In this document: positions 1-64,000 of the stretch, in pieces
How positions within the stretch are numbered: the first letter of the stretch is position 1
Layout of the letters: the number at the start of each line of letters is the position of its first letter
Notes under the pieces: generated by a model
What the model saw: only the letters and a program-made list of their open reading frames with translations
Told to the model about the DNA's origin: nothing
The model's database searches: none
Assembly: GCF_021887715.1 (NCBI RefSeq)
Contig: NZ_JAIQXX010000009.1
Coordinates: 1 to 64,000 of the forward strand
Length of the DNA: 64,000 nt
From: Winogradskyella immobilis
Lineage (GTDB): Bacteria > Bacteroidota > Bacteroidia > Flavobacteriales > Flavobacteriaceae
Direction of reading: 5' to 3'
Program-made: the position numbers and the translations under genes

Positions 1-2190
1 GTGCCAGTATTTACATTAACAGAGGCATGTAGCCCAGGCGATATAGTAATAACTGATACAGGTGTTGTTGCAGATGCAGAAGGTTGTGGTGTAAGTCAAA
101 CTTGGACAGCAAACTTCACAGATGATTGTGGAAATGTAGCAGAGGAAGTAAGTATCACTTACACATGGACAGTAGATGAAGAACTACCAACAGTATCAAT
201 ATCAGGACATGGACTAGGTGGAGATCTAGGATGTAATCCAACAGCAATACCAGATGGTCAGAGCTTAATAATGTATGAAAGAATCATAGCAGATGATAAT
301 TGTGGAGTAGCTTCAATAGAGTTTGAAGCAGGAGATATTGAAATTGATGATTGTGGTAGAAGTATAACGTATACATATTTTGCAATAGACAACTGTGGTA
401 ATGAGACAGCTGAAGAAGATAGAATAGATGTTACATACACATGGACAGTAGATACAGAAAGACCAAGTATTTGGGTTTCTGCAGACGAAGAAACTGACTT
501 AGGGTGTAATCCAGAAACAATACCAAGTGGAGAGAGCCTAATAGCGAAAGGGAAAGTTGCAGGAATGGATAATTGCGGTATTATGGCAGTAGATTTTACA
601 ACAGAAGGTGATTATGAAGGATGTGATAGAAGTGTTACGTATACGTATTTCGCTAAAGATAACTGTGGCAATAGAACAGCAAGACAAGACAGAATAAGTG
701 TAACTTATAGATGGACTGTTGATGAAGATGGACCAGAGTTAATACCATACTGTTCAGAACCAACATTAGATTTATATACTAGTGATGGTGCTGTTTGTCC
801 TGATGAAGCGACTACAGATGTTAAAGCAGGTGATGTTATAGACTTAGATGATTTATTCTCTGTTGCAGGTATAGATTTAGGAGCTATAGACGGATTGGAA
901 TTACAATTATGTTTTGAAGATGGTTGTTCTGAAGATTTAACTTATAGAGTAAGATCTGTGAATAATAGTGATTCTGACGGATGTGAGCGTATAATCTCTA
1001 TACGTATAGAAGCAGTTGATGCATGTGGTAACGTATCAGAAGATACTATGCTATGTAAGTTTAGAATTAATGATGATATAGCACCAGTAATAGCATGTCC
1101 ATCAACAGATGAAGGTTCAGATTCTATATTCTTGGGTTGTGATCCAGTAAGTACAAATGGAATTCCTAATGCTATTATTACAAGTGTAGATTATACCGAT
1201 AATTGTAGTGAAAGCGGAACTACATACGATTTCTATGATGGAGAAGGAGTTACTTTTAATGAAGAAACACACGAGTATAGTTTAACAAGAACATTTAGCG
1301 CGGAGGATCGCTGCGGAAACGAAGGTAATTGTAGTATTACCTATACATGGAAAATACCAGAAACAGAAACTGCTTATGGTGTGTTTGTTGATAATGATAG
1401 GGTTTCTTCAGAGTTTAGTCAATGCTTTATTCCAGACTTTAGTCGTTGGGGATGGACTAATAGTATTTATTTTGATGCAGAACAAGGACTTACTAGTTAT
1501 GCTATGGATATCTATGCAGGAGCATCTGGTTGTAACATAGCTAACGGCGACGATGCTGGTACAGTTAATATAGAATATAATGAATATGATAGTTCAATTA
1601 CATTCAACTATAATTTAGAAGGATTTGCATTAAGCCAAGCACATATATATGTTGGCCCATGTGAACAACCATATCCTACTAATGGTGGTTCAGAAACGGT
1701 GGCACCAGGACAATATACATTTGTAGATGAGAATATTGGTTTTGTTGAAAATTACTCTGTAACTATACCAGTAACAGGTAAAGCATTTAGTGTTATTGTT
1801 CATGCAGTGACATCAGAATCGAAAGCTTCTTGTTTAACAGAAACAAGTGCAGATAATCCATTAGTAGGTAACTACGATGGACCTACAATTGAAGGATGTG
1901 AATATCAAGATGCTGAAGCTACTAGTAGTGTTGACTTTAGTGCGTCTCCAGTGCCTTTTGAAGATACTTTAAATGTTAATTATAGATTCGATTATAATAC
2001 CGATGTAAAAATAGATGTTTATGATATGAGAGGATCGTTAGTATCTACAACTACTAATTATAAATATCTAGCAGGTAGAAATGGCAGAACAACTTTAGAT
2101 ATGAGTCGTTTGCAAAACGCAGTATATTTAGTTCGTGTGACTACAAATAAAGGTACTCTTGCTAAAAAAGTAATCTCTGCAAAGAAGTAA
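1..2190 (+). CDS. Large secreted Cys-rich repeat protein with T9SS type A sorting domain (5' end missing)
   Basis: The reading frame is open from the first base, so the gene begins upstream; the GTG at base 1 is probably an internal valine. The visible 729 residues contain at least two tandem units of about 90 residues (about 65-155 and 156-243). Each has a GCNP motif, a DNCG motif and a Y-T-W-T-V-D ending, a pattern seen in bacterial surface proteins with Ig-like or HYR-like repeats. Paired cysteines throughout fit an exported protein. The last 80 residues (about 650-729) look like a T9SS type A sorting domain: a SPVPFEDTLNV start, a VYDMRG motif, a YLVRV strand and a basic end. It is probably secreted across the outer membrane and attached or released. 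Its ligand is unknown. Confidence 0.85.
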   Translation: MPVFTLTEACSPGDIVITDTGVVADAEGCGVSQTWTANFTDDCGNVAEEVSITYTWTVDEELPTVSISGHGLGGDLGCNPTAIPDGQSLIMYERIIADDNCGVASIEFEAGDIEIDDCGRSITYTYFAIDNCGNETAEEDRIDVTYTWTVDTERPSIWVSADEETDLGCNPETIPSGESLIAKGKVAGMDNCGIMAVDFTTEGDYEGCDRSVTYTYFAKDNCGNRTARQDRISVTYRWTVDEDGPELIPYCSEPTLDLYTSDGAVCPDEATTDVKAGDVIDLDDLFSVAGIDLGAIDGLELQLCFEDGCSEDLTYRVRSVNNSDSDGCERIISIRIEAVDACGNVSEDTMLCKFRINDDIAPVIACPSTDEGSDSIFLGCDPVSTNGIPNAIITSVDYTDNCSESGTTYDFYDGEGVTFNEETHEYSLTRTFSAEDRCGNEGNCSITYTWKIPETETAYGVFVDNDRVSSEFSQCFIPDFSRWGWTNSIYFDAEQGLTSYAMDIYAGASGCNIANGDDAGTVNIEYNEYDSSITFNYNLEGFALSQAHIYVGPCEQPYPTNGGSETVAPGQYTFVDENIGFVENYSVTIPVTGKAFSVIVHAVTSESKASCLTETSADNPLVGNYDGPTIEGCEYQDAEATSSVDFSASPVPFEDTLNVNYRFDYNTDVKIDVYDMRGSLVSTTTNYKYLAGRNGRTTLDMSRLQNAVYLVRVTTNKGTLAKKVISAKK

Positions 2191-2238
2191 ATAGATTAAT
2201 AGATGATTAGCTGATAGATAGCTAACAATTAAAAGAAG

Positions 2239-2272
2239 AAGACTCGTAAAATTATTTTACGAGTCTTTTTTA
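2239..2272 (+). terminator. Rho-independent terminator after the T9SS repeat protein
   Basis: A 13-bp perfect stem (AAGACTCGTAAAA with its complement) has a 3-nt loop and is followed by a run of T. It lies about 50 bp after the stop codon. Confidence 0.85.
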
Positions 2273-2365
2273 ATAATTATAAATGAAATGAATATACAAT
2301 CTGTTATTACTAATATAGATATCAACAAAAAGTGCAACTACCACTTTGAACACAGTCGAAAGCGT

Positions 2366-2491
2366 TTAATAATAAAATTTAGATTTTGCTTGTGAACATG
2401 TGAGTTCGCCTTGTTCAATTTCTCGAACTAAATCTAACTTAAAAGACATAGGATAGTCCTTCTGAGTACGCTTTACATAATTGTTTTTCAT
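2366..2491 (-). pseudogene. Remnant of IS3-type transposase orfA (N-terminal fragment)
   Basis: On the minus strand an ATG at 2491 opens a 41-codon frame ending in TAA at 2366. It begins MKNNYVKRTQKDYP and continues with SFKLDLVREIEQGEL and SQAK. This resembles the start of IS3-family OrfA proteins (a helix-turn-helix of about 90-100 residues), but it stops before the recognition region is complete, and no OrfB follows. The flank at 2341-2360 contains the motif ACTTTGAACACAGTCGAAAG, which resembles a short dispersed repeat I recall from flavobacterial genomes. The assignment rests on remembered family resemblance only. The fragment sits between two terminators, in the only gap near 400 bp in the window (2191-2588), which otherwise holds nothing I recognise. 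Confidence 0.6.
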
Positions 2492-2536
2492 TATACTTAA
2501 GTTTTAGTGTAACACTATTTCAGGATGAGACAATAT

Positions 2537-2569
2537 AAAAAGAGCCTCTTATATAAGAGACTCTTTTTT
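2537..2569 (-). terminator. Terminator of clpC
   Basis: This near-perfect palindrome (AAAAAGAGCCTCTTATA and its complement, one mismatch) is flanked by A and T runs just after the clpC stop. It can act on both strands, but position points to clpC. Confidence 0.8.
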
Positions 2570-2588
2570 ATAAAGGATAATAAGAGGT

Positions 2589-5141
2589 TTATGATTCTGT
2601 CTTTTTATTAGAAGATTTCACGGTTACCTTTAGGCTGTCAGACTTAGCGTCAAAATCCATAGAAATAGTATCACCTTCTTGAATTTTAGAACTAATAATC
2701 TCTTCTGCCAGGGCATCCTCAATGTACTTTTGTATCGCTCTATTTAAAGGACGCGCACCATATTGTTGATCGAAACCTTTATCTGCAATATAATCTTTAG
2801 CTTTTGCAGATAGTTTAAGGGTATAACCTAGGTTTTTAATACGCTCAATAAGCTTTACCAATTCTATGTCTATAATCTTATTAATATCTTCTTTTTCAAG
2901 TGTATTAAAGACAACAACATCATCTATACGATTTAAAAATTCAGGTGCAAATGCTTTTTTAAGTGCATTTTCAATAACTCCTTTTGCATGGTCAGAGGCT
3001 TGTGCTTCTTTAGCAGAAGTACCAAAACCAACTCCTTGACCGAAATCTTTTAATTTACGAGCGCCAATATTAGAGGTCATAATAATAATTGTATTTCTAA
3101 AATCAATTTTACGACCAAGACTATCTGTTAAATAGCCATCGTCTAATACTTGAAGTAACATATTAAACACATCTGGATGCGCTTTTTCAATTTCATCGAG
3201 TAAAACTACAGCATAAGGTTTACGTCTTATTTTTTCTGTAAGTTGACCACCTTCTTCATACCCAACGTACCCTGGAGGTGCGCCAATTAAACGAGATATA
3301 GCAAATTTTTCCATGTATTCACTCATGTCTATTCTTACAAGAGCGTCATCATTATCAAATAACTCATTAGCTAAGACTTTAGCTAATTGTGTTTTACCAA
3401 CACCTGTTTGCCCTAAAAATATAAACGACCCAATTGGCTTATTAGGGTCTTTAAGTCCAGCTCTGTTTCTCTGAATGGCTTTTACGACCTTAGCAACAGC
3501 TTGATCTTGACCAATAACACGTCCTTTAATAAGATTTGGTAGTTCTGCCAGTTTATTAATTTCTGTTTGCGCAATTTTATTAACAGGAATACCTGTCATC
3601 ATAGAAACGACATCAGCTACATTATCTTCAGTAACCACTTCACGATGCTGTTTGGTTTCTTCTTCCCATTTTTCTTGCGCAGTAGCCAATTCTTTTTCTA
3701 AACGTTTTTCATCGTCTCTAAGCTTTGCAGCTTCTTCATACTTCTGTTTTTTAACAGCAGAATCTTTAACACTTTTTATGTCTTCAACTTTCTTTTCTAA
3801 TTCAAGAATCTGTTTAGGAACATCAATATTTGTAATATGAACACGAGAACCGGCTTCATCTAAAGCATCAATAGCTTTGTCTGGCAGAAAGCGCTCAGTC
3901 ATATATCTGTTGGTTAACTTTACACAAGCTTCAATAGCTTCATCTGTATATTCAACATTATGATGTTCTTCGTATTTGCTTTTAATATTATTTAGAATTT
4001 CAATAGTTTCTTCTACAGAAGTTGGTTCAACGATAACTTTTTGAAAACGACGTTCTAATGCTCCATCTTTTTCAATATATTGTCTGTATTCATCTAATGT
4101 AGTAGCTCCTATACATTGTATTTCGCCTCTTGCTAAGGCAGGTTTAAACATATTTGAAGCATCTAAACTTCCTGTAGCTCCACCAGCTCCAACAATTGTA
4201 TGAATTTCATCAATAAAAAGAATGATATCGTCATTCTTTTCAAGCTCATTCATTACTGCTTTCATGCGTTCTTCAAATTGTCCTCGATACTTTGTGCCAG
4301 CAACTAAACTTGCTAAGTCTAAAGTGACTACACGTTTGTTAAAAAGTGTACGCGACACTTTACGTTTAACAATTCTTAAAGCTAAACCTTCAGCAATGGC
4401 AGATTTACCTACACCAGGTTCACCTATTAATAAAGGGTTATTCTTTTTTCTTCGACTTAGTATTTGCGAAACACGCTGTATTTCAGCTTCTCGACCCACT
4501 ACAGGGTCTAATTTACCGTCTTCGGCTAAGACTGTTAAATCTCTTCCAAAGTTGTCTAAAACAGGTGTTTTAGACTTTTTATTGGTTTTAGAAGTTTGAC
4601 TACCAAAAGGATTTTGCTTGTCATCTTCTTCATTTTCGTTTGTATCATCATCAGAAAAAGATTCTGCTTTTGGTGTTTCTAAATAATCATCTTCGCTTGT
4701 AATCATAGATTTAAATTCTTCTTTTACATTATCATAATCTACTTTAAGTTTATTTAAAAGCTTAGTTGTAGGATCATTCTCGTTTCTTAAAATACACAAT
4801 AATAAATGTGCAGTATTAATCGAGGTACTCTGAAAGAGTTTAGCTTCTAAAAATGTTGTTTTTAAAGCACGCTCAGCTTGGCGTGTTAAATGCAAGTTTT
4901 TTTTATCATTAGAAACTATTGAGACATTTGGATTTGCTGGGCTTAAAATTTCAACTTTTCGCCTTAAATGATTTAAGTCTATATCTAAAGAACTTAAGAT
5001 GTCAATAGCTTTGCCATTTCCATCTCTAAGTAAGCCTAGCATTAAATGCTCGGTTCCTATAAAATCATGACCTAGACGTAGCGCTTCTTCTTTGCTATAA
5101 GCAATTACATCTTTAACTCTTGGGGAAAAATTATCATCCAT
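2589..5141 (-). CDS. clpC: ATP-dependent Clp protease ATP-binding subunit ClpC
   Basis: This AAA+ unfoldase feeds proteins to ClpP in the cytoplasm. At 850 residues it has the normal ClpC length. Order: a double Clp-N repeat (about 1-150), an acidic linker (about 150-185), the first AAA module with Walker A GEPGVGKS at 240-247 and a [10 protein letters not shown] Walker B, a middle region with a UVR-like stretch ([17 protein letters not shown]), and the second AAA module with Walker A GQTGVGKT and a DEIEKAH motif. The middle region and the UVR-like stretch favour ClpC over ClpA or ClpB. The gene is monocistronic, diverges from gyrA and has its own terminator. An unusually strong Shine-Dalgarno motif precedes the ATG. 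No clpP or mcsB is nearby. Confidence 0.95.
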
Positions 5142-5147
5142 AATAAA

Positions 5148-5156
5148 CTCCTTTCT
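5148..5156 (-). promoter_or_regulatory. Strong Shine-Dalgarno sequence for clpC
   Basis: Read on the minus strand, AGAAAGGAG ends 6 nt before the clpC ATG. Most starts in this window have only A/T-rich leaders, as expected for Flavobacteriia, so this motif stands out. Confidence 0.6.
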
Positions 5157-5401
5157 GCATTAAAAATAATAAATTCAAAGTATACTTATTCAAAAACTAT
5201 ACCTAATTAATATGTATTTAACGAATAGAATAAAAATGCATTGTAAATCAAAATGAAATAGCACATACTTATTAACGAAAATAGCCTTAAAATTTGTTAA
5301 TAAATACTGCGAAATAGGCTGTTTTAAAATAGAGTAAAACTTGGTAAAATACTTATATTAGCACGTTATGAAAAACCTACAAAAATCTAATTAAATATAA
5401 T

Positions 5402-7933
5402 ATGGCAGAAGGCGAAAAATTGATCCCTATTAACATTGAAGACGAAATGAAATCCGCTTACATCGATTATTCGATGTCAGTCATTGTGTCACGTGCCTTA
5501 CCAGATGTTAGGGATGGTTTAAAACCTGTGCATAGACGTGTTTTATACGGTATGCACGAACTTGGTGTTAGAGCAAATACTGCTCATAAAAAATCAGCAA
5601 GAATAGTTGGTGAAGTATTAGGTAAATATCATCCACATGGGGATACATCTGTTTATGATACTATGGTACGTATGGCTCAAGAATGGAGTTTACGTTATAT
5701 GTTAGTAGATGGCCAAGGAAATTTTGGATCTATCGATGGTGATAGTCCTGCAGCTATGCGTTATACTGAAGCTAGAATGCGTAAGATATCTGAAGATATG
5801 TTGGCAGATATTGAGAAAGATACAGTAGACCATAAACTAAACTTTGATGACACCTTAAAAGAACCAACAGTTCTTCCGACTAGAATTCCTGGTTTGTTGG
5901 TAAATGGTGCGTCTGGTATAGCAGTAGGTATGGCAACAAATATGCCTCCACATAATTTGAGTGAAGTTGTAGATGGTACTGTTGCGTATATAGAGAATAG
6001 AGACATTGATATTGATGAATTGATGACCTACATTAAAGCGCCAGATTTTCCTACTGGAGGAACAATTTACGGCTATGATGGTGTTAAAGAAGCTTTTCAT
6101 ACAGGGAGAGGACGAGTTGTGCTAAGAGGAAAAGCAAATATTGAAGAAGTAAATGGGAGAGAATGCATCATAGTTGAAGAGATACCTTATCAAGTTAATA
6201 AAGCAGATATGATTAAAAAAACTGCTGATTTAGTAAATGATAAAAAAATCGATGGTATTTCTACAATTAGAGATGAATCAGATAGAAATGGTATGCGTAT
6301 CGTTTATGTTTTAAAGCGCGATGCAATACCTAATATAGTATTAAATAAACTGTATAAATACACAGCATTACAGTCATCTTTTAGTGTTAATAATATTGCA
6401 CTGGTAAATGGTAGACCAGAAATGTTGAATTTAAAGGATTTAATTCATCATTTTGTAGAGCATAGACATGATGTAGTTGTAAGACGTACAAAATATGAAT
6501 TAAAGAAAGCAGAAGAGCGTGCTCATATATTAGAAGGTTTAATTATAGCTTCAGACAATATAGATGAAGTTATAGCTTTAATTAGAGCATCTTCTAATGC
6601 AGATGAAGCAAGAGCCAAATTGATAGAACGTTTTGAGTTAACTGAGATTCAAGCCAAGGCTATTGTAGAAATGCGATTACGTCAGTTAACTGGTTTAGAA
6701 CAAGATAAGCTTAGAGCTGAATATGATGAGTTAATGAAAACGATTGAAGATCTAAAAGATATTTTAGATAAAGAAGATCGAAGAATGGATATTATTAAAG
6801 AAGAATTACTTGTTGTAAAAGATAAGTATGGAGATGATAGACGTTCTCTTATAGAATATGCTGGAGGTGATTTAAGTATTGAAGATATGATTCCGGATGA
6901 AAAAGTAGTCATTACTATTTCGCATGCTGGTTATATTAAAAGAACATCGCTTACAGAATATAAAACACAAAATAGAGGAGGAGTTGGACAAAAAGCATCA
7001 ACAACACGTAATGAAGATTTCTTAGAACATTTATTTGTAGGAACCAACCACCAATACATGTTATTTTTCACACAAAAAGGAAAATGTTTCTGGATGCGTG
7101 TTTATGAAATTCCAGAAGGTGCTAAAACATCAAAGGGAAGAGCAATACAAAACCTTATTAATATAGAACAAGACGATAAGGTAATGGCATTTATTTGTAC
7201 CCAAGATTTAAAAGATGAAGATTATATTAATAATCATTATGTAATCATGGCAACTAAAAATGGTCAAGTAAAGAAAACATCTTTAGAACAATATTCTCGA
7301 CCTAGAACAAATGGTATTAATGCAATTACCATTAGAGAAGAAGATGAATTACTTGAAGCTAAATTAACGACAGGAGAAAGCCAAGTGATGTTAGCACTTA
7401 AATCTGGTAAAGCTATTCGTTTTGAAGAAGCTAAAACTAGACCAATGGGGCGTAATGCATCTGGTGTAAGAGGAATTACACTTCAAAGTAAAAATGACGA
7501 AGTTATAGGTATGATTGCTGTTGATGATATGGAAAGTAATATACTTGTAGTTTCTGAAAACGGTTACGGAAAACGTTCTAGCCTCGAAGATTATAGAGTT
7601 ACAAATAGAGGTGGTAAAGGTGTAAAAACCATTTCTATTACAGAAAAAACTGGTAACTTAGTGGCCATAAAAAATGTAACTGATGAAGATGATTTAATGA
7701 TCATTAATAAGTCAGGTATTGCAATTAGAATGGCTGTTGCTGATTTAAGAGTTATGGGAAGAGCAACTCAAGGAGTAAAATTAATTAACCTTAAAGGAAA
7801 CGATTCTATAGCTGCGGTAGCAAAAGTAATGAAGGATGATGAAGATCCAGAATTAGAAGACGAAAACATTGATAATGAGAGTGCTACTGAAAACGGCACA
7901 ACTCTTGATAATACTACTAAAAACGAAGATTAA
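5402..7933 (+). CDS. gyrA: DNA gyrase subunit A
   Basis: GyrA is the breakage-reunion subunit of DNA gyrase, which introduces negative supercoils. The 843-residue protein has the winged-helix/tower part with the catalytic tyrosine at 121 ([10 protein letters not shown]), preceded by the quinolone-determining region [17 protein letters not shown]. Positions equivalent to E. coli Ser83 and Asp87 are Thr82 and Asp86. Thr there is usual in flavobacteria as I recall, so it is not by itself a resistance mutation. The C-terminal half carries the beta-pinwheel repeats with a GyrA box (about [11 protein letters not shown], residues 522-532), which separates it from ParC. The tail is acidic. The start has an A-rich leader without Shine-Dalgarno. 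A secreted TPR protein follows within 20 bp and may be co-transcribed. Confidence 0.97.
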
Positions 7934-7951
7934 CTAAAATTGATTATAAAA

Positions 7952-9238
7952 ATGAGAAAATTAATAACTTTAATGTGTGCTATTTTAATTAGCTCAATGT
8001 CTTATGCTCAAAAAAACGAGATTAAGGCACTAGAAAAGGCGCTGAAAAGTAACAACTTTGCTGCGGCTAAAACATCTGTTGCATCTGCAGATGCTTTAAT
8101 AGGTAATATGGATGATAAAACTAAGGCCAAGTTTTATTTTCTAAAAGCTCAAGCTTTGTATGCTAGTGGTGCAGGAACAAATGATGATATAAGTAAGGCA
8201 ATAAAAAGCTTAGACGATCTTAAAGATTTAGAATCTAAGGTAGGTAAGTTAAAGTATACTGAAGAAGCAAATACAATTAAAGCTTCAATGCTTCAAAATT
8301 TCTTACAACGAGCAGACAAAGCACTTACAAATAAAAATTATTTAATTGCTTCTAAAAATTTTGAAACAGCATATAAGCTTTCTCCAAAAGATACAACATA
8401 TTTATATTATGCGGCATCTACTGCAGTAAATGCGCAAGATTATGAGACTTCTTTAGCACAATACCTTCAGTTAAAAAATATGGGTTATACAGGGATAAAA
8501 ACCAATTATTTAGCTACAAATAAAGAAACTGGTGTGGAAGAAAATTTTTCTGACAAGAAAACGAGAGATATAGCAATAGTCTCTAAGACATATATTAATC
8601 CAAGAGTAGAATTATCTAAATCTAAATCTGCAGAGATTATAAAGAATATTGCATTAATTTATGTTGCTCAAAATGAAAATGAAAAAGCTATAGCAGCTAT
8701 GGCGGATGCTCGTAAAGAAAACCCTAACGACTTAGGTTTAATATTATCTGAAGCTAATGTGCAATTAAAAATGGGAAATAGGGATAAGTTTAAGGATTTG
8801 ATGGAAATTGCAACAACAATGGATCCTGAAAATGCAGAGTTGCAATTTAATTTGGGAGCTTTAGCAGCTGAAGGAGGAAATGTTGATTCTGCTAAAAAAT
8901 ATTATAAGAAAGCAATAGAATTAGACCCAAACTATGCTGATGCATACACTAATATGGCTGTAGCAATATTAAATGGTGAATTAGCAATTGTTGAAGAAAT
9001 GAACGGATTAGGAAGCAGTTCGGCAGATAATGAGCGATATGACACTTTATTAGAAAAGCGTAAAGGTCTGTATAGTGAAGCTATCCCTTTTTTAGAAAAA
9101 GCATTGGAGTTAAATAAGACTAATGTTGAGGCAGCTAGAACTTTGATGAATATTTACAGTACATTAGGTGAAACTGATAAATTTAAAGCTATGAAAGCAA
9201 AAGTTGCTGAATTAGATGCAAAAGCTTCAGGTAATTAA
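7952..9238 (+). CDS. Exported tetratricopeptide-repeat protein
   Basis: This protein of about 428 residues starts with a clear signal peptide (MRKLITLMCAILISSMSYAQ), which is why the ATG at 7952 is preferred over an in-frame TTG 12 nt upstream. The mature part is helical and Ala/Lys/Asn-rich. TPR-like units are clearest in the middle and C-terminal parts, for example AELQFNLGALAAEGG followed by AKKYYKKAIELDPNYADAY, the classic TPR consensus, and a final EAIPFLEKALELNKTN unit. It is probably a periplasmic scaffold; the partner cannot be told from the sequence. It follows gyrA after 18 bp and ends at a strong terminator. Confidence 0.85.
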   Translation: MRKLITLMCAILISSMSYAQKNEIKALEKALKSNNFAAAKTSVASADALIGNMDDKTKAKFYFLKAQALYASGAGTNDDISKAIKSLDDLKDLESKVGKLKYTEEANTIKASMLQNFLQRADKALTNKNYLIASKNFETAYKLSPKDTTYLYYAASTAVNAQDYETSLAQYLQLKNMGYTGIKTNYLATNKETGVEENFSDKKTRDIAIVSKTYINPRVELSKSKSAEIIKNIALIYVAQNENEKAIAAMADARKENPNDLGLILSEANVQLKMGNRDKFKDLMEIATTMDPENAELQFNLGALAAEGGNVDSAKKYYKKAIELDPNYADAYTNMAVAILNGELAIVEEMNGLGSSSADNERYDTLLEKRKGLYSEAIPFLEKALELNKTNVEAARTLMNIYSTLGETDKFKAMKAKVAELDAKASGN

Positions 9239-9262
9239 ACATAGAAAAGTAATAAGTAGTAT

Positions 9263-9293
9263 AAAAAAGCGAATCGTATTGATTCGCTTTTTT
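9263..9293. terminator. Bidirectional terminator between convergent genes
   Basis: A stem of at least 12 bp (AAAAAGCGAATC and its complement) surrounds a 5-nt loop, with an A run before it and a T run after it. It can end the TPR gene on the plus strand and the NlpC/P60 gene on the minus strand. Confidence 0.85.
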
Positions 9294-9296
9294 ATT

Positions 9297-10049
9297 TTAA
9301 AATATTTTTTTAATAACTCTTAACTTATGAGTATGTAAGCCAGATTCTATATTGTAAATACCACTATGATCTATACGGTCTATCCGTACTTTACCATGCG
9401 CATGAATAATATAATTATTCTCTAAAATAATACCTACATGTATTATGTGCCCTTCATTATTGTCAAAAAAAGCTAAATCTCCAGGCTCACTTTCTTCAAT
9501 AAAACTTAAGGCTTCTCCTTGAGTAGCTTGTTGCGAGGCGTCTCTTAATAATTGATGTCCGTTAAGTTTATAAACCATTTGGGTAAATCCAGAACAATCA
9601 ATACCAAAAGGGGTTTTTCCTCCCCATAAATAAGGAGTGTTTAAATACAAATAAGCGGTTTTGATTAACCCTGCTTTTTCATTTTTAGAATTTACAGAAT
9701 TACCATCAAAAACATGATTTAAAAGATGCAAACCATTAATGCAAGATCCTAGGGGTATTGTATAAATGGCGTGGTTAGAGTCATCAGAAACAAACTCAAC
9801 TAAATCAGTTGACAATACGGGTTCAGAATTAGATAGAAACGTATAGTGTTTTTCATCTATTTCTTTATACTGCTTATTATCTAACCAACCTTCATAATTA
9901 TCAAAAGCAATACGAATACGACTCCATTTTTTTCGTTGTTCTAAAACCTTAAAATGTTCGCCATATAAGACTTGAGATACCATCTCAGAGTCATCGTTAG
10001 GTTCTAATCGTAATGGTACAATTCCAAGATTGCAAATTCCGTATTGCAT
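9297..10049 (-). CDS. NlpC/P60-family cell-wall hydrolase with SH3-like domains
   Basis: Proteins of this type are gamma-D-glutamyl-diamino-acid endopeptidases that cut peptidoglycan stem peptides. The C-terminal half (about 125-250) has the triad of the family: Cys152 in GIDCSGF, His204 in HIIHVGI and His216 in IIHAHGK. The N-terminal half has bacterial SH3-like segments (about 1-60 and 70-120; for example VLEQRKKWSRIRI and GWLDNK). No signal peptide is visible, so it may act in the cytoplasm on recycled muropeptides, as described for some Bacteroidota relatives, or use an atypical export route. The 250-residue length is normal. It follows the thiolase gene with a 9-bp gap on the same strand, so the two may share a transcript. 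Confidence 0.88.
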   Translation of the reverse strand: MQYGICNLGIVPLRLEPNDDSEMVSQVLYGEHFKVLEQRKKWSRIRIAFDNYEGWLDNKQYKEIDEKHYTFLSNSEPVLSTDLVEFVSDDSNHAIYTIPLGSCINGLHLLNHVFDGNSVNSKNEKAGLIKTAYLYLNTPYLWGGKTPFGIDCSGFTQMVYKLNGHQLLRDASQQATQGEALSFIEESEPGDLAFFDNNEGHIIHVGIILENNYIIHAHGKVRIDRIDHSGIYNIESGLHTHKLRVIKKIF

Positions 10050-10058
10050 AAAAAGATT

Positions 10059-11237
10059 TTATGAACGCTCTAACACCATTGCAGAAGCTCCGCCACCTCC
10101 ATTACAAATAGCTGCAGCACCTAGCTTAGCATCATTTTGTTCTAATACATTTATTAATGTAACTAATATCCTAGCTCCAGAGCAGCCTAAGGGATGACCT
10201 AACGAAACAGCGCCACCATTGACATTAACATTACTATCATTAAGTCCTAAAATTTTCATATTAGCTAAACCAACTACAGAGAACGCTTCATTAAACTCAA
10301 AGAAATCAATGTCGTCAATAGAAATTCCAGCTTTAGATATTGCTTTTGGTAATGCTTTTGCAGGTGCAGTTGTAAACCATTTAGGTTCTTGAGCAGCATC
10401 AGCATAGCTTTTAATTGTAGCAATAGGTGTTAAGCCTAATTCTTCGGCTTTATCTCTACTCATTAATACCATAGCTGCAGCGCCATCATTTATAGTAGAT
10501 GCATTAGCTGCAGTAACAGTACCTTCTTTTGTAAAAGCCGGCCTCAATGCAGGGATTTTTTCCATTTTAACACTAGTATATTCTTGATCTTTATCAACAA
10601 TTATAGCGTCACCACGTCTCTGTGGTACTTCTACAGGTATAACTTCGTTATTAAATTTTCCGGAATCCCAAGCTGCGGTAGATCTATTATATGATTGAAT
10701 GGCATATGCATCTTGGTCTTCTCTAGAAAACTTATGTTCTATTGCACAAGCGTCTGCACAAACTCCCATGGCATTTTTATCGTAAGCATCTACTAATCCG
10801 TCTTTTTGCATACCATCTTCAAATGTGGCAGATCCAAATTTTGTGGATGTTCTAGCATGATAGTAATGAGGGATTAAACTCATGTTTTCCATACCACCAG
10901 CAACTATAATATTTGCATCACCCAATTGAATCGACTGTGCAGCTTGCATTACAGCTTTCATGCCAGAAGCACAAACTTTATTTATAGTTGTACAAGGCAC
11001 CGAATCAGGAATGCCAGCAAAAATGGCAGCTTGTCTTGCAGGTGCTTGACCAGTACCAGCTTGCACCACATTACCCATTAATACCTCTTCAACTAATCTT
11101 GGTTCTAAATTTATTTTATTTAAAGCTGCTTTAATCGCCATAGCACCTAATTTTGGAGCTGGGATTGTAGATAATGCTCCCATAAAACTTCCTATAGGAG
11201 TTCTTACAGCAGAAACAATTACGACATCTTTATTCAT
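10059..11237 (-). CDS. Acetyl-CoA C-acetyltransferase (thiolase)
   Basis: Thiolases condense or cleave acyl-CoAs; two acetyl-CoA give acetoacetyl-CoA. All family landmarks are present in 392 residues: the nucleophile Cys89 in NKVCASGMKA, the GGMENMS motif, the EAFSVV segment, the His of GGAVSLGHPLGCSGAR and the second catalytic Cys in CNGGGGAS near the end. The nearly full C-terminal motif set fits the biosynthetic class, but a role in branched-chain amino-acid or fatty-acid breakdown cannot be excluded. It is the first gene of a probable two-gene unit with the NlpC/P60 hydrolase and is divergent from the 7TM-HD gene. Confidence 0.94.
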   Translation of the reverse strand: MNKDVVIVSAVRTPIGSFMGALSTIPAPKLGAMAIKAALNKINLEPRLVEEVLMGNVVQAGTGQAPARQAAIFAGIPDSVPCTTINKVCASGMKAVMQAAQSIQLGDANIIVAGGMENMSLIPHYYHARTSTKFGSATFEDGMQKDGLVDAYDKNAMGVCADACAIEHKFSREDQDAYAIQSYNRSTAAWDSGKFNNEVIPVEVPQRRGDAIIVDKDQEYTSVKMEKIPALRPAFTKEGTVTAANASTINDGAAAMVLMSRDKAEELGLTPIATIKSYADAAQEPKWFTTAPAKALPKAISKAGISIDDIDFFEFNEAFSVVGLANMKILGLNDSNVNVNGGAVSLGHPLGCSGARILVTLINVLEQNDAKLGAAAICNGGGGASAMVLERS

Positions 11238-11336
11238 TATAATTTATTTTAAATTTCTAGTAGCGAAATTAATCAATTTTTGAGAGAATTTAGAGTGAAA
11301 TAAAAATTATACAAGTCTTAAAATTTATATATTTAG

Positions 11337-11344
11337 TACTTTTG
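11337..11344 (+). promoter_or_regulatory. Candidate -7 promoter box of the 7TM-HD gene
   Basis: TACTTTTG fits the Bacteroidota -7 consensus TAnnTTTG. It lies only 7 bp before the ATG, so the transcript would be nearly leaderless. No convincing -33 element was seen. Confidence 0.3.
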
Positions 11345-11351
11345 GTTATAT

Positions 11352-13403
11352 ATGAAAGAACTTATTAATAAATGGTACCGCAATCATGCGTTAATTTATA
11401 AACTGCTTTTATTTTTAGCGACGACTTTATTCATTGTCTATCTATTCCCTAAAACAGGGAAATTTAAATATTCTTTTGAAAAAGGGAAACCATGGCAATC
11501 AGAAAATTTATATGCTCCTTTTGATTTTGCCATTAAAAAAACAGATCAAGAGCTAAATCTCGAAAAGGCACAGATTACTCAATCTAGCGAGATATACTTT
11601 AATATAGATTCAGAAATAAAAAATGAAGTCCTAGATAATTATTTAGAAACATTTAATATCGTTTTTAAAGACTCTGTTTCAGTACTAAATGAAAGATTCT
11701 CACTCTTTGAAAAAGGACAAAACGCTATAAATGAATATTATAAATATGGAATTTTAAATTCAGTATATGCATATGATAGTGAACGTACCGTAATTTTAAT
11801 TGAAAATAACATTCAAAAAGAAAAAATTCAATTTAAAGATTTATATAAGCAAAGTGAAATAAGGTCTAGTATAGAAAACATACTGAATGATGGATCTCTT
11901 TATATATATAAAGATGATTTTGTGTCTTTATTTTTTGATATAATAAAACCTAACATAACTATAAATAAATCGTTAACAGACAATTTACTTGAAGAAGAAC
12001 TTTCAAAAATATCACCTACAAGAGGCAGTATAATTAATGGAACACTTATAATCTCTAAAGGGCAAGTTGTAGAAGATGAGCAATTTAATATTTTATCATC
12101 CTTAAAAACAGAATATGAATCTCAAGTATGGAATACTGCAAATTATAATTGGGTTTTATTTGCTTACACGCTTTTGGTTGCGTTAACACTATTGATGTTA
12201 TTACTGTTTTTAAAAAAATATAGATTAGATGTGTTTTCGAACAATACTAAAGTAACATTTATATTTTTCAATATAGTTGTTATGATAGTATTGACAACGT
12301 TAGTTATTAATTATAATTCTCAATACCTATATGTTGTTCCTTTATGTATACTTCCACTAGTTTTAAAAGCTTTTTTTGATGCTAGATTAGGTCTTTTTGC
12401 TCATGTACTTACGGTGTTGCTTTTAGGGTTTATTGTGCCTAACAGTTATGAGTATATGTTTTTACAAATTATAGCAGGTATCGTAACGATTCTTACTGTA
12501 TCTGAATTATATAAAAGAGCTAATTTATTTATCTCTGTAGGCCAAATAACATTAATTTATATTATAGCCTATTTTGCTTTTTTTGTAATACATGAAGGGC
12601 AAATTACAACGCTTAAATTAGATACATTTGGGTTATTTGTTTTATGTGGTTTAGCTACACTATTTGTTCAGCCATTAATTTATATATATGAAAAGATTTT
12701 TGGTTTAGTATCTGATGTCTCTTTATTAGAATTATCGGACACCAATACAAAGCTTTTAAAAGAATTATCAAATAAAGCACCAGGGACTTTCCATCATTCA
12801 TTAAATGTAGCAAACTTGGCAGAAGCATCTGCTAATGAAATTGGTGCTAATGCAATGTTAGTTAGAGTAGGAGCATTATACCATGATATTGGCAAAATGA
12901 AAAACCCAACATATTTTACAGAGAATCAATCTACAGGTATTAATCCTCATGAAGAGTTATCTTCAAAAGAAAGTTCAGATATTATAATAAACCATGTATT
13001 AGACGGAATAGAAATTGCTAAAAAGAATAATCTCCCAGATCGAGTTATAGATTTTATTCGTACGCATCATGGAACAAGCGTTGTATATTATTTTTATATG
13101 AAAGAAAAGACTTTAGATGATAAAACTATGGTATCTGATTTTTCATATCCAGGACCAAAACCGTTTAGTAAAGAAACAGCCATTTTAATGATGTGTGATA
13201 GTGTAGAGGCTGCTTCTAAAAGTTTAAAAGCTCCTACCAGTTCTAAGATTAATGATTTTGTAGAAAATATTATTAATAAACAAATGGATATGGGGCAATT
13301 TTTAAATGCTGATATTACGTTTAAAGAGATTCAAGCTATAAAGAAAGTCCTTAAATTAAAACTTGCAAATATTTATCATTTGCGTATTGAATATCCAGAA
13401 TAA
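11352..13403 (+). CDS. 7TM-HD family membrane phosphohydrolase (PgpH-like)
   Basis: The 683-residue protein has an N-terminal membrane anchor (about 15-32), an extracytoplasmic segment to about residue 265, a block of hydrophobic helices (about 270-450) and a cytoplasmic HD domain. The HD metal ligands are visible: HHSLNVANLAE, then ALYHDIGKM (the HD pair), and later RTHHGTSVVYYF. This is the 7TMR-HDED plus 7TM plus HD architecture of PgpH, a c-di-AMP phosphodiesterase in Listeria and other bacteria. By analogy it would degrade cyclic di-AMP in response to an outside signal; substrate specificity is inferred. It is transcribed alone, away from the thiolase, and ends at a terminator shared with the convergent lipoprotein gene. 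Confidence 0.92.
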   Translation: MKELINKWYRNHALIYKLLLFLATTLFIVYLFPKTGKFKYSFEKGKPWQSENLYAPFDFAIKKTDQELNLEKAQITQSSEIYFNIDSEIKNEVLDNYLETFNIVFKDSVSVLNERFSLFEKGQNAINEYYKYGILNSVYAYDSERTVILIENNIQKEKIQFKDLYKQSEIRSSIENILNDGSLYIYKDDFVSLFFDIIKPNITINKSLTDNLLEEELSKISPTRGSIINGTLIISKGQVVEDEQFNILSSLKTEYESQVWNTANYNWVLFAYTLLVALTLLMLLLFLKKYRLDVFSNNTKVTFIFFNIVVMIVLTTLVINYNSQYLYVVPLCILPLVLKAFFDARLGLFAHVLTVLLLGFIVPNSYEYMFLQIIAGIVTILTVSELYKRANLFISVGQITLIYIIAYFAFFVIHEGQITTLKLDTFGLFVLCGLATLFVQPLIYIYEKIFGLVSDVSLLELSDTNTKLLKELSNKAPGTFHHSLNVANLAEASANEIGANAMLVRVGALYHDIGKMKNPTYFTENQSTGINPHEELSSKESSDIIINHVLDGIEIAKKNNLPDRVIDFIRTHHGTSVVYYFYMKEKTLDDKTMVSDFSYPGPKPFSKETAILMMCDSVEAASKSLKAPTSSKINDFVENIINKQMDMGQFLNADITFKEIQAIKKVLKLKLANIYHLRIEYPE

Positions 13404-13404
13404 A

Positions 13405-13437
13405 AAAAACCTATTAAATAATTTTAGTAGGCTTTTC
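13405..13437. terminator. Terminator between the 7TM-HD and TlpA-like genes
   Basis: An inverted repeat (AAACCTATTAAA with TTTAGTAGGCTT, G-T pairs allowed) has an A run before and TTTT after it. It lies between two convergent stop codons. Confidence 0.7.
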
Positions 13438-13460
13438 TATATACTATGTATGTTAGTGTG

Positions 13461-14612
13461 TTAATTTAAGAGTTCAGCAACTTTGAGTTCTAGAGCTTTA
13501 CCTCTTAGATTTTTTGCAATTATAGCACCTTTATCATCTAAAATAAACATAGCAGGAATAGCGTTAACATTGTACGATTGCGCTATTTTATCAAAGTAAG
13601 TTAAATTTGAAACATGATTCCAAGTTAATTTATCATCTTCAATAGCCTTTATCCATGCTTCTTTAGGGTTTTGTTGACCGCGACGACCATCTAGCGAAAC
13701 ACCAATAATTTCTAGCCCTTTATCGTGATATTGGTCATATATTTTTACTAGGTTAGGGTTTTCTCTTCGGCATGGCCCACACCAAGCCGCCCAAAAATCT
13801 ATGATAGTAATTTTACCTTTACTATACACCTCAGATATAGCCAGTTCTTTCCCTTCAGGATCTGGTGCAGAAAACGGAGGTGCTATTGCACCAATAGCTG
13901 TGTTTTTTTGTGCTTCTATTTTGGCTATAGTTTGCTCGATAATACTCTTTATTGTGATCCCTTTTTGTGTGATTTTTACAGATTGATCTAAGTTATCAAA
14001 GAGAGTTTTAATTTTAGGATAATCAGCATTTGCAACACGTAATTGTGATTGAAAAATTTCTAAAACAGTATTACTATTACTATGTTCTTCAATAAAATCA
14101 AATGGATAATTTGCTAATTTTTCTTGCAATTTTTCAAGCACAACTTTATCAGACTTCATATTAACCGAATCTCTTAAAAATTGTGCATCACTATAGTTTT
14201 TACTTACGGTATTTAAATCTTCTTTAATTTTATTTAAAGTAGTATTAAATTCATGTAATAAATCATGTGAATCGGATCCTGATAATATAGAATTACTTAA
14301 TATTTTTTTATCAACATCTAAGGTCATTTTTGTATTCTCAATCATTAAAGGGATGCGTCCTGGTGATCCATTCATGGTAAGGAAATAAAGTTTAGGATAA
14401 GGTACTTTTCCATTAAAAGTAAAAGATCCATTTAATACTATAGCAGTATCAACAGGCACAGGTCTGCCTCTTTGATCCAATTCATTTAAATACACTCGTA
14501 TACCATTGTAGACATCTTTAGCAGTACCTTCAATAATGTAATCTGTTCTAACTTCTTTTTGACATGAAGACATCATTATGCCAATAAGAATAATAGGAAG
14601 CAACTTTTTCAT
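13461..14612 (-). CDS. TlpA-like thioredoxin-fold lipoprotein with DUF4369-like domain
   Basis: The protein (383 aa) begins with a lipoprotein signal (MKKLLPIILIGIMMSSC, lipid-modified Cys17). Residues about 25-120 look like the DUF4369 beta domain common in Bacteroidota (IIEGTAKDVYNGIRVYL). A helical linker follows, then a thioredoxin/AhpC-TSA domain with the redox motif WCGPC in DFWAAWCGPCRREN and a later cis-Pro region (NAIPAMFILDD). It probably reduces or isomerises disulfides of exported proteins in the periplasm. The substrate is unknown; the Cys-rich T9SS proteins in this window are possible clients, but that is inference. It is monocistronic. Confidence 0.92.
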   Translation of the reverse strand: MKKLLPIILIGIMMSSCQKEVRTDYIIEGTAKDVYNGIRVYLNELDQRGRPVPVDTAIVLNGSFTFNGKVPYPKLYFLTMNGSPGRIPLMIENTKMTLDVDKKILSNSILSGSDSHDLLHEFNTTLNKIKEDLNTVSKNYSDAQFLRDSVNMKSDKVVLEKLQEKLANYPFDFIEEHSNSNTVLEIFQSQLRVANADYPKIKTLFDNLDQSVKITQKGITIKSIIEQTIAKIEAQKNTAIGAIAPPFSAPDPEGKELAISEVYSKGKITIIDFWAAWCGPCRRENPNLVKIYDQYHDKGLEIIGVSLDGRRGQQNPKEAWIKAIEDDKLTWNHVSNLTYFDKIAQSYNVNAIPAMFILDDKGAIIAKNLRGKALELKVAELLN

Positions 14613-14728
14613 TTTTCATAGTTTTGAGATGTACAAATATAAAAAGTAAGTTGAAAGTTTTACACTTGCAAGTGTAAATTATATCATAAAAAGAATTCAA
14701 TATCAATGTAGACTTATAATATTTGCAA

Positions 14729-14736
14729 TATTTTTG
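14729..14736 (+). promoter_or_regulatory. Candidate -7 promoter box of mnmE
   Basis: TATTTTTG matches TAnnTTTG and lies 14 bp before the start codon. The -33 element is not clear. Confidence 0.35.
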
Positions 14737-14750
14737 TAAAAAGATTTGTT

Positions 14751-16142
14751 ATGCTTCAAAATGATACAATTGTAGCTTTAGCTACTGCCTCTGGTACAGG
14801 AGCTATAGCAGTTATTAGACTTTCTGGAGTTGATGCTATAAGTATAACAGATTCTTGTTTTCGTTCTATAAAAAAAACGAAACAATTAAAAGATCAAAAA
14901 ACGCATACTATTCATTTAGGACATATAATTGATAGAGATAGAGTTGTAGATGAAGTTTTAGTAACTGTTTTTAAAGGTCCAAATTCATATACTGGCGAGG
15001 ACGTTATAGAAATTTCTTGTCACGGATCATCATATATTCAACAAGAAATCATTCAATTGTTTTTACGAAGTGGCTGCAGAATGGCAACCGCAGGTGAGTT
15101 TACCTTACGTGCGTTTTTAAATGGTAAGTTAGATTTAAGTCAAGCTGAAGCAGTTGCAGATTTAATATCTAGTGATAATGAAGCATCTCACCAAATTGCT
15201 ATGCAGCAAATGCGTGGAGGTTTTTCTTCAGAAATCGCTAAGTTACGTGAAGAGTTATTAAACTTTGCGTCTTTAATAGAGCTAGAACTCGATTTTGCTG
15301 AAGAAGATGTTGAATTTGCAGATAGAACACAATTTAAAGAATTGATAGAACGTATCGGTTTTGTTTTAAAACGTCTCATTGATTCGTTTGCAGTAGGAAA
15401 TGTCATTAAAAATGGGATTCCTATAGCTATTGTTGGTGAGCCAAATGTTGGGAAATCAACATTATTAAATGCTTTATTAAATGAAGATAGAGCGATTGTT
15501 TCTGAAATAGCTGGTACAACGAGAGATACTATTGAAGATGAAATCTCAATTGGAGGCATAGGTTTTCGATTTATTGATACTGCAGGAATCCGAGAAACCA
15601 AAGATGTTGTGGAATCTATTGGAATTAAAAAAACTTTTGAAAAAATAGAACAGTCACAGGTAACTATCTATCTTTTTGATGCTCAAAAAAATATTGATAA
15701 TCTCGAAGCTGTAAGAATTGAGATTGAAAAAATAAGAAATAGATACCCTCAAAAACCTTTATTAGTTATCGCAAACAAAATAGATACACTAACTGACACG
15801 CAACTTTCTGAAATAAATAAAACTATAGTAGATGTACTTATGCTATCTGCTAAAACAGGTTTTGGAGTTGAAGAATTAACCAATTCACTTCTTAATCTTA
15901 TTAACACAGGTGCACTTCGTAATAATGAGACTATTGTTGCAAATTCTCGTCATTACGATGCTTTATTAAAAGCTTTTGAAGAAACTCAGAAAGTGAGCTA
16001 CGGTTTAGACTCAGGACTTTCTGGCGACTTATTGGCTATAGATATTAGACAAGCATTATATCATTTTGGTGAGATTACAGGTGAAATAACTACAGATGAT
16101 TTATTAGGTAATATTTTTGCTAATTTTTGTATCGGTAAATAG
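14751..16142 (+). CDS. mnmE: tRNA modification GTPase MnmE (TrmE)
   Basis: MnmE works with MnmG to place (carboxymethyl)aminomethyl groups on U34 of certain tRNAs. The 463 residues show the three expected parts: an N-terminal tetrahydrofolate-binding domain (about 1-120, with GEFTLRAFLNGKLDLSQAEA), a helical domain, and an inserted G domain with G1 GEPNVGKS, TTRDT, DTAGIRET and the G4 motif NKID. The chain ends in the family signature CIGK, whose Cys is needed for the modification. Length is typical. It is transcribed alone with its own terminator downstream. Confidence 0.97.
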   Translation: MLQNDTIVALATASGTGAIAVIRLSGVDAISITDSCFRSIKKTKQLKDQKTHTIHLGHIIDRDRVVDEVLVTVFKGPNSYTGEDVIEISCHGSSYIQQEIIQLFLRSGCRMATAGEFTLRAFLNGKLDLSQAEAVADLISSDNEASHQIAMQQMRGGFSSEIAKLREELLNFASLIELELDFAEEDVEFADRTQFKELIERIGFVLKRLIDSFAVGNVIKNGIPIAIVGEPNVGKSTLLNALLNEDRAIVSEIAGTTRDTIEDEISIGGIGFRFIDTAGIRETKDVVESIGIKKTFEKIEQSQVTIYLFDAQKNIDNLEAVRIEIEKIRNRYPQKPLLVIANKIDTLTDTQLSEINKTIVDVLMLSAKTGFGVEELTNSLLNLINTGALRNNETIVANSRHYDALLKAFEETQKVSYGLDSGLSGDLLAIDIRQALYHFGEITGEITTDDLLGNIFANFCIGK

Positions 16143-16204
16143 AAAACGTCTAAGCATTCATAAATAGAAATGCACTGATGTTAATTCAATTAATTTACTA
16201 CTTT

Positions 16205-16240
16205 AAAAAGCAATTCTCTCATTGAATATCCTTGCTTTTT
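16205..16240 (+). terminator. Probable terminator of mnmE
   Basis: A 9-bp stem (AAAAAGCAA with TTGCTTTTT) encloses an 18-nt loop and ends in five T. The long loop makes it weaker than the other terminators here. Confidence 0.5.
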
Positions 16241-16256
16241 ATATACATTAAAATCA

Positions 16257-16293
16257 AATTAATCGTCAAAACGCTTGTTTTTGACGATTAATT
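16257..16293. promoter_or_regulatory. Perfect 15-bp inverted repeat, candidate operator
   Basis: AATTAATCGTCAAAA is followed by the loop CGCTTGT and then its exact complement. No T run follows, so it does not look like a terminator. It covers the -33 region of the promoter for the next gene, a position suited to a repressor or activator. It could also form an RNA hairpin if transcribed from upstream. Confidence 0.55.
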
Positions 16294-16304
16294 ACATAAA
16301 TTTG
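16275..16304 (+). promoter_or_regulatory. Promoter with Bacteroidota-type -33 and -7 elements
   Basis: TTG at 16275-16277 is separated by 19 bp from TAAATTTG at 16297-16304, matching the TTG-N19-TAnnTTTG consensus. The box ends 25 bp before the next start codon. It overlaps the palindrome at 16257-16293. Confidence 0.55.
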
Positions 16305-16329
16305 TAATATAACCCCATACAACCTACTT

Positions 16330-16770
16330 ATGAAAATTAAAATTATTCTATTCAGTTTACTCTTAGCTGTTAATATTGGCTTTGCACAAAAAAAGAAAGA
16401 CCCTAAGAGTATTATCGATCGAGATGTAAGTATATCGAAATACCATAGTTTAGATGATCTTCAAAGCATGAAAAAAGGTGAACTTTTAGTTTTATACAGA
16501 GAACGTATACAGAGTATCGTAAAAATTTTACCATATATAGCATTTGCTACTAAACCAGGAGTTACGATGTCTACTTTGGGAATACCTGATAATAATGATA
16601 ATAAAAAAACTTTAGTAAAACAGCACAAAGCTAGTGATGAATTTCTTGAAAATACGTTAGATTTTCAGAGTGTAATATTGCCTTATTCAGATACAGATAA
16701 ATTAATTGCAGCAATTTTATTCTATGAAGAAACATTAAAATCATTACATGAGTACAATGATTTTAATTAA
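16330..16770 (+). CDS. Small exported protein of unknown function
   Basis: I do not recognise this 146-residue protein. It starts with a signal peptide ending near residue 20 (MKIKIILFSLLLAVNIGFAQ), followed by a Lys-rich patch. The mature part looks mostly helical, with segments such as SLDDLQSMKKGELLVLYRER and DKLIAAILFYEETLKSLHEY. There is no cysteine, no membrane segment after the signal and no sorting domain, so it is probably periplasmic. It has its own promoter, overlapped by a long palindrome, and its own strong terminator. It is therefore a single-gene unit that may be regulated. Confidence 0.75.
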   Translation: MKIKIILFSLLLAVNIGFAQKKKDPKSIIDRDVSISKYHSLDDLQSMKKGELLVLYRERIQSIVKILPYIAFATKPGVTMSTLGIPDNNDNKKTLVKQHKASDEFLENTLDFQSVILPYSDTDKLIAAILFYEETLKSLHEYNDFN

Positions 16771-16801
16771 AGTTTATTAGATAATTCTTAATATAAAATT
16801 T

Positions 16802-16832
16802 AAGTCAATGTTAATTAACATTGACTTTTTTT
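16802..16832 (+). terminator. Strong terminator after the small exported protein
   Basis: The 26-bp perfect palindrome AAGTCAATGTTAA with its complement is followed by a T run. The remainder of this 306-bp gap (16771-17076) is very AT-rich. I see no gene or clear promoter in it. Confidence 0.85.
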
Positions 16833-17076
16833 ATGTGATAGTTTTTATACTAATTGATTAATTTTTAATGCTATAAGTTATTAATAAGTCCTATTAATCG
16901 TTATTTTTACAAATCATTTAAACGAAGATATTTGCGTTTAATCTATTTTATTTTATTTAAAATTAAAATTTTAAGCATTTCATCGAAAAAATTGGTATTT
17001 TGTAGTGTTCGCTTATATATTTGGTAAAGACAATAAGATTAATACTTATTTAATGTCTAACAAATTATATAAGCTT

Positions 17077-18402
17077 ATGAAAAAAAATACTCTTATAACA
17101 TTACTTACTGTATTTACTTTTTTTTGTGCTAATGCTCAACAAGAAAAAGGGATATTCGGTATTAATAATTGGTTGCATAATTGGACAGATTTTCAATCTA
17201 ATACAGCTACTTATAATGAGCCTACTGAAATTTTAACAGGGCATATATCTAAAGATATTAAATTATCTAAAAAATATGTTTATTTATTGCTGGGTAATGT
17301 ATTTGTGACGGATAGTGTAACAATTTCTATAGAACCAGGTACGGTTATTATAGGAGACTATGCTACAAAAGGATCGTTAACAATTTCTAAAGGGGCTACA
17401 ATAATAGCTAATGGTACAGAAACAGATCCTATTGTTTTTACTTCAAATAGAAGTAGAAAACGCCAAGGAGATTGGGGCGGATTAATAATTCTTGGTGATG
17501 CCCCAACCAATAAATTTGGGAATGGATCATTATCTAACCTATATTCTAATCTCTCAACAAAGTCATATCAATACACAAATTATGGAGGTGAAAACCTAGA
17601 AAGTAGTTCAGGTGTATTACGTTTTGTAAGAATTGAGTATGCTGGTAAAAGAACTTCAAAAGATAACTATTTTAATGCATTAACACTAGCAGGTGTTGGT
17701 AGTAAAACGGTAATAGAAAACATTATGGTAAGTTATTCTGAGAGTAATTCGTTTGAAATACTTGGAGGTAAAACAAACTTATACAAACTTGTGTCATACA
17801 AAGCAGGTAGTGCCGATTTTAAATTCAACTTTGGCGCCCAAAGCCATATCCAGAATTCACTGGCAATACGCACACCATATACATCTAATAGTAACGGACC
17901 TAGATGCATGCAGTTATTTTCTTACGATAAATCAAGTGAAGTAGATTTTACAAAAAAAGGTACTTCAGTAATTGCAGAAAATATAACACTGTTTAACTGG
18001 TCAGAAGATTTAGAAGCAGATTTAGATAAAGATCTTATTGCAGAAGCATTATATGTTGGTAATAATACAACAATAGATATGAGCAAAAGTGTTATTTCTG
18101 GTTTTAATCCTGCAATTATATTAGATGATCAGATTAAAATAAATCAAGAAAGTTTAGAACAAATTAAATTTTCTGAAATGTATTTTAATAATTGTAGAGG
18201 AAATATCTTTTTAGAAAACAATTCTAATAATGCAGATCTAGAGAATTGGTATGGAAATCTATCTTTTTTCAATGTATACTCTAAAGGTAAAGATTCTGAA
18301 ACTTTTATAAATATACTGAACACTAAACTACCAGATTTTAGATTAAGGATTAATAAAATAATAGCAACAAATGATTATGAAGATGATGATAATGATGATT
18401 AA
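17077..18402 (+). CDS. Exported beta-helix-like protein upstream of the spr genes
   Basis: The ATG at 17077 gives a clean signal peptide (MKKNTLITLLTVFTFFCANAQ). Longer starts at 17053 (ATG) or 17005 (GTG) would bury it. The mature 420 residues carry short beta-rich repeats: VTISIEPGTVIIGDYATKGS, LTISKGATIIANGTETDPIV, then a QGDWGGLIILGDAP motif. This is the pattern of Bacteroidota surface proteins predicted to fold as right-handed beta helices. The end is acidic (DYEDDDNDD), and no T9SS sorting domain is obvious. It lies on the same strand 153 bp before sprC with no terminator between, so it may open the spr operon. The function is unknown. Confidence 0.75.
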   Translation: MKKNTLITLLTVFTFFCANAQQEKGIFGINNWLHNWTDFQSNTATYNEPTEILTGHISKDIKLSKKYVYLLLGNVFVTDSVTISIEPGTVIIGDYATKGSLTISKGATIIANGTETDPIVFTSNRSRKRQGDWGGLIILGDAPTNKFGNGSLSNLYSNLSTKSYQYTNYGGENLESSSGVLRFVRIEYAGKRTSKDNYFNALTLAGVGSKTVIENIMVSYSESNSFEILGGKTNLYKLVSYKAGSADFKFNFGAQSHIQNSLAIRTPYTSNSNGPRCMQLFSYDKSSEVDFTKKGTSVIAENITLFNWSEDLEADLDKDLIAEALYVGNNTTIDMSKSVISGFNPAIILDDQIKINQESLEQIKFSEMYFNNCRGNIFLENNSNNADLENWYGNLSFFNVYSKGKDSETFINILNTKLPDFRLRINKIIATNDYEDDDNDD

Positions 18403-18423
18403 TATAAGAGCTTATAAAGTAAA

Positions 18424-18493
18424 TAAACGTTAACCATACATTTAAAGAAAACAGATCAACGTTTAATCTCTCATAAGCGTATTTCTTAAATGT
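18424..18493 (+). other. Leader region with overlapping inverted repeats before sprC
   Basis: Two interleaved complementary pairs are visible: TAAACGTT (18424-18431) with AACGTTTA (18458-18465), and ACATTTAAAGAAA (18438-18450) with TTTCTTAAATGT (18482-18493, one bulge). They cannot all pair at once, so alternative RNA folds are possible. No T run follows. Chance in AT-rich DNA cannot be excluded. Confidence 0.25.
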
Positions 18494-18555
18494 AATAATA
18501 ACTCGTATAGGTTTAATAGATGTCGTAGCACACTATGTGTTAGGGTTAGATATTT

Positions 18556-20022
18556 ATGTCCTTTTCTAAACTAAAATTATTGATTATGTTAAGTTTTACA
18601 AAACCATATTTTACGTTTATTCTTGTAATAGTATTCGCTTCAATTTCTCATGCTCAAATAGTTATTAGCACACCTAATTTACAATTCAGTAAAGCTTGTG
18701 CTAGCCCTACATTTAATACCTTTAATTTAACGTTTACGTTTTCGCCAGAAAGTAACCTAAGTGAGACAAACCAGTTTAACATAGAATTGTCTGATGCCTC
18801 AGGTAGTTTTACTAATAGTGAAATAATTTATACAACAGCTCAAGGTGCTATAACTAGTTCTCCAGCAACATTAAGTTTTTCAATGCCTACAACTGTAGCA
18901 GGAGAAAACTATAAAATTAGAATTAAAAGTTCTTCATCTGCAGCAAATAGTACAGGTTCTGTAGATTTTGCAGCATATTATAAACTGCATGATATTCCGT
19001 TTTCTATTAATAACTTAATAGAGACGGCAGCATATTGTTCTAACGGAGGTTATCTTTTAACTATAGATAGTCCAGAAAGTAATAATAGTTCTCCACTACA
19101 ATATCCATCATTAACATACAATTGGTATAGAGAAACAAGTGCTACAACTTCTGTTTTTGTAGCATCTAGTGAAACTTTATTAGTAAACACGCCTGGAATC
19201 TATTTTGCAGAAACTAATTATGGCACCTGTACTTCAGAATCATTTTCTAATAGAGTTACAGTAACTGAGCTTACTTCAGATACCGAAGTTTCTATAAACT
19301 CTAGTATGGATAATCCATTTTGCGCAAGTGAAGGAGCAACAATTTTAACGACTATAAATGCAGAAAACTATCAATGGTTTAAAGACGGAGAAGAGGTTAC
19401 TGACGCTACAGAACAAACTTATACTACTGATGAGCCAGGTTTTTATTCGGTAAATATTGATTTAGGAGAGTGTACTACAAATGCTGAAATAGATTTACTA
19501 ACTAATGATTTTGAAAGCAGTATAAATGTTTTAGAAACGAATTCTATATCTGAAGGAGAAAGTTTATTTGTAACCGTAACTACAGATGCGATTGATCCTA
19601 TATTTAGATGGTATTTTAATGGCGAGCTTATTGATAGTGCTATAACAGAAAGTTATGAAGCTACCGAAATAGGTAATTATAAAGTTAGTGTTACGCAGAC
19701 TGATGGTTGTATAAGTTCTAAAGAATTTTTATTTACCATAATAGAACCATTTCCAGATGTTGCCGAAATTCCAAATATAATAAGCCCTGATGGAGATGGT
19801 ATTAATGATACATGGATTATTCCTCAAGCATTTGTTGATGGAACAGACACAGAAGTTACTCTTTATTCAGCACAAGGTAAAGTTGTTTTTACAACTAAGA
19901 ATTATCAAAATAATTGGCCTTTAAATCAATTACGATTCCAAGATATTAATCCTGTTTATTATTATGTAATTACGACGTCAAATAATAGAACGAGAAAAGG
20001 ATCTATAACAGTTATAAAATAG
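18556..20022 (+). CDS. sprC: SprC-type gliding protein with Ig-like domains and CHU_C-like tail
   Basis: This 488-residue exported protein has a signal peptide ending at SHAQ; an in-frame ATG at 18586 would give a shorter one. The body has Ig/PKD-like segments (for example YQWFKDGEEVTDATEQTY and FRWYFNGELIDSAITESY). The C-terminus begins IPNIISPDGDGINDTWII, the start of the gliding-motility-associated C-terminal (T9SS type B-like) domain. In Flavobacterium johnsoniae the two genes directly upstream of sprB are sprC and sprD, in one operon with sprB and sprF. Position, order and strand match here. The symbol rests on this synteny and on my recall of the family, and paralogs of sprC occur in flavobacterial genomes. 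The stop is 1 bp from the start of the next gene. Confidence 0.72.
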   Translation: MSFSKLKLLIMLSFTKPYFTFILVIVFASISHAQIVISTPNLQFSKACASPTFNTFNLTFTFSPESNLSETNQFNIELSDASGSFTNSEIIYTTAQGAITSSPATLSFSMPTTVAGENYKIRIKSSSSAANSTGSVDFAAYYKLHDIPFSINNLIETAAYCSNGGYLLTIDSPESNNSSPLQYPSLTYNWYRETSATTSVFVASSETLLVNTPGIYFAETNYGTCTSESFSNRVTVTELTSDTEVSINSSMDNPFCASEGATILTTINAENYQWFKDGEEVTDATEQTYTTDEPGFYSVNIDLGECTTNAEIDLLTNDFESSINVLETNSISEGESLFVTVTTDAIDPIFRWYFNGELIDSAITESYEATEIGNYKVSVTQTDGCISSKEFLFTIIEPFPDVAEIPNIISPDGDGINDTWIIPQAFVDGTDTEVTLYSAQGKVVFTTKNYQNNWPLNQLRFQDINPVYYYVITTSNNRTRKGSITVIK

Positions 20023-20023
20023 T

Positions 20024-22237
20024 GTGAAAAAACTTATACTACATATAGTCTTTTATTCCTCGATTATTATAAGCGTTAAAGCTCAAGATAATGGTGTAGC
20101 ATCTTTTTCGTTACCGATTAGAAATTCTATTACATTTAATAAATACGCCATTAATCCTACATTTAGTTTTGTTAGAGAACAATATAAATATGCAAGTGTT
20201 TCTAATAAACGACAATGGGTTGAGTTTACAGATGCTCCGCAGACTTATAAATTTAGTTATGCAGGAAGATTAAACGAAAACATGGGGTTTGGTGTTGGTT
20301 TTTTTCAACAAAATTTTGGTCTATTAAATACTTTTGGAGGTGTTTTAAACTATGCATATAATGTTGTTTTAGGTAGAGATAGTAATTTAACTTTTGGATC
20401 TAATCTTGGTTTTTACAATAGTGGAATTAATGAAGGAAGAATAATAACAAATACCCAAGATCCTTTATTAAATAGCTTAGATTCTAATCTTTTGATAACC
20501 TTTAATCCTGGTATTAACTACGGAACTACCTTTTTTGATTTTGGATTGGTATTAAACAATTTTGCTCTGTATAATTTTACAACTTCGAGTTTAGTTGAAA
20601 ATGATCTAGAAAAAGGTATCCAAGCACATGTAATGTATACAGGCTTTATTGATAGTTATGGTTTTTTTGATGAAGCCAAATTTACAGGATTATTACGATC
20701 AGAATTTCTTAGAGATAACACCATTTTATCTACAATACTAATGTTAACTGTACCTAAAGGTATTTGGGCACAAGTAGGCTATAATTCTTTATATGGTGCA
20801 TCAGGAGGATTAGGATTAAATATTACTACTGAAATTGCCATCGAATATAATTTTGAAAAAACGATAGGCGAGTTAATTGATTTTGGACCATCTCATGAAA
20901 TTACATTAGCATATCGTTTCAAAAATAAAAAACGCTATTTGTATAGTGACGATCAAGAATTATCATCTGTAATTTCTAAAAACAAATTCAAAAAGAAATC
21001 TAGAATAGCTTCTAAAATTAATGCAGCGAATAGAAAGAATCAGCCACAGTCAAAAAAAGAGAATACTAAAAATGCATTAGTAATTAAAAAAGAAGAAACT
21101 ACTATTGTAAACAAAGAAGAAAATTTAAAACAACAACAAGATTCTATTGCCAATACTGTAAAAGCAGATATTGAGAGAAAAACTAGTGCTAAAGTTTTAA
21201 CTGATGAAAAATCTAAAAAAATTAAAACGAAGAGTGAAACACAACCTATAGTTAATAAGGAGACTAAAACTGAAATAGAAGTAATAGGGAATACTAAAAA
21301 TGTAACTAAAACAAGTAAAGACGAACAAGTAGAAGTTTCAGAAAAAGAAAATCAAATAAAAGAAAATTTATTTGATTCTATAACTAAACCTATAGATACT
21401 ATAAGGTTGTCAGCTACGGTAATAAAAACAAGAAAAGTATTAAGCCGTATTAAAGAAACTATTGCAGAACGCACAAAAGATCTTAGAGATTTAAAAGAAG
21501 AGAATGACCTTGGTGATCAAGGTATCTATAAAGCTCCAAAACCATTTAAGAGTTTGTCTTCGCAAGAAGCCAAATTAGTAGAATTAAGAATAGATATTAA
21601 TAATTTAATAAAATCTCAAGATCAAAGAATAAGAGAATTAAAGGCGTCGTATGATCAACGACTGAAAAATAATTCTAATCAAGAAGATTCTATAGCTACA
21701 ATCTATTTAGACGAAATTATAATCATACAATCTGTTCAAAAAGAAACTAAACGCTCTTTATTAGATATGGAAAGAGAACTAGAAAAAATAAAACTTGCTA
21801 CAGATTTTGAAAGAAGCCGAAGAATAAAAAGAGCAGCATATGATAATCAAGAAGATCGCTACCAAAAAGATTTAGCAACTTTAAATAGAATTAAACAAAC
21901 CACAGATATAGGTTCTGAAACATTTAATCCTGAAGAATTTGATTTTGGCGAAGATCAAGGATCAAATATTAAAATTTTAAAAGATGTAAAACACACCGAA
22001 AGTGGTTACTATGTTGTTTTAGCAGTACACAGTGATGTGACTAGGAGAGATGAATTTATAAGAATGGCTATAACATCAGGGCAATCTAACATTCAATTCT
22101 TTTTTGATTTAAGCACAAGTAATTATTATATCTATTACGAAAAGTTTAGTGATTTGGATGCTGCAACTAATGCATTAGAATTTAACAATTCAGCGCCATA
22201 TAATAGAAAAAGATCTATAATAAAAATTGAAAACTAA
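20024..22237 (+). CDS. sprD: SprD-type protein: PorP/SprF-like barrel, coiled coil and SPOR-like tail
   Basis: It starts at GTG, 1 bp after the sprC stop, suggesting translational coupling. After a signal peptide (about 1-20, ending VKAQ), residues about 25-310 look like the PorP/SprF outer-membrane domain (SLPIRNSITFNKYAINPTFSF, GFGVGFFQQNFG, repeated aromatic strands). Residues about 320-630 are Lys/Glu-rich and helical, including a long coiled coil (IKETIAERTKDLRDLKEEND). The end (about 645-725) has a YYVVLAVHSDVTRRDEFI ... NYYIYYEKFSDLDAATNALE pattern like a SPOR domain, which in other proteins binds denuded peptidoglycan. This suggests an outer-membrane protein reaching to the cell wall. 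Assignment as sprD is by synteny between sprC and sprB. Confidence 0.75.
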   Translation: MKKLILHIVFYSSIIISVKAQDNGVASFSLPIRNSITFNKYAINPTFSFVREQYKYASVSNKRQWVEFTDAPQTYKFSYAGRLNENMGFGVGFFQQNFGLLNTFGGVLNYAYNVVLGRDSNLTFGSNLGFYNSGINEGRIITNTQDPLLNSLDSNLLITFNPGINYGTTFFDFGLVLNNFALYNFTTSSLVENDLEKGIQAHVMYTGFIDSYGFFDEAKFTGLLRSEFLRDNTILSTILMLTVPKGIWAQVGYNSLYGASGGLGLNITTEIAIEYNFEKTIGELIDFGPSHEITLAYRFKNKKRYLYSDDQELSSVISKNKFKKKSRIASKINAANRKNQPQSKKENTKNALVIKKEETTIVNKEENLKQQQDSIANTVKADIERKTSAKVLTDEKSKKIKTKSETQPIVNKETKTEIEVIGNTKNVTKTSKDEQVEVSEKENQIKENLFDSITKPIDTIRLSATVIKTRKVLSRIKETIAERTKDLRDLKEENDLGDQGIYKAPKPFKSLSSQEAKLVELRIDINNLIKSQDQRIRELKASYDQRLKNNSNQEDSIATIYLDEIIIIQSVQKETKRSLLDMERELEKIKLATDFERSRRIKRAAYDNQEDRYQKDLATLNRIKQTTDIGSETFNPEEFDFGEDQGSNIKILKDVKHTESGYYVVLAVHSDVTRRDEFIRMAITSGQSNIQFFFDLSTSNYYIYYEKFSDLDAATNALEFNNSAPYNRKRSIIKIEN

Positions 22238-22303
22238 TATGTAGAAAACAGACAATACTTTTTTATTAACCCCAAATAATAAAGAAAGTAAAGCCATAAT
22301 ACC

Positions 22304-25300
22304 ATGAAAAAGCCTACTAACATAAAGACCATAGTTGTTCCTGTATTACTTCTAGTAAGTTCGTATTTATTTGCTCAAAATTATGAGCCATTCACTCCTC
22401 GATTTAATGAAGATTTAAAAGGAGATATTGTATTAATTGGTAATAATATTCTTGGCCCAGATAATAATGCATTTAATGATAATACAGTTTTTAATCATAA
22501 TGTTAATATGCGTTATATAGACATTGATGGAGACCCTACAACTTATAGTTCTTCAAGTGCAGATTTAGATATACCAAATTCTGGTTGTTATCAAATTATA
22601 TATGCGGGTTTATATTGGAGTGCTGTAACTAACGGACCAGAGTCTATTACCGATGTAAAATTTAGAGGACCAACTGGTGGATATAATGATGTTTCTGGTA
22701 CAATTATATATGAGGCAAACGGTGTTTCAGTTGATGGTGGTAATAGTTTTTCTTACGCTTGTTTTGCAGATGTAACAGATATTGTAAGAAATTTAGGAAC
22801 AGATCTAGGAACTTATACTGTGGCAAATGTTTCTAGTGCAGAAGGTGAGACGGCTACTTTTACACCTTTCAATGGTACAGGTTACTCAGCTGGTTGGTCA
22901 CTTTTTGTGGTCTATGAAGATCCTGTTTTGCCAGGTAAATCGATTACTAGCTTTGATGGATTTAGCGCTATAAGCGTTGCTGGTGGCAATCCACAATTAG
23001 ATATTCCTGTTTCAGGATTTAGAACAATTCCGGCACCAGCGCCAGTAAGAGCTAATTTTGCTTTTGCTACAATTGAAGGTGATAATCCTATTCCTGGTGA
23101 TGGTCTATCATTAAATGGTGTTAGTCTATCTACAGTAGATAGACCTGTTGATAATTTTTTCAATAGTTCTGTAACTCAATTAAATGCAACACCAGTTAAT
23201 AATAGAATGCCCAATAGTACCAATACATTAGGCTTTGATACTGGAGTTATGGCAGTACCTAACCCTAATAATAGTGTTATAGCTAATGATGCAACTTCAG
23301 CAACCATAAGTTTAGAGACTAGTGGTGATACCTATTTTCAATACTTTTTTGCTCTTGCAGTAGATATTATTGAACCTAATATAGTTTTAACTAAGGTTGT
23401 AGAAGACCCTATGGGTAATGACATAGGAGGCCAATTGGTTAATCTTGGAGACGAATTAAACTATGTTATTGGTTTTCAAAATACAGGAAATGACGATGCT
23501 ACCAATTTAATAATTAGAGACATATTACCTATCAATATAGAATTTAATTACCCAGAAGATATTGTGTCTTTACCAGCAGGAGTTACGGTTCAGAGTTACG
23601 ACGTTGTCACTAGAGAATTGATTTTTAGCGTTGATAATTCGGTAGTTGAAGAAAATGATCCTGTTTTAGAAATTATATTTAAAGTACAAGTAGTTTCCAG
23701 TTGTAGTTTATTAACCGACGCATGTTCTAATATAATAAGTAATCAGGCATTTTCAATATATAATGGAACGTTAAATCCAGCTTTTACAATTTCAGATGAT
23801 CCTAGTTTTTCTAGTAATACAGGATGTTTATTTACACCTGGAGCAACAAACTTTTTAGCAGATTTAAATTGTACATTTAATGAAGATGTAATTTTATGTG
23901 GAGCAAGTACAACATTAACTGCAGGTGATGGTTATGATTCTTATTCATGGTCTACAAACCCATCAGGAACACCAGTTATAGGAACAAGCCAAACTATTAC
24001 TGTAACCGAAACAGGCATTTATTACGTTCAAAATACTGCAATAGCTCCATGTCAATCTACTAGTCAACAATTTAATGTTATTACTTTTGGAGCCAATGTA
24101 ACTAATCCTGTTCTTGCATATGCAGACCAAATAGTAACATGCCCAGATGACGGTAAATTATTGCCTAATATTTTCTTATGTGGTGCCAATGATTTAAGAT
24201 TTATCCAAACCGGAATAACAGATACCACATCTATAATATGGGAACGATTAGATGAAACAAGTTGTGCAGCCGTAGTAAACCCCGATTGTGCTAATGAAGA
24301 TTCTTCTTGTGTTTGGAACGAAGTTGCAAATGGACCTGATTATTTGGTAGACACTGCAGGTCAATATCGATTGACTTTAAACTATTCAGGTGGTTGTTTT
24401 AATCAGTTCTTTTTTAATGTATATGAAAACCTATTAGTACCAAATGTTAATGCACAAGATATTATTTGTACAACTCCAGGTCAAATAACAGTTGGTGGAG
24501 TTCCAAGTGGTTATGAATTTAGTATTGATGGGACTAATTACCAACCAAGCAATGTGTTTTCGGTAGCAGTAGCTGGTATATATACCGTTTATATAAGACA
24601 AATAGGAGTAACTCCAAACCCATGTATTTTTACAGTGCCAGATGTTCAAATTAGAGATCGTGATTTTACAGTTTCTACTATTATAGAACAACCACTATGT
24701 TATGGTGAGTTAGGAAATGTTACCATTGCAGCCAATGATGTAGATCCGCAATATTCGTTTTCTATATCTAATGGAGGAACTTTAGTTAATAGCGTTGGGC
24801 CAATTCAAGAAAGTGACTATACATTTAATAACCTTAATCCAGGAATATATACTGTTAACGTTTCTACAGAAAACGGATGTGTATATAGTGGAGATATTGA
24901 AATTATTGAGCCACCATTATTAACAGTAACAGCTGCTTTAACAACACCTTTAACATGTACGGATGGTGAAATAACAATATACCCTGAAGGAGGAACACCT
25001 CCTTATTTTTATTTTATAAATAGTACAACAGATTTTCAAACCACTCCGATTGTTCCAGTAACTTCTCCTGGAGTTTATGACATTACTGTAATAGATTCTA
25101 ACAATTGTTCTGCCATGACTTCTATTACGGTAGAAGTTATTCCAGAGCCAGATTTTACCATTTCGCAAACTAACATTTTATGTTCAGGTTCTGATAATGG
25201 AAGTATTAATATAGATGTTATTAATGCAAATGGAAATAGTATAATGTATAGTATTGATAACGGAGTCACATATGTAAATTCATCAGTCTTTACAGAATTA

Positions 25301-28300
25301 CCAGCAGGAAACTATGAAGTAATTATTCAATATTCTGTAAATACACAGGTTTGTATTACAGAGCCACAAACAATAATAATCACCGAAACATCTCCAATTG
25401 TAGGCGGAGTATCTCTTTCAGCTCCATATACATGTAATAGTACTGGTACACTTACGGTAACCGGAGTTTCAGGCGGTATTGCACCTTATACTTACAGCTT
25501 AGATGGTGTAAATTACCAAACGTCAAACAATTTTACAGGACTTACTTCAGGCACATATACAGTTACTATTCAAGATAGTAACAACTGTTTTTCTGCACTG
25601 TCACCAATAACTATTGATAATTTAGATCCACCAACCGATTTAGAATTTAATCATACACCTTTATCATGTCCTACAAATACATCTTCTATAACAATAGATT
25701 CAGTAACAGGAGGAGTTACTCCTCTTGAATATCAAATTATAGCGCCAGCAGCTTCAGTAACAGCTTACCAATCTTCAAATGTATTTACAGGATTGTCACC
25801 TAATACATATACAATTCAGGTGAGAGATTCTAATAATTGTGTGTATAGCGAATCATACACAATTCCACCATTACCAGAATTAGGAATTAGTACTAATATA
25901 GCCAAAGGTTTAGATTGCTCAATAAATCCTGAAGGAATAATAACTGGTATCATATTAAATGGAACAGCTCCATTTACTTATGCAGTTTCATTTAACGGAG
26001 GAGCTTATACAAATTTAGGAACGGTGACTAGTCCTTTTGCGTACAATGCTACAAGTGCAGGGGCATATCAATTTGAAATTACGGATGCAAATGGTTGTAT
26101 TGTAGAATCTAGCATAAACACTATTAATGCTATAAATCCTGTAACAGCATCGATAAATACTATAAACCCTACATGTAATGGTGACTCTAATGGATCAATA
26201 GATATTTCTGCATCAACTGGACAAGCTCCTTTTTTATATAGTATAGATGGTGGTGCGACATTTGTAACGACTTCTGTTTTTGGAGGATTATCTGCTGGGA
26301 GCTATAGCTATGTTGTAAGAGATGATTTAGGTTGTGAAGCTTTAGGTACAATAAATTTAGTAGATCCATTACCAATAGATGTATCTATTGTTAGAAACCC
26401 TATTCAGTGTAATTCAAACATTCCAGGAAGTATAGATGTAACTATTAATTCTGGTGGTGTAGCCCCATTTACATATAGATTATTTGATAATACATCAACC
26501 CAAGTTGATTCCAATGTTAATACTACATCTTTAACTCATAGTTTTACAGGTTTATCATTTGGTGATTATACAGTTACTATAGTAGATAGTAACGGGTGTG
26601 AATTTAGAAGTAATACACTTAGAATAGAAACACCTCCAAATATTAATTTAACAGGAAATGCATCTACAGGTTCATGCGCAACAGGAGCTACTGTAGATAT
26701 AGAAGTCATTACAGGTGTAGCACCATATACATATTCTATTTTTGGACAACCAGCAACAACTTTTGGTCCAACATCATCTACAACCCATTCATTTACAGGG
26801 TTAAATCATGGAGTTACTTATCAATTTCAAGTTGTAGATGCAGGAGGTTGTTTTTCAATTATAGAAGTTACTACGCCTGTATTATCTCCAATAAATGTTA
26901 GTGCTTTAACAGCTTCAAATGTTAGTTGTAATGGAGCAGATGATGGAACATTAGATTTTACAATTTCTAATTATGATTCATCTGTAACTTCAATCTATTA
27001 TGAAATTCAAGACGCGTTAACAAATACTCCAATTATTCCTGCAATTAATGGGACTATTAATGGTTTAACAGGCGCTCCAACAAATGCTACCATTACAGGT
27101 TTGTCGGCAGGAAATTACACACTATTTGTTAGAGAAGCTGATGGTACACTATGTACAACAGCACAATCTTTTCAAATTACAGAACCGATTCAACCTTTAA
27201 TAGCCAGTGTAACATCAATAACTAATGCGACATGTAACATTGATGCACAATTAACCATAACGGCATCTGGAGGAACAGCACCATATATGTATGCAGTAGG
27301 CGCGCCAGGATTTATTCCAATAACGGGCGATTTTAATTCTAATAATGTTGTAGAATTAGATTATAATATTCAAACAATTTGGGATATAGTAATACGGGAT
27401 GCAAATGGTTGTGAATTTAGATTAAATGAAACAATAGATATTGATCTAGAACCTGTTATTCAAGCTATGGTCAATAACGAATGCTCAGCAGTTGAAGGTA
27501 ATTTTGAAATAGATGTTACCTTAACCTCTCCAGGAATTCCACCTTATACATATAGCATTGATGGTGGAGCCTTTCAAACGCAATCGGCACCATTTACAAT
27601 TACAAATGTGTTCTCTGGGAATCATACTATAGAAGTAAGTGACGCTAATGGTTGCGGAAACATAATAAACGTAAGTATTACAGCACCAATAGATTTAATT
27701 CCTAGTATTACAAATTTGCCTAGTTGTAATAATAATGATGGCGAGATTACTATAAATGGAGTAGGCGGTAGTGGTAATTATACATATTCCATTAGCCCTA
27801 ACCTTAGCTCAATAAACCTAATAGGCAATATTTTTTCAGGTGTGCCTTCAGGAACTTATACTGTGACGATTACTGATGCAACAACAACATGTTTTAATAC
27901 CGTTGAGGTTTTAATACCAGAAGCCATACCAGCAATATTTACCACTAATATTACTGATGTAGCATGCTTTGGAGATACTACTGGTGCTTTTGATATTAAT
28001 GTAAGTGGTTATACAGGTGCTTATACTTATGAAGTATTTGATGATTTGGGTAATTCAGTATTAGGACCAATAGCAACTAACACGTCAACGAATCCAGAAA
28101 CAGTTTCAGGATTACCAGCAGGAATGTTTACTATAATTATTAACGAGACTGAAAGTCCATTTTGTACTTCAACAGGTAATGTAATCATTTCTTCACCAGC
28201 TGAAGTAGTTTCAGTAATTGCAACTAAGACATCTAACGTTACGTGTAATAATGACAGTGGTACTATAGTTGCTTCTGCATCAGGTGGAACTGGTAATTAC

Positions 28301-30445
28301 GAATATGAATTAACAGGCCCAATTTCAGTAGCATATTCTTCAAATTCAACATTTGAAAATCTATCTTCAGGTACATATACTGTTAGTGTTAGAGACGCTA
28401 ATGGTTGTGTAAATTCAGATACTATTATATTATCTGTACCACCACCGATAGATGGAACAGTTACACCAAGTACAACATTATTATCTTGTTTTGGTGATAC
28501 TAATGCGGAGATTACAATTACGAATGTTACAGGTGGTCAGGGTTTAAATTATTTATACACATTAAATACCTTATCTCCTACAGTAACCTCTTCGGGACCA
28601 CAAACTTATCCAACATTTAATGGTTTAGGTGCTGGTACTTATACAATAGATATTACTGATGGCTTAGATTGTACATATACTTCAGTTGAAGTTACTATTA
28701 CAGAGCCATTACCAGTTGTAGCGTCATTAGTAAAAGAAACAAGCCAAACATGTTTTACGGAATCTACATTAACATTAACAGCTTCCGGAGGAACAGGTTC
28801 TTATACATATAGTAGTGATGAAACATTTACAACAGTACTTGGGACATTTGCTAATTCTGTAACGTTTTCTGTTCCAGCAGGGACATATCAATATTATGTT
28901 AGAGATGCTAATGGTTGTGATGCATTGGTGTCTAATGAAATTATTATTGATCCATTACCAAGCCTAGAGGTTAATATAGATGCTACTAATGCTGAAATTA
29001 ATTGTGTAGGTGATAATACAGGTGTTATTATAGCTAATGCTCAAGGCGGTTTAGGGAATTACACTTATACTTTACAGGATAGTTCTGGTAACGATATTGT
29101 CGGAGCAATACAAAATAGCCCAGGAGTCTTTACAGAACTTCCTGTAGGTAATTATCAGGTATACGTTACCAGTGGAGATTGTGATGCGATTTCTGTGCCT
29201 GAATCTATTACAGAGCCTAATGCACCACTTGTTGTAAACTTTACAATAACAGAAATTACATGCTCTGGAAATAATGATGGAATGTTAACTATAAATGCAT
29301 CTGGTGGTACAGGTATTATCAAATATGCCATTTCACCACAATTAAATCAATTTTTTGACGAACCTATTTTTGAAAATTTAGCTTCAGGAGATTATCAATT
29401 TATTGCTCAAGACGAATTGGGTTGTTTTCAATTATTTGATTTTACTATTGAAGAACCAGTACCTGTTTCGCTTTCAATTGTACCTAATTCTATCTTTCCA
29501 GAAGTATGTTCTGGTGAAGTAAACGGAGAGTTCAGTATAGAGATTTCTGGCGGAAACTTGCCATATAGTGTTAGTTTAGATGATATAAATGGTAATTATA
29601 TTACAGGGACAGCTACACAAACTCAATTTGATTTTATAAATCTTGAAGGTGGAGATCATGTGGTTTATGTAAGAGATAGTCAAGGATGCGAGTCTGAATG
29701 GAATATTACATTCCCAGAATCCGTATTGCTCAGTCCAGAATTGACTATAGAATATACCTGTGAAAACAATATAACGAGAAATACAGTAACAGTTACAATA
29801 GATGGCAGTAATGCCAATACTTCAGATATTGACTATTCTTTAAATAACGGACCATATCAACCTAGTAACGTTTTTGTTAATGTTACTCCTGGTATAGATC
29901 ATTATATAGATGTCCGACATACAAACGGATGTATTCAGAGAACCGAAGTATTTGATATTACAGAATTTGAACCTGTAGAGCTTGTTTTGGGTGGCGAAAA
30001 TTTAAATGAAATTGTAGCCATAGCTTCGGGTGGTTCGGGTATTTACGAGTTTACTTTAAACGGCGAATCACAAGGAAATACAAATACCTTCATAATTTTT
30101 GAATCAGGTAATTATACTGTAACCGTAACAGATAGCAATGGCTGTATGGCTAGTGCAACACGATTTTATGAATTTGTAGATATATGCATCCCAGATTATT
30201 TTACACCAAATGGAGATGGAGTATTAGATGGTTTTGGACCTGGATGTGCTGAGCAGTATAGAAATTTAACCTTCGATATTTTTGACCGCTATGGACGAAA
30301 AATAGCGACACTAAATGTGGATGAAAAATGGGATGGTAAATATAATGGGGTAGAATTACCTACTGGCGATTATTGGTACGTGATTAATTTGAATGATAAT
30401 AGAGATGCTAGAAATTTTGTAGGACACTTTACACTTTATAGATAA
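22304..30445 (+). CDS. sprB: SprB-like giant gliding adhesin with SprB repeats
   Basis: This 2713-residue surface adhesin has a signal peptide (about 1-25, ending LFAQ), an N-terminal region (about 30-350, with YQIIYAGLYWSAV), a DUF11-like domain (about 356-466, NIVLTKVVEDPMGND) and a Cys-containing region. A long tract (about 750-2620) of SprB-type repeats follows. Each repeat has a form like CNGDSNGSI ... GGxxPYxYSIDGG ... LxAGxYTVxVxDxNGC. The chain ends with a gliding-motility-associated C-terminal domain (about 2628-2713, CIPDYFTPNGDGV ... GDYWYVINL), a T9SS type B signal. In F. johnsoniae SprB is about 6500 residues and is moved along the cell surface to drive gliding, so this version is short. 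It is 66 bp after sprD and 21 bp before sprF. It could be a SprB paralog, but the full neighbourhood supports SprB. Confidence 0.85.
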   Translation: MKKPTNIKTIVVPVLLLVSSYLFAQNYEPFTPRFNEDLKGDIVLIGNNILGPDNNAFNDNTVFNHNVNMRYIDIDGDPTTYSSSSADLDIPNSGCYQIIYAGLYWSAVTNGPESITDVKFRGPTGGYNDVSGTIIYEANGVSVDGGNSFSYACFADVTDIVRNLGTDLGTYTVANVSSAEGETATFTPFNGTGYSAGWSLFVVYEDPVLPGKSITSFDGFSAISVAGGNPQLDIPVSGFRTIPAPAPVRANFAFATIEGDNPIPGDGLSLNGVSLSTVDRPVDNFFNSSVTQLNATPVNNRMPNSTNTLGFDTGVMAVPNPNNSVIANDATSATISLETSGDTYFQYFFALAVDIIEPNIVLTKVVEDPMGNDIGGQLVNLGDELNYVIGFQNTGNDDATNLIIRDILPINIEFNYPEDIVSLPAGVTVQSYDVVTRELIFSVDNSVVEENDPVLEIIFKVQVVSSCSLLTDACSNIISNQAFSIYNGTLNPAFTISDDPSFSSNTGCLFTPGATNFLADLNCTFNEDVILCGASTTLTAGDGYDSYSWSTNPSGTPVIGTSQTITVTETGIYYVQNTAIAPCQSTSQQFNVITFGANVTNPVLAYADQIVTCPDDGKLLPNIFLCGANDLRFIQTGITDTTSIIWERLDETSCAAVVNPDCANEDSSCVWNEVANGPDYLVDTAGQYRLTLNYSGGCFNQFFFNVYENLLVPNVNAQDIICTTPGQITVGGVPSGYEFSIDGTNYQPSNVFSVAVAGIYTVYIRQIGVTPNPCIFTVPDVQIRDRDFTVSTIIEQPLCYGELGNVTIAANDVDPQYSFSISNGGTLVNSVGPIQESDYTFNNLNPGIYTVNVSTENGCVYSGDIEIIEPPLLTVTAALTTPLTCTDGEITIYPEGGTPPYFYFINSTTDFQTTPIVPVTSPGVYDITVIDSNNCSAMTSITVEVIPEPDFTISQTNILCSGSDNGSINIDVINANGNSIMYSIDNGVTYVNSSVFTELPAGNYEVIIQYSVNTQVCITEPQTIIITETSPIVGGVSLSAPYTCNSTGTLTVTGVSGGIAPYTYSLDGVNYQTSNNFTGLTSGTYTVTIQDSNNCFSALSPITIDNLDPPTDLEFNHTPLSCPTNTSSITIDSVTGGVTPLEYQIIAPAASVTAYQSSNVFTGLSPNTYTIQVRDSNNCVYSESYTIPPLPELGISTNIAKGLDCSINPEGIITGIILNGTAPFTYAVSFNGGAYTNLGTVTSPFAYNATSAGAYQFEITDANGCIVESSINTINAINPVTASINTINPTCNGDSNGSIDISASTGQAPFLYSIDGGATFVTTSVFGGLSAGSYSYVVRDDLGCEALGTINLVDPLPIDVSIVRNPIQCNSNIPGSIDVTINSGGVAPFTYRLFDNTSTQVDSNVNTTSLTHSFTGLSFGDYTVTIVDSNGCEFRSNTLRIETPPNINLTGNASTGSCATGATVDIEVITGVAPYTYSIFGQPATTFGPTSSTTHSFTGLNHGVTYQFQVVDAGGCFSIIEVTTPVLSPINVSALTASNVSCNGADDGTLDFTISNYDSSVTSIYYEIQDALTNTPIIPAINGTINGLTGAPTNATITGLSAGNYTLFVREADGTLCTTAQSFQITEPIQPLIASVTSITNATCNIDAQLTITASGGTAPYMYAVGAPGFIPITGDFNSNNVVELDYNIQTIWDIVIRDANGCEFRLNETIDIDLEPVIQAMVNNECSAVEGNFEIDVTLTSPGIPPYTYSIDGGAFQTQSAPFTITNVFSGNHTIEVSDANGCGNIINVSITAPIDLIPSITNLPSCNNNDGEITINGVGGSGNYTYSISPNLSSINLIGNIFSGVPSGTYTVTITDATTTCFNTVEVLIPEAIPAIFTTNITDVACFGDTTGAFDINVSGYTGAYTYEVFDDLGNSVLGPIATNTSTNPETVSGLPAGMFTIIINETESPFCTSTGNVIISSPAEVVSVIATKTSNVTCNNDSGTIVASASGGTGNYEYELTGPISVAYSSNSTFENLSSGTYTVSVRDANGCVNSDTIILSVPPPIDGTVTPSTTLLSCFGDTNAEITITNVTGGQGLNYLYTLNTLSPTVTSSGPQTYPTFNGLGAGTYTIDITDGLDCTYTSVEVTITEPLPVVASLVKETSQTCFTESTLTLTASGGTGSYTYSSDETFTTVLGTFANSVTFSVPAGTYQYYVRDANGCDALVSNEIIIDPLPSLEVNIDATNAEINCVGDNTGVIIANAQGGLGNYTYTLQDSSGNDIVGAIQNSPGVFTELPVGNYQVYVTSGDCDAISVPESITEPNAPLVVNFTITEITCSGNNDGMLTINASGGTGIIKYAISPQLNQFFDEPIFENLASGDYQFIAQDELGCFQLFDFTIEEPVPVSLSIVPNSIFPEVCSGEVNGEFSIEISGGNLPYSVSLDDINGNYITGTATQTQFDFINLEGGDHVVYVRDSQGCESEWNITFPESVLLSPELTIEYTCENNITRNTVTVTIDGSNANTSDIDYSLNNGPYQPSNVFVNVTPGIDHYIDVRHTNGCIQRTEVFDITEFEPVELVLGGENLNEIVAIASGGSGIYEFTLNGESQGNTNTFIIFESGNYTVTVTDSNGCMASATRFYEFVDICIPDYFTPNGDGVLDGFGPGCAEQYRNLTFDIFDRYGRKIATLNVDEKWDGKYNGVELPTGDYWYVINLNDNRDARNFVGHFTLYR

Positions 30446-30466
30446 TAAATAATAAAATCACTAGAC

Positions 30467-31459
30467 ATGAAAAATTTATATATATATATAGTAGTATTGA
30501 TAGCTGTTAAAGGCTATAGTCAAGAGTTAAATCTACCTGTATTTACACAATACTTAGCAGACAATAACTTTGTTATTTCTCCAACTTTTGCAGGTATTGG
30601 TGATAATCTTAAAATTAGAGCAAATGGATTAACACAATGGGTTGGTATCAAAGGAGCACCAGATAATCAATCTATATATACAGATATTAGAGTTGGTGAT
30701 CGTTCTGGTTTGGGAGTCTCTGCATACAATGATAGAAACGGTAACACCATACAAACAGGAGCCAAATTTTCATTTGCTCATCATTTAATTTTAAATGAAA
30801 AAACAGAACAGTATTTATCATTAGGCTTATCGTTTAATGTCAACAATTTTAGAATTGATATTAACAATTTTAATACAACTATTGAGAACCCAACTATAGA
30901 TCCATTTGTTACAGACGATAGACGAACAACGAACTCTAATTTTGATATAGGAGCTTTATACCGTTATCGTAATGTCTATGTTAGTCTTAACGCTAATAAT
31001 ATTATTGAGAAAAAAATTGATGAAGATGTTAGAGTATTTGAACCGAATCAACTTTTAAATTTTCAGTTGTATTCTGGATTTGTCTTTGGAAGTAATAAAA
31101 AATATGGTATTGAATACGAACCCTCTATATTTTATCAACTATTTGTAAGTGATAAACGTTCTAGTACGGATCTTAATTTTAAAGTAAGGAAGTATGGTAG
31201 AAATGACAACTATTTTTGGGGAGGAGTTTCTTACCGTTTTTTAAATGATCAATTGTTAAAGCCACTTAATGTAGGACCTATGGCAGGATTTAGTCAATCT
31301 ATTTTTTATTTTGGATATGCTTATCAAGTCACTACAAACGACTTATCTGCGTTTAATTCTGGTACACACGTTATTACTGTTGGAGTAAACTTATTGCGTT
31401 CTATTAGTAATTGTGCTTGTACAAGAGGACAACGAAAGTATTGGCAGATGGGAAATTAA
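30467..31459 (+). CDS. sprF: PorP/SprF-family T9SS outer-membrane protein
   Basis: The 330-residue protein has a signal peptide (MKNLYIYIVVLIAVKGYSQ). The family opening follows: LPVFTQYLADNNFVISPTFAG, then LTQWVGIKGAPDNQSIYTD and many alternating aromatic strands of a predicted beta barrel. F. johnsoniae SprF is needed to deliver SprB to the cell surface by the T9SS, and its gene lies immediately downstream of sprB, as here (21-bp gap). It probably pairs with the type B sorting domain of the adhesin just upstream. Cys residues near the end (NCACTRGQR) are a minor oddity. Confidence 0.88.
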   Translation: MKNLYIYIVVLIAVKGYSQELNLPVFTQYLADNNFVISPTFAGIGDNLKIRANGLTQWVGIKGAPDNQSIYTDIRVGDRSGLGVSAYNDRNGNTIQTGAKFSFAHHLILNEKTEQYLSLGLSFNVNNFRIDINNFNTTIENPTIDPFVTDDRRTTNSNFDIGALYRYRNVYVSLNANNIIEKKIDEDVRVFEPNQLLNFQLYSGFVFGSNKKYGIEYEPSIFYQLFVSDKRSSTDLNFKVRKYGRNDNYFWGGVSYRFLNDQLLKPLNVGPMAGFSQSIFYFGYAYQVTTNDLSAFNSGTHVITVGVNLLRSISNCACTRGQRKYWQMGN

Positions 31460-31548
31460 TTTTTATTTTATATTTTAAATTAATCACTAGCAGTTCTAAT
31501 AATCCTAATTTTTAAATTGAGGCTTCAGTTTTAGTATTTGCATCTATA

Positions 31549-31584
31549 AAAAAGAGCAATAACTTAATTTTATTGCTCTTCATT
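31549..31584 (-). terminator. Terminator of the peroxiredoxin gene
   Basis: A 10-bp stem (AAGAGCAATA and its complement) has a strong T run in the minus-strand direction. The plus-strand T run is broken (TTCATTT), so it would stop sprF transcripts less well. Confidence 0.75.
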
Positions 31585-31601
31585 TATTAATATTCAATTT
31601 T

Positions 31602-32237
31602 TCAACTCGGATCAGGAGTCATACGTAAATAAGGTTTTACCTCAGTATGTCCTTTAGGAAATAATTCTGGTATTTCTTCATTTGTAACTGAAGGAACAAT
31701 AACACAATCATCACCATTGTTCCAATTTGCAGGTGTTGCTAATTTATGATATGCTGTTAATTGTAAAGAATCGATAACACGGATAATTTCATCAAAATTA
31801 CGTCCTGTAGATGCAGGATATGTAATAATAAGTTTCACCGTTTTATCTGGTGCAATTACAAAAACAGAACGTACAGTCAATTTACTATCTGCGTTTGGGT
31901 GAATCATGTCGTAAAGTTCAGATACGTTTCGATCTTCGTCTGCTATAATAGGAAAGTTAACCGTAGTTCCTTGTGTTTCGTTGATATCACTAATCCAACC
32001 GTGGTGCGAAGTGATACCGTCAACACTTAATGCTACAACTTTAGTATTACGTTTTTCAAATTCTGGTTTATATTTTGCTACAGTTCCTAATTCTGTTGTA
32101 CATACAGGTGTGTAATCTGCTGGGTGAGAAAATAACACACACCAGCTATCACCTAGCCATTCGTGAAAATTAATAGTACCTTCTGTAGATTTTGCACTAA
32201 AATCTGGTGCAATATCTCCTAATCTAATTACTGCCAT
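31602..32237 (-). CDS. Peroxiredoxin, 1-Cys (Prx6) type
   Basis: The 211-residue enzyme reduces hydrogen peroxide and organic peroxides. The peroxidatic Cys46 is in the motif SHPADYTPVCTTELG, typical of the AhpC/TSA family. The extra C-terminal part (about 160-211, with FPKGHTEVKPYLRMTPDP) is characteristic of the Prx6 branch. A second Cys (in GDDCVIVP) lies in the C-terminal part, so a 2-Cys cycle is not excluded. No signal peptide is present, so it is cytoplasmic. It is transcribed alone; the 157-bp divergent gap to the DUF4870 gene shows no clear OxyR-type site. Confidence 0.93.
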   Translation of the reverse strand: MAVIRLGDIAPDFSAKSTEGTINFHEWLGDSWCVLFSHPADYTPVCTTELGTVAKYKPEFEKRNTKVVALSVDGITSHHGWISDINETQGTTVNFPIIADEDRNVSELYDMIHPNADSKLTVRSVFVIAPDKTVKLIITYPASTGRNFDEIIRVIDSLQLTAYHKLATPANWNNGDDCVIVPSVTNEEIPELFPKGHTEVKPYLRMTPDPS

Positions 32238-32394
32238 AATGATTATTTGTTTTATTTATTAATAACTTAATTCGGAGGTCTAATTTATTGATTATTAATA
32301 AATCATATAATACAAATATTGTTAATTAATTTATAAAGCTGATTTATTTTTTCAATATTATGTAACATTTTAAATCCATCGGCGTCACATAAGC

Positions 32395-32757
32395 ATGGAA
32401 TCAAATTATTATACCGCTAAGCGCGAAGACCGTCAGTTATTATTTATTACACATCTATGCCAATTGCTCACTTTTGCAACTGGATTTGGTGGACTTGTAG
32501 TACCCTTAATTTTATGGTTAATACAACGTGATAAAATTGTTGATATGAATGAACATGGCAAAGCAATTGTTAACTTTCAATTGAGTTTAATTGTGTTTTA
32601 TATTGTTTGCATTCCATTAATTTTATTTTTTGGACTAGGAATTATTGGCTGGGTACTATTATGTATAGCCGGATTTATATACCCAATTATTAATGCTATT
32701 AGAGCTAGTAATGGGGAATACCCAAGATACCCTTTATCTCTTAATTTTGTTAGTTAG
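32395..32757 (+). CDS. DUF4870 (Tic20-like) membrane protein
   Basis: This 120-residue protein has three to four hydrophobic helices (about 22-45, 65-85 and 88-108). It carries the DUF4870 signature: an N-terminal AKREDRQLLFITHL, a polar loop VDMNEHGKAIVNFQLS and a C-terminal NAIRASNGEYPRYPLS. Members are inner-membrane proteins without a known biochemical role; the fold resembles Tic20-like translocon components, but function should not be inferred from that. It stands alone with a good terminator. Confidence 0.85.
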   Translation: MESNYYTAKREDRQLLFITHLCQLLTFATGFGGLVVPLILWLIQRDKIVDMNEHGKAIVNFQLSLIVFYIVCIPLILFFGLGIIGWVLLCIAGFIYPIINAIRASNGEYPRYPLSLNFVS

Positions 32758-32779
32758 TTATTTTGTAAAGAGGTAAATA

Positions 32780-32812
32780 AAAACGCTCACCTTGGTCGGA
32801 TGAGCGTTTTTT
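32780..32812. terminator. Bidirectional terminator
   Basis: AAAACGCTCA and its exact complement surround an 11-nt loop and end in T6. It lies between the convergent DUF4870 and peptidase genes. Confidence 0.85.
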
Positions 32813-32831
32813 CTTTTATAGTATATTGTAA

Positions 32832-33890
32832 TTATAAAGCTTCTCCTTTATCTACATCTTTTATAAATTTTATTAAACCTGGAAAGAAATGTTCTTGGTC
32901 ATCGTATTGCGATAAATGACTACCATTTGGGCAATGCAAATAACGCCCGTTTTGTACTTCGGTAGAAATCCATTCCATATGCTTAGGATTCATAGTATCG
33001 TATTGTGCACCAATACTTAATGTTGGTACTTTAATTTCTTTTAAGCGATCCATAATATCCCAATTTTTTAAAGTAGCATCTCCTTTTATACCAAATTCAC
33101 TAGGGCCTTGCATGGTGACGTATACATCTGGATTTACATGCTGAAACGTACGATTTACAGAATTTGGCCATTCACTAGGCTTCATTCTGAGGACATGTTT
33201 TGGATAATAATGCTCTGTGATTAAAGACAAATAACGTTCGTTTCCATAATCTTCTTTTGCTTCATACTCTAATATTTCTTTTAATACATCTGGTGGCAAT
33301 TGAGGTGCTAAAACTTCATCAGAGTATTTTTGATATTCTGGTATAGACATTACCATATTAGAAATAATTAAACCTTTTAAATGATCTTGATATTTTAAAG
33401 CATATTGTGCTCCTAAAATACCTCCCCAAGATTGTCCAAATAAGTAAAAATTATCTTTATTCAACCCTAAAGCAACACGTACCTGTTCTACTTCTTCAAC
33501 AAAACGATCTAAATCCCATAGTGATAAATCTTTTGGTTGATCGCTATAATAAGAGCCTAACTGATCGTAATAATAAAACTCAATACCTTCTTGCGGAAGA
33601 TAGCCTTCAAAACTTTCATAGATCTCATGGGTAACTCCTGGTCCGCCATGTAGTAATAAAACTTTCATTTTAGGGTTATGACCAATACGTTTCGTCCACA
33701 CTTTAAATTCACCTTTTGGTGTAGTTATAGGAATCATTTTAATACCTCCAGTAAACTGGTCATTATGAGACTCAGGATTATGGTATTCTTTCACAGATAA
33801 ATCTGTAGTTGCCTTAACAACTTCTTCATTTTCTGTTTTACAAGAAATAAAAACTATAACTATGGCTAATAGGCTTAAATATTTTTTCAT
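32832..33890 (-). CDS. Proline iminopeptidase-family alpha/beta hydrolase lipoprotein
   Basis: The 352-residue protein begins with a lipoprotein signal (MKKYLSLLAIVIVFISC, Cys17). The alpha/beta-hydrolase core has the oxyanion motif LLHGGPG, a YYYDQLGS segment, the nucleophile Ser154 in GQSWGG, an Asp in SIGAQYDTMN and the His in NGSHLSQYD near the end. HGGPG plus GxSWGG is the hallmark of peptidase family S33 (prolyl aminopeptidases). It probably removes N-terminal proline from peptides in the periplasm or at the cell surface; specificity is inferred. It lies downstream of dnaN, separated from it by a strong terminator. Confidence 0.9.
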   Translation of the reverse strand: MKKYLSLLAIVIVFISCKTENEEVVKATTDLSVKEYHNPESHNDQFTGGIKMIPITTPKGEFKVWTKRIGHNPKMKVLLLHGGPGVTHEIYESFEGYLPQEGIEFYYYDQLGSYYSDQPKDLSLWDLDRFVEEVEQVRVALGLNKDNFYLFGQSWGGILGAQYALKYQDHLKGLIISNMVMSIPEYQKYSDEVLAPQLPPDVLKEILEYEAKEDYGNERYLSLITEHYYPKHVLRMKPSEWPNSVNRTFQHVNPDVYVTMQGPSEFGIKGDATLKNWDIMDRLKEIKVPTLSIGAQYDTMNPKHMEWISTEVQNGRYLHCPNGSHLSQYDDQEHFFPGLIKFIKDVDKGEAL

Positions 33891-33943
33891 TTTGCGATTA
33901 TTTACTTACTAAAGTACTAAAATTGAATTATAATTTGGACAAT

Positions 33944-33968
33944 AAAAAAGCCCGATTAATCGGGCTTT
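33944..33968 (-). terminator. Terminator of dnaN
   Basis: The 22-bp perfect GC-rich palindrome AAAGCCCGATT with its complement is followed on the minus strand by a T run. Confidence 0.88.
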
Positions 33969-33991
33969 AGGATATGTATATGTAATTATTA

Positions 33992-35110
33992 TTAATTATT
34001 AAGCATTACAGGCATAACAAGCATTGTAACTTGTTCGCCTTCATCTAAACCATCAATAGGTGTTAAAATCCCAGCACGATTAGGTAAACTCATTTCTAAC
34101 TGAACATCACTAGAATTTAAATTGTTTATCATTTCTGTTAAAAAACGAGAATTAAAACCAATCTGCATATCGTCTCCTTGGTAATCGCAACTTAAACGCT
34201 CTTCTGCTTTATTGCTGTAATCGATATCTTCTGCTGATATATTTAATTCAGCACCAGCAATCTTTAAACGTATTTGATGCGTGGTTTTGTTAGAGAAAAT
34301 ACTAACACGACGTACAGAATTTAAAAACTGTGTACGATCTATAACTAATTTATTAGGGTTTTCTTTAGGTATTACAGCTTCGTAATTAGGATATTTACCA
34401 TCAATTAAACGACAAACCAGTTCAGAGTTTTCAAACGTAAATTTAGCATTAGAGTCATTATACTCTATAGTTACGTTATCATCACTTCCTGTTAAAATCC
34501 CTTTTAAAAGATTTAATGGCTTTTTGGGCATTATAAATTCTGCAACTTCACTAGCAGAAACATCAGCTCTAGTATACTTTACTAATTTATGAGCATCAGT
34601 AGCAACAAAGGTTAAATTCTCTTGAGAGAATTGAAAAAACACACCACTCATTACAGGTCTTAAATCATCATTACCAGCAGCAAAAATAGTTTTACTAATA
34701 GCTGTAGCTAAAATATCTCCCATTATGGTTGTTGTGCTTGGATCTTCTAAAGATACTGCCTTAGGGAACTCAGCACCATCTGCATATGCTAATGCATATT
34801 TACCGTGATTAGAACTAATTTCTACAGTATTGTTTTCTTCAACAACAAAGGTTAAGGGTTGCTCAGGAAACGTTTTTAAAGTATCTAATAATAAACGAGC
34901 AGGTAATGCAATACTTCCTTTAGAGTCACTTTCTACATTGATTTCTGAAGACATAGTTGTTTCTAAATCACTAGCAGAAACTGTAAGATTAGAATGATCT
35001 AATTCAAATAAAAAGTTATCTAAAATTGGCAATGTATTATTGCTATTTATAACTCCTCCTAAGACTTGCAATTGCTTAAGTAAGTATGTGCTTGATACTA
35101 TAAACTTCAT
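33992..35110 (-). CDS. dnaN: DNA polymerase III beta sliding clamp
   Basis: DnaN forms the ring that tethers DNA polymerase III to DNA. The 372-residue length is typical, with the three tandem clamp domains. Recognisable segments are the N-terminal MKFIVSSTYLLKQLQVLGGV, the central LRPVMSGVFFQF and ATDAHKLVKYTR, and the end TPIDGLDEGEQVTMLVMPVMLN, which forms part of the client-binding pocket. It follows gldG on the same strand after 188 bp with its own probable promoter and a leader hairpin. The gene is not next to dnaA here. Confidence 0.97.
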   Translation of the reverse strand: MKFIVSSTYLLKQLQVLGGVINSNNTLPILDNFLFELDHSNLTVSASDLETTMSSEINVESDSKGSIALPARLLLDTLKTFPEQPLTFVVEENNTVEISSNHGKYALAYADGAEFPKAVSLEDPSTTTIMGDILATAISKTIFAAGNDDLRPVMSGVFFQFSQENLTFVATDAHKLVKYTRADVSASEVAEFIMPKKPLNLLKGILTGSDDNVTIEYNDSNAKFTFENSELVCRLIDGKYPNYEAVIPKENPNKLVIDRTQFLNSVRRVSIFSNKTTHQIRLKIAGAELNISAEDIDYSNKAEERLSCDYQGDDMQIGFNSRFLTEMINNLNSSDVQLEMSLPNRAGILTPIDGLDEGEQVTMLVMPVMLNN

Positions 35111-35130
35111 TTGTTGTTTTTTTATGAATT

Positions 35131-35159
35131 TTTAATGGTCAATACCAAAAACCATTAAA
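35131..35159 (-). other. Leader hairpin of dnaN
   Basis: A 9-bp inverted repeat (TTTAATGGT with ACCATTAAA) with an 11-nt loop lies about 20 bp before the dnaN ATG and downstream of its candidate promoter. It would form an RNA stem in the 5' leader. Confidence 0.35.
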
Positions 35160-35219
35160 TAGTTTTGTTGATTTTACGTTATGCTATTAATGATTTATTC
35201 TGAGTAACCATTAGTGTTA

Positions 35220-35227
35220 CAAATATA
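35220..35227 (-). promoter_or_regulatory. Candidate -7 promoter box of dnaN
   Basis: On the minus strand TATATTTG fits TAnnTTTG exactly. A TTTG lies 24 bp further upstream, slightly beyond the usual spacing. The leader would be about 100 nt. Confidence 0.4.
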
Positions 35228-35298
35228 TCTTAATACATGGGTTTTATGAAACAAACTTATTAACAAAAAACAGATCTATTTTCTGAATAAGCACCAAG

Positions 35299-36972
35299 TT
35301 ATTTTGAGTATTTTCTCTTTCTAAAATAATTAAAACCAAAACCAAAAACACCCAAGAGCACTAGTGGTAAAGCGATATTTAATAATTGCCAATTTAACTT
35401 GTTAGATTCAATTTTATCAGAATTTAAAAACGCAATTTCTATATTTTTGGATCGTATGTTTATAAGTCCGGTGTCATCTAAAAGGTAATTAACTGTATTG
35501 AGTAAAAACTCTTTATTACCATAAGTTCTACCTGTAAATTGATCAAATCCTAATTGAATCGGTCGGTTTCTGGACACTTCATTTTTTATAACATCCCCAT
35601 CAGAAATGACAACCATTTTTGTAGCACTGCCAGCTTCCTTAAAATTATTAACTTTAAAAGGCAAGATTCTATTTTTATATACAGAATTGAAACGACCTTC
35701 TAATAGCACGGCTAAGTTTTGTGGTGCTTTATTATAGCTATCTTCATCGGGCTGTTGTGTTACACTAGCTAAAGATACGGTTTGCAATGCTCCTTCTAAT
35801 TTAGAACGTCCAGAAGTTTGTAATAATACAGTTTTAGAAATATTATTTTTTAAGGTATCGATCTGACTGGCAAAATCAAATTTCACCAAATCAATATTGT
35901 TACTAATAGGGTTTTCTATATTGGCCGTAGCTAATGGCGAATATTGCCATTGTATAGGTTGAAATTGTGTGTTGTTACCTTCTCCAACAGCTAGAGTAAT
36001 AGGAGCGGAGTATAGATCTTTTACTAAATTTTGATTGATACGAACTCCATATTGAAAAAAGAAATCATTTAGGTTTAAATCTCTAGCAATGGTAACAGAA
36101 CTGCCTGAAGCATTATAGAGGCTATCTTTATCCATAACCATAGCTTCTGTGAGCCAAATACTCTTTCCACCATTCATGGTATATTGGTCGAGGACTAATT
36201 TTTCTTCTTCAGAGAAAGGTTTTGTCGGTTTTGCAGAAATTATAAGATCATATTTATTAAGGTCATTTAATGTCTTTTGAGGATTAGAAGCTACAGAATC
36301 TAACGTAAATGGTCCTATATTATAATAGGGTTGAATAGTAGTTAAGAAATCAGCTATATTAATGTCAGCTAATTGTCCATTTCCTTTTAATATGGCAATT
36401 TTTTTGCTTTTTTGTTTTGTTATTTTATTAAAGCCATCTGCAAAATGATATTCTAATTGTTGTATAGAATTTGCAATCTGTGTTTGTAAATCTGTTGTTA
36501 AACTCTTTTTAAATAAAGGAATCTTTTGCGTGTTTCCTTTATAACTGGCAAATGCCCAACCAAAAATAAGTTCTTGTGTTACTTTACCACTAGTTTTATT
36601 ACTATTGATATACGGTTCTAAACCACTTTTTCTTAATTCTTGTATGTTACGTTCGCGAGTAGTTTCGTCTTCTAGTGGATTTATATAGTTAACTTTTACA
36701 AGCGAATTTAATACTTGGAATTCTTCAATAAGCTGTTTGGTTTCGGTTTGGAGTAACCTAAACTCAGAAGGTAATTCACCTTCTAGAAACACATCAATAA
36801 TTAGTGGTGCTTCCACAGAATTTATAATGTCTTTTGTGGTTATAGAAAGCGTATAACGCTGATCTTTAGTTAAATCAAAACGTTTGTATATGGTATTGCT
36901 TATAAGATTTAAAATCACTAACCCTATAAGTGCAAATACAATGTGTTTTATATTAGTTTTGTTTTTCAGCAT
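35299..36972 (-). CDS. gldG: Gliding-motility ABC transporter component GldG
   Basis: GldG with GldF and the ATPase GldA forms an ABC-type complex first found in gliding of F. johnsoniae. The protein of about 557 residues has a start-proximal membrane helix (about 10-26), a long extracytoplasmic part with ABC_transp_aux-like sequence (RFDLTKDQRYTLSITTKDII, GKSIWLTEAMV) and a final membrane helix (LLNIALPLVLLGVFGFGFNYF) with a basic tail. The ATG at 36972 is preferred over an in-frame TTG 9 nt upstream. Its start overlaps the end of the small gene X by 20 bp, so the two are translationally coupled. gldA is not in the window. Confidence 0.92.
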   Translation of the reverse strand: MLKNKTNIKHIVFALIGLVILNLISNTIYKRFDLTKDQRYTLSITTKDIINSVEAPLIIDVFLEGELPSEFRLLQTETKQLIEEFQVLNSLVKVNYINPLEDETTRERNIQELRKSGLEPYINSNKTSGKVTQELIFGWAFASYKGNTQKIPLFKKSLTTDLQTQIANSIQQLEYHFADGFNKITKQKSKKIAILKGNGQLADINIADFLTTIQPYYNIGPFTLDSVASNPQKTLNDLNKYDLIISAKPTKPFSEEEKLVLDQYTMNGGKSIWLTEAMVMDKDSLYNASGSSVTIARDLNLNDFFFQYGVRINQNLVKDLYSAPITLAVGEGNNTQFQPIQWQYSPLATANIENPISNNIDLVKFDFASQIDTLKNNISKTVLLQTSGRSKLEGALQTVSLASVTQQPDEDSYNKAPQNLAVLLEGRFNSVYKNRILPFKVNNFKEAGSATKMVVISDGDVIKNEVSRNRPIQLGFDQFTGRTYGNKEFLLNTVNYLLDDTGLINIRSKNIEIAFLNSDKIESNKLNWQLLNIALPLVLLGVFGFGFNYFRKRKYSK

Positions 36973-37453
36973 CAAATACAATAGCTTCTTTATATGTTCT
37001 TAATTCGGTAGTTTTATTGTTTTTAAATGTAATTTCTATAACATCTTTTTCGTCAGTAAATGCGCCAGGTTCTATGCCAAGACTATAATTCCAACGGTTA
37101 GTATCACCAATTTTATTCGTATCATCCCAAGTCAGCCATTCTGCCTTTCCAAGTAGTATTTCAACCTCGGCTTTAGTCATTCCAATTAAAGTGTCACTTT
37201 CTATAGCATTATCAATCATTTCATAGCGTAAAGCAGGTTTTTCTACCCAAGTTTTAGCATTAAAATATTTTTGATGATGATAATTACTAACAATGTTTAT
37301 AAACGGATATGCTAGATAAAAATAAACTAAAGGTGTTAAGGCTAAACTAATGATAAAGGTTAACCATTTTCGTTTATCTACTGTTTTTAAAAATAAAAAG
37401 AGTAGTACAAAAACAACTAACATAAAAATAACAAGTAATGGAGTAATAATCAT
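36953..37453 (-). CDS. Membrane protein X between gldF and gldG, BamE/SmpA-like tail
   Basis: This 166-residue protein has two N-terminal membrane helices (about 4-22 and 31-52). A soluble part contains IGMTKAEVEILLGKAEWLTW, then NRWNYSLG and VIEITFKNNK. That order (a GMT-x-x-EV-x-x-LLG helix followed by beta strands) resembles the small SmpA/OmlA (BamE) fold, but there is no lipobox, so it is probably anchored in the inner membrane with the domain outside. It begins 1 bp after the gldF stop and overlaps gldG, so it is tightly co-translated with both. In F. johnsoniae, as I recall, gldF and gldG are directly adjacent. The function is unknown; a GldFG accessory is likely. Confidence 0.78.
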   Translation of the reverse strand: MIITPLLVIFMLVVFVLLFLFLKTVDKRKWLTFIISLALTPLVYFYLAYPFINIVSNYHHQKYFNAKTWVEKPALRYEMIDNAIESDTLIGMTKAEVEILLGKAEWLTWDDTNKIGDTNRWNYSLGIEPGAFTDEKDVIEITFKNNKTTELRTYKEAIVFDAEKQN

Positions 37454-37454
37454 G

Positions 37455-38177
37455 CTACGTCTTTTTTATATTTAATTTAGTAAGTAGAAGAAAGAAAAAT
37501 GCAATACTAATAAAATAGATAAGGTCTCTGGTATCTATAACACCACGACTCATGCTTTTAAAATGCGAAGCCATACCTAAAGATTCCAAATAAATAGTAT
37601 CTCCAAAAAAGTTATAATTAGCCAAGCCATCAAATCCAAAATAGAAAAAGAAACATATAAAAACGGCAATTATAAATGCTACAATTTGGTTGTCTGATAA
37701 TGTAGAAGTGAATATTCCAATAGCTGTATAAGCGCATATCAAAAATAACAAACCAAAATACGACCCAATAATGCTACCAATATCTAAGTTGCCTTCTGGG
37801 TTTCCTAATTTAGAAATAGTAAACACATATAGTAATGTAGGTATAACGGCAATAATTATAAGAATAAGAGCACCAAAATATTTACCCAATACAATTTGAA
37901 AATGCGAAATAGGTTTAGTAAGTAGCAGCTCTAAAGTGCCTTGTTTTTTTTCATCACTAAAGCTGCGCATTGTTACTGCAGGCACAAGAAAAATAAGAAT
38001 CCAAGGAGTTAATAAAAAGAAAGAGGATAAATCGGCATAACCGTTATCTAAAATATTAAACTCTCCTTTAAACAACCATAGAAATAAGCCATTAAGAACT
38101 AAGAAAACAGCAATAACCAAATAGCCAATTGGTGATGCAAAAAACGTATTTATTTCTTTTTTTAGTATAGCTAGCAT
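37455..38177 (-). CDS. gldF: Gliding-motility ABC transporter permease GldF
   Basis: The 240-residue inner-membrane permease has about six hydrophobic helices. Its opening, MLAILKKEINTFFASPIGYLVIAVFLVLNGLFLW, is typical of GldF and ABC-2 permeases. The conserved VPAVTMRSFSDEKKQGTLELLLTKP loop follows helix 2. It ends LLLTKLNIKK. It partners GldG and the ATPase GldA. It lies 50 bp after the ABM-domain gene on the same strand, with heptamer tandem repeats in between. Confidence 0.93.
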   Translation of the reverse strand: MLAILKKEINTFFASPIGYLVIAVFLVLNGLFLWLFKGEFNILDNGYADLSSFFLLTPWILIFLVPAVTMRSFSDEKKQGTLELLLTKPISHFQIVLGKYFGALILIIIAVIPTLLYVFTISKLGNPEGNLDIGSIIGSYFGLLFLICAYTAIGIFTSTLSDNQIVAFIIAVFICFFFYFGFDGLANYNFFGDTIYLESLGMASHFKSMSRGVIDTRDLIYFISIAFFFLLLTKLNIKKT

Positions 38178-38202
38178 TTATCTAGTTCAGTATTTTAAAT
38201 TT

Positions 38203-38233
38203 CTTATCACTTATCACTTATCACTTATCACTT
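38203..38233. repeat. Tandem heptamer repeat (CTTATCA, four copies)
   Basis: Four exact 7-bp copies plus a partial fifth unit span the stop codon of the ABM-domain gene. Read on the minus strand the unit is TGATAAG, so stop codons recur through the array. Copy-number change by slippage would not alter the protein. Confidence 0.85.
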
Positions 38234-38524
38234 GAGCGAAGCGACCTTGTCAACACTCCAAGCTTCAGGTTTTGCGTTAAATAAGGGCTTTGTCTTTGCC
38301 CAAACATTTTTAAAAACATCAGAATGTCTGTAATTATTTAAATCTGTTTCAGAGCGCCAATAACTATACGTAAAAAAAATATTTGTATTGTTTTGATCTC
38401 TGTATAATTCTAAAAATTGACAGCCTTCAAAATGTCTTATTTTTGTTTTATTGGCTTCAAAATTAGCTAAGAATTCTTCAGTTTTATCATCTCGAAAACT
38501 CATTTTTACAATTCTTACTAACAT
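38228..38524 (-). CDS. Antibiotic biosynthesis monooxygenase (ABM) domain protein
   Basis: The 98-residue protein has the ABM ferredoxin-like fold pattern: VRIVKMSFRDDKTEEFLANF, HFEGCQFLELYRDQNN, IFFTYSYWRSETDLNNYR and a C-terminal helix. The family includes small quinone-type monooxygenases and heme-degrading enzymes, but many members have no known reaction, and I see no heme-oxygenase Asn/Trp signature that would settle it. It lies between the SAM hydrolase gene (44 bp) and gldF (50 bp) on the same strand and is probably in one transcription unit with them. Its TGA stop lies inside the heptamer array. Confidence 0.82.
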   Translation of the reverse strand: MLVRIVKMSFRDDKTEEFLANFEANKTKIRHFEGCQFLELYRDQNNTNIFFTYSYWRSETDLNNYRHSDVFKNVWAKTKPLFNAKPEAWSVDKVASLK

Positions 38525-38568
38525 TTTTCAGTGTTTAAATTATAATTATCGTTGTCTTTTAGCATCGT

Positions 38569-39405
38569 TTAAACTTTATTGAAAGTTACGGTAACTGTAT
38601 CCATAGCTCTTAACCCCATTAGAGTAGATGCACTACCAACAGTAGCGCAATTACTTTTATAAACGGCAATCTCTAAATAACCAGAAGCATTAAATACAAC
38701 TAAACCTCGACCTTGGTCATTGCGTTTCTCTTCTGGTATTTCAAAATTTACAATTTCACTATACTTGGTATATATTTTTCTAAACTTATAATTGCGTGCA
38801 GAAATTTCGTAAGACCTTGTTTTCTGTATAGATTCAAAAAACTTCTGTTTAATATTAGTAATTACATTTCCGTAATTATCAATATAAATAACACTACCAA
38901 TAATTTGGTTTTGCTCGTCATTAACAAACGGTATTAAATTCTTTATAGGTTTTATGGTGTTAATAACTTTTCCGATGACTTCTAATGTTCCACCTCGAGC
39001 AATGTGGCATGCTACTTTTACAAACACATCAAGTACAGGAAAACTACTTTCAATTTTATCGTGGATATTAATCTCTACAATTTTTTCAGGAGCAATCTCT
39101 TGGCAAATCATACTCATAATACCATTGTTAGCGCAGATAAAGTAATGCTCATCTAACTTAATGGCAATATGCTTATTTTCAAGGTTTAACTCAGAATCTA
39201 TTCCTATTATATGTATAGTACCTTTAGGGAAACTACTGTATGCATTTAATATAATATATGCCGCTTCAGAAATATTAAAAGGAGATATTGAGTGCGAAAT
39301 ATCTACAATTCTAACATCAGAAAGCTCACTATATATAGATCCTTTTACGGCGCCAGCAAAGTGATCTTTCTCTCCAAAATCTGTGGTTAAAGTAATTATT
39401 GGCAT
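38569..39405 (-). CDS. SAM hydrolase (SAM hydroxide adenosyltransferase, DUF62 family)
   Basis: Members use water to split S-adenosylmethionine into adenosine and methionine; halogenase relatives use chloride or fluoride. The 278 residues show the signature TLTTDFGEKDHFAGAVKG, the segment VDISHSISPFNISEAAY, the DSEL motif and the C-terminal domain start DNYGNVITNI. The halogenase-specific loop is not recognisable, so the hydrolase role is favoured. It is divergent from the phoH-like gene (110 bp) and heads a minus-strand run through ABM, gldF, X and gldG. Confidence 0.9.
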   Translation of the reverse strand: MPIITLTTDFGEKDHFAGAVKGSIYSELSDVRIVDISHSISPFNISEAAYIILNAYSSFPKGTIHIIGIDSELNLENKHIAIKLDEHYFICANNGIMSMICQEIAPEKIVEINIHDKIESSFPVLDVFVKVACHIARGGTLEVIGKVINTIKPIKNLIPFVNDEQNQIIGSVIYIDNYGNVITNIKQKFFESIQKTRSYEISARNYKFRKIYTKYSEIVNFEIPEEKRNDQGRGLVVFNASGYLEIAVYKSNCATVGSASTLMGLRAMDTVTVTFNKV

Positions 39406-39451
39406 TAGCGAATTGTTAATATTTTTTTAAAATTCGATATTATAAAATTGT

Positions 39452-39459
39452 TAGATTTG
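39452..39459 (+). promoter_or_regulatory. Candidate -7 promoter box of the phoH-like gene
   Basis: TAGATTTG fits TAnnTTTG. The predicted leader is about 50 nt. No clear -33 element was found. Confidence 0.35.
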
Positions 39460-39515
39460 TTAAACACAAAACTAATAAAACTTAATAGATATATTCACTA
39501 AATCCTATGTAGCTT

Positions 39516-40469
39516 TTGAACGAACTTATCCTAGAACTTGAAGAAATTTCCCCGAAAGAATTTTTTGGTGCACAGAATGCCAATATAGTATTACTTAAAA
39601 AGTATTATCCTAAATTAAAAATCGTCGCTAGAGGCAATAAAATTAAAGCCTATGGTGATGAAGATTTGTTAGAAGAGTTTGATCTTCGGATGACAATGCT
39701 TATGAAACATTTTGGGAAGTATAATAAACTTGATGAAAATGTTATAGAACGTGTGCTAACAAGTCAAAGTAGCGACGATTATGCAACGTCTAAACAAAGT
39801 GGTGAAGTTATAGTACATGGAGTTGGAGGTAAACTGATAAAAGCGCAAACAGCTAACCAAAGAAAATTGGTGGAAAGCATGCGTAAAAACGATATGGTTT
39901 TTGCTATAGGACCTGCAGGAACAGGAAAAACCTATACTGGCGTAGCATTAGCTGTACAGGCATTAAAAAACAAAGAAGTTAAACGAATTATACTAACGCG
40001 TCCTGCAGTTGAAGCTGGTGAAAATTTAGGGTTTTTACCTGGAGATTTAAAAGAAAAATTAGATCCGTATATGCAACCTTTATATGATGCATTACGCGAT
40101 ATGATTCCTGCTGAAAAATTGGAGAGCTATATCGAAAAAGGCGTGATTCAAATAGCACCTTTGGCTTTTATGCGTGGTAGAACATTGGATAATGCTTTTG
40201 TTATTTTAGATGAAGGACAGAATACAACGCACAATCAAATGAAGATGTTTTTGACTCGTATGGGTAAACATGCTAAATTTCTATTAACAGGAGATCCAGG
40301 TCAGATTGATTTACCAAGACGAACGATTTCTGGGTTAAAAGAAGCTTTGTTAGTATTGAAAAATGTAGAAGGTGTTGGCATGATCTTTTTGGACGATAAA
40401 GATGTGATTCGTCATAAATTGGTTAAGAAAATTATTGCAGCATATAAAGAAATAGAAAATAGAGATTAA
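39516..40469 (+). CDS. PhoH-like P-loop ATPase
   Basis: The 317-residue cytoplasmic protein has a short N-terminal KH-like part (about 1-95) and a PhoH ATPase domain. The Walker [12 protein letters not shown] sits near residue 133, followed by [16 protein letters not shown] (PhoH signature), a [11 protein letters not shown] Walker B and [12 protein letters not shown]. PhoH-like proteins are RNA-associated ATPases; the exact role is unsettled. Translation appears to start at TTG, as no ATG precedes the conserved N-terminus. purC follows after 14 bp, so they probably form an operon. Confidence 0.93.
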
Positions 40470-40483
40470 GAGCGTATAGAGTT

Positions 40484-41434
40484 ATGAGTAATACTATAAT
40501 AGATAGTAATTTTAATTTTCCTAATCAAAAAAGTGTATATAAAGGTAAGGTACGTGCGGTTTATAATTTAGCTGATGATATGTTGGTTATGGTCGCTACA
40601 GATCGTTTAAGTGCTTTTGATGTAGTGATGCCTAAAGGTATTCCGTATAAAGGGCAAATCTTAAACCAGATAGCAACTCAGATGATGAAAGCTACCGAAG
40701 ATATAGTTCCTAATTGGTTATTAGCGACACCAGATCCTAATGTTGCTGTAGGTCATTTATGCGAGCCTTTTAAAGTAGAAATGGTGATTAGAGGTTATAT
40801 GTCTGGCCATGCAGCACGTGAATATAAATTAGGAAAACGCATGTTGTGTGGCGTATCTATGCCCGAAGGCATGAAAGAAAATGACAAATTTCCATCTCCA
40901 ATAATTACACCAGCGACAAAGGCTGAAATGGGTGACCATGATGAGGATATATCTAGAGAGGATATTTTAAGAAAAGGTATTGTATCTGAAGAAGATTATC
41001 TCATCTTAGAAGATTATACACGTAAATTATTTCAACGCGGCACTGAAATTGCGGCCAGTAGAGGTTTAATACTTGTAGATACTAAATATGAGTTTGGTAA
41101 AACTAAAAATGGGAAAATTGTATTAATTGATGAAATACACACGCCAGACTCTTCACGTTATTTCTATGCTGATGGATACCAAGAGCGTCAAGATAACGGA
41201 GAGGCACAAAAGCAACTCTCTAAAGAGTTTGTAAGACAATGGTTAATTTCTAATGGTTTTCAAGGTTTAGAAGGACAAACTGTACCTTTTATGTCTGATG
41301 ATTACATAGAATCTGTAAGTGAGCGTTATATTGAACTTTATGAAAATATTACAGGAGAAACTTTTGTAAAAGCGGATGTAACAGATATTCAAAATAGAAT
41401 TCAAAAAAACGTAGAAGCGTATTTGTCCAATTAA
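40484..41434 (+). CDS. purC: Phosphoribosylaminoimidazole-succinocarboxamide synthase
   Basis: PurC joins CAIR and aspartate in the eighth step of de novo purine synthesis. The 316-residue form is the longer version found in Bacteroidota and yeast-like PurC. It has [28 protein letters not shown] at the ATP site, the [17 protein letters not shown] segment and the [18 protein letters not shown] motif. It lies 14 bp behind the phoH-like gene. Its stop codon overlaps the convergent esterase stop by 4 bp with no terminator in between. Confidence 0.97.
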
Positions 41435-42324
41435 AAACCTATAGTACGTTCTGTTTGTCGTTTAGCATCTTTTATAACATCATAATATAAAAAATCAACG
41501 ACTTCACTGACAGAACGATGCATTGGTATCCCAGACCAACTATGTGTACCTCCATGAATTGAAAACATGTAATAAGATTTGCCAAGACCTTTCAAACGAT
41601 CTGCAATAGCTCTAGACCCGTATAGAATCATATATCCATCTGATTCAGGAGAACAATAGTGATGTGCTGCTATATGATAAGGTACTAGATTATCATTGGT
41701 TCCATGAAATAATTGGGTAGGTATAGCTTTGTCTTTATCTATATATTTTAAAGTAGTTATAGCACCAGCCATACTAATAATACCAGCAAACTTAAAATCT
41801 TTAGGCAATATATTGTCGTTATATACATAAGCCAAATTTAATACTGCTTCACCACCAGCACTTGTGCCAGAAATTATTATTTTTTCAGGATTGATATTAA
41901 ACAGAGAATCGTTATCTATTAGATATTTTACAGCTAAGCTTAAATCTTCAGATGCAGTATTAAAAGCTTCAATCTTATTTTCTGTTTTTGTATTGCAGTC
42001 AAAACCGAGTTTCTTCATAATTAAGCGATAAGAAATGGATGCTACTGCATAACCACGCTCAGCAATTCGGTTAGCAAATTGTACAGAGTTAGCATCATCG
42101 CGTTGTCCACCAGAAAATCCGCCACCATGAACATAAACTAAAAGTGGAGTAGGTTCATTAATTAATGTTGGTTTATAAAAATCGAGTTGAAGACTGTCTT
42201 TTTTACTAAACGTATGATAAGTATGTGTTGTTTTTAAAACAGGAGAAACACTATCTAAATATCGAGTTTGTGCTAAACTAAACTGTAGTATAAAAAAAGC
42301 TATAAATAAGAGTTTTAACCTCAT
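41431..42324 (-). CDS. Exported alpha/beta-hydrolase (esterase/lipase-like)
   Basis: The 297-residue protein has a signal peptide ([19 protein letters not shown]). The esterase core has the oxyanion motif [10 protein letters not shown] (HGGG), ASISYRL, the nucleophile in [10 protein letters not shown], an Asp in [12 protein letters not shown] and a His in HGGTHSW. This fits the carboxylesterase / hormone-sensitive-lipase type in the periplasm or exported further; no sorting domain is seen. It follows the DUF1624 gene after 23 bp and may be co-transcribed, possibly acting on an acylated envelope molecule (inference). Confidence 0.88.
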
Positions 42325-42347
42325 GTTTTTGTAATATGTCGAAACGA

Positions 42348-43442
42348 TTAGCGATTACCTTTCACGTTTTTAAATAAACGTCTTAAATGCGAATAAACAT
42401 AGGCATTTGTTTTAATATAATAAAATGAAATAAAACAAACCAGTATTAAGAAAAGGATAGCGCCAATGATAGCTTGCCATGGAGATAATGTTTTACCGAT
42501 AAGATAGCTTAAGCCAAAACCAGTAAAACTGCCATATATAATTATAAAATGTATAACGTATATAGATAATGTTTTTTGCCCAATTTTTAAAAGTAACGGA
42601 AACTTTATATAGCGTTCAAAACCATAGAAAAATGCAAAATATAAAAAAACGTTACCTAGACGTGTAAAGAGATAATTGTAATTAGCAGATTGATAGAGTA
42701 ATTCTATATTAGTGAGTTTATAAATTTCATTAAGTATAAATGAGGAATACTCTATAAGCACAAAACCAATAGTTGTTAAACTTAAGACTGTAAGTAATTT
42801 AAATCGTTTTTTATTAAGGTGCCAATAAAAACTAGTAGCTAAGTATGCACCAAAAGCCATATATCCAAACCAAGGTATAATTGTAAATATTGAACCATTA
42901 TTTTTTGAAATATAATTCGCGAAAACTAAAGGTATATTTTCTACGTTTAAATTTCTGTATAGGGGTTCAGAAAGAAATATGCCAATACCTAGTATTAATA
43001 TGCTTATAGAGAAGATTAAGCAATTTTTACGACACAAATAATATATTAAAACAATTATAATTAAGGATAACCCAATGCATTGTAAAACATCAATAACAAG
43101 AAAATAAGTATTAAACTCACCAATTAACCATGTAAAAAAAGGAATTCGTAAAAGATAACCTAAAGCAATAAGAACGATGCCTCTATTAATCCCTTTACGC
43201 ATGCGCATTTTTTCTTGCCCTTTTTCTTTAGCCTTTAATAATAGATATGTAAAGATTAATCCAGATATAGTGAAGAATGTTGGGGCGGTAATACCTCTAA
43301 AATAAGACCAAGTTTTAAATGCTATGTTAGACATGTCTCTATGCGTTTCCGCTAAAAGACTATCTATAAAATGACCTTGCAGCATCATTAATATGGCAAA
43401 TGCACGTACGGCATCAATAAAATAAAGGCGATTGGTGTTCAA
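42348..43442 (-). CDS. DUF1624/HGSNAT-like membrane acyltransferase
   Basis: The 364-residue protein has about ten hydrophobic helices. It starts RLYFIDAVRAFAILMMLQGHFIDSLL, the conserved opening of the DUF1624 / heparan-alpha-glucosaminide N-acetyltransferase-like group, with the His near residue 24 that is probably catalytic. TTG is the likely start codon. Such proteins move acyl groups across or within the membrane onto sugars, but no substrate is known here. The esterase gene 23 bp downstream may act on the same product. Confidence 0.8.
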   Translation of the reverse strand: MNTNRLYFIDAVRAFAILMMLQGHFIDSLLAETHRDMSNIAFKTWSYFRGITAPTFFTISGLIFTYLLLKAKEKGQEKMRMRKGINRGIVLIALGYLLRIPFFTWLIGEFNTYFLVIDVLQCIGLSLIIIVLIYYLCRKNCLIFSISILILGIGIFLSEPLYRNLNVENIPLVFANYISKNNGSIFTIIPWFGYMAFGAYLATSFYWHLNKKRFKLLTVLSLTTIGFVLIEYSSFILNEIYKLTNIELLYQSANYNYLFTRLGNVFLYFAFFYGFERYIKFPLLLKIGQKTLSIYVIHFIIIYGSFTGFGLSYLIGKTLSPWQAIIGAILFLILVCFISFYYIKTNAYVYSHLRRLFKNVKGNR

Positions 43443-43535
43443 AAACTATTAATTGAGCCTGCAATTTAAGAAAATTTTAACAATACTGTTTTTGCATATT
43501 ATATCTTATATTTAGGCTTTTAAATTTTTAAGATA

Positions 43536-44912
43536 TTGGAAACATTAGATAAAATTATTGCAGAGTTCTCATCATTAGCTTGGGGTTTACCATTATTAAT
43601 ATTGTTAATTGGTGGCGGTTTATACCTCTTAATTCGATCTCGGTTTCTACCATTTAGATATATTGGTCATGCCATAAGTATATTACGAGGCAAGTATGAT
43701 GATCCTAATGACCCTGGTCAAATTTCTCATTTTCAAGCTTTAACAACAGCATTGTCGGCTACAGTTGGTATGGGAAATATAGCAGGAGTTGCAGTGGCTA
43801 TTTCTATTGGTGGTCCTGGAGCTGTATTTTGGATGTGGGTTAGCGCAGTAATAGGTATGTCTACAAAGTTTTTTACATCAACTCTAGCCATTTTATATAG
43901 AGGAAAAGATAGTGCAGGCGAATTGCAAGGAGGCCCAATGTATTTTATAATGGAAGGCCTTGGTAAATCATGGAAACCATTAGCCGTATTTTTTAGTTTT
44001 GCAGGCCTAATCGGTGCATTGCCAGTATTTAACGTTAATCAATTAACACAAGCGTTAAATGATATTTTATTAATTCCTAATGGAGTAGAAGTAGGTTTAG
44101 GTTCTAATATTGTAATAGGTTTAATTCTAGTAGGTATAACGGCATTAGTTATTCTTGGAGGTATAAAACGTATTAGTTTAGTAGCTTGTCGGTTAGTGCC
44201 TAGTATGGTTTTGCTTTACTTTATTTTAGTGTTAATTATTCTTATTTCTAATAGTGATGTTCTATTAAAATATTTAAGCCTAATTTTTACAGATGCTTTT
44301 GCTGCTAATAATTTTAAAGGGGATCCTTTCTTAGGTGGTGTAATAGGAGCTTTAATTTTACACGGTATTAAACGTGGAGCGTTTTCAAATGAAGCAGGTA
44401 TTGGTACAGCACCAATGGCACACGGAGCGGCAAAGACAGATGAACCTGTAAGAGAAGGTTTAGTTGCAATGTTAGGTCCTGCAATAGATACATTAGTAGT
44501 TTGTACATTAACAGCTTTAGCGATTTTAGTTACTGGAGTATGGGAAACAACAGGAGATAATGGTGTAAGCTTAACTGCATCTGCTTTTGGAAGCGTTATG
44601 CCAACATATGGTAAATATGCTTTACTTATTTGTATCACAGTGTTTAGTATGAGCTCATTATTCTCATATTCATATTACGGAACTAAATGTATGTCTTTCT
44701 TATTTGGAGCTGATAAAAAAAAATACTACAATTACTTCTATATCCTTAGTATTTTAATTGGAGCAACAACATCACTAAGTATGATGATTAACCTTATTGA
44801 TGGAGTTTTTGCATTAATGGCTATACCTACTATGATAGCTACTATAGTTTTAGCTCCTAAAGTTATTACTGAGACGAAAGCATATGTTTCTAGATTAAAA
44901 TCTAATCCATAA
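43536..44912 (+). CDS. Sodium:alanine/glycine symporter (AGCS family)
   Basis: The 458-residue inner-membrane transporter has around eleven hydrophobic segments and clear family motifs: the GMGNIAGVAVAISIGGPGAVFWMW stretch, AGELQGGPMYFI, FSNEAGIGTAPMAHGAAKT and a final DGVFALMAIPTMIATIVLAPK. It imports alanine or glycine with sodium. It begins at TTG, since there is no ATG before the conserved N-terminus. It is probably monocistronic. The 162-bp gap after it carries a candidate promoter for the next gene. Confidence 0.94.
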   Translation: METLDKIIAEFSSLAWGLPLLILLIGGGLYLLIRSRFLPFRYIGHAISILRGKYDDPNDPGQISHFQALTTALSATVGMGNIAGVAVAISIGGPGAVFWMWVSAVIGMSTKFFTSTLAILYRGKDSAGELQGGPMYFIMEGLGKSWKPLAVFFSFAGLIGALPVFNVNQLTQALNDILLIPNGVEVGLGSNIVIGLILVGITALVILGGIKRISLVACRLVPSMVLLYFILVLIILISNSDVLLKYLSLIFTDAFAANNFKGDPFLGGVIGALILHGIKRGAFSNEAGIGTAPMAHGAAKTDEPVREGLVAMLGPAIDTLVVCTLTALAILVTGVWETTGDNGVSLTASAFGSVMPTYGKYALLICITVFSMSSLFSYSYYGTKCMSFLFGADKKKYYNYFYILSILIGATTSLSMMINLIDGVFALMAIPTMIATIVLAPKVITETKAYVSRLKSNP

Positions 44913-45043
44913 TGTTAGAAAAAATAGAGCTAAGTCATATTGTATATAGATTTAACATTTTAGATACTTAAAGCTAAACAATACTTTATCATTTTATAAT
45001 TATAAAACAGTGTTAAAATTAAAAAACACTATTGTATAACTTC

Positions 45044-45051
45044 TACTTTTG
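45044..45051 (+). promoter_or_regulatory. Candidate -7 promoter box of the TauE/SafE gene
   Basis: TACTTTTG fits TAnnTTTG and lies 23 bp before the ATG. The -33 element is not evident. Confidence 0.3.
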
Positions 45052-45074
45052 CCTTTCTCAAAAAAAAAGAATAG

Positions 45075-45791
45075 ATGACAACAGCCGCATTAATTATTAT
45101 AATCATCGGTATTTTTTGTGGTTTTTTTGTACAAACCGTTGTTGGTTTTGCAGGCGCATTAGTAGCTATGCCTATATTGCTGTTTGTATTAGATTTGCCA
45201 GAAGCAATTTCATATATCACAATATTTTATGCCATAGCAAGTATTTATCTGGTATATATAGAACGTAAAAATATCAACCGCAAAGTTGTTTTAAGACTAA
45301 TAATATCCTCGTTTATAGGTACTGGTATTGGTACATCGCTATTAACGTTGGGTAGCCCTGATGTTCTTAAAAGAGCTTTAGGGGTATTTATAATAGCTTA
45401 TGTTATATATGCATTTTTTAATAACAATAAAAAAAGAAATTGGTCTAAGCTAGAATTTTTGTTTGGTTTATTAGGAGGCTTTTTTTCTGGTTTATTTTCA
45501 ATTGGCGGCCCATTATATGTAATAATTGTTAAAAATGTTACTCCAGATATTAATACTTTTAGAGCGACAATGTTCGGTGTTTTAGGCGCAGTAACATTTA
45601 TACGAATTCCGTTTTTAACATATTCTGGCGTAATGACATTAGAACATTTGTATTATTCCTTATACATTTTACCATTCTTTATTTTAGCTATTATTCTAGG
45701 AAAAAAAATGTATTCAGTTTTAAATGAAAATCTATTAAAAAAAGGACTTTTAGCTCTGCTTCTTGTATCTGGAATTGTTCTAACATTTTAA
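45075..45791 (+). CDS. TauE/SafE-family membrane permease
   Basis: The 238-residue protein has about seven or eight hydrophobic helices and two copies of the family pattern: GFFVQTVVGFAGALVAMPIL near the start and GLLGGFFSGLFSIGGPLYVI in the second half. Members are proposed exporters of sulfite, sulfoacetate or related anions. A link to sulfonate metabolism is tempting because of the sulfonolipid-like genes near 58-60 kb, but these are far apart and the substrate is unknown. acs follows after 84 bp on the same strand. Confidence 0.88.
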   Translation: MTTAALIIIIIGIFCGFFVQTVVGFAGALVAMPILLFVLDLPEAISYITIFYAIASIYLVYIERKNINRKVVLRLIISSFIGTGIGTSLLTLGSPDVLKRALGVFIIAYVIYAFFNNNKKRNWSKLEFLFGLLGGFFSGLFSIGGPLYVIIVKNVTPDINTFRATMFGVLGAVTFIRIPFLTYSGVMTLEHLYYSLYILPFFILAIILGKKMYSVLNENLLKKGLLALLLVSGIVLTF

Positions 45792-45875
45792 AGTATAAAG
45801 TTTTCGTATTTTTAGGTGCTTTTAACTTTAAAGCAAAAACTATTGTGTTTTAATAAGTTTTATTAATTAGTAGTA

Positions 45876-47783
45876 ATGAGTAATTATCATATAAAACATT
45901 TAGAAGAATATTTTCAAGTATATAGAAAGTCAGTTAATAATCCTGAAGAATTTTGGGAAGAGATAGCTGAAGAACATTTTATTTGGAGAAAAAAATGGGA
46001 TTCAATTTTAGAATGGGATTTTTCTAAACCAGAAGTAAAGTGGTTTGAAGGAGCGCAACTCAATATTACTGAGAATTGTTTAGATAGGCATTTAACAACC
46101 CGAGCAGATAAAACAGCAATTTTATTTGAACCCAATAATCCAGAGGAACCTTCAGAGCATATTACATATAGACAGTTACACGAGCGTGTATGTCGATTTG
46201 CAAATGTGCTTCATGATAAAGGGATAAAAAAAGGGGATCGTGTATGTGTTTATTTGCCAATGATTCCTGAATTAGCAATCTCTATTCTAGCTTGCGCACG
46301 TATTGGCGCCATACATTCTGTTGTATTTGCAGGATTTTCCTCTACAGCATTATCAACACGTATTAATGATTGTGATGCTAAAATGGTGATAACATCAGAT
46401 GGTGGCTATCGTGGAGCAAAAACTATAGATTTAAAAACAATTGTCGATGAGGCTTTGGAAGATTGTCCCGGAGTAAAAGATGTATTAGTAGCTAAACGTA
46501 TTCACTCTGAAGTTGATATGAAATCAGGAAGAGATCATTGGTTACAACCTTTATTAGAAGAGGCTTATAGTGATTATACTGCAGAGATTATGAATGCAGA
46601 AGATCCTTTATTTATTTTATATACGTCAGGATCAACAGGAAAACCAAAAGGAATGCTTCATACCACAGCTGGTTATATGGTATATTCAGCATATACATTT
46701 AAAAACGTATTCCAATATAAAGAAAATGATGTGTATTGGTGCACTGCTGATATTGGATGGATTACAGGACATAGCTATATTGTATACGGACCATTAGCAA
46801 ACGGAGCAACTACAGTTATGTTCGAAGGTGTTCCTAGCTATCCAGATTACGGACGCTTTTGGAATATTGTTCAAAAACATAAAGTCACTCAATTTTATAC
46901 AGCACCAACAGCAATTAGAGCATTAGCCAAACAAGGCACAGAGTTGGTAGATAAATACGATTTATCATCACTTAAAGTATTAGGTACAGTTGGTGAACCT
47001 ATTAATGAAGAAGCATGGCATTGGTATAACGATAATGTAGGTAAAAAGAAAAGCCCAATTGTAGATACATGGTGGCAAACAGAAACAGGTGGAATTATGA
47101 TTACCCCAATTCCGTTTTCTACACCAACCAAACCTACCTATGCCACTCTGCCTTTTATAGGTATACAACCAACATTAATGGATGAGAAAGGGAATGAGAT
47201 AAAAGGAAACAAAGTAGATGGACGTTTATGTATTAAATTTCCATGGCCGTCTATGGCAAGAACGATATGGGGAAATCATCAGCGTTATAAAGACACTTAT
47301 TTTTCTGCATTTGAAAACATGTATTTTACTGGAGACGGAGCATTGCGAGACGAAGTAGGTTATTATAGAATTACGGGTCGTGTAGATGATGTTATTATTG
47401 TTTCAGGTCATAATATAGGGACAGCACCTATAGAAGATGCAATTAACGAGCATCCTGCTGTAGCTGAGTCTGCTATTGTTGGTTTCCCTCATGATGTTAA
47501 AGGCAGTGCGCTCTATGGCTACGTAACACTTAAAGATATGAGTGAAGACAGAAATCATGATAATCTCAGAAAAGAAATTAACCAAGTGATTACTGAACAT
47601 ATTGGACCTATTGCTAAACTCGATAAAATTCAATTTACCGATGGTTTACCAAAAACGCGCTCTGGTAAGATTATGCGTCGAATCTTGAGAAAGATAGCCT
47701 GTAAAGAAGCAGATCAATTGGGAGATATTAGCACATTGCTTAATCCTGAGGTAGTACAAAATATTATGGATGAAGCCTTATAA
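45876..47783 (+). CDS. acs: Acetyl-CoA synthetase
   Basis: This AMP-forming ligase activates acetate to acetyl-CoA. The 635 residues carry the family core: YTSGSTGKPKGMLHTTAGYM (AMP-binding P-loop), DTWWQTETGG and YFTGDGALRDE, then GRVDDVIIVSGHNIGTAPIE. The C-terminal motif LPKTRSGKIMRRILRK includes Lys598, the residue acetylated to switch Acs off in other bacteria. The length and the WWQTETGG motif favour acetate over longer acids. A HAD phosphatase gene follows after 9 bp, probably on the same transcript. Confidence 0.95.
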   Translation: MSNYHIKHLEEYFQVYRKSVNNPEEFWEEIAEEHFIWRKKWDSILEWDFSKPEVKWFEGAQLNITENCLDRHLTTRADKTAILFEPNNPEEPSEHITYRQLHERVCRFANVLHDKGIKKGDRVCVYLPMIPELAISILACARIGAIHSVVFAGFSSTALSTRINDCDAKMVITSDGGYRGAKTIDLKTIVDEALEDCPGVKDVLVAKRIHSEVDMKSGRDHWLQPLLEEAYSDYTAEIMNAEDPLFILYTSGSTGKPKGMLHTTAGYMVYSAYTFKNVFQYKENDVYWCTADIGWITGHSYIVYGPLANGATTVMFEGVPSYPDYGRFWNIVQKHKVTQFYTAPTAIRALAKQGTELVDKYDLSSLKVLGTVGEPINEEAWHWYNDNVGKKKSPIVDTWWQTETGGIMITPIPFSTPTKPTYATLPFIGIQPTLMDEKGNEIKGNKVDGRLCIKFPWPSMARTIWGNHQRYKDTYFSAFENMYFTGDGALRDEVGYYRITGRVDDVIIVSGHNIGTAPIEDAINEHPAVAESAIVGFPHDVKGSALYGYVTLKDMSEDRNHDNLRKEINQVITEHIGPIAKLDKIQFTDGLPKTRSGKIMRRILRKIACKEADQLGDISTLLNPEVVQNIMDEAL

Positions 47784-47792
47784 AATAGATAG

Positions 47793-48452
47793 ATGTTAAA
47801 AGCGGTATTATTTGATATGGATGGAGTGGTTGTAAATACAGAACCATTACATCATAAAGCATATTACAAAATGTTTTCAGATGTAAACATAGAAGTATCT
47901 CAAGCATTATACGAATCGTTTACAGGTCAATCTACTATTACTATTTGTAGGTACTTAGTAGATCACTTTAATTTAAAACACGAACCAGAAATTTTAGTGC
48001 AATTAAAACGTAAACATTTTAAGTATTTGTTTGAAAATGATACATCACTTACATTAATTGATGGCGTATTAGAACGTATTAAAGATTACTATAATAATGG
48101 ATTAACTTTAGTTTTGGCATCATCCGCATCAATGCCTAATATTAATAGAATATTTGAGCGTTTTGATTTAAATCAATATTTTATAGCTAAACTTAGTGGT
48201 GCAGATTTAAAAGCATCAAAACCGCATCCTGAAATTTTTATAAATGCAGCAAAAGTTTCGGGTTACAAAACGGAAGAGTGTGTTGTTATTGAAGATTCAA
48301 CTAATGGGATGTTAGCATCTAAAGCAGCTGGTATTTTTTGTATCGGATATCACGGTGATATTAAATCAACTCAAGACTTTAGTTTAGCAGATTATGTGAT
48401 TAAAGATTTTTCTGAAATTGAATATTTAAAATTAAAGTCAATTTTCGCATAA
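47793..48452 (+). CDS. HAD-superfamily phosphatase (beta-phosphoglucomutase-like)
   Basis: The 219-residue cytoplasmic enzyme has the HAD motifs in order: the nucleophile motif FDMDGVVVNTEPLHHKAYY, a small helical cap, LVLASSASMPNI (motif II), a Lys in KASKPHPEIF (motif III) and VIEDSTNGMLAS (motif IV). It falls in the cap-I group with beta-phosphoglucomutase and sugar-phosphate phosphatases. The exact substrate is not readable. It follows acs by 9 bp, suggesting co-expression, though the metabolic link is unclear. Confidence 0.9.
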   Translation: MLKAVLFDMDGVVVNTEPLHHKAYYKMFSDVNIEVSQALYESFTGQSTITICRYLVDHFNLKHEPEILVQLKRKHFKYLFENDTSLTLIDGVLERIKDYYNNGLTLVLASSASMPNINRIFERFDLNQYFIAKLSGADLKASKPHPEIFINAAKVSGYKTEECVVIEDSTNGMLASKAAGIFCIGYHGDIKSTQDFSLADYVIKDFSEIEYLKLKSIFA

Positions 48453-48503
48453 AACTTGTAACAATTTCGGTTATAAATCGTCTTACAAGAAATTCTTATC
48501 GTT

Positions 48504-49865
48504 ATGAAAAAAGCTACCATTCTATTATTGCTAATGTTGATCACTTCAGTAATAAGCGCTCAAAATAAAATTCCTCAAGATGTAAAAGATCATATTAAAA
48601 CTAGAGTGGATCAAGGATTTAATATGGGTATAGCTGTAGCGCATATTGATGGTGACGAAGTAGAATATTTTAATTATGGAAAAACAGCTAAAAATGGATC
48701 CGACGTAACAAATACAACAGTATTTGAAATAGGCTCTATTTCTAAAACATTTACAACAATACTGTTAGCTGAGCAACTATTAAATGGTAGTATGAGTTTA
48801 GATGATCCGGTGTCTAAATATTTACCTAAAGATAAAAAAGTTCCATCAAGAAATGAGAGACAAATTACTTTAAAAGATATAGCAACACATTCATCTGCTT
48901 TACCTAGAATGCCAAACAATTTTAATCCAGCTGATGGAAATGATCCATTTGCAGATTATGGTGCTGAGGAGCTTTTTACATTTTTATCATCTTATGAGTT
49001 GACAAGAGATATTGGAGCTCAATACGAATATTCAAACTTGGCTATGGGTTTACTTGGTTACATTTTAGAACTTCATACAGGAAAAACATATCAAGAACTG
49101 ATAACAGAGAGAATAGGAAACCCGTTAAAGATGAACGATATAAACGTAAGAGTCTCTCAAGATATGCAAAAACGATTGGCTATTGGTCATAATGAAGAAG
49201 GTAATGCAGTAGCAAATTGGAATTTTGATGTATTAGCTGGTGCTGGAGCATTAAAATCTACAACTGAAGATATGGTAAAATTTATTAAAGCTAATATTAA
49301 TGGAGATGATTCAGATTTAGCTAACGCGATGAAATTAACACACCAAGCTACTTATAGTGCGCCATCTCAAAATCTTGAAATAGGATTAGCATGGCATTAT
49401 GCGGTTAATAATACTATTGTATGGCATAATGGTGGTACAGGTGGTTATAGAGCTTTTGCAGGATTTGTAAAAGGAACAAACAAAGGAGTAGTAGTCTTAA
49501 CTAACAGCTCTGAGTCTGTTGATCAAATAGGTTTAAAATTATTAAATCCATCATTACAACTTACGTTACCTAAAAAACAAGTTCATAAGGAAGAAATTGA
49601 AATGTCTAATGAAATTTTAGACACATATGTTGGTGAATATGAATTAGCTCCAAATTTTATAATAACTGTAACACGTAAGGATAACAACTTATTTCTTCAA
49701 GCTACAGGACAACCAGAATTTCAGGTTTTTGCATCAGCAAAAAACGAGTTTTTCTTAAAAGTAGTAGAGGCTAGTATAACGTTTAATGTAAATGACCAAG
49801 GGAAAGTAGAAAGTCTAACTTTACATCAAAATGGACAAAATGCTCCTGGAAAAAAGATTAAATAG
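48504..49865 (+). CDS. Exported serine hydrolase, class C beta-lactamase/AmpH type
   Basis: The 453-residue protein has a signal peptide (MKKATILLLLMLITSVISAQ) and a serine-dependent penicillin-recognising fold. The SxxK motif is Ser78-Ile-Ser-Lys81 (FEIGSISKTF), a YSN motif appears in YEYSNLAMGLLG and the third motif HNGGTGGY is present. A C-terminal lipocalin-like DUF3471 part (about 360-450, LDTYVGEYELAPNFIITV) is common in this family. It may act as a D-aminopeptidase or esterase; real beta-lactam hydrolysis cannot be inferred. It is a stand-alone gene. Confidence 0.9.
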   Translation: MKKATILLLLMLITSVISAQNKIPQDVKDHIKTRVDQGFNMGIAVAHIDGDEVEYFNYGKTAKNGSDVTNTTVFEIGSISKTFTTILLAEQLLNGSMSLDDPVSKYLPKDKKVPSRNERQITLKDIATHSSALPRMPNNFNPADGNDPFADYGAEELFTFLSSYELTRDIGAQYEYSNLAMGLLGYILELHTGKTYQELITERIGNPLKMNDINVRVSQDMQKRLAIGHNEEGNAVANWNFDVLAGAGALKSTTEDMVKFIKANINGDDSDLANAMKLTHQATYSAPSQNLEIGLAWHYAVNNTIVWHNGGTGGYRAFAGFVKGTNKGVVVLTNSSESVDQIGLKLLNPSLQLTLPKKQVHKEEIEMSNEILDTYVGEYELAPNFIITVTRKDNNLFLQATGQPEFQVFASAKNEFFLKVVEASITFNVNDQGKVESLTLHQNGQNAPGKKIK

Positions 49866-49877
49866 AAAAAACAAAGA

Positions 49878-50375
49878 TTAATTATCCTTTTTCTTTTTCT
49901 TCTTTTTCTTCTTCTTTTTGATGTTTTTCTTTGCGTCACTCTCACTAAATTTACCAGTGATAAAATCATTAACCTTAACCATGTCGGCTTCAGATATTAT
50001 AGTTTTTAACTCGGCAAAATGAGCTTCATTAAATAATTTCTCAGCATCTTCACGCTCTCTAGTAGAAGCAAAAGGAAATTTGTAAAACTCATTCTTTTTT
50101 TCAAAATAATCATTAAGCGTTTGCTTTATAATTTCTTTTTGAAATTCATCAGCTTTCAAAGTGCTTAAAAAATTAGTAATTAATTCTTCCTTACGTTCTT
50201 CAAGTTTCTTTGCAAATCTTTCTTTTTGTGCTTCTGAAGGTGGTTGATTTTGAGTAGCTGCCGATTGTGTGCGTCTTAAAGGATCAATACCTCTTCTACT
50301 ACGGTTATTGTATTGACCAAATACCGTGATGCTAATCATTGCAAAACATACAAATAATAAAATTTTCTTATTCAT
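49878..50375 (-). CDS. Exported helical protein with Lys-rich C-terminal tail
   Basis: The ATG at 50375 gives a signal peptide (MNKKILLFVCFAMISITVFGQ). Of the 165 residues, the first third is polar and basic (NNRSRRGIDPLRR), the middle is helical (QKERFAKKLEERKEELITNF, then KADEFQKEIIKQTLNDYFEKK) and the end is a run of about 12 lysines followed by Asp-Asn. I do not recognise a family; the middle has the look of Spy/CpxP-like periplasmic helical proteins, which is only a suggestion. It follows the ArsC-like gene by 12 bp and is probably co-transcribed with it. Confidence 0.7.
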   Translation of the reverse strand: MNKKILLFVCFAMISITVFGQYNNRSRRGIDPLRRTQSAATQNQPPSEAQKERFAKKLEERKEELITNFLSTLKADEFQKEIIKQTLNDYFEKKNEFYKFPFASTREREDAEKLFNEAHFAELKTIISEADMVKVNDFITGKFSESDAKKNIKKKKKKKKKKKDN

Positions 50376-50387
50376 AATATATAGCAT

Positions 50388-50729
50388 TTATATAATATCT
50401 AATATTTTTTCAGGTGGACGACCTATAATAGCTTTATTTTCATTAATAACTATTGGGCGCTCTATAAGTTTTGGATATTTTACCATAGCAGTTACAATAT
50501 CACTGTCACTTAATGTTTTCCCTTTATATTGTTCTTTCCAAATAGCTTCATTAGTTCTTACTAAATCTATTGGATTGATGCCCAATTTACTAATAATTTC
50601 ATTAAGTTCTTTTTCTGTAGGTATATTTTCTAAATAAGTAACAACTTCAAAATCGACATTGGCGTCTTTTAGCAACTCTAATCCTTGCCTAGATTTTGAA
50701 CATCTTGAGTTGTGGTAAATAGTAATCAT
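50388..50729 (-). CDS. ArsC-family reductase-like protein
   Basis: This 113-residue thioredoxin-fold protein has Cys10 in YHNSRCSKSRQGLELL. The family segments SKLGINPIDLVRTNEAIWKE and RPIVINENKAIIGRPPEKIL follow, including the Arg that contacts arsenate in ArsC (IERPIV). Glutaredoxin-linked arsenate reductase is the nearest named role. The close relatives Spx and YffB share the fold; Spx has a CXXC, absent here (CSKS). No ars operon is nearby, so a role in arsenic resistance is unproven. Confidence 0.85.
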   Translation of the reverse strand: MITIYHNSRCSKSRQGLELLKDANVDFEVVTYLENIPTEKELNEIISKLGINPIDLVRTNEAIWKEQYKGKTLSDSDIVTAMVKYPKLIERPIVINENKAIIGRPPEKILDII

Positions 50730-50769
50730 TTTATGCTGAATTTATTTCGTAGCTTTTATTAAACAATTA

Positions 50770-51868
50770 TTATGCCGTATCTTTTTGCCCCATCATCATT
50801 AGGTAAGCTTTTAGAAACGGTTCTAAATCTCCATCCATAACAGCATCTACATTGCCAGTTTCATGAGTAGAACGCACATCTTTAACTAACTTATAAGGAT
50901 GCATAACATAGTTGCGAATTTGACTGCCCCATTCAATTTTCATTTTGCTAGCTTCTATATCTTCACGTTGCGCCATTTGTTTTTGTAATTCTATTTCGTA
51001 TAACTGTGACTTAAGCATTTGCATAGCCCGAGTTCTATTATCGTGCTGAGAACGGGTTTCAGAACATTGAATTTGTATACCTGAAGGTTTATGTAATAGC
51101 TGAACTTTAGTTTCTACTTTATTTACATTTTGTCCTCCAGCACCACTAGATCTAGCAGTAGTAATTTCAATATCAGCAGGATTAATTTCTATTTCTATAG
51201 TATCATCAACTAACGGATAGACATACACAGAGGCGAAACTGGTATGGCGTTTAGCATTGCTGTCAAACGGTGATATGCGTACCAAACGGTGTACACCATT
51301 TTCACCTTTTAACCAACCAAAAGCATATGCGCCTTCTATCTCTAATGTTACAGTTTTTATCCCAGCAACATCTCCTTCTTGCAAGTTGAGTTCTTTAACT
51401 TTAAATCCACTTTTTTCTGCGTACATTAAATACATACGCATTAGCATGCTCGCCCAATCACAACTTTCAGTGCCACCAGCACCAGCAGTTATTTGTAATA
51501 CAGCACTAAGACTGTCTCCTTCATCAGAAAGCATGTTTTTAAATTCTAACTTTTCAATAGCATGTGTCGCTTTTTTATAGCGAGATTCAACATCTTCTAA
51601 AGTGGCTTCATCCTCTTTATAGAATTCGTAAATAATCTCTAAATCTTCATGTAAAGTTTGTGCGCTACCAAAATCGTTAACCCAACTTTTCTTTTCTCGT
51701 AATGATTTCATAACAGCTTCAGCTTTTTTAGAATCATTCCAAAAATTTGGATCAAACGTTTGCTCTTCTTCGTTACTAATTTCTATGCGTTTAGCATCTA
51801 AGTCAAAGATACTGTCTAAGTGCGTCTAGACGGGAATTAAGATCTTTTATTTGATCTGATGTAATCAT
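50770..51868 (-). CDS. prfB: Peptide chain release factor 2, made by programmed +1 frameshift
   Basis: RF2 ends translation at UGA and UAA. Frame 1 starts at the ATG at 51868 and reads [21 protein letters not shown], then UGA. Skipping one base within CTT TGA C (CTT at 51808-51806, TGA at 51805-51803) continues as [20 protein letters not shown], giving 365 residues in all. The body has the SPF-type anticodon loop ([15 protein letters not shown]) and the catalytic GGQ in [15 protein letters not shown] shorter reading from the ATG at 51711 would lack the N-terminal domain. RF2 levels control the frameshift in other bacteria. Confidence 0.95.
51803..51808 (-). promoter_or_regulatory. prfB frameshift site (CTT TGA)
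   Basis: On the minus strand the slippery codon CTT precedes an in-frame TGA and a C, the canonical RF2 context. The usual internal Shine-Dalgarno (AGGGGG-like) 3-5 nt before CTT is absent: the bases before it read GACGCACTTAGACAGTAT. Confidence 0.9.
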
Positions 51869-51973
51869 GTATTGTTATAATTTTCACAAATATAATGACG
51901 TGTTTTAAAAGCACACTATTTTTGAATCACTTTTTATAAGATTTTCCGTAGTTTTAAGCTTCAAAATTTTAAA

Positions 51974-54370
51974 ATGAAAAACAAACTTCTAACCGCCGTT
52001 ATTTTGCTTGCTTGTTTTAGTCTGCATGCTCAAATTCTTAAAAAAACCAATTTAAAATCCTATTCAGGTTATTTCGATTTTTATTACGAAGATTCTACGG
52101 ATAAAATTTACTTAAAAGTTAAAAAACTAAACGAAGATTTTCTCTATGTAAACTCTTTAGCTTCTGGTGTTGGTAGTAATGACATAGGTTTAGATAGAGG
52201 ACAATTAGGGAGTACACGTGTAGTACATTTTAAAAAAGCAGGTAATAAGTTATTATTAGTTCAGCCTAACCAAAATTATAGAGCTATAACTGACAATATA
52301 TTAGAGAAAAAAAGTATAGAGCAAGCATTTGCGAAATCTGTATTGTTTGGCTTCAAAATTTTATCTCAAGACAAATCAGAATACGTTATAGATATTACAC
52401 CATTTTTAATGCAAGACGCACATGGCGTTGCTGGTCGATTAAGAGGTCGAGGAGAAGGATCGTATAAAGTAGATGCTTCAAAAAGCGCATTGGCTTTAGA
52501 ACGTACTAAAGCATTTCCTGAAAATGTTGAATTTGAATCTTTATTAACTTTATCTGGTCAACCAACAGGAAGAAATTTAAGAAGTGTTACTCCTACGGGT
52601 TCATTGGTAACCGTAATTCAACACCACTCATTTGTAAAATTACCAGACAGTAATTACAAACCAAGAGCGTTTGATCCTCGTAGTGGATCCATTTCCATAT
52701 CGTATTTAGATTATGCAACACCGATACAAGAGCCGATTAGAAAACGCTATATCACACGTCACCGTTTAGAAAAGAAAAACCCAAACGAAGCTATTAGTGA
52801 GGCTAAAGAGCCTATTATTTATTATTTAGATCCAGGTACTCCAGAGCCTGTACGTTCTGCTTTGTTAGAAGGAGCACGTTGGTGGAATGAAGCTTATGAA
52901 GCTATTGGTTTTAAAAATGCATTTCAAGTTAAGATGCTTCCAGCTGATGCGGACCCTATGGATTGCCGCTACAACGTCATTCAGTGGGTACACCGTTCCA
53001 CTCGCGGTTGGAGTTATGGTGCTTCTGTAACTGACCCAAGAACCGGTGAGATTATAAAAGGTCATGTGAGTTTAGGGAGTTTACGCATTCGGCAAGACTT
53101 TATGATTGCTCAAGCTTTAATGAATAAACCTTTTGCAGAACGTGATGATAATTATCAACCGATGTTAAATATGGCATTAGCCCGTATTAGACAATTAAGT
53201 GCTCATGAAGTTGGCCATACTATTGGGTTTGCTCACAATTTTGCTGCAAGTACAAACAATAGAGCATCAGTTATGGATTATCCACATCCTAAATTGTCTA
53301 TGGTTAATGGAAATCTAGATATAAGTAATGCTTACGATACAGGTATTGGTAATTGGGATAAAGTGACTGTTGCTTATAGCTATTCAGATTTTGGAAATAT
53401 TACAAATGAAAAAGGTGTTTTAAATACTATTTTAAAGAAAGCTCAAGACGACGGTTTACGCTTTATTTCAGATTCAGATGCTAGAGCTGCTGGAGGAGCT
53501 CATGCTTTAGCACATTTATGGGATAATGGCAGTAGTGCAGCTGAAGAATTAAATAATGCCTTAGAGTTAAGACAAAATGCAATTTCAAATTTCTCTAAAG
53601 ATAATATTAGAAGTTACGAACCTTATTCAGTTCTAGAAGATGTATTTGTGCCTTTATATTTTTATCACCGTTATCAAGTTGAAGCAGCTACTAAAGTTAT
53701 TGGAGGTTTAGATTATAACTATGCTGTAAAAGGAGACGGACAATTAATTACAGCACCAGTACCACCAAAATTACAAAAAGAAACACTCGATGCTATTTTA
53801 AAAACCTTATCTGCAAAAACCATAGCTATTCCAAAAGATAAACTAAGATTATTTCCACCAAGAGCTTTTGGTTATGGACGTTCTAGAGAATCTTTTTCGA
53901 GTAAAACAGGAGTTGCTTTTGATCCGTTGAGTGCGGCTAATACTGCTAGTGACATGACTTTACGCTTTTTATTACATCCACAACGAGCAAATCGTATGGT
54001 TCAGCAAAAAAGTTTGGATGACAGTCAAGTTGGATTACTAGATGTATTGAATACTTTAATTAAAAATTCATTTCAAAAAAGACAGTCTGAAGCTTATCTA
54101 AACGAAGTTCAACAGCAAGTCAATGGTAATGTGTTAAAATACATAATGAATTTGGCGGTAAATAATCAAGGGTATTTTCAGGTTAATGCTATTGCTAACA
54201 AAGCAATTAATGATTTAGAAGCTAGTTTATCAAATTCAGTTTACGATATGCAATTCAAAGCAATTATAAAAGAATTTAGAACACATCCAGAAAAGTTTAA
54301 ATTAGAAATTTCTCCAAGAATACCTGATGGTTCCCCAATAGGGAGTGATATCTGTACTTATAATAATTAA
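51974..54370 (+). CDS. Large exported zinc metalloprotease (DUF5117/DUF5118 type)
   Basis: The 798-residue protein has a signal peptide (MKNKLLTAVILLACFSLHAQ). The N-terminal half (about 30-250) matches the DUF5118/DUF5117 arrangement of Bacteroidota metalloproteases (SYSGYFDFYYEDSTDKIYL, DIGLDRGQLGSTRVVHF). The metzincin-like zinc motif HEVGHTIGFAH places the ligands at His411, His415 and His421 with Glu412 as base, followed by ASVMDYPHPKL (the Met-turn). It probably degrades proteins in the periplasm or outside. No T9SS sorting domain is seen. The threonine aldolase gene lies 27 bp downstream. Confidence 0.9.
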   Translation: MKNKLLTAVILLACFSLHAQILKKTNLKSYSGYFDFYYEDSTDKIYLKVKKLNEDFLYVNSLASGVGSNDIGLDRGQLGSTRVVHFKKAGNKLLLVQPNQNYRAITDNILEKKSIEQAFAKSVLFGFKILSQDKSEYVIDITPFLMQDAHGVAGRLRGRGEGSYKVDASKSALALERTKAFPENVEFESLLTLSGQPTGRNLRSVTPTGSLVTVIQHHSFVKLPDSNYKPRAFDPRSGSISISYLDYATPIQEPIRKRYITRHRLEKKNPNEAISEAKEPIIYYLDPGTPEPVRSALLEGARWWNEAYEAIGFKNAFQVKMLPADADPMDCRYNVIQWVHRSTRGWSYGASVTDPRTGEIIKGHVSLGSLRIRQDFMIAQALMNKPFAERDDNYQPMLNMALARIRQLSAHEVGHTIGFAHNFAASTNNRASVMDYPHPKLSMVNGNLDISNAYDTGIGNWDKVTVAYSYSDFGNITNEKGVLNTILKKAQDDGLRFISDSDARAAGGAHALAHLWDNGSSAAEELNNALELRQNAISNFSKDNIRSYEPYSVLEDVFVPLYFYHRYQVEAATKVIGGLDYNYAVKGDGQLITAPVPPKLQKETLDAILKTLSAKTIAIPKDKLRLFPPRAFGYGRSRESFSSKTGVAFDPLSAANTASDMTLRFLLHPQRANRMVQQKSLDDSQVGLLDVLNTLIKNSFQKRQSEAYLNEVQQQVNGNVLKYIMNLAVNNQGYFQVNAIANKAINDLEASLSNSVYDMQFKAIIKEFRTHPEKFKLEISPRIPDGSPIGSDICTYNN

Positions 54371-54397
54371 AATAAAATCCATTTCTCAGAGAATAAT

Positions 54398-55417
54398 ATG
54401 GTTATAGATTTAAGAAGTGATACGGTAACAAAACCAACTAAAGGCATGTTAGATGCTATGCTTAATGCAAATGTTGGTGATGATGTATATAAAGAAGACC
54501 CAACTGTTAATGCCTTAGAAGAGCGTCTTGCCAATATGTTTGGTATGGATCAAGCTTTGTTTTTTCCTACGGGTAGCATGGCAAATCAAGCGGCTTTGAA
54601 CTTGCACACTAATCCTGGTGAACAAGTGATATGCGATAAATATGCACATATTTTTAATTATGAAGGTGGCGGAGCTTCTTTTAATAGTGGTTTGTCTTGT
54701 AAATTAATAGATGGTGATCGTGGTATGTATACAGCGGAACAAGCTAAAGCGGCTATAAACCCACCAGATTTTTATCACAGCCCATTAACATCATTGATAG
54801 AGATTGAGAATACAACAAATAAAGGAGGAGGAGCATGTTGGGACTTTGAAGAATTAAAACGTATTCAAAATGTAGCTAAAGACAATGGCTTAGGTTATCA
54901 TTTAGATGGAGCTAGACTTTGGAACGCTTTGGTTACTAAAAATGAAACAGCTTTGCAATATGGCAAATTGTTCGATACTGTCTCGGTGTGTTTAAGTAAA
55001 GGCTTGGGTTGTCCAATAGGCTCTGTATTAATAGGCAGTAAAGAATTGATGCAAGGAGCATTACGCGTACGAAAGATATTAGGTGGAGGCATGAGACAAG
55101 TTGGTTATTTAGCAGCAGCAGGTTTATACGCTTTAGATCATCATTTAAATCGTTTAACAGAGGATCATAAAAAGGCAACAGAAATAGGTGAGGTGCTTTC
55201 TAAACTACCAGCGATTAAAAAAGTAGAACCTATTGAAACTAATATTGTCATTTTTGAAGTACAATCGCATATAGACGATACAGAGTTTGTCAATACTTTA
55301 AAAGAAAAGGATATTCAGATTATAGGTATGGGAAGCGGTAAATTGCGAATGGTAACACACTTAGATTATACCGATGCTATGCATGAAAAATTATTAGACA
55401 CTTTAAGCAAAATGTAA
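54398..55417 (+). CDS. Low-specificity L-threonine aldolase
   Basis: This PLP enzyme splits threonine or allo-threonine into glycine and acetaldehyde. The 339-residue cytoplasmic protein has the family start MVIDLRSDTVTKPTKGMLDAM, a GDDVYKEDPTVNALE loop, HLDGARLWNA and the PLP lysine in VSVCLSKGLGCPIGS. The C-terminal part (RKILGGGMRQVGYLAAAGLYAL) is also characteristic. It follows the metalloprotease by 27 bp and may be co-transcribed; no functional link is evident. Confidence 0.93.
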   Translation: MVIDLRSDTVTKPTKGMLDAMLNANVGDDVYKEDPTVNALEERLANMFGMDQALFFPTGSMANQAALNLHTNPGEQVICDKYAHIFNYEGGGASFNSGLSCKLIDGDRGMYTAEQAKAAINPPDFYHSPLTSLIEIENTTNKGGGACWDFEELKRIQNVAKDNGLGYHLDGARLWNALVTKNETALQYGKLFDTVSVCLSKGLGCPIGSVLIGSKELMQGALRVRKILGGGMRQVGYLAAAGLYALDHHLNRLTEDHKKATEIGEVLSKLPAIKKVEPIETNIVIFEVQSHIDDTEFVNTLKEKDIQIIGMGSGKLRMVTHLDYTDAMHEKLLDTLSKM

Positions 55418-55446
55418 CGATTAAGCCACTAACTGGTATAAAAGTA

Positions 55447-55758
55447 TTATAATCCTGGAATATTTGGCATGCCTTCTTTAGCGACAGCTGCAATTTCCGC
55501 TTCATTAATATTAGTAGCTTTTTCTATAGCTTTATTAAGTGTAAGAATTAAATAATCTTCTAACATTTCTTTATCTGCTAGTAGATCTTCGTTTATATCT
55601 ATGGTTTTAAGTGTTCTATTAGCGGTTATGGTTACTTTTAATTTGCCATCATTACTAGCCTCATCTATTAAAACGGTATGTAATCGTTCTTTTGTTTCTT
55701 CTACTTTCTTTTGGGCTTCTTTTAATTTATTCATCATGCCCATCATATCACCAAACAT
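55447..55758 (-). CDS. YbaB/EbfC-family nucleoid-associated protein
   Basis: The 103-residue protein fits the YbaB/EbfC DNA-binding family: a helical N-terminus ([26 protein letters not shown]) and a central beta hairpin ([18 protein letters not shown]). A C-terminal helix follows ([19 protein letters not shown]). Dimers bind DNA and help organise the nucleoid. The usual neighbours dnaX and recR are absent. It converges with threonine aldolase (29-bp gap, no clear terminator) and diverges from the S9 peptidase. Confidence 0.92.
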
Positions 55759-55836
55759 AATCGTGTCTTTTAAAATTAATATGATGTAAAATTAGTAAAT
55801 TGCTCAGCTTTTTAGATTAAAAAATATCATAAAATA

Positions 55837-57897
55837 ATGACTAAGATTTCAGAAGTTAAACCACCTATAGCAAAGAAGATTCCAAAAACATTACAAGCGC
55901 ATAATGACGCTAGAGTAGATAATTACTTTTGGATGAATGATAGAGAAGATGAAAATGTTATTTCTTATCTAAATTCAGAGAATGCCTATTGCGAAGCTAA
56001 AATGGCACATACCAAAGACTTTCAAGCTGATTTATTTAAAGAAATGAAAGCAAGAATTAAAGAAGATGATGAGTCGGTGCCCTATAAATATAATGGCTAT
56101 TGGTATATTACTAGATTTGAGAAAGGTAAAGATTACCCTATTTACGCTAGAAAGAAAGAAAGTTTAGATAATCCTGAAGAGTTACTTTTTGACTGTAACA
56201 AAATGGCAGAAGGTCAAAGTTATTTTAAACTTGCGGGTATTAGTATAAGTCCAGATAATAAAAAAGTAGCATACGGCATCGATCTTACAGGAAGGCGTAA
56301 CTACACCATACAAGTTAAAGAAATATGGACAGATAGACTTTTAGAAGATACAATATTAAACACAACAGGATCTTCTAGTTGGGCTAATGATAATGAAACT
56401 TTATTTTACACAAAAAAGGATGAAAAAACTTTAAGAGCTTTCCAGATTTTAAAACACAAACTCGGGCAAAAAGAAGATAGATTAATGTATGAAGAAAATG
56501 ATGACACCTTTGGTGTAACAGTATACAAATCTAAATCTCGAAAATATATTATTATAGCTTGTTACAGTACGCTAACTAATGAATATCATATATTAAATGC
56601 GGATACACCAAACGAAAATTTCAAGATTTTTCAACCAAGGAAAAGAGGATTAGAGTATAGTATATCGCATTATAATGGTCATTTTTATATTCTTACCAAT
56701 AAAGATGAATCTACCAATTTTAAATTGATGAAAACATCAGAATCTCAGCATAATATTGAGAATTGGGTAGATGTCATTCCGCATAGAGAAGAGACTTTAT
56801 TAGAAGACCTCAATATTTTTAAAAACTATTTAGTTCTTAGCGAGCGTACTAATGGTCTTAATAAAATTAGAGTGATACGATGGGATGGCACTGATGACTA
56901 TTATTTGCCATTTGCATCCGAAACATATACTTGCTTTACAAGTACAAATGTAGATTTTGATACAGAGGTGCTTAGATATAGCTATAATTCTATGACAACA
57001 CCAGCTTCTGTAATAGATTTTAATATGGCCGATAAAACAGAAGTGGTTTTAAAAGAACAAGAAGTTTTAGGAGGAGCTTTTAATAAAGAGAATTATACAG
57101 AAGAGCGTATTTGGGCAACAGCCGAGGATGGAACAAAAATCCCTATGTCTGTTGTTTATAAAAAAGGGATTATAAAAGATGGCAGCAATCCTGTTTTGCA
57201 ATATGCCTATGGATCATATGGGTCAACTGTAGATCCTTATTTTTCAACCGTAAGGTTAAGTTTGCTTGATCGAGGTTTTATATATGTTATTTCGCACATT
57301 AGAGGTAGTGAATATCTAGGTAGGCATTGGTATGAAAACGGAAAATTATTAAATAAAAAGAATACATTTTCAGATTTTATAGCGTGTTCTAAACATTTAA
57401 TAAAAGAAGGTTATACATCAGCAAAACATTTGTATGCTATGGGAGGCAGCGCAGGAGGTTTATTAATGGGAGTTGTAATTAACAATGCACCAGAATTGTA
57501 TAATGGTGTTGTAGCAGCTGTACCATTTGTAGATGTTATGACAACAATGTTAGATGATTCTATCCCTTTAACTACAGGCGAATATGACGAATGGGGAAAC
57601 CCTAACGAATTAGAATATTATGAGTATATGAAATCGTATTCTCCATATGATAATATTGAGCAAAAAGGATATCCAAACCTTTTAGTTACAGCTGGTTTAC
57701 ATGATTCTCAAGTGCAATATTGGGAACCCGCAAAATGGGTAGCTAAACTTAGAGAGTTAAAAACGGACAATAATCAGTTGTTTTTAAAAACTAATATGGA
57801 TGCTGGCCATGGAGGTGCTTCAGGACGTTTTGAGTCGCTTAAAGAAGACGCACTAGAGTTTGCCTTTTTGTTAGATTTAGAAAATGTTAAAGCCTAG
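55837..57897 (+). CDS. Oligopeptidase B-type S9 peptidase
   Basis: The 686-residue serine peptidase cleaves short peptides, usually after basic residues in this branch. A beta-propeller spans about 1-410. The catalytic domain has Ser538 in AMGGSAGGLLMG, a later LVTAGLHDSQVQYWEP with the Asp and DAGHGGASGRFE with the His. The segment HIRGSEYLGRHWYENGK is typical of oligopeptidase B. No signal peptide is seen, so it is likely cytoplasmic. It is transcribed alone. Confidence 0.93.
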   Translation: MTKISEVKPPIAKKIPKTLQAHNDARVDNYFWMNDREDENVISYLNSENAYCEAKMAHTKDFQADLFKEMKARIKEDDESVPYKYNGYWYITRFEKGKDYPIYARKKESLDNPEELLFDCNKMAEGQSYFKLAGISISPDNKKVAYGIDLTGRRNYTIQVKEIWTDRLLEDTILNTTGSSSWANDNETLFYTKKDEKTLRAFQILKHKLGQKEDRLMYEENDDTFGVTVYKSKSRKYIIIACYSTLTNEYHILNADTPNENFKIFQPRKRGLEYSISHYNGHFYILTNKDESTNFKLMKTSESQHNIENWVDVIPHREETLLEDLNIFKNYLVLSERTNGLNKIRVIRWDGTDDYYLPFASETYTCFTSTNVDFDTEVLRYSYNSMTTPASVIDFNMADKTEVVLKEQEVLGGAFNKENYTEERIWATAEDGTKIPMSVVYKKGIIKDGSNPVLQYAYGSYGSTVDPYFSTVRLSLLDRGFIYVISHIRGSEYLGRHWYENGKLLNKKNTFSDFIACSKHLIKEGYTSAKHLYAMGGSAGGLLMGVVINNAPELYNGVVAAVPFVDVMTTMLDDSIPLTTGEYDEWGNPNELEYYEYMKSYSPYDNIEQKGYPNLLVTAGLHDSQVQYWEPAKWVAKLRELKTDNNQLFLKTNMDAGHGGASGRFESLKEDALEFAFLLDLENVKA

Positions 57898-57910
57898 TTA
57901 AAAAAAATGT

Positions 57911-57918
57911 TATTTTTG
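57911..57918 (+). promoter_or_regulatory. Candidate -7 promoter box of the cysteine-synthase-like gene
   Basis: TATTTTTG fits TAnnTTTG, giving a leader of about 45 nt. No clear -33 element was found. Confidence 0.3.
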
Positions 57919-57967
57919 CCCGATTTTAGATTACAATGATTTAATTTGTAACTGATTAATAGCTTTT

Positions 57968-59005
57968 ATGAAAGAAAATAATAATGTTTATAACAGTGTG
58001 CTTCAATTAATTGGTAGTACGCCGCTTATTAAATTGAATAAGATAACAGAAGGATTTAAAGGTGATTTCTATGCTAAAGTAGAAGCTTTTAACCCTGGTC
58101 ATTCATCTAAAGACCGTATTGCACTTCATATTATAGAGGAGGCAGAACGCCAAGGTATTCTAAAACCAAATGATACAATAATAGAAACTACATCTGGTAA
58201 TACAGGCTTTAGTTTAGCAATGGTAAGTATTATAAAAGGGTATAAATGTATTTTAGCAGTAAGTTCTAAATCGTCTCCAGATAAGATAGATATGCTTAAA
58301 TCTATGGGAGCAAAAGTATACGTTTGTCCTGCTCATGTTAAAGCAGATGATCCAAGATCGTATTATGAGGTAGCAAAACGTTTACATAGTGAAACCAAAG
58401 GTTCAATATACATTAATCAATACTTTAATAAATTAAATATTGATGCACACTACAAAACTACTGGTCCTGAAATATGGAAACAAACAGAAGGTCAACTAAC
58501 ACATCTTGTAGCTTGCGGAGGAACAGGTGGAACTATTTCAGGAATTTCTAAATATTTAAAAGAACAGAATCCAGATATTAAAGTTATTGGTGTAGATGCT
58601 TATGGTTCTGTGATAAAAAAGTTTCATGAAACTGGTGAGTTTGATGAAAAAGAGATATACCCTTATCGTATAGAAGGTTTAGGGAAAAACTTAATACCAT
58701 CTTCTATGGATTTTGACGTCATAGATAAATTTGTAAAAGTTACAGATTCTGATAGTGCTCACACAGCGAGAGAAATTTCGCAAACAGAAGGCTTATTTAT
58801 TGGGTATACTAGTGGTGCTGCAATGCAAGCTTTAAAACAATTAAATGAAGAGGAAGAATTTAATGAAGGAGATAAAGTTGTTGTTGTATTTCCAGACCAT
58901 GGATCAAGGTATATGAGTAAGATTTATAATGACAAATGGATGGAAGACCAAGGGTTTTTAGATAAGGATCCTGTTATTTCTTCTAATATTGAATATATTA
59001 AATAG
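57968..59005 (+). CDS. Cysteine synthase-family PLP enzyme, candidate cysteate synthase
   Basis: This 345-residue fold-type II PLP enzyme has the family start [16 protein letters not shown], the PLP lysine Lys48 in NPGHSSKDR, the substrate loop [13 protein letters not shown] and the phosphate loop [11 protein letters not shown] Ser in [10 protein letters not shown] binds the pyridine nitrogen. This group makes cysteine (CysK/CysM) or cystathionine; some relatives use sulfite to make cysteate. It sits 206 bp before an alpha-oxoamine synthase gene, a pairing expected for sulfonolipid synthesis. A terminator lies between them, so they may be transcribed separately. Plain cysteine synthase is the main alternative. 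Confidence 0.88.
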
Positions 59006-59021
59006 AAAAAACAAAATTATT

Positions 59022-59059
59022 AAAAGACCTATTAGAATTGATTTTTAATAGGCTTTTTT
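59022..59059 (+). terminator. Terminator after the cysteine-synthase-like gene
   Basis: Stem CCTATTA/TAATAGG is extended by AAAAG/CTTTT around a bulged A, and a T run follows. Some read-through to the next gene remains possible. Confidence 0.7.
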
Positions 59060-59118
59060 GTGATAATATTAGAGAGACAGAAAGCATAAATAAATTATGC
59101 AGTCATAATATTATTACC

Positions 59119-59126
59119 TAATTTTG
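59119..59126 (+). promoter_or_regulatory. Candidate -7 promoter box of the alpha-oxoamine synthase gene
   Basis: TAATTTTG fits TAnnTTTG; the leader would be about 80 nt. The -33 element is weak. Confidence 0.35.
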
Positions 59127-59211
59127 CCTAACTAATTGACTATTTTAACTAAAATTATTTATTTAAAACTTAAAATAACTATAAATTTAAGTTTTGAACC
59201 AGAAACGATGT

Positions 59212-60471
59212 ATGAAGGATTTATTTGAAAAGATTTACAGAGATAAAGGCCCTTTAGGTAAATGGGCTGCACAAGCTGAAGGTTATTTTGTTTTTCCAAA
59301 ATTGGAAGGACAAATTTCTAACCGAATGAAGTTTCAAGGAAAAGATGTTATTACATGGAGTATTAATGATTATTTAGGCTTAGCTAATCATCCTGAAGTT
59401 CGTAAAGTAGACGCTGAAGCTGCTGCTCAGTATGGCTCTGCTTACCCTATGGGAGCACGAATGATGTCTGGACATACAGATCTTCATGAAAAATTGCAAA
59501 ATGAATTAGCTGCATTTGTTAATAAAGAAGCTGCTTACTTATTAAATTTCGGTTATCAAGGTATGGTATCAACTGTTGATGCTTTAGTATCTAAAGATGA
59601 TATTATTGTTTATGACGTTGATGCCCATGCATGTATTATTGACGGTGTGCGTTTGCATATGGGTAAACGTTTTACATATAAGCATAATGATGTTGAAAGC
59701 CTTGAAAAAAACCTTGAACGTGCTACTAAAATGGCAGAGCAAACTGGAGGAGGTATATTGGTTATTTCTGAAGGTGTTTTTGGTATGCGAGGTGAACAAG
59801 GTCGACTAAAAGAAATTGTTGCCCTTAAAAAGAAATTTAATTTTAGATTATTTGTCGATGATGCTCATGGTTTTGGAACTTTGGGTGCTACGGGAGCTGG
59901 TGCTGGTGAAGAACAAGGTGTTCAAGATGATATAGATGTGTACTTTGCTACGTTTGCTAAATCTTTAGCAAGTACAGGGGCATTTATTGCAGCAGATAAG
60001 GAAATTATTGATTATTTAAAATATAATTTACGATCTCAAATGTTTGCAAAGTCTCTACAAATGCAATTGGTAGTAGGTGCTTTAAAGCGTTTAGATATGT
60101 TAAGGACAATGCCAGAGTTAAAACAAAATCTTTGGAAAATTGTTGATGCATTACAATCGGGATTAAAATCTCGTGGATTTAATATTGGTACAACTCAAAG
60201 TTGCGTTACTCCTGTATACCTAAAAGGTAGTATCCCTGAAGCTATGGCTTTAGTTAGAGATTTAAGAGAAAATCACGGAATATTCTGTTCTATAGTGGTT
60301 TATCCTGTTATACCTAAAGGAATGATTTTACTAAGAATGATTCCTACCGCAACACATACATTGCAAGATGTAGAAGAAACTTTAGATGCTTTTGACGCTA
60401 TTAGAGATCGATTAGATAATGGAACTTATAAACGTATGTCAGCTGCTTTAATTGCTGCTATGGGTGAGTAG
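59212..60471 (+). CDS. Alpha-oxoamine synthase: cysteate-fatty acyl transferase or serine palmitoyltransferase-like
   Basis: Enzymes of this PLP family condense an amino acid with an acyl thioester and release CO2. The protein has 419 residues from the ATG at 59212; a TTG at 59194 would add six. Landmarks are a stacking His in DVDAHACIIDG, the DDAHGFGTLGATG loop, the PLP Lys250 in FATFAKSLASTGAF and a C-terminal SIVVYPVIPKG segment. Serine palmitoyltransferase, cysteate-fatty acyl transferase (capnine synthesis), 2-amino-3-ketobutyrate CoA ligase and BioF share this fold. The neighbouring cysteine-synthase-like gene favours the cysteate enzyme, but substrate residues cannot be settled by eye. 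Confidence 0.88.
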   Translation: MKDLFEKIYRDKGPLGKWAAQAEGYFVFPKLEGQISNRMKFQGKDVITWSINDYLGLANHPEVRKVDAEAAAQYGSAYPMGARMMSGHTDLHEKLQNELAAFVNKEAAYLLNFGYQGMVSTVDALVSKDDIIVYDVDAHACIIDGVRLHMGKRFTYKHNDVESLEKNLERATKMAEQTGGGILVISEGVFGMRGEQGRLKEIVALKKKFNFRLFVDDAHGFGTLGATGAGAGEEQGVQDDIDVYFATFAKSLASTGAFIAADKEIIDYLKYNLRSQMFAKSLQMQLVVGALKRLDMLRTMPELKQNLWKIVDALQSGLKSRGFNIGTTQSCVTPVYLKGSIPEAMALVRDLRENHGIFCSIVVYPVIPKGMILLRMIPTATHTLQDVEETLDAFDAIRDRLDNGTYKRMSAALIAAMGE

Positions 60472-60493
60472 TTATTATAATATAAAACTTATG

Positions 60494-60523
60494 AAAAAGA
60501 GCTATTAATTAATAGCTCTTTTT
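60494..60523. terminator. Bidirectional terminator, 30-bp perfect palindrome
   Basis: AAAAAGAGCTATTAA is joined directly to its exact complement. It ends immediately before the stop codon of the convergent GNAT gene and serves both genes. Confidence 0.85.
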
Positions 60524-61645
60524 TTATACAATATTCTTTTTGAATGTACATCTACGTTTATTGACAACCGGTTTAAAGTTTTTCCAGAGTTGTTGTATCG
60601 CAATATTGTCATCTAATTCAGGACCTCTAACACAAAGTTCAATATTTTTTGCTTTGAAAGTCTTGTGGAATTCTTCAAAGATAATAGCTGTAACTCCTTT
60701 ATTCTGGTATTCGGGCAAAACACCTATAAGATAAAATGTTACTGTTTTTGCATGTTTTTTTGCATTTAACAAATGCATAAACCCTAAAGGAAACAACCTA
60801 CCATTAATTTTTTGAAGTGCTTTAGCATAAGAAGGTGTTACAATGCCAAAGCCTACAACCTTATCATCTTTGTCTAAAACAAATTTCACATATTCAGGAT
60901 TTAAGAAGCTAATGAATTTATTTTTAAAATACTCACGTTGTTCTTTATTAATCTCAACAAAAGATGATAATACTGAATGCGATTTTGAAAACACATCAAA
61001 CATCTCATCCGCATAATTCATAATGTCTTTACTATTATCAAAATTAAGCGGACGTAGCTGGTAACGCCTTTTTACCATATTTTGAACTCTGGAAAAAAAT
61101 TCTGGCAAGATATTTTTAAATTCCATAACATTTTCAGAATAGGTTTTACCAACACTATAATCAAGAGATTTAAAGTGTTCTGCATAATAAGGATGATTAT
61201 GCCAAGTAATCATACTTCCCATTTGATCAAATCCTTCAGTAAGTACGCCAACCTTATCTAAATTAGAAAAACCTACTGGACCTTCAACATATTTCAATTG
61301 TTTTTGTTTTCCTATTTCATGTACTTTATCGAGTAGTACTTTAGTAACTTCAATATCATCAATAACATCAAACCAACCAAAACGCATTTTTGGTTCGTTT
61401 TGCCCTTTAACTTCTAACCAATTGATAATAGCAGCAATTCTACCTACTACAGTATTGTTTTTATAGGCGAGAAAGAAATACGCTTCAGCATCCTTAAAAA
61501 CAGGATTAATATCCTTATTAAATGTTCTTAGTTCTTCTGCTATTATTGGTGGTACCCAATATTTAGAATTTTTGTAAAGTGTAAAAGGAAACTTAACAAA
61601 AGCTTTTAATTCTTTTTTGGATGTGGCTTCTTTAATTGTAATCAT
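60524..61645 (-). CDS. GNAT-fold acyltransferase-like protein, candidate sphingolipid/sulfonolipid N-acyltransferase
   Basis: The 373-residue protein is much longer than ordinary GNAT acetyltransferases. The N-terminal part (about 1-130) has KKELKAFVKFPFTLYKNSKY and YFFLAYKNNTVVGRIAAII. The C-terminal GNAT core has the acyl-CoA loop YLIGVLPEYQNKGVTAIIFE. Many Bacteroidota have such a long GNAT protein, usually annotated only as N-acetyltransferase. The Caulobacter ceramide synthase is, as I recall, also a GNAT-type protein encoded near its serine palmitoyltransferase gene. Convergent placement beside the alpha-oxoamine synthase therefore suggests N-acylation of capnine or a sphingoid base. 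That is inference; the fold is the firm part. Confidence 0.78.
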   Translation of the reverse strand: MITIKEATSKKELKAFVKFPFTLYKNSKYWVPPIIAEELRTFNKDINPVFKDAEAYFFLAYKNNTVVGRIAAIINWLEVKGQNEPKMRFGWFDVIDDIEVTKVLLDKVHEIGKQKQLKYVEGPVGFSNLDKVGVLTEGFDQMGSMITWHNHPYYAEHFKSLDYSVGKTYSENVMEFKNILPEFFSRVQNMVKRRYQLRPLNFDNSKDIMNYADEMFDVFSKSHSVLSSFVEINKEQREYFKNKFISFLNPEYVKFVLDKDDKVVGFGIVTPSYAKALQKINGRLFPLGFMHLLNAKKHAKTVTFYLIGVLPEYQNKGVTAIIFEEFHKTFKAKNIELCVRGPELDDNIAIQQLWKNFKPVVNKRRCTFKKNIV

Positions 61646-61723
61646 AAGATGATTTATAAATTAATAGAACCAAAAAATCTAAATGTTTTTTAATATTTAT
61701 TTGAATCATATGTATTATAGATC

Positions 61724-62608
61724 TCATTGTTCAGTTTTATATTTATGAAAATCTAAACGATAAGAAGCTCCAAAACCAATATTAAATACAGAAGGTGTGT
61801 CTTTAGTATTAAAAGCGACATTAGCATCCAATTGAAAATTTTTAGTCCATAGATATGCACCGCCAAATCTAAAAAGATTATCAGAATAAAAATCACCTTT
61901 TATACCTTGGGCTTCCCCAAATACGACCCATTGGGGTGAAAAGGAATGTGTTAATGTTAAAACATATTGAAACTCAGAAAAATCATTGCCAATACGATCA
62001 AAAATTAAATTAGTTACAAATACCCAACCTCCATTAAAATTATTCTGAGTTGCCACCATTACTTTAGGGCTAAAGCCATCAGCATCTGGCGGAGTTATAG
62101 GATTATCTTCAGTATCAAAATTTGCCCCTGCAAATACCGCTACAGCTGGTATTAAAGATTTCCATTTAAATTTATTATTTGCATGGTAACTATATAGGTT
62201 TGGTTTTTCTTCTTCTGCATTTTTATAAGGATCATATACTAAGTATTTTGCGCCAATTGTAAAATTTCTTAAGTTAGCTCGGTCTCTTTCAAAAGGAATA
62301 GAAGAAGTGTTACTTGTAAACGTGTCATTTTGGTAAACACCATCTAAACTTAATTCTAATTGTTCTAATAAAAAACCATATCGGACAGCAAAGTCCACAC
62401 CGAAACCATTAATTTCAAAATTTAGTGGGGTATGTTCTTCATCAATACTAAAGCCTCCTAGTTCAAATTGTACAACATTAGTACCAACAGAAAAGGCTGA
62501 TTTTGAAACACCTGGACGATTAGAATTTATAACCTCTGTGTATTGCGCGTTTGCTGAGCAGGATAAAAACAGCAATGCAACTATAAAAAATGATTTTTGT
62601 AATGTCAT
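61724..62608 (-). CDS. Outer-membrane beta-barrel protein (MetA-pathway transporter-like)
   Basis: The ATG at 62608 gives a signal peptide (MTLQKSFFIVALLFLSCSANAQ); an in-frame TTG lies 21 nt upstream. The mature part (about 272 residues) is beta-rich: NRPGVSKSAFSVGTNVVQFELG, YGFLLEQLELSLDGVY, and a final NVAFNTKDTPSVFNIGFGASYRLDF ending close to the C-terminus. This fits the putative phenol-degradation (MetA) transporter group of porin-like proteins. The function is unknown. A Cys in the signal region (LSCSAN) makes a lipoprotein possible but less likely. It is monocistronic. Confidence 0.8.
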   Translation of the reverse strand: MTLQKSFFIVALLFLSCSANAQYTEVINSNRPGVSKSAFSVGTNVVQFELGGFSIDEEHTPLNFEINGFGVDFAVRYGFLLEQLELSLDGVYQNDTFTSNTSSIPFERDRANLRNFTIGAKYLVYDPYKNAEEEKPNLYSYHANNKFKWKSLIPAVAVFAGANFDTEDNPITPPDADGFSPKVMVATQNNFNGGWVFVTNLIFDRIGNDFSEFQYVLTLTHSFSPQWVVFGEAQGIKGDFYSDNLFRFGGAYLWTKNFQLDANVAFNTKDTPSVFNIGFGASYRLDFHKYKTEQ

Positions 62609-62688
62609 TTGCTTTGGGTTTGTTTTCAAATATAGATATTTTATACTTTTTTTATAGAATTATAACGGATTATAAATTTTGTTAATTG

Positions 62689-62696
62689 TATTTTTG
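62689..62696 (+). promoter_or_regulatory. Candidate -7 promoter box of the DUF4834 gene
   Basis: TATTTTTG fits TAnnTTTG and lies 17 bp before the ATG. No -33 element was seen. Confidence 0.3.
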
Positions 62697-62713
62697 AAAT
62701 ATAATTTGAGATT

Positions 62714-63001
62714 ATGATTTACACAGCATCTATAGTAGGTTTGGCAAGAACATTACTTTGGATCTTTTTATTTTATTTTGCATTTAAAATATTAGCACGC
62801 TTACTCGCGCCGTTTTTAGTAAAATTTGCTGCTAAAAAAATGGAGCAACGTTTTGGACAACAATTTGGTGGATTTCAAAACCAATCTCAACATCAGCAAA
62901 AGCATAAAGAAGGTGAAACAGTTATAGATAAAGTTCCTAATAGAGAAAAAACATCTAATAATAATGTTGGGGAATATATAGATTATGAAGAGGTAGATTA
63001 A
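62714..63001 (+). CDS. DUF4834-family small membrane protein
   Basis: This 95-residue protein has one or two N-terminal hydrophobic helices (about 8-38, LARTLLWIFLFYFAFKILARLLAP). A basic amphipathic stretch follows (KFAAKKMEQRFGQQFGG), then a Gln-rich link and an acidic end (YIDYEEVD). It matches the DUF4834 group found in Bacteroidota; no function is known. It precedes the YfhO-family gene by 80 bp on the same strand, an arrangement I recall from related genomes. Confidence 0.82.
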   Translation: MIYTASIVGLARTLLWIFLFYFAFKILARLLAPFLVKFAAKKMEQRFGQQFGGFQNQSQHQQKHKEGETVIDKVPNREKTSNNNVGEYIDYEEVD

Positions 63002-63081
63002 CCTTTCCTAAAACTTATAAAGTTTCTGTCTTTTAAAAATTATGCCTATTTTTCATAATAATTTAGTTCTAAAATAATTTC

Positions 63082-64000
63082 ATGTCGTTTTCTATAAAAA
63101 AAGTTCTACCGCATTTACTTGTATTACTAGGTTTTATTGTATTGTCTTTAGCCTATTTTAGTCCAGTTTTAAAAGGAAAGAAAATATACCAAAGTGATAT
63201 TATGCATTACATTGGTATGGCACAACAGCAGAAAGAGTTTAGTGCTAAAGAAAATAAAGAAACATATTGGACTAATAGTGCTTTTGGAGGAATGCCTACA
63301 TATCAATTAGGTGCAAAATATCCTCACAATTATATTAAAAAACTGGATTTAACGTTACGGTTTTTACCGAGACCAGCAGATTATTTATTCTTATACTTTA
63401 TTGGGTTTTATATTTTACTCCTATGCTTAAAAGTCGATTTTAAATTGGCCGCACTAGGGGCTTTAGCTTTTGGTTTTTCCACCTATCTAATTATTATTTT
63501 AGGAGTTGGCCATAATAGTAAAGCACATGCTATAGCTTACATGCCATTAGTATTAAGTGGTATTGTATTAGTGTTTAGGAAGAAATACATCTTTGGATTT
63601 CTCTTAACCGTTGTTGCTATGGGATTAGAGATAGTTACTAATCACTTTCAAATGACTTATTATTTACTGCTTTTGGTTTTGGTTATGGGAGTAGCATATC
63701 TTGTAGATGCTTATCAAAAAAAGCAGTTGCCTCATTTTTTTAAATCTGTCGGTATTTTAACAGTAGCAGTGACAATAGGAGTAGCTTTGAATGCTACTAA
63801 TATTTTAGCAACTCAAGAGTACGCAAAAGAGAGTACAAGAGGAAAGGGTGAGTTAACTATAAACACTGATGGCTCACCAAGAGAAGTAACTTCGGGCTTA
63901 AGTAGAGAATACATCACAGAATACAGTTATGGCTTAGCAGAATCTTTTAATTTATTTATTCCACGTTTTATGGGAGGTGGAAATACAGAAGATATAGGCA
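63082..64000 (+). CDS. YfhO-family membrane protein (3' end missing)
   Basis: The frame opens at ATG 63082 (MSFSIKKVLPHLLVLLGFIV) and stays open to the window edge, giving 306 residues. After a first membrane helix comes YFSPVLKGKKIYQSDIMHYIG, then YWTNSAFGGMPTYQLGAKYP, the motif set of YfhO-family proteins with an extracytoplasmic loop. Several more helices follow (LFLYFIGFYILLLCL, LAALGALAFGFSTYLIIIL). Family members resemble GT-C glycosyltransferases, and YfhO of Gram-positives glycosylates lipoteichoic acid. The Bacteroidota substrate is unknown. Confidence 0.85.
   Translation, partial: MSFSIKKVLPHLLVLLGFIVLSLAYFSPVLKGKKIYQSDIMHYIGMAQQQKEFSAKENKETYWTNSAFGGMPTYQLGAKYPHNYIKKLDLTLRFLPRPADYLFLYFIGFYILLLCLKVDFKLAALGALAFGFSTYLIIILGVGHNSKAHAIAYMPLVLSGIVLVFRKKYIFGFLLTVVAMGLEIVTNHFQMTYYLLLLVLVMGVAYLVDAYQKKQLPHFFKSVGILTVAVTIGVALNATNILATQEYAKESTRGKGELTINTDGSPREVTSGLSREYITEYSYGLAESFNLFIPRFMGGGNTEDIG

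Follow-up and report, generated by a model that had tools for sequence, protein, structure and literature searches.

A probable capA-capB gene pair of the sulfonolipid pathway in Winogradskyella immobilis and a candidate N-acyltransferase encoded beside it

Two adjacent genes of Winogradskyella immobilis, located at positions 57968-60471 of a 64,000-nucleotide stretch of its genome (the window in the following), very probably represent capA and capB, which belong to the capnine (sulfonolipid) pathway. This confidence pertains to the pair and does not extend to a second, more tentative proposal. Convergent with capB lies a gene for a GNAT protein of the bCerS family, which the preliminary description of this locus did not mention. 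On balance we lean towards the view that this protein is the missing sulfonolipid N-acyltransferase ('CapD'), and that at least two such clades of the Bacteroidota, one of Flavobacteriaceae and their near kin and one mainly of other families, would accompany cysteate-C-fatty acyltransferase (CFAT, CapB) in the way in which SPT-adjacent bCerS accompanies serine palmitoyltransferase (SPT).

In the proposed pathway, the PLP enzyme CapA would convert sulfite and O-phosphoserine to cysteate, which CapB, a PLP-dependent alpha-oxoamine synthase (AOS), would condense with a fatty acyl thioester to yield 3-ketocapnine and CO2. We infer these reactions from the respective families, for which membership and diagnostic residues are documented below. 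A weak candidate for the reduction of the ketone is L128 (G000:C33), a KDSR-like SDR encoded elsewhere in the genome, which would be the counterpart of Ornithobacterium CapC; its best model, NF049977 (3-ketodihydrosphingosine reductase), gives 252.3 bits and thus stays below the cut-off of 400, and it comes from an examination of two of 14 SDR matches, picked by eye. The GNAT protein, finally, would N-acylate either capnine or 3-ketocapnine, a step comparable to that of bCerS on the route to ceramide; for Caulobacter, acylation before reduction is proposed in a passage of PMC11087976. An excerpt of PMC11211663 describes a route of four steps, of which it reports the enzyme for the third and names none for the fourth. 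Likewise, a search of partial literature texts, whose scope lay outside the primary papers (Liu 2022, Vences-Guzman 2021, Hou 2022), returned no N-acyltransferase named for the conversion of capnine to sulfobacin-type lipids.

The host genome comprises 3.0 Mb in 82 contigs. Upstream of the pair, the window encodes a GntG-family PLP aldolase, a 103-residue ORF on the reverse strand and an S9 prolyl oligopeptidase-type protein; capA and capB follow, both open and both on the forward strand, and beyond them lie the convergent GNAT gene and the genes for a PF13557 protein, a DUF4834 protein and a membrane protein, which we take to be YfhO-like. The features of the locus are collected in Table 1.

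Table 1. Coding and putative regulatory features of the capA-capB-GNAT locus, in window coordinates.
Feature	Position	Strand	Basis or remark
TAnnTTTG (Bacteroidota -7-type) box TATTTTTG, upstream of capA	57911..57918	+	motif match in window sequence
capA, predicted cysteate synthase, PLP enzyme, 345 aa	57968..59005	+	NF053679, PDB 9k2p, tree
Intrinsic-terminator-like hairpin and T-run after capA	59027..59059	+	stem 59027-59053; hairpin in 34/43 relatives
TAnnTTTG box TAATTTTG, 93 nt before capB ATG	59119..59126	+	box in gap of 43/43 relatives
capB, predicted cysteate-C-fatty acyltransferase (CFAT, SulA type), 419 aa	59212..60471	+	PDB matches, residues, tree
Perfect-stem hairpin and T-run between convergent capB and GNAT genes	60497..60525	.	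possible two-way terminator
Tandem-GNAT protein, bCerS/YghO family, 373 aa, candidate (3-keto)capnine N-acyltransferase	60524..61645	-	homology, tree, model, co-occurrence

By family model, the first ORF is a CapA-family cysteate synthase. It had been described as a cysteine-synthase-like PLP enzyme with Lys48 and a TSGNTG loop, and both are present: the PLP lysine lies in the motif HSSKDR, and the loop starts at residue 75. A PALP domain is the only domain found, with no C-terminal CBS domains. The ORF passes the cut-off of the CapA equivalog NF053679 (648.9 bits, cut-off 600), and Capnocytophaga CapA forms cysteate by sulfonating phosphoserine, as summarized in a passage of the review PMC10191378; both lend weight to the role of cysteate synthase, which had initially been no more than a suggestion. 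Among solved structures, 9k2p, whose entry gives no function, scores highest (517.8 bits); a cystathionine beta-synthase (CBS) comes next at 284.2 bits.

Of 198 Bacteroidota genomes, 19 contain a protein that exceeds the CapA cut-off, and every one of these 19 belongs to the host's own family. A CapA match of at least 508 bits adjoins 12 of the 74 CFAT genes, nine of them among 19 own-family genomes, and a match above 400 bits is found in 43 of 80 Flavobacteriaceae loci, which were taken around the GNAT gene. In 24 of the 67 loci with CFAT beside GNAT, mostly Flavobacterium records, capA lies outside the retrieved flank, which in four of these 24 covers under 4 kb on the capA side.

The second ORF is assigned to CapB/CFAT on the basis of structures, residues and phylogeny. 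Its closest solved relatives are 28eh (712.5 bits), deposited as Cysteate-C-fatty acyltransferase, and 7u7h (575.1 bits), presumably SulA of Alistipes finegoldii; SPT reaches 246.1 bits. The product read from the ATG at 59212 aligns end to end with 28eh, residue 1 on residue 1, and translation therefore probably starts at this ATG and not at the TTG at 59194. With this start, the catalytic lysine is Lys250 in TFAKSLAS, exactly as first numbered, and N52, H139, K250 and R375 match Asn53, His140, Lys251 and Arg376 of SulA. In a section of their paper (PMC9304779), Radka et al. name Lys281 of SulA, an alanine in SPT, as the diagnostic residue. Its equivalent here is Lys280, and a lysine occupies this position in 40 of 40 CFAT or CFAT-like rows (two of which are the same gene), as opposed to an alanine in 23 of 23 SPT-like rows. 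Accordingly placed in the tree, the protein falls into a 40-row CFAT clade (100/100), apart from the 23 SPT-like rows and from the Kbl and BioF-like genes of the host, and hence not with SPT or Kbl, the placement named at the outset as the one that would speak against a CFAT.

These two host genes, a Kbl gene (702.6 bits, cut-off 493) and a BioF-like gene (335.7 bits, below the cut-off of 426), are the only AOS matches besides capB that a homology search of the contigs returned. An SPT-like match, defined here and throughout by E <= 1e-60 to the window CFAT, is absent from the genome; divergent SPTs may be missed by this criterion. With a Kbl and a BioF-like gene and otherwise no AOS match, we expect the host to produce sulfonolipids in place of sphingolipids.

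The preliminary description further proposed that a terminator and a new promoter box between the two genes place the two steps under separate control. TAnnTTTG is a promoter element in Bacteroidota. Considered in the window alone, neither the hairpin nor the box in the 206-base gap exceeds chance, as 25% of shuffled gaps contain such a box and 29% a comparable hairpin. The relatives give a different picture: among the 80 Flavobacteriaceae loci, 43 have capA beside capB, and the gap contains the box in all 43, against 10.3 expected from dinucleotide shuffles, and a terminator-like hairpin in 34, against 11.1 expected, with the reservation that these loci are mutually related and their counts not independent. 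With a terminator and a promoter-like box in the gap between them, capA and capB are likely transcribed separately. At the level of conserved motifs, kept in relatives above expectation, the proposal finds support.

The GNAT protein is less easily classified. No NCBIfam model scores above its cut-off, and the Pfam matches are weak GNAT matches, one of them above cut-off (PF00583, 30.2 versus 20.7). Its closest named relatives are two Winogradskyella records with 83% identity, and it is the single match to the bCerS family in the host genome. A tblastn search of plasmids retrieved 43 records, including Roseomonas and Sphingomonas proteins and E. coli YghO, to which the window protein is homologous over its full length (residues 1-372, 24.8% identity, E 3e-24). 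In four of five inspected plasmid records (E. coli L121, Roseomonas L119, Sphingomonas L120 and Pseudomonas L122), an SPT-like gene lies 3-8 kb from the GNAT homologue, and the annotations of L119 and L121 include acyl carrier protein, epimerase and fatty acyl-AMP ligase genes, the YghO gene of L121 being part of a cluster of sphingolipid type; the fifth, from a Chloroflexota plasmid (L123), has no SPT within view. A sequence search of solved structures gave nothing better than E >= 0.026. The AlphaFold2 model (mean pLDDT 87.2, pTM 0.84) predicts a tandem-GNAT fold, with the tandem GNAT acetyltransferase 7q3a as the top fold match (Z 22.9, 304 aligned residues, rmsd 3.4) and N-myristoyltransferases at a Z of about 15. 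This predicted fold fits acyl transfer to an amine; it does not fix acyl length or substrate.

Homologues of the protein are frequent companions of SPT. In Bacteroidota, at least 31 of 68 SPT-like genes have one within 3 kb, and among the matches listed the two genes of each of the 31 pairs share a strand, with gaps between matches of 13-586 bp (74-122 bp in 23 of the 31). At one locus (L101), the next gene encodes an epimerase-family protein, possibly CerR-like, and is followed by a gene for inositol phosphate synthase. We computed a tree of 68 GNAT proteins, 23 of which are SPT-linked (19 Bacteroidota rows beside SPT and four proteobacterial rows within 8 kb). The window GNAT falls outside the clade of SPT-linked bCerS proteins: 22 of the 23 SPT-linked rows are separated from it by a 100/100 branch, with G033 on the window side. 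Its own clade consists of 13 own-family rows (100/100) and extends to 17 rows (100/99), all from CFAT genomes. A third clade, clade II, comprises 17 rows; these come from other families and had been picked from genomes with CFAT, for which reason we searched all 198 genomes with a clade II profile. Here 22 genomes score at least 494 bits, with the next at 306, and CFAT is present in every one of the 22. Fourteen of these 22 genomes were represented in the profile, and the other eight, among them the already seen G138, all have CFAT as well.

Taken together, the window subclade, defined at 320 bits or more, and clade II are found in 42 of 74 genomes with CFAT and in none of 124 without, among 198 Bacteroidota genomes uncorrected for kinship and with bit-score cut-offs set after the scores were seen. 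A Fisher test gives p 5e-23 and ignores both kinship and the post-hoc cut-offs, and we prefer the counts. Neither clade occurs in 32 of the 74 CFAT genomes. Of 44 with CFAT and no SPT-like match, 36 have a member of one or the other, three (G017, G037, G162) have a relative of 230-320 bits, and G178 has a divergent one; in the other four, a full-length homologue is missing, with no match in G053 and G041 and partial weak matches in G064 and G158. Pfam typing of six CFAT neighbours in G053 (peptidase S15), G041 (helicase) and G064 (glyoxalase, SDR, AP_endonuc_2 and a gluconate dehydrogenase subunit) revealed no alternative N-acyltransferase among them. The genomes with both CFAT and SPT lack the two clades in 24 of 30 cases, namely 23 genomes of one family (f22), six of which have a weaker relative of a GNAT clade, and G179. 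In the genomes without such a relative, the GNAT beside SPT may act in both pathways, the sulfonolipid may be unacylated, or our proposal may be wrong there.

The foremost alternative, to which we attach considerable weight, is that the GNAT protein has no relation to sulfonolipids but acylates some other amine, and owes its place next to capB to the conserved gene order of Flavobacteriaceae. The GNAT gene is convergent beside CFAT in 13 of 19 own-family genomes and in 67 of 80 Flavobacteriaceae loci, and in two of the 13 loci without CFAT in this place, the available sequence on that side is shorter than 400 bases. As a control, the genes on the far side of GNAT are kept equally well or better across the 80 loci (the gene at 61724 in 80, the YfhO-like gene in 78, the DUF4834 gene in 70), so that the linkage of CFAT and GNAT may be plain synteny; we have dropped this adjacency as proof of a shared function. 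The same alternative is favoured by the 230-320-bit relatives in 14 genomes without CFAT and by relatives that adjoin FabZ-like and ketoacyl synthase genes (L062) or an SDR gene (L251); relatives without CFAT and beside genes of the fatty-acid-synthesis type imply that the wider GNAT clade is not tied to CFAT. The four CFAT genomes without SPT and without a full-length homologue point in this direction as well. Against it stand the family ties to the SPT-adjacent genes and to YghO, a gene name given for an N-acyltransferase of dihydroceramide synthesis in an excerpt of PMC9386255, the restriction of the window subclade and clade II to CFAT genomes, and the combination of CFAT, no SPT-like match and a single GNAT-family match in the host. 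We continue to favour, by a modest degree, a sulfonolipid N-acyltransferase.

For the pair itself, two alternatives were considered. A housekeeping role of the first ORF, as a cystathionine beta-synthase or cysteine synthase placed next to capB by accident, is highly improbable: the ORF shares the PALP fold and scores 397.6 bits with the CBS model, but remains below the cut-off of that model (510) and below those of CysK and CysM, passes that of CapA, and is accompanied in the genome by another PALP protein of this type, L002, which passes no cut-off (CapA 469 versus 600, CBS 437.7 versus 510). In a tree of 39 proteins, it belongs to a CapA clade of 29 rows (100/99), composed of the window ORF, 18 rows above the CapA cut-off, eight named relatives and two f2 rows with 548 and 546 bits; the opposite side of this split holds ten rows below the CapA cut-off, including L002, and no named CysK, CysM or CBS reference. 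A placement within CysK/CysM, named beforehand as the outcome adverse to a cysteate synthase, was thus not obtained, and the recurrence of a CapA match beside CFAT in 43 of 80 loci also argues against chance. We give even less credence to the idea that the second ORF is an SPT and the locus makes ordinary sphingolipids, as it shares with SPT (3a2b, NF047600) the AOS family and four catalytic residues, and 33-37% identity with SPT-like genes, but has Lys280 in place of the alanine, forms a separate clade, reaches 303.5 bits with the SPT equivalog NF047600 against a cut-off of 640, and adjoins capA.

With capA and capB as the preferred reading, the locus can be set beside known systems. CapA and CapB of Capnocytophaga and CapC of Ornithobacterium were reportedly described by Liu et al. 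in 2022. The window pair belongs to the same families as the Capnocytophaga proteins, to which we liken it by family model, and the same reactions are expected. The Capnocytophaga and Ornithobacterium enzymes are also treated in passages of PMC10191378 and PMC11211663. Alistipes SulA (7u7h) is of the same family as the window CapB, with aligned catalytic and diagnostic lysines; its acyl donor is acyl-ACP according to a section of PMC9304779, and Alistipes uses another cysteate synthase according to part of the review PMC10191378. The CFAT of Flavobacterium johnsoniae, Fjoh_2419, has the same named activity as CapB and is likened to it by that name. The GNAT protein, in turn, is a full-length homologue of the bCerS protein E. 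coli YghO with a predicted tandem-GNAT fold, but differs from bCerS in its clade and in its convergent position beside CFAT instead of SPT, and its substrate would be a sulfonate base. The bCerS proteins of Caulobacter (CC_1154) and B. fragilis (BF9343_4218) are linked to it by family name; CC_1154 and yghO appear in the excerpt of PMC9386255 as acyl-CoA N-acyltransferase genes of dihydroceramide synthesis and as the same gene, aca, and BF9343_4218 and CCNA_01212 serve as CerS references in a part of PMC10865984.

Sulfonolipids have been linked to flavobacterial gliding and to inflammation (passages of PMC10191378 and PMC11211663) and to choanoflagellate development (an excerpt of PMC3463246). 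CapA, CapB and ketoreductases of their synthesis have already been characterized, and the capA-capB pair is an ordinary member of this published pathway. What is new is the GNAT protein, a testable candidate for the last sulfonolipid enzyme; it is present as a single copy, no SPT was detected in the same genome, and the survey of the phylum adds a second GNAT clade as a further group of candidates.

The gene for the tandem-GNAT protein of the bacterial ceramide synthase (bCerS)/YghO family in the window is flanked on one side by conserved neighbours, whose matches were counted in 80 Flavobacteriaceae loci surrounding the GNAT.

Genes next to the window GNAT and their occurrence in Flavobacteriaceae
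Protein	Window position	Loci with matches
PF13557 protein	61724-62629	80/80
DUF4834 protein	62714-63001	70/80
Membrane protein, presumably YfhO-like	63082-63999	78/80

Relatives of this GNAT also occur in other surroundings. One adjoins a FabZ-like gene and a ketoacyl synthase gene (L062:1384-4110) and another an SDR gene (L251:11608-13603), and these loci possibly represent other N-acyl lipid or polyene clusters. A further relative (34.5% identity) is encoded on a Chloroflexota plasmid (L123), where neither serine palmitoyltransferase (SPT) nor cysteate-fatty acyltransferase (CFAT) was found within the 17 kb inspected.

Some Bacteroidota (L101, L103, L105 and L110) have three consecutive genes, namely SPT, a GNAT of the bCerS family and, downstream, one that encodes 328-336 aa; L102 has the same row, as judged by gene size and order. 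In L101, the only one of these loci covered by the Pfam scan, the downstream gene encodes an epimerase and is followed by a myo-inositol-phosphate synthase gene. These rows are at odds with a passage in PMC11334938, according to which spt, bCerS and cerR are not clustered in Bacteroidota.

Two CFAT genomes, G012 and G095 (L060, L061 and L253), combine a window-type GNAT with GNATs of clade II (two of these in G012), a clade found mainly in families other than Flavobacteriaceae; neither genome gave SPT-like matches. In another genome, a gene resembling the cysteate synthase CapA (L032, G037:C52:70837-71796) lies 277 bp away from a CFAT gene. It scores 508 bits, below the CapA cut-off, and is placed on a long branch outside the CapA clade; it may be a cysteate synthase that branched off early or was recruited independently.
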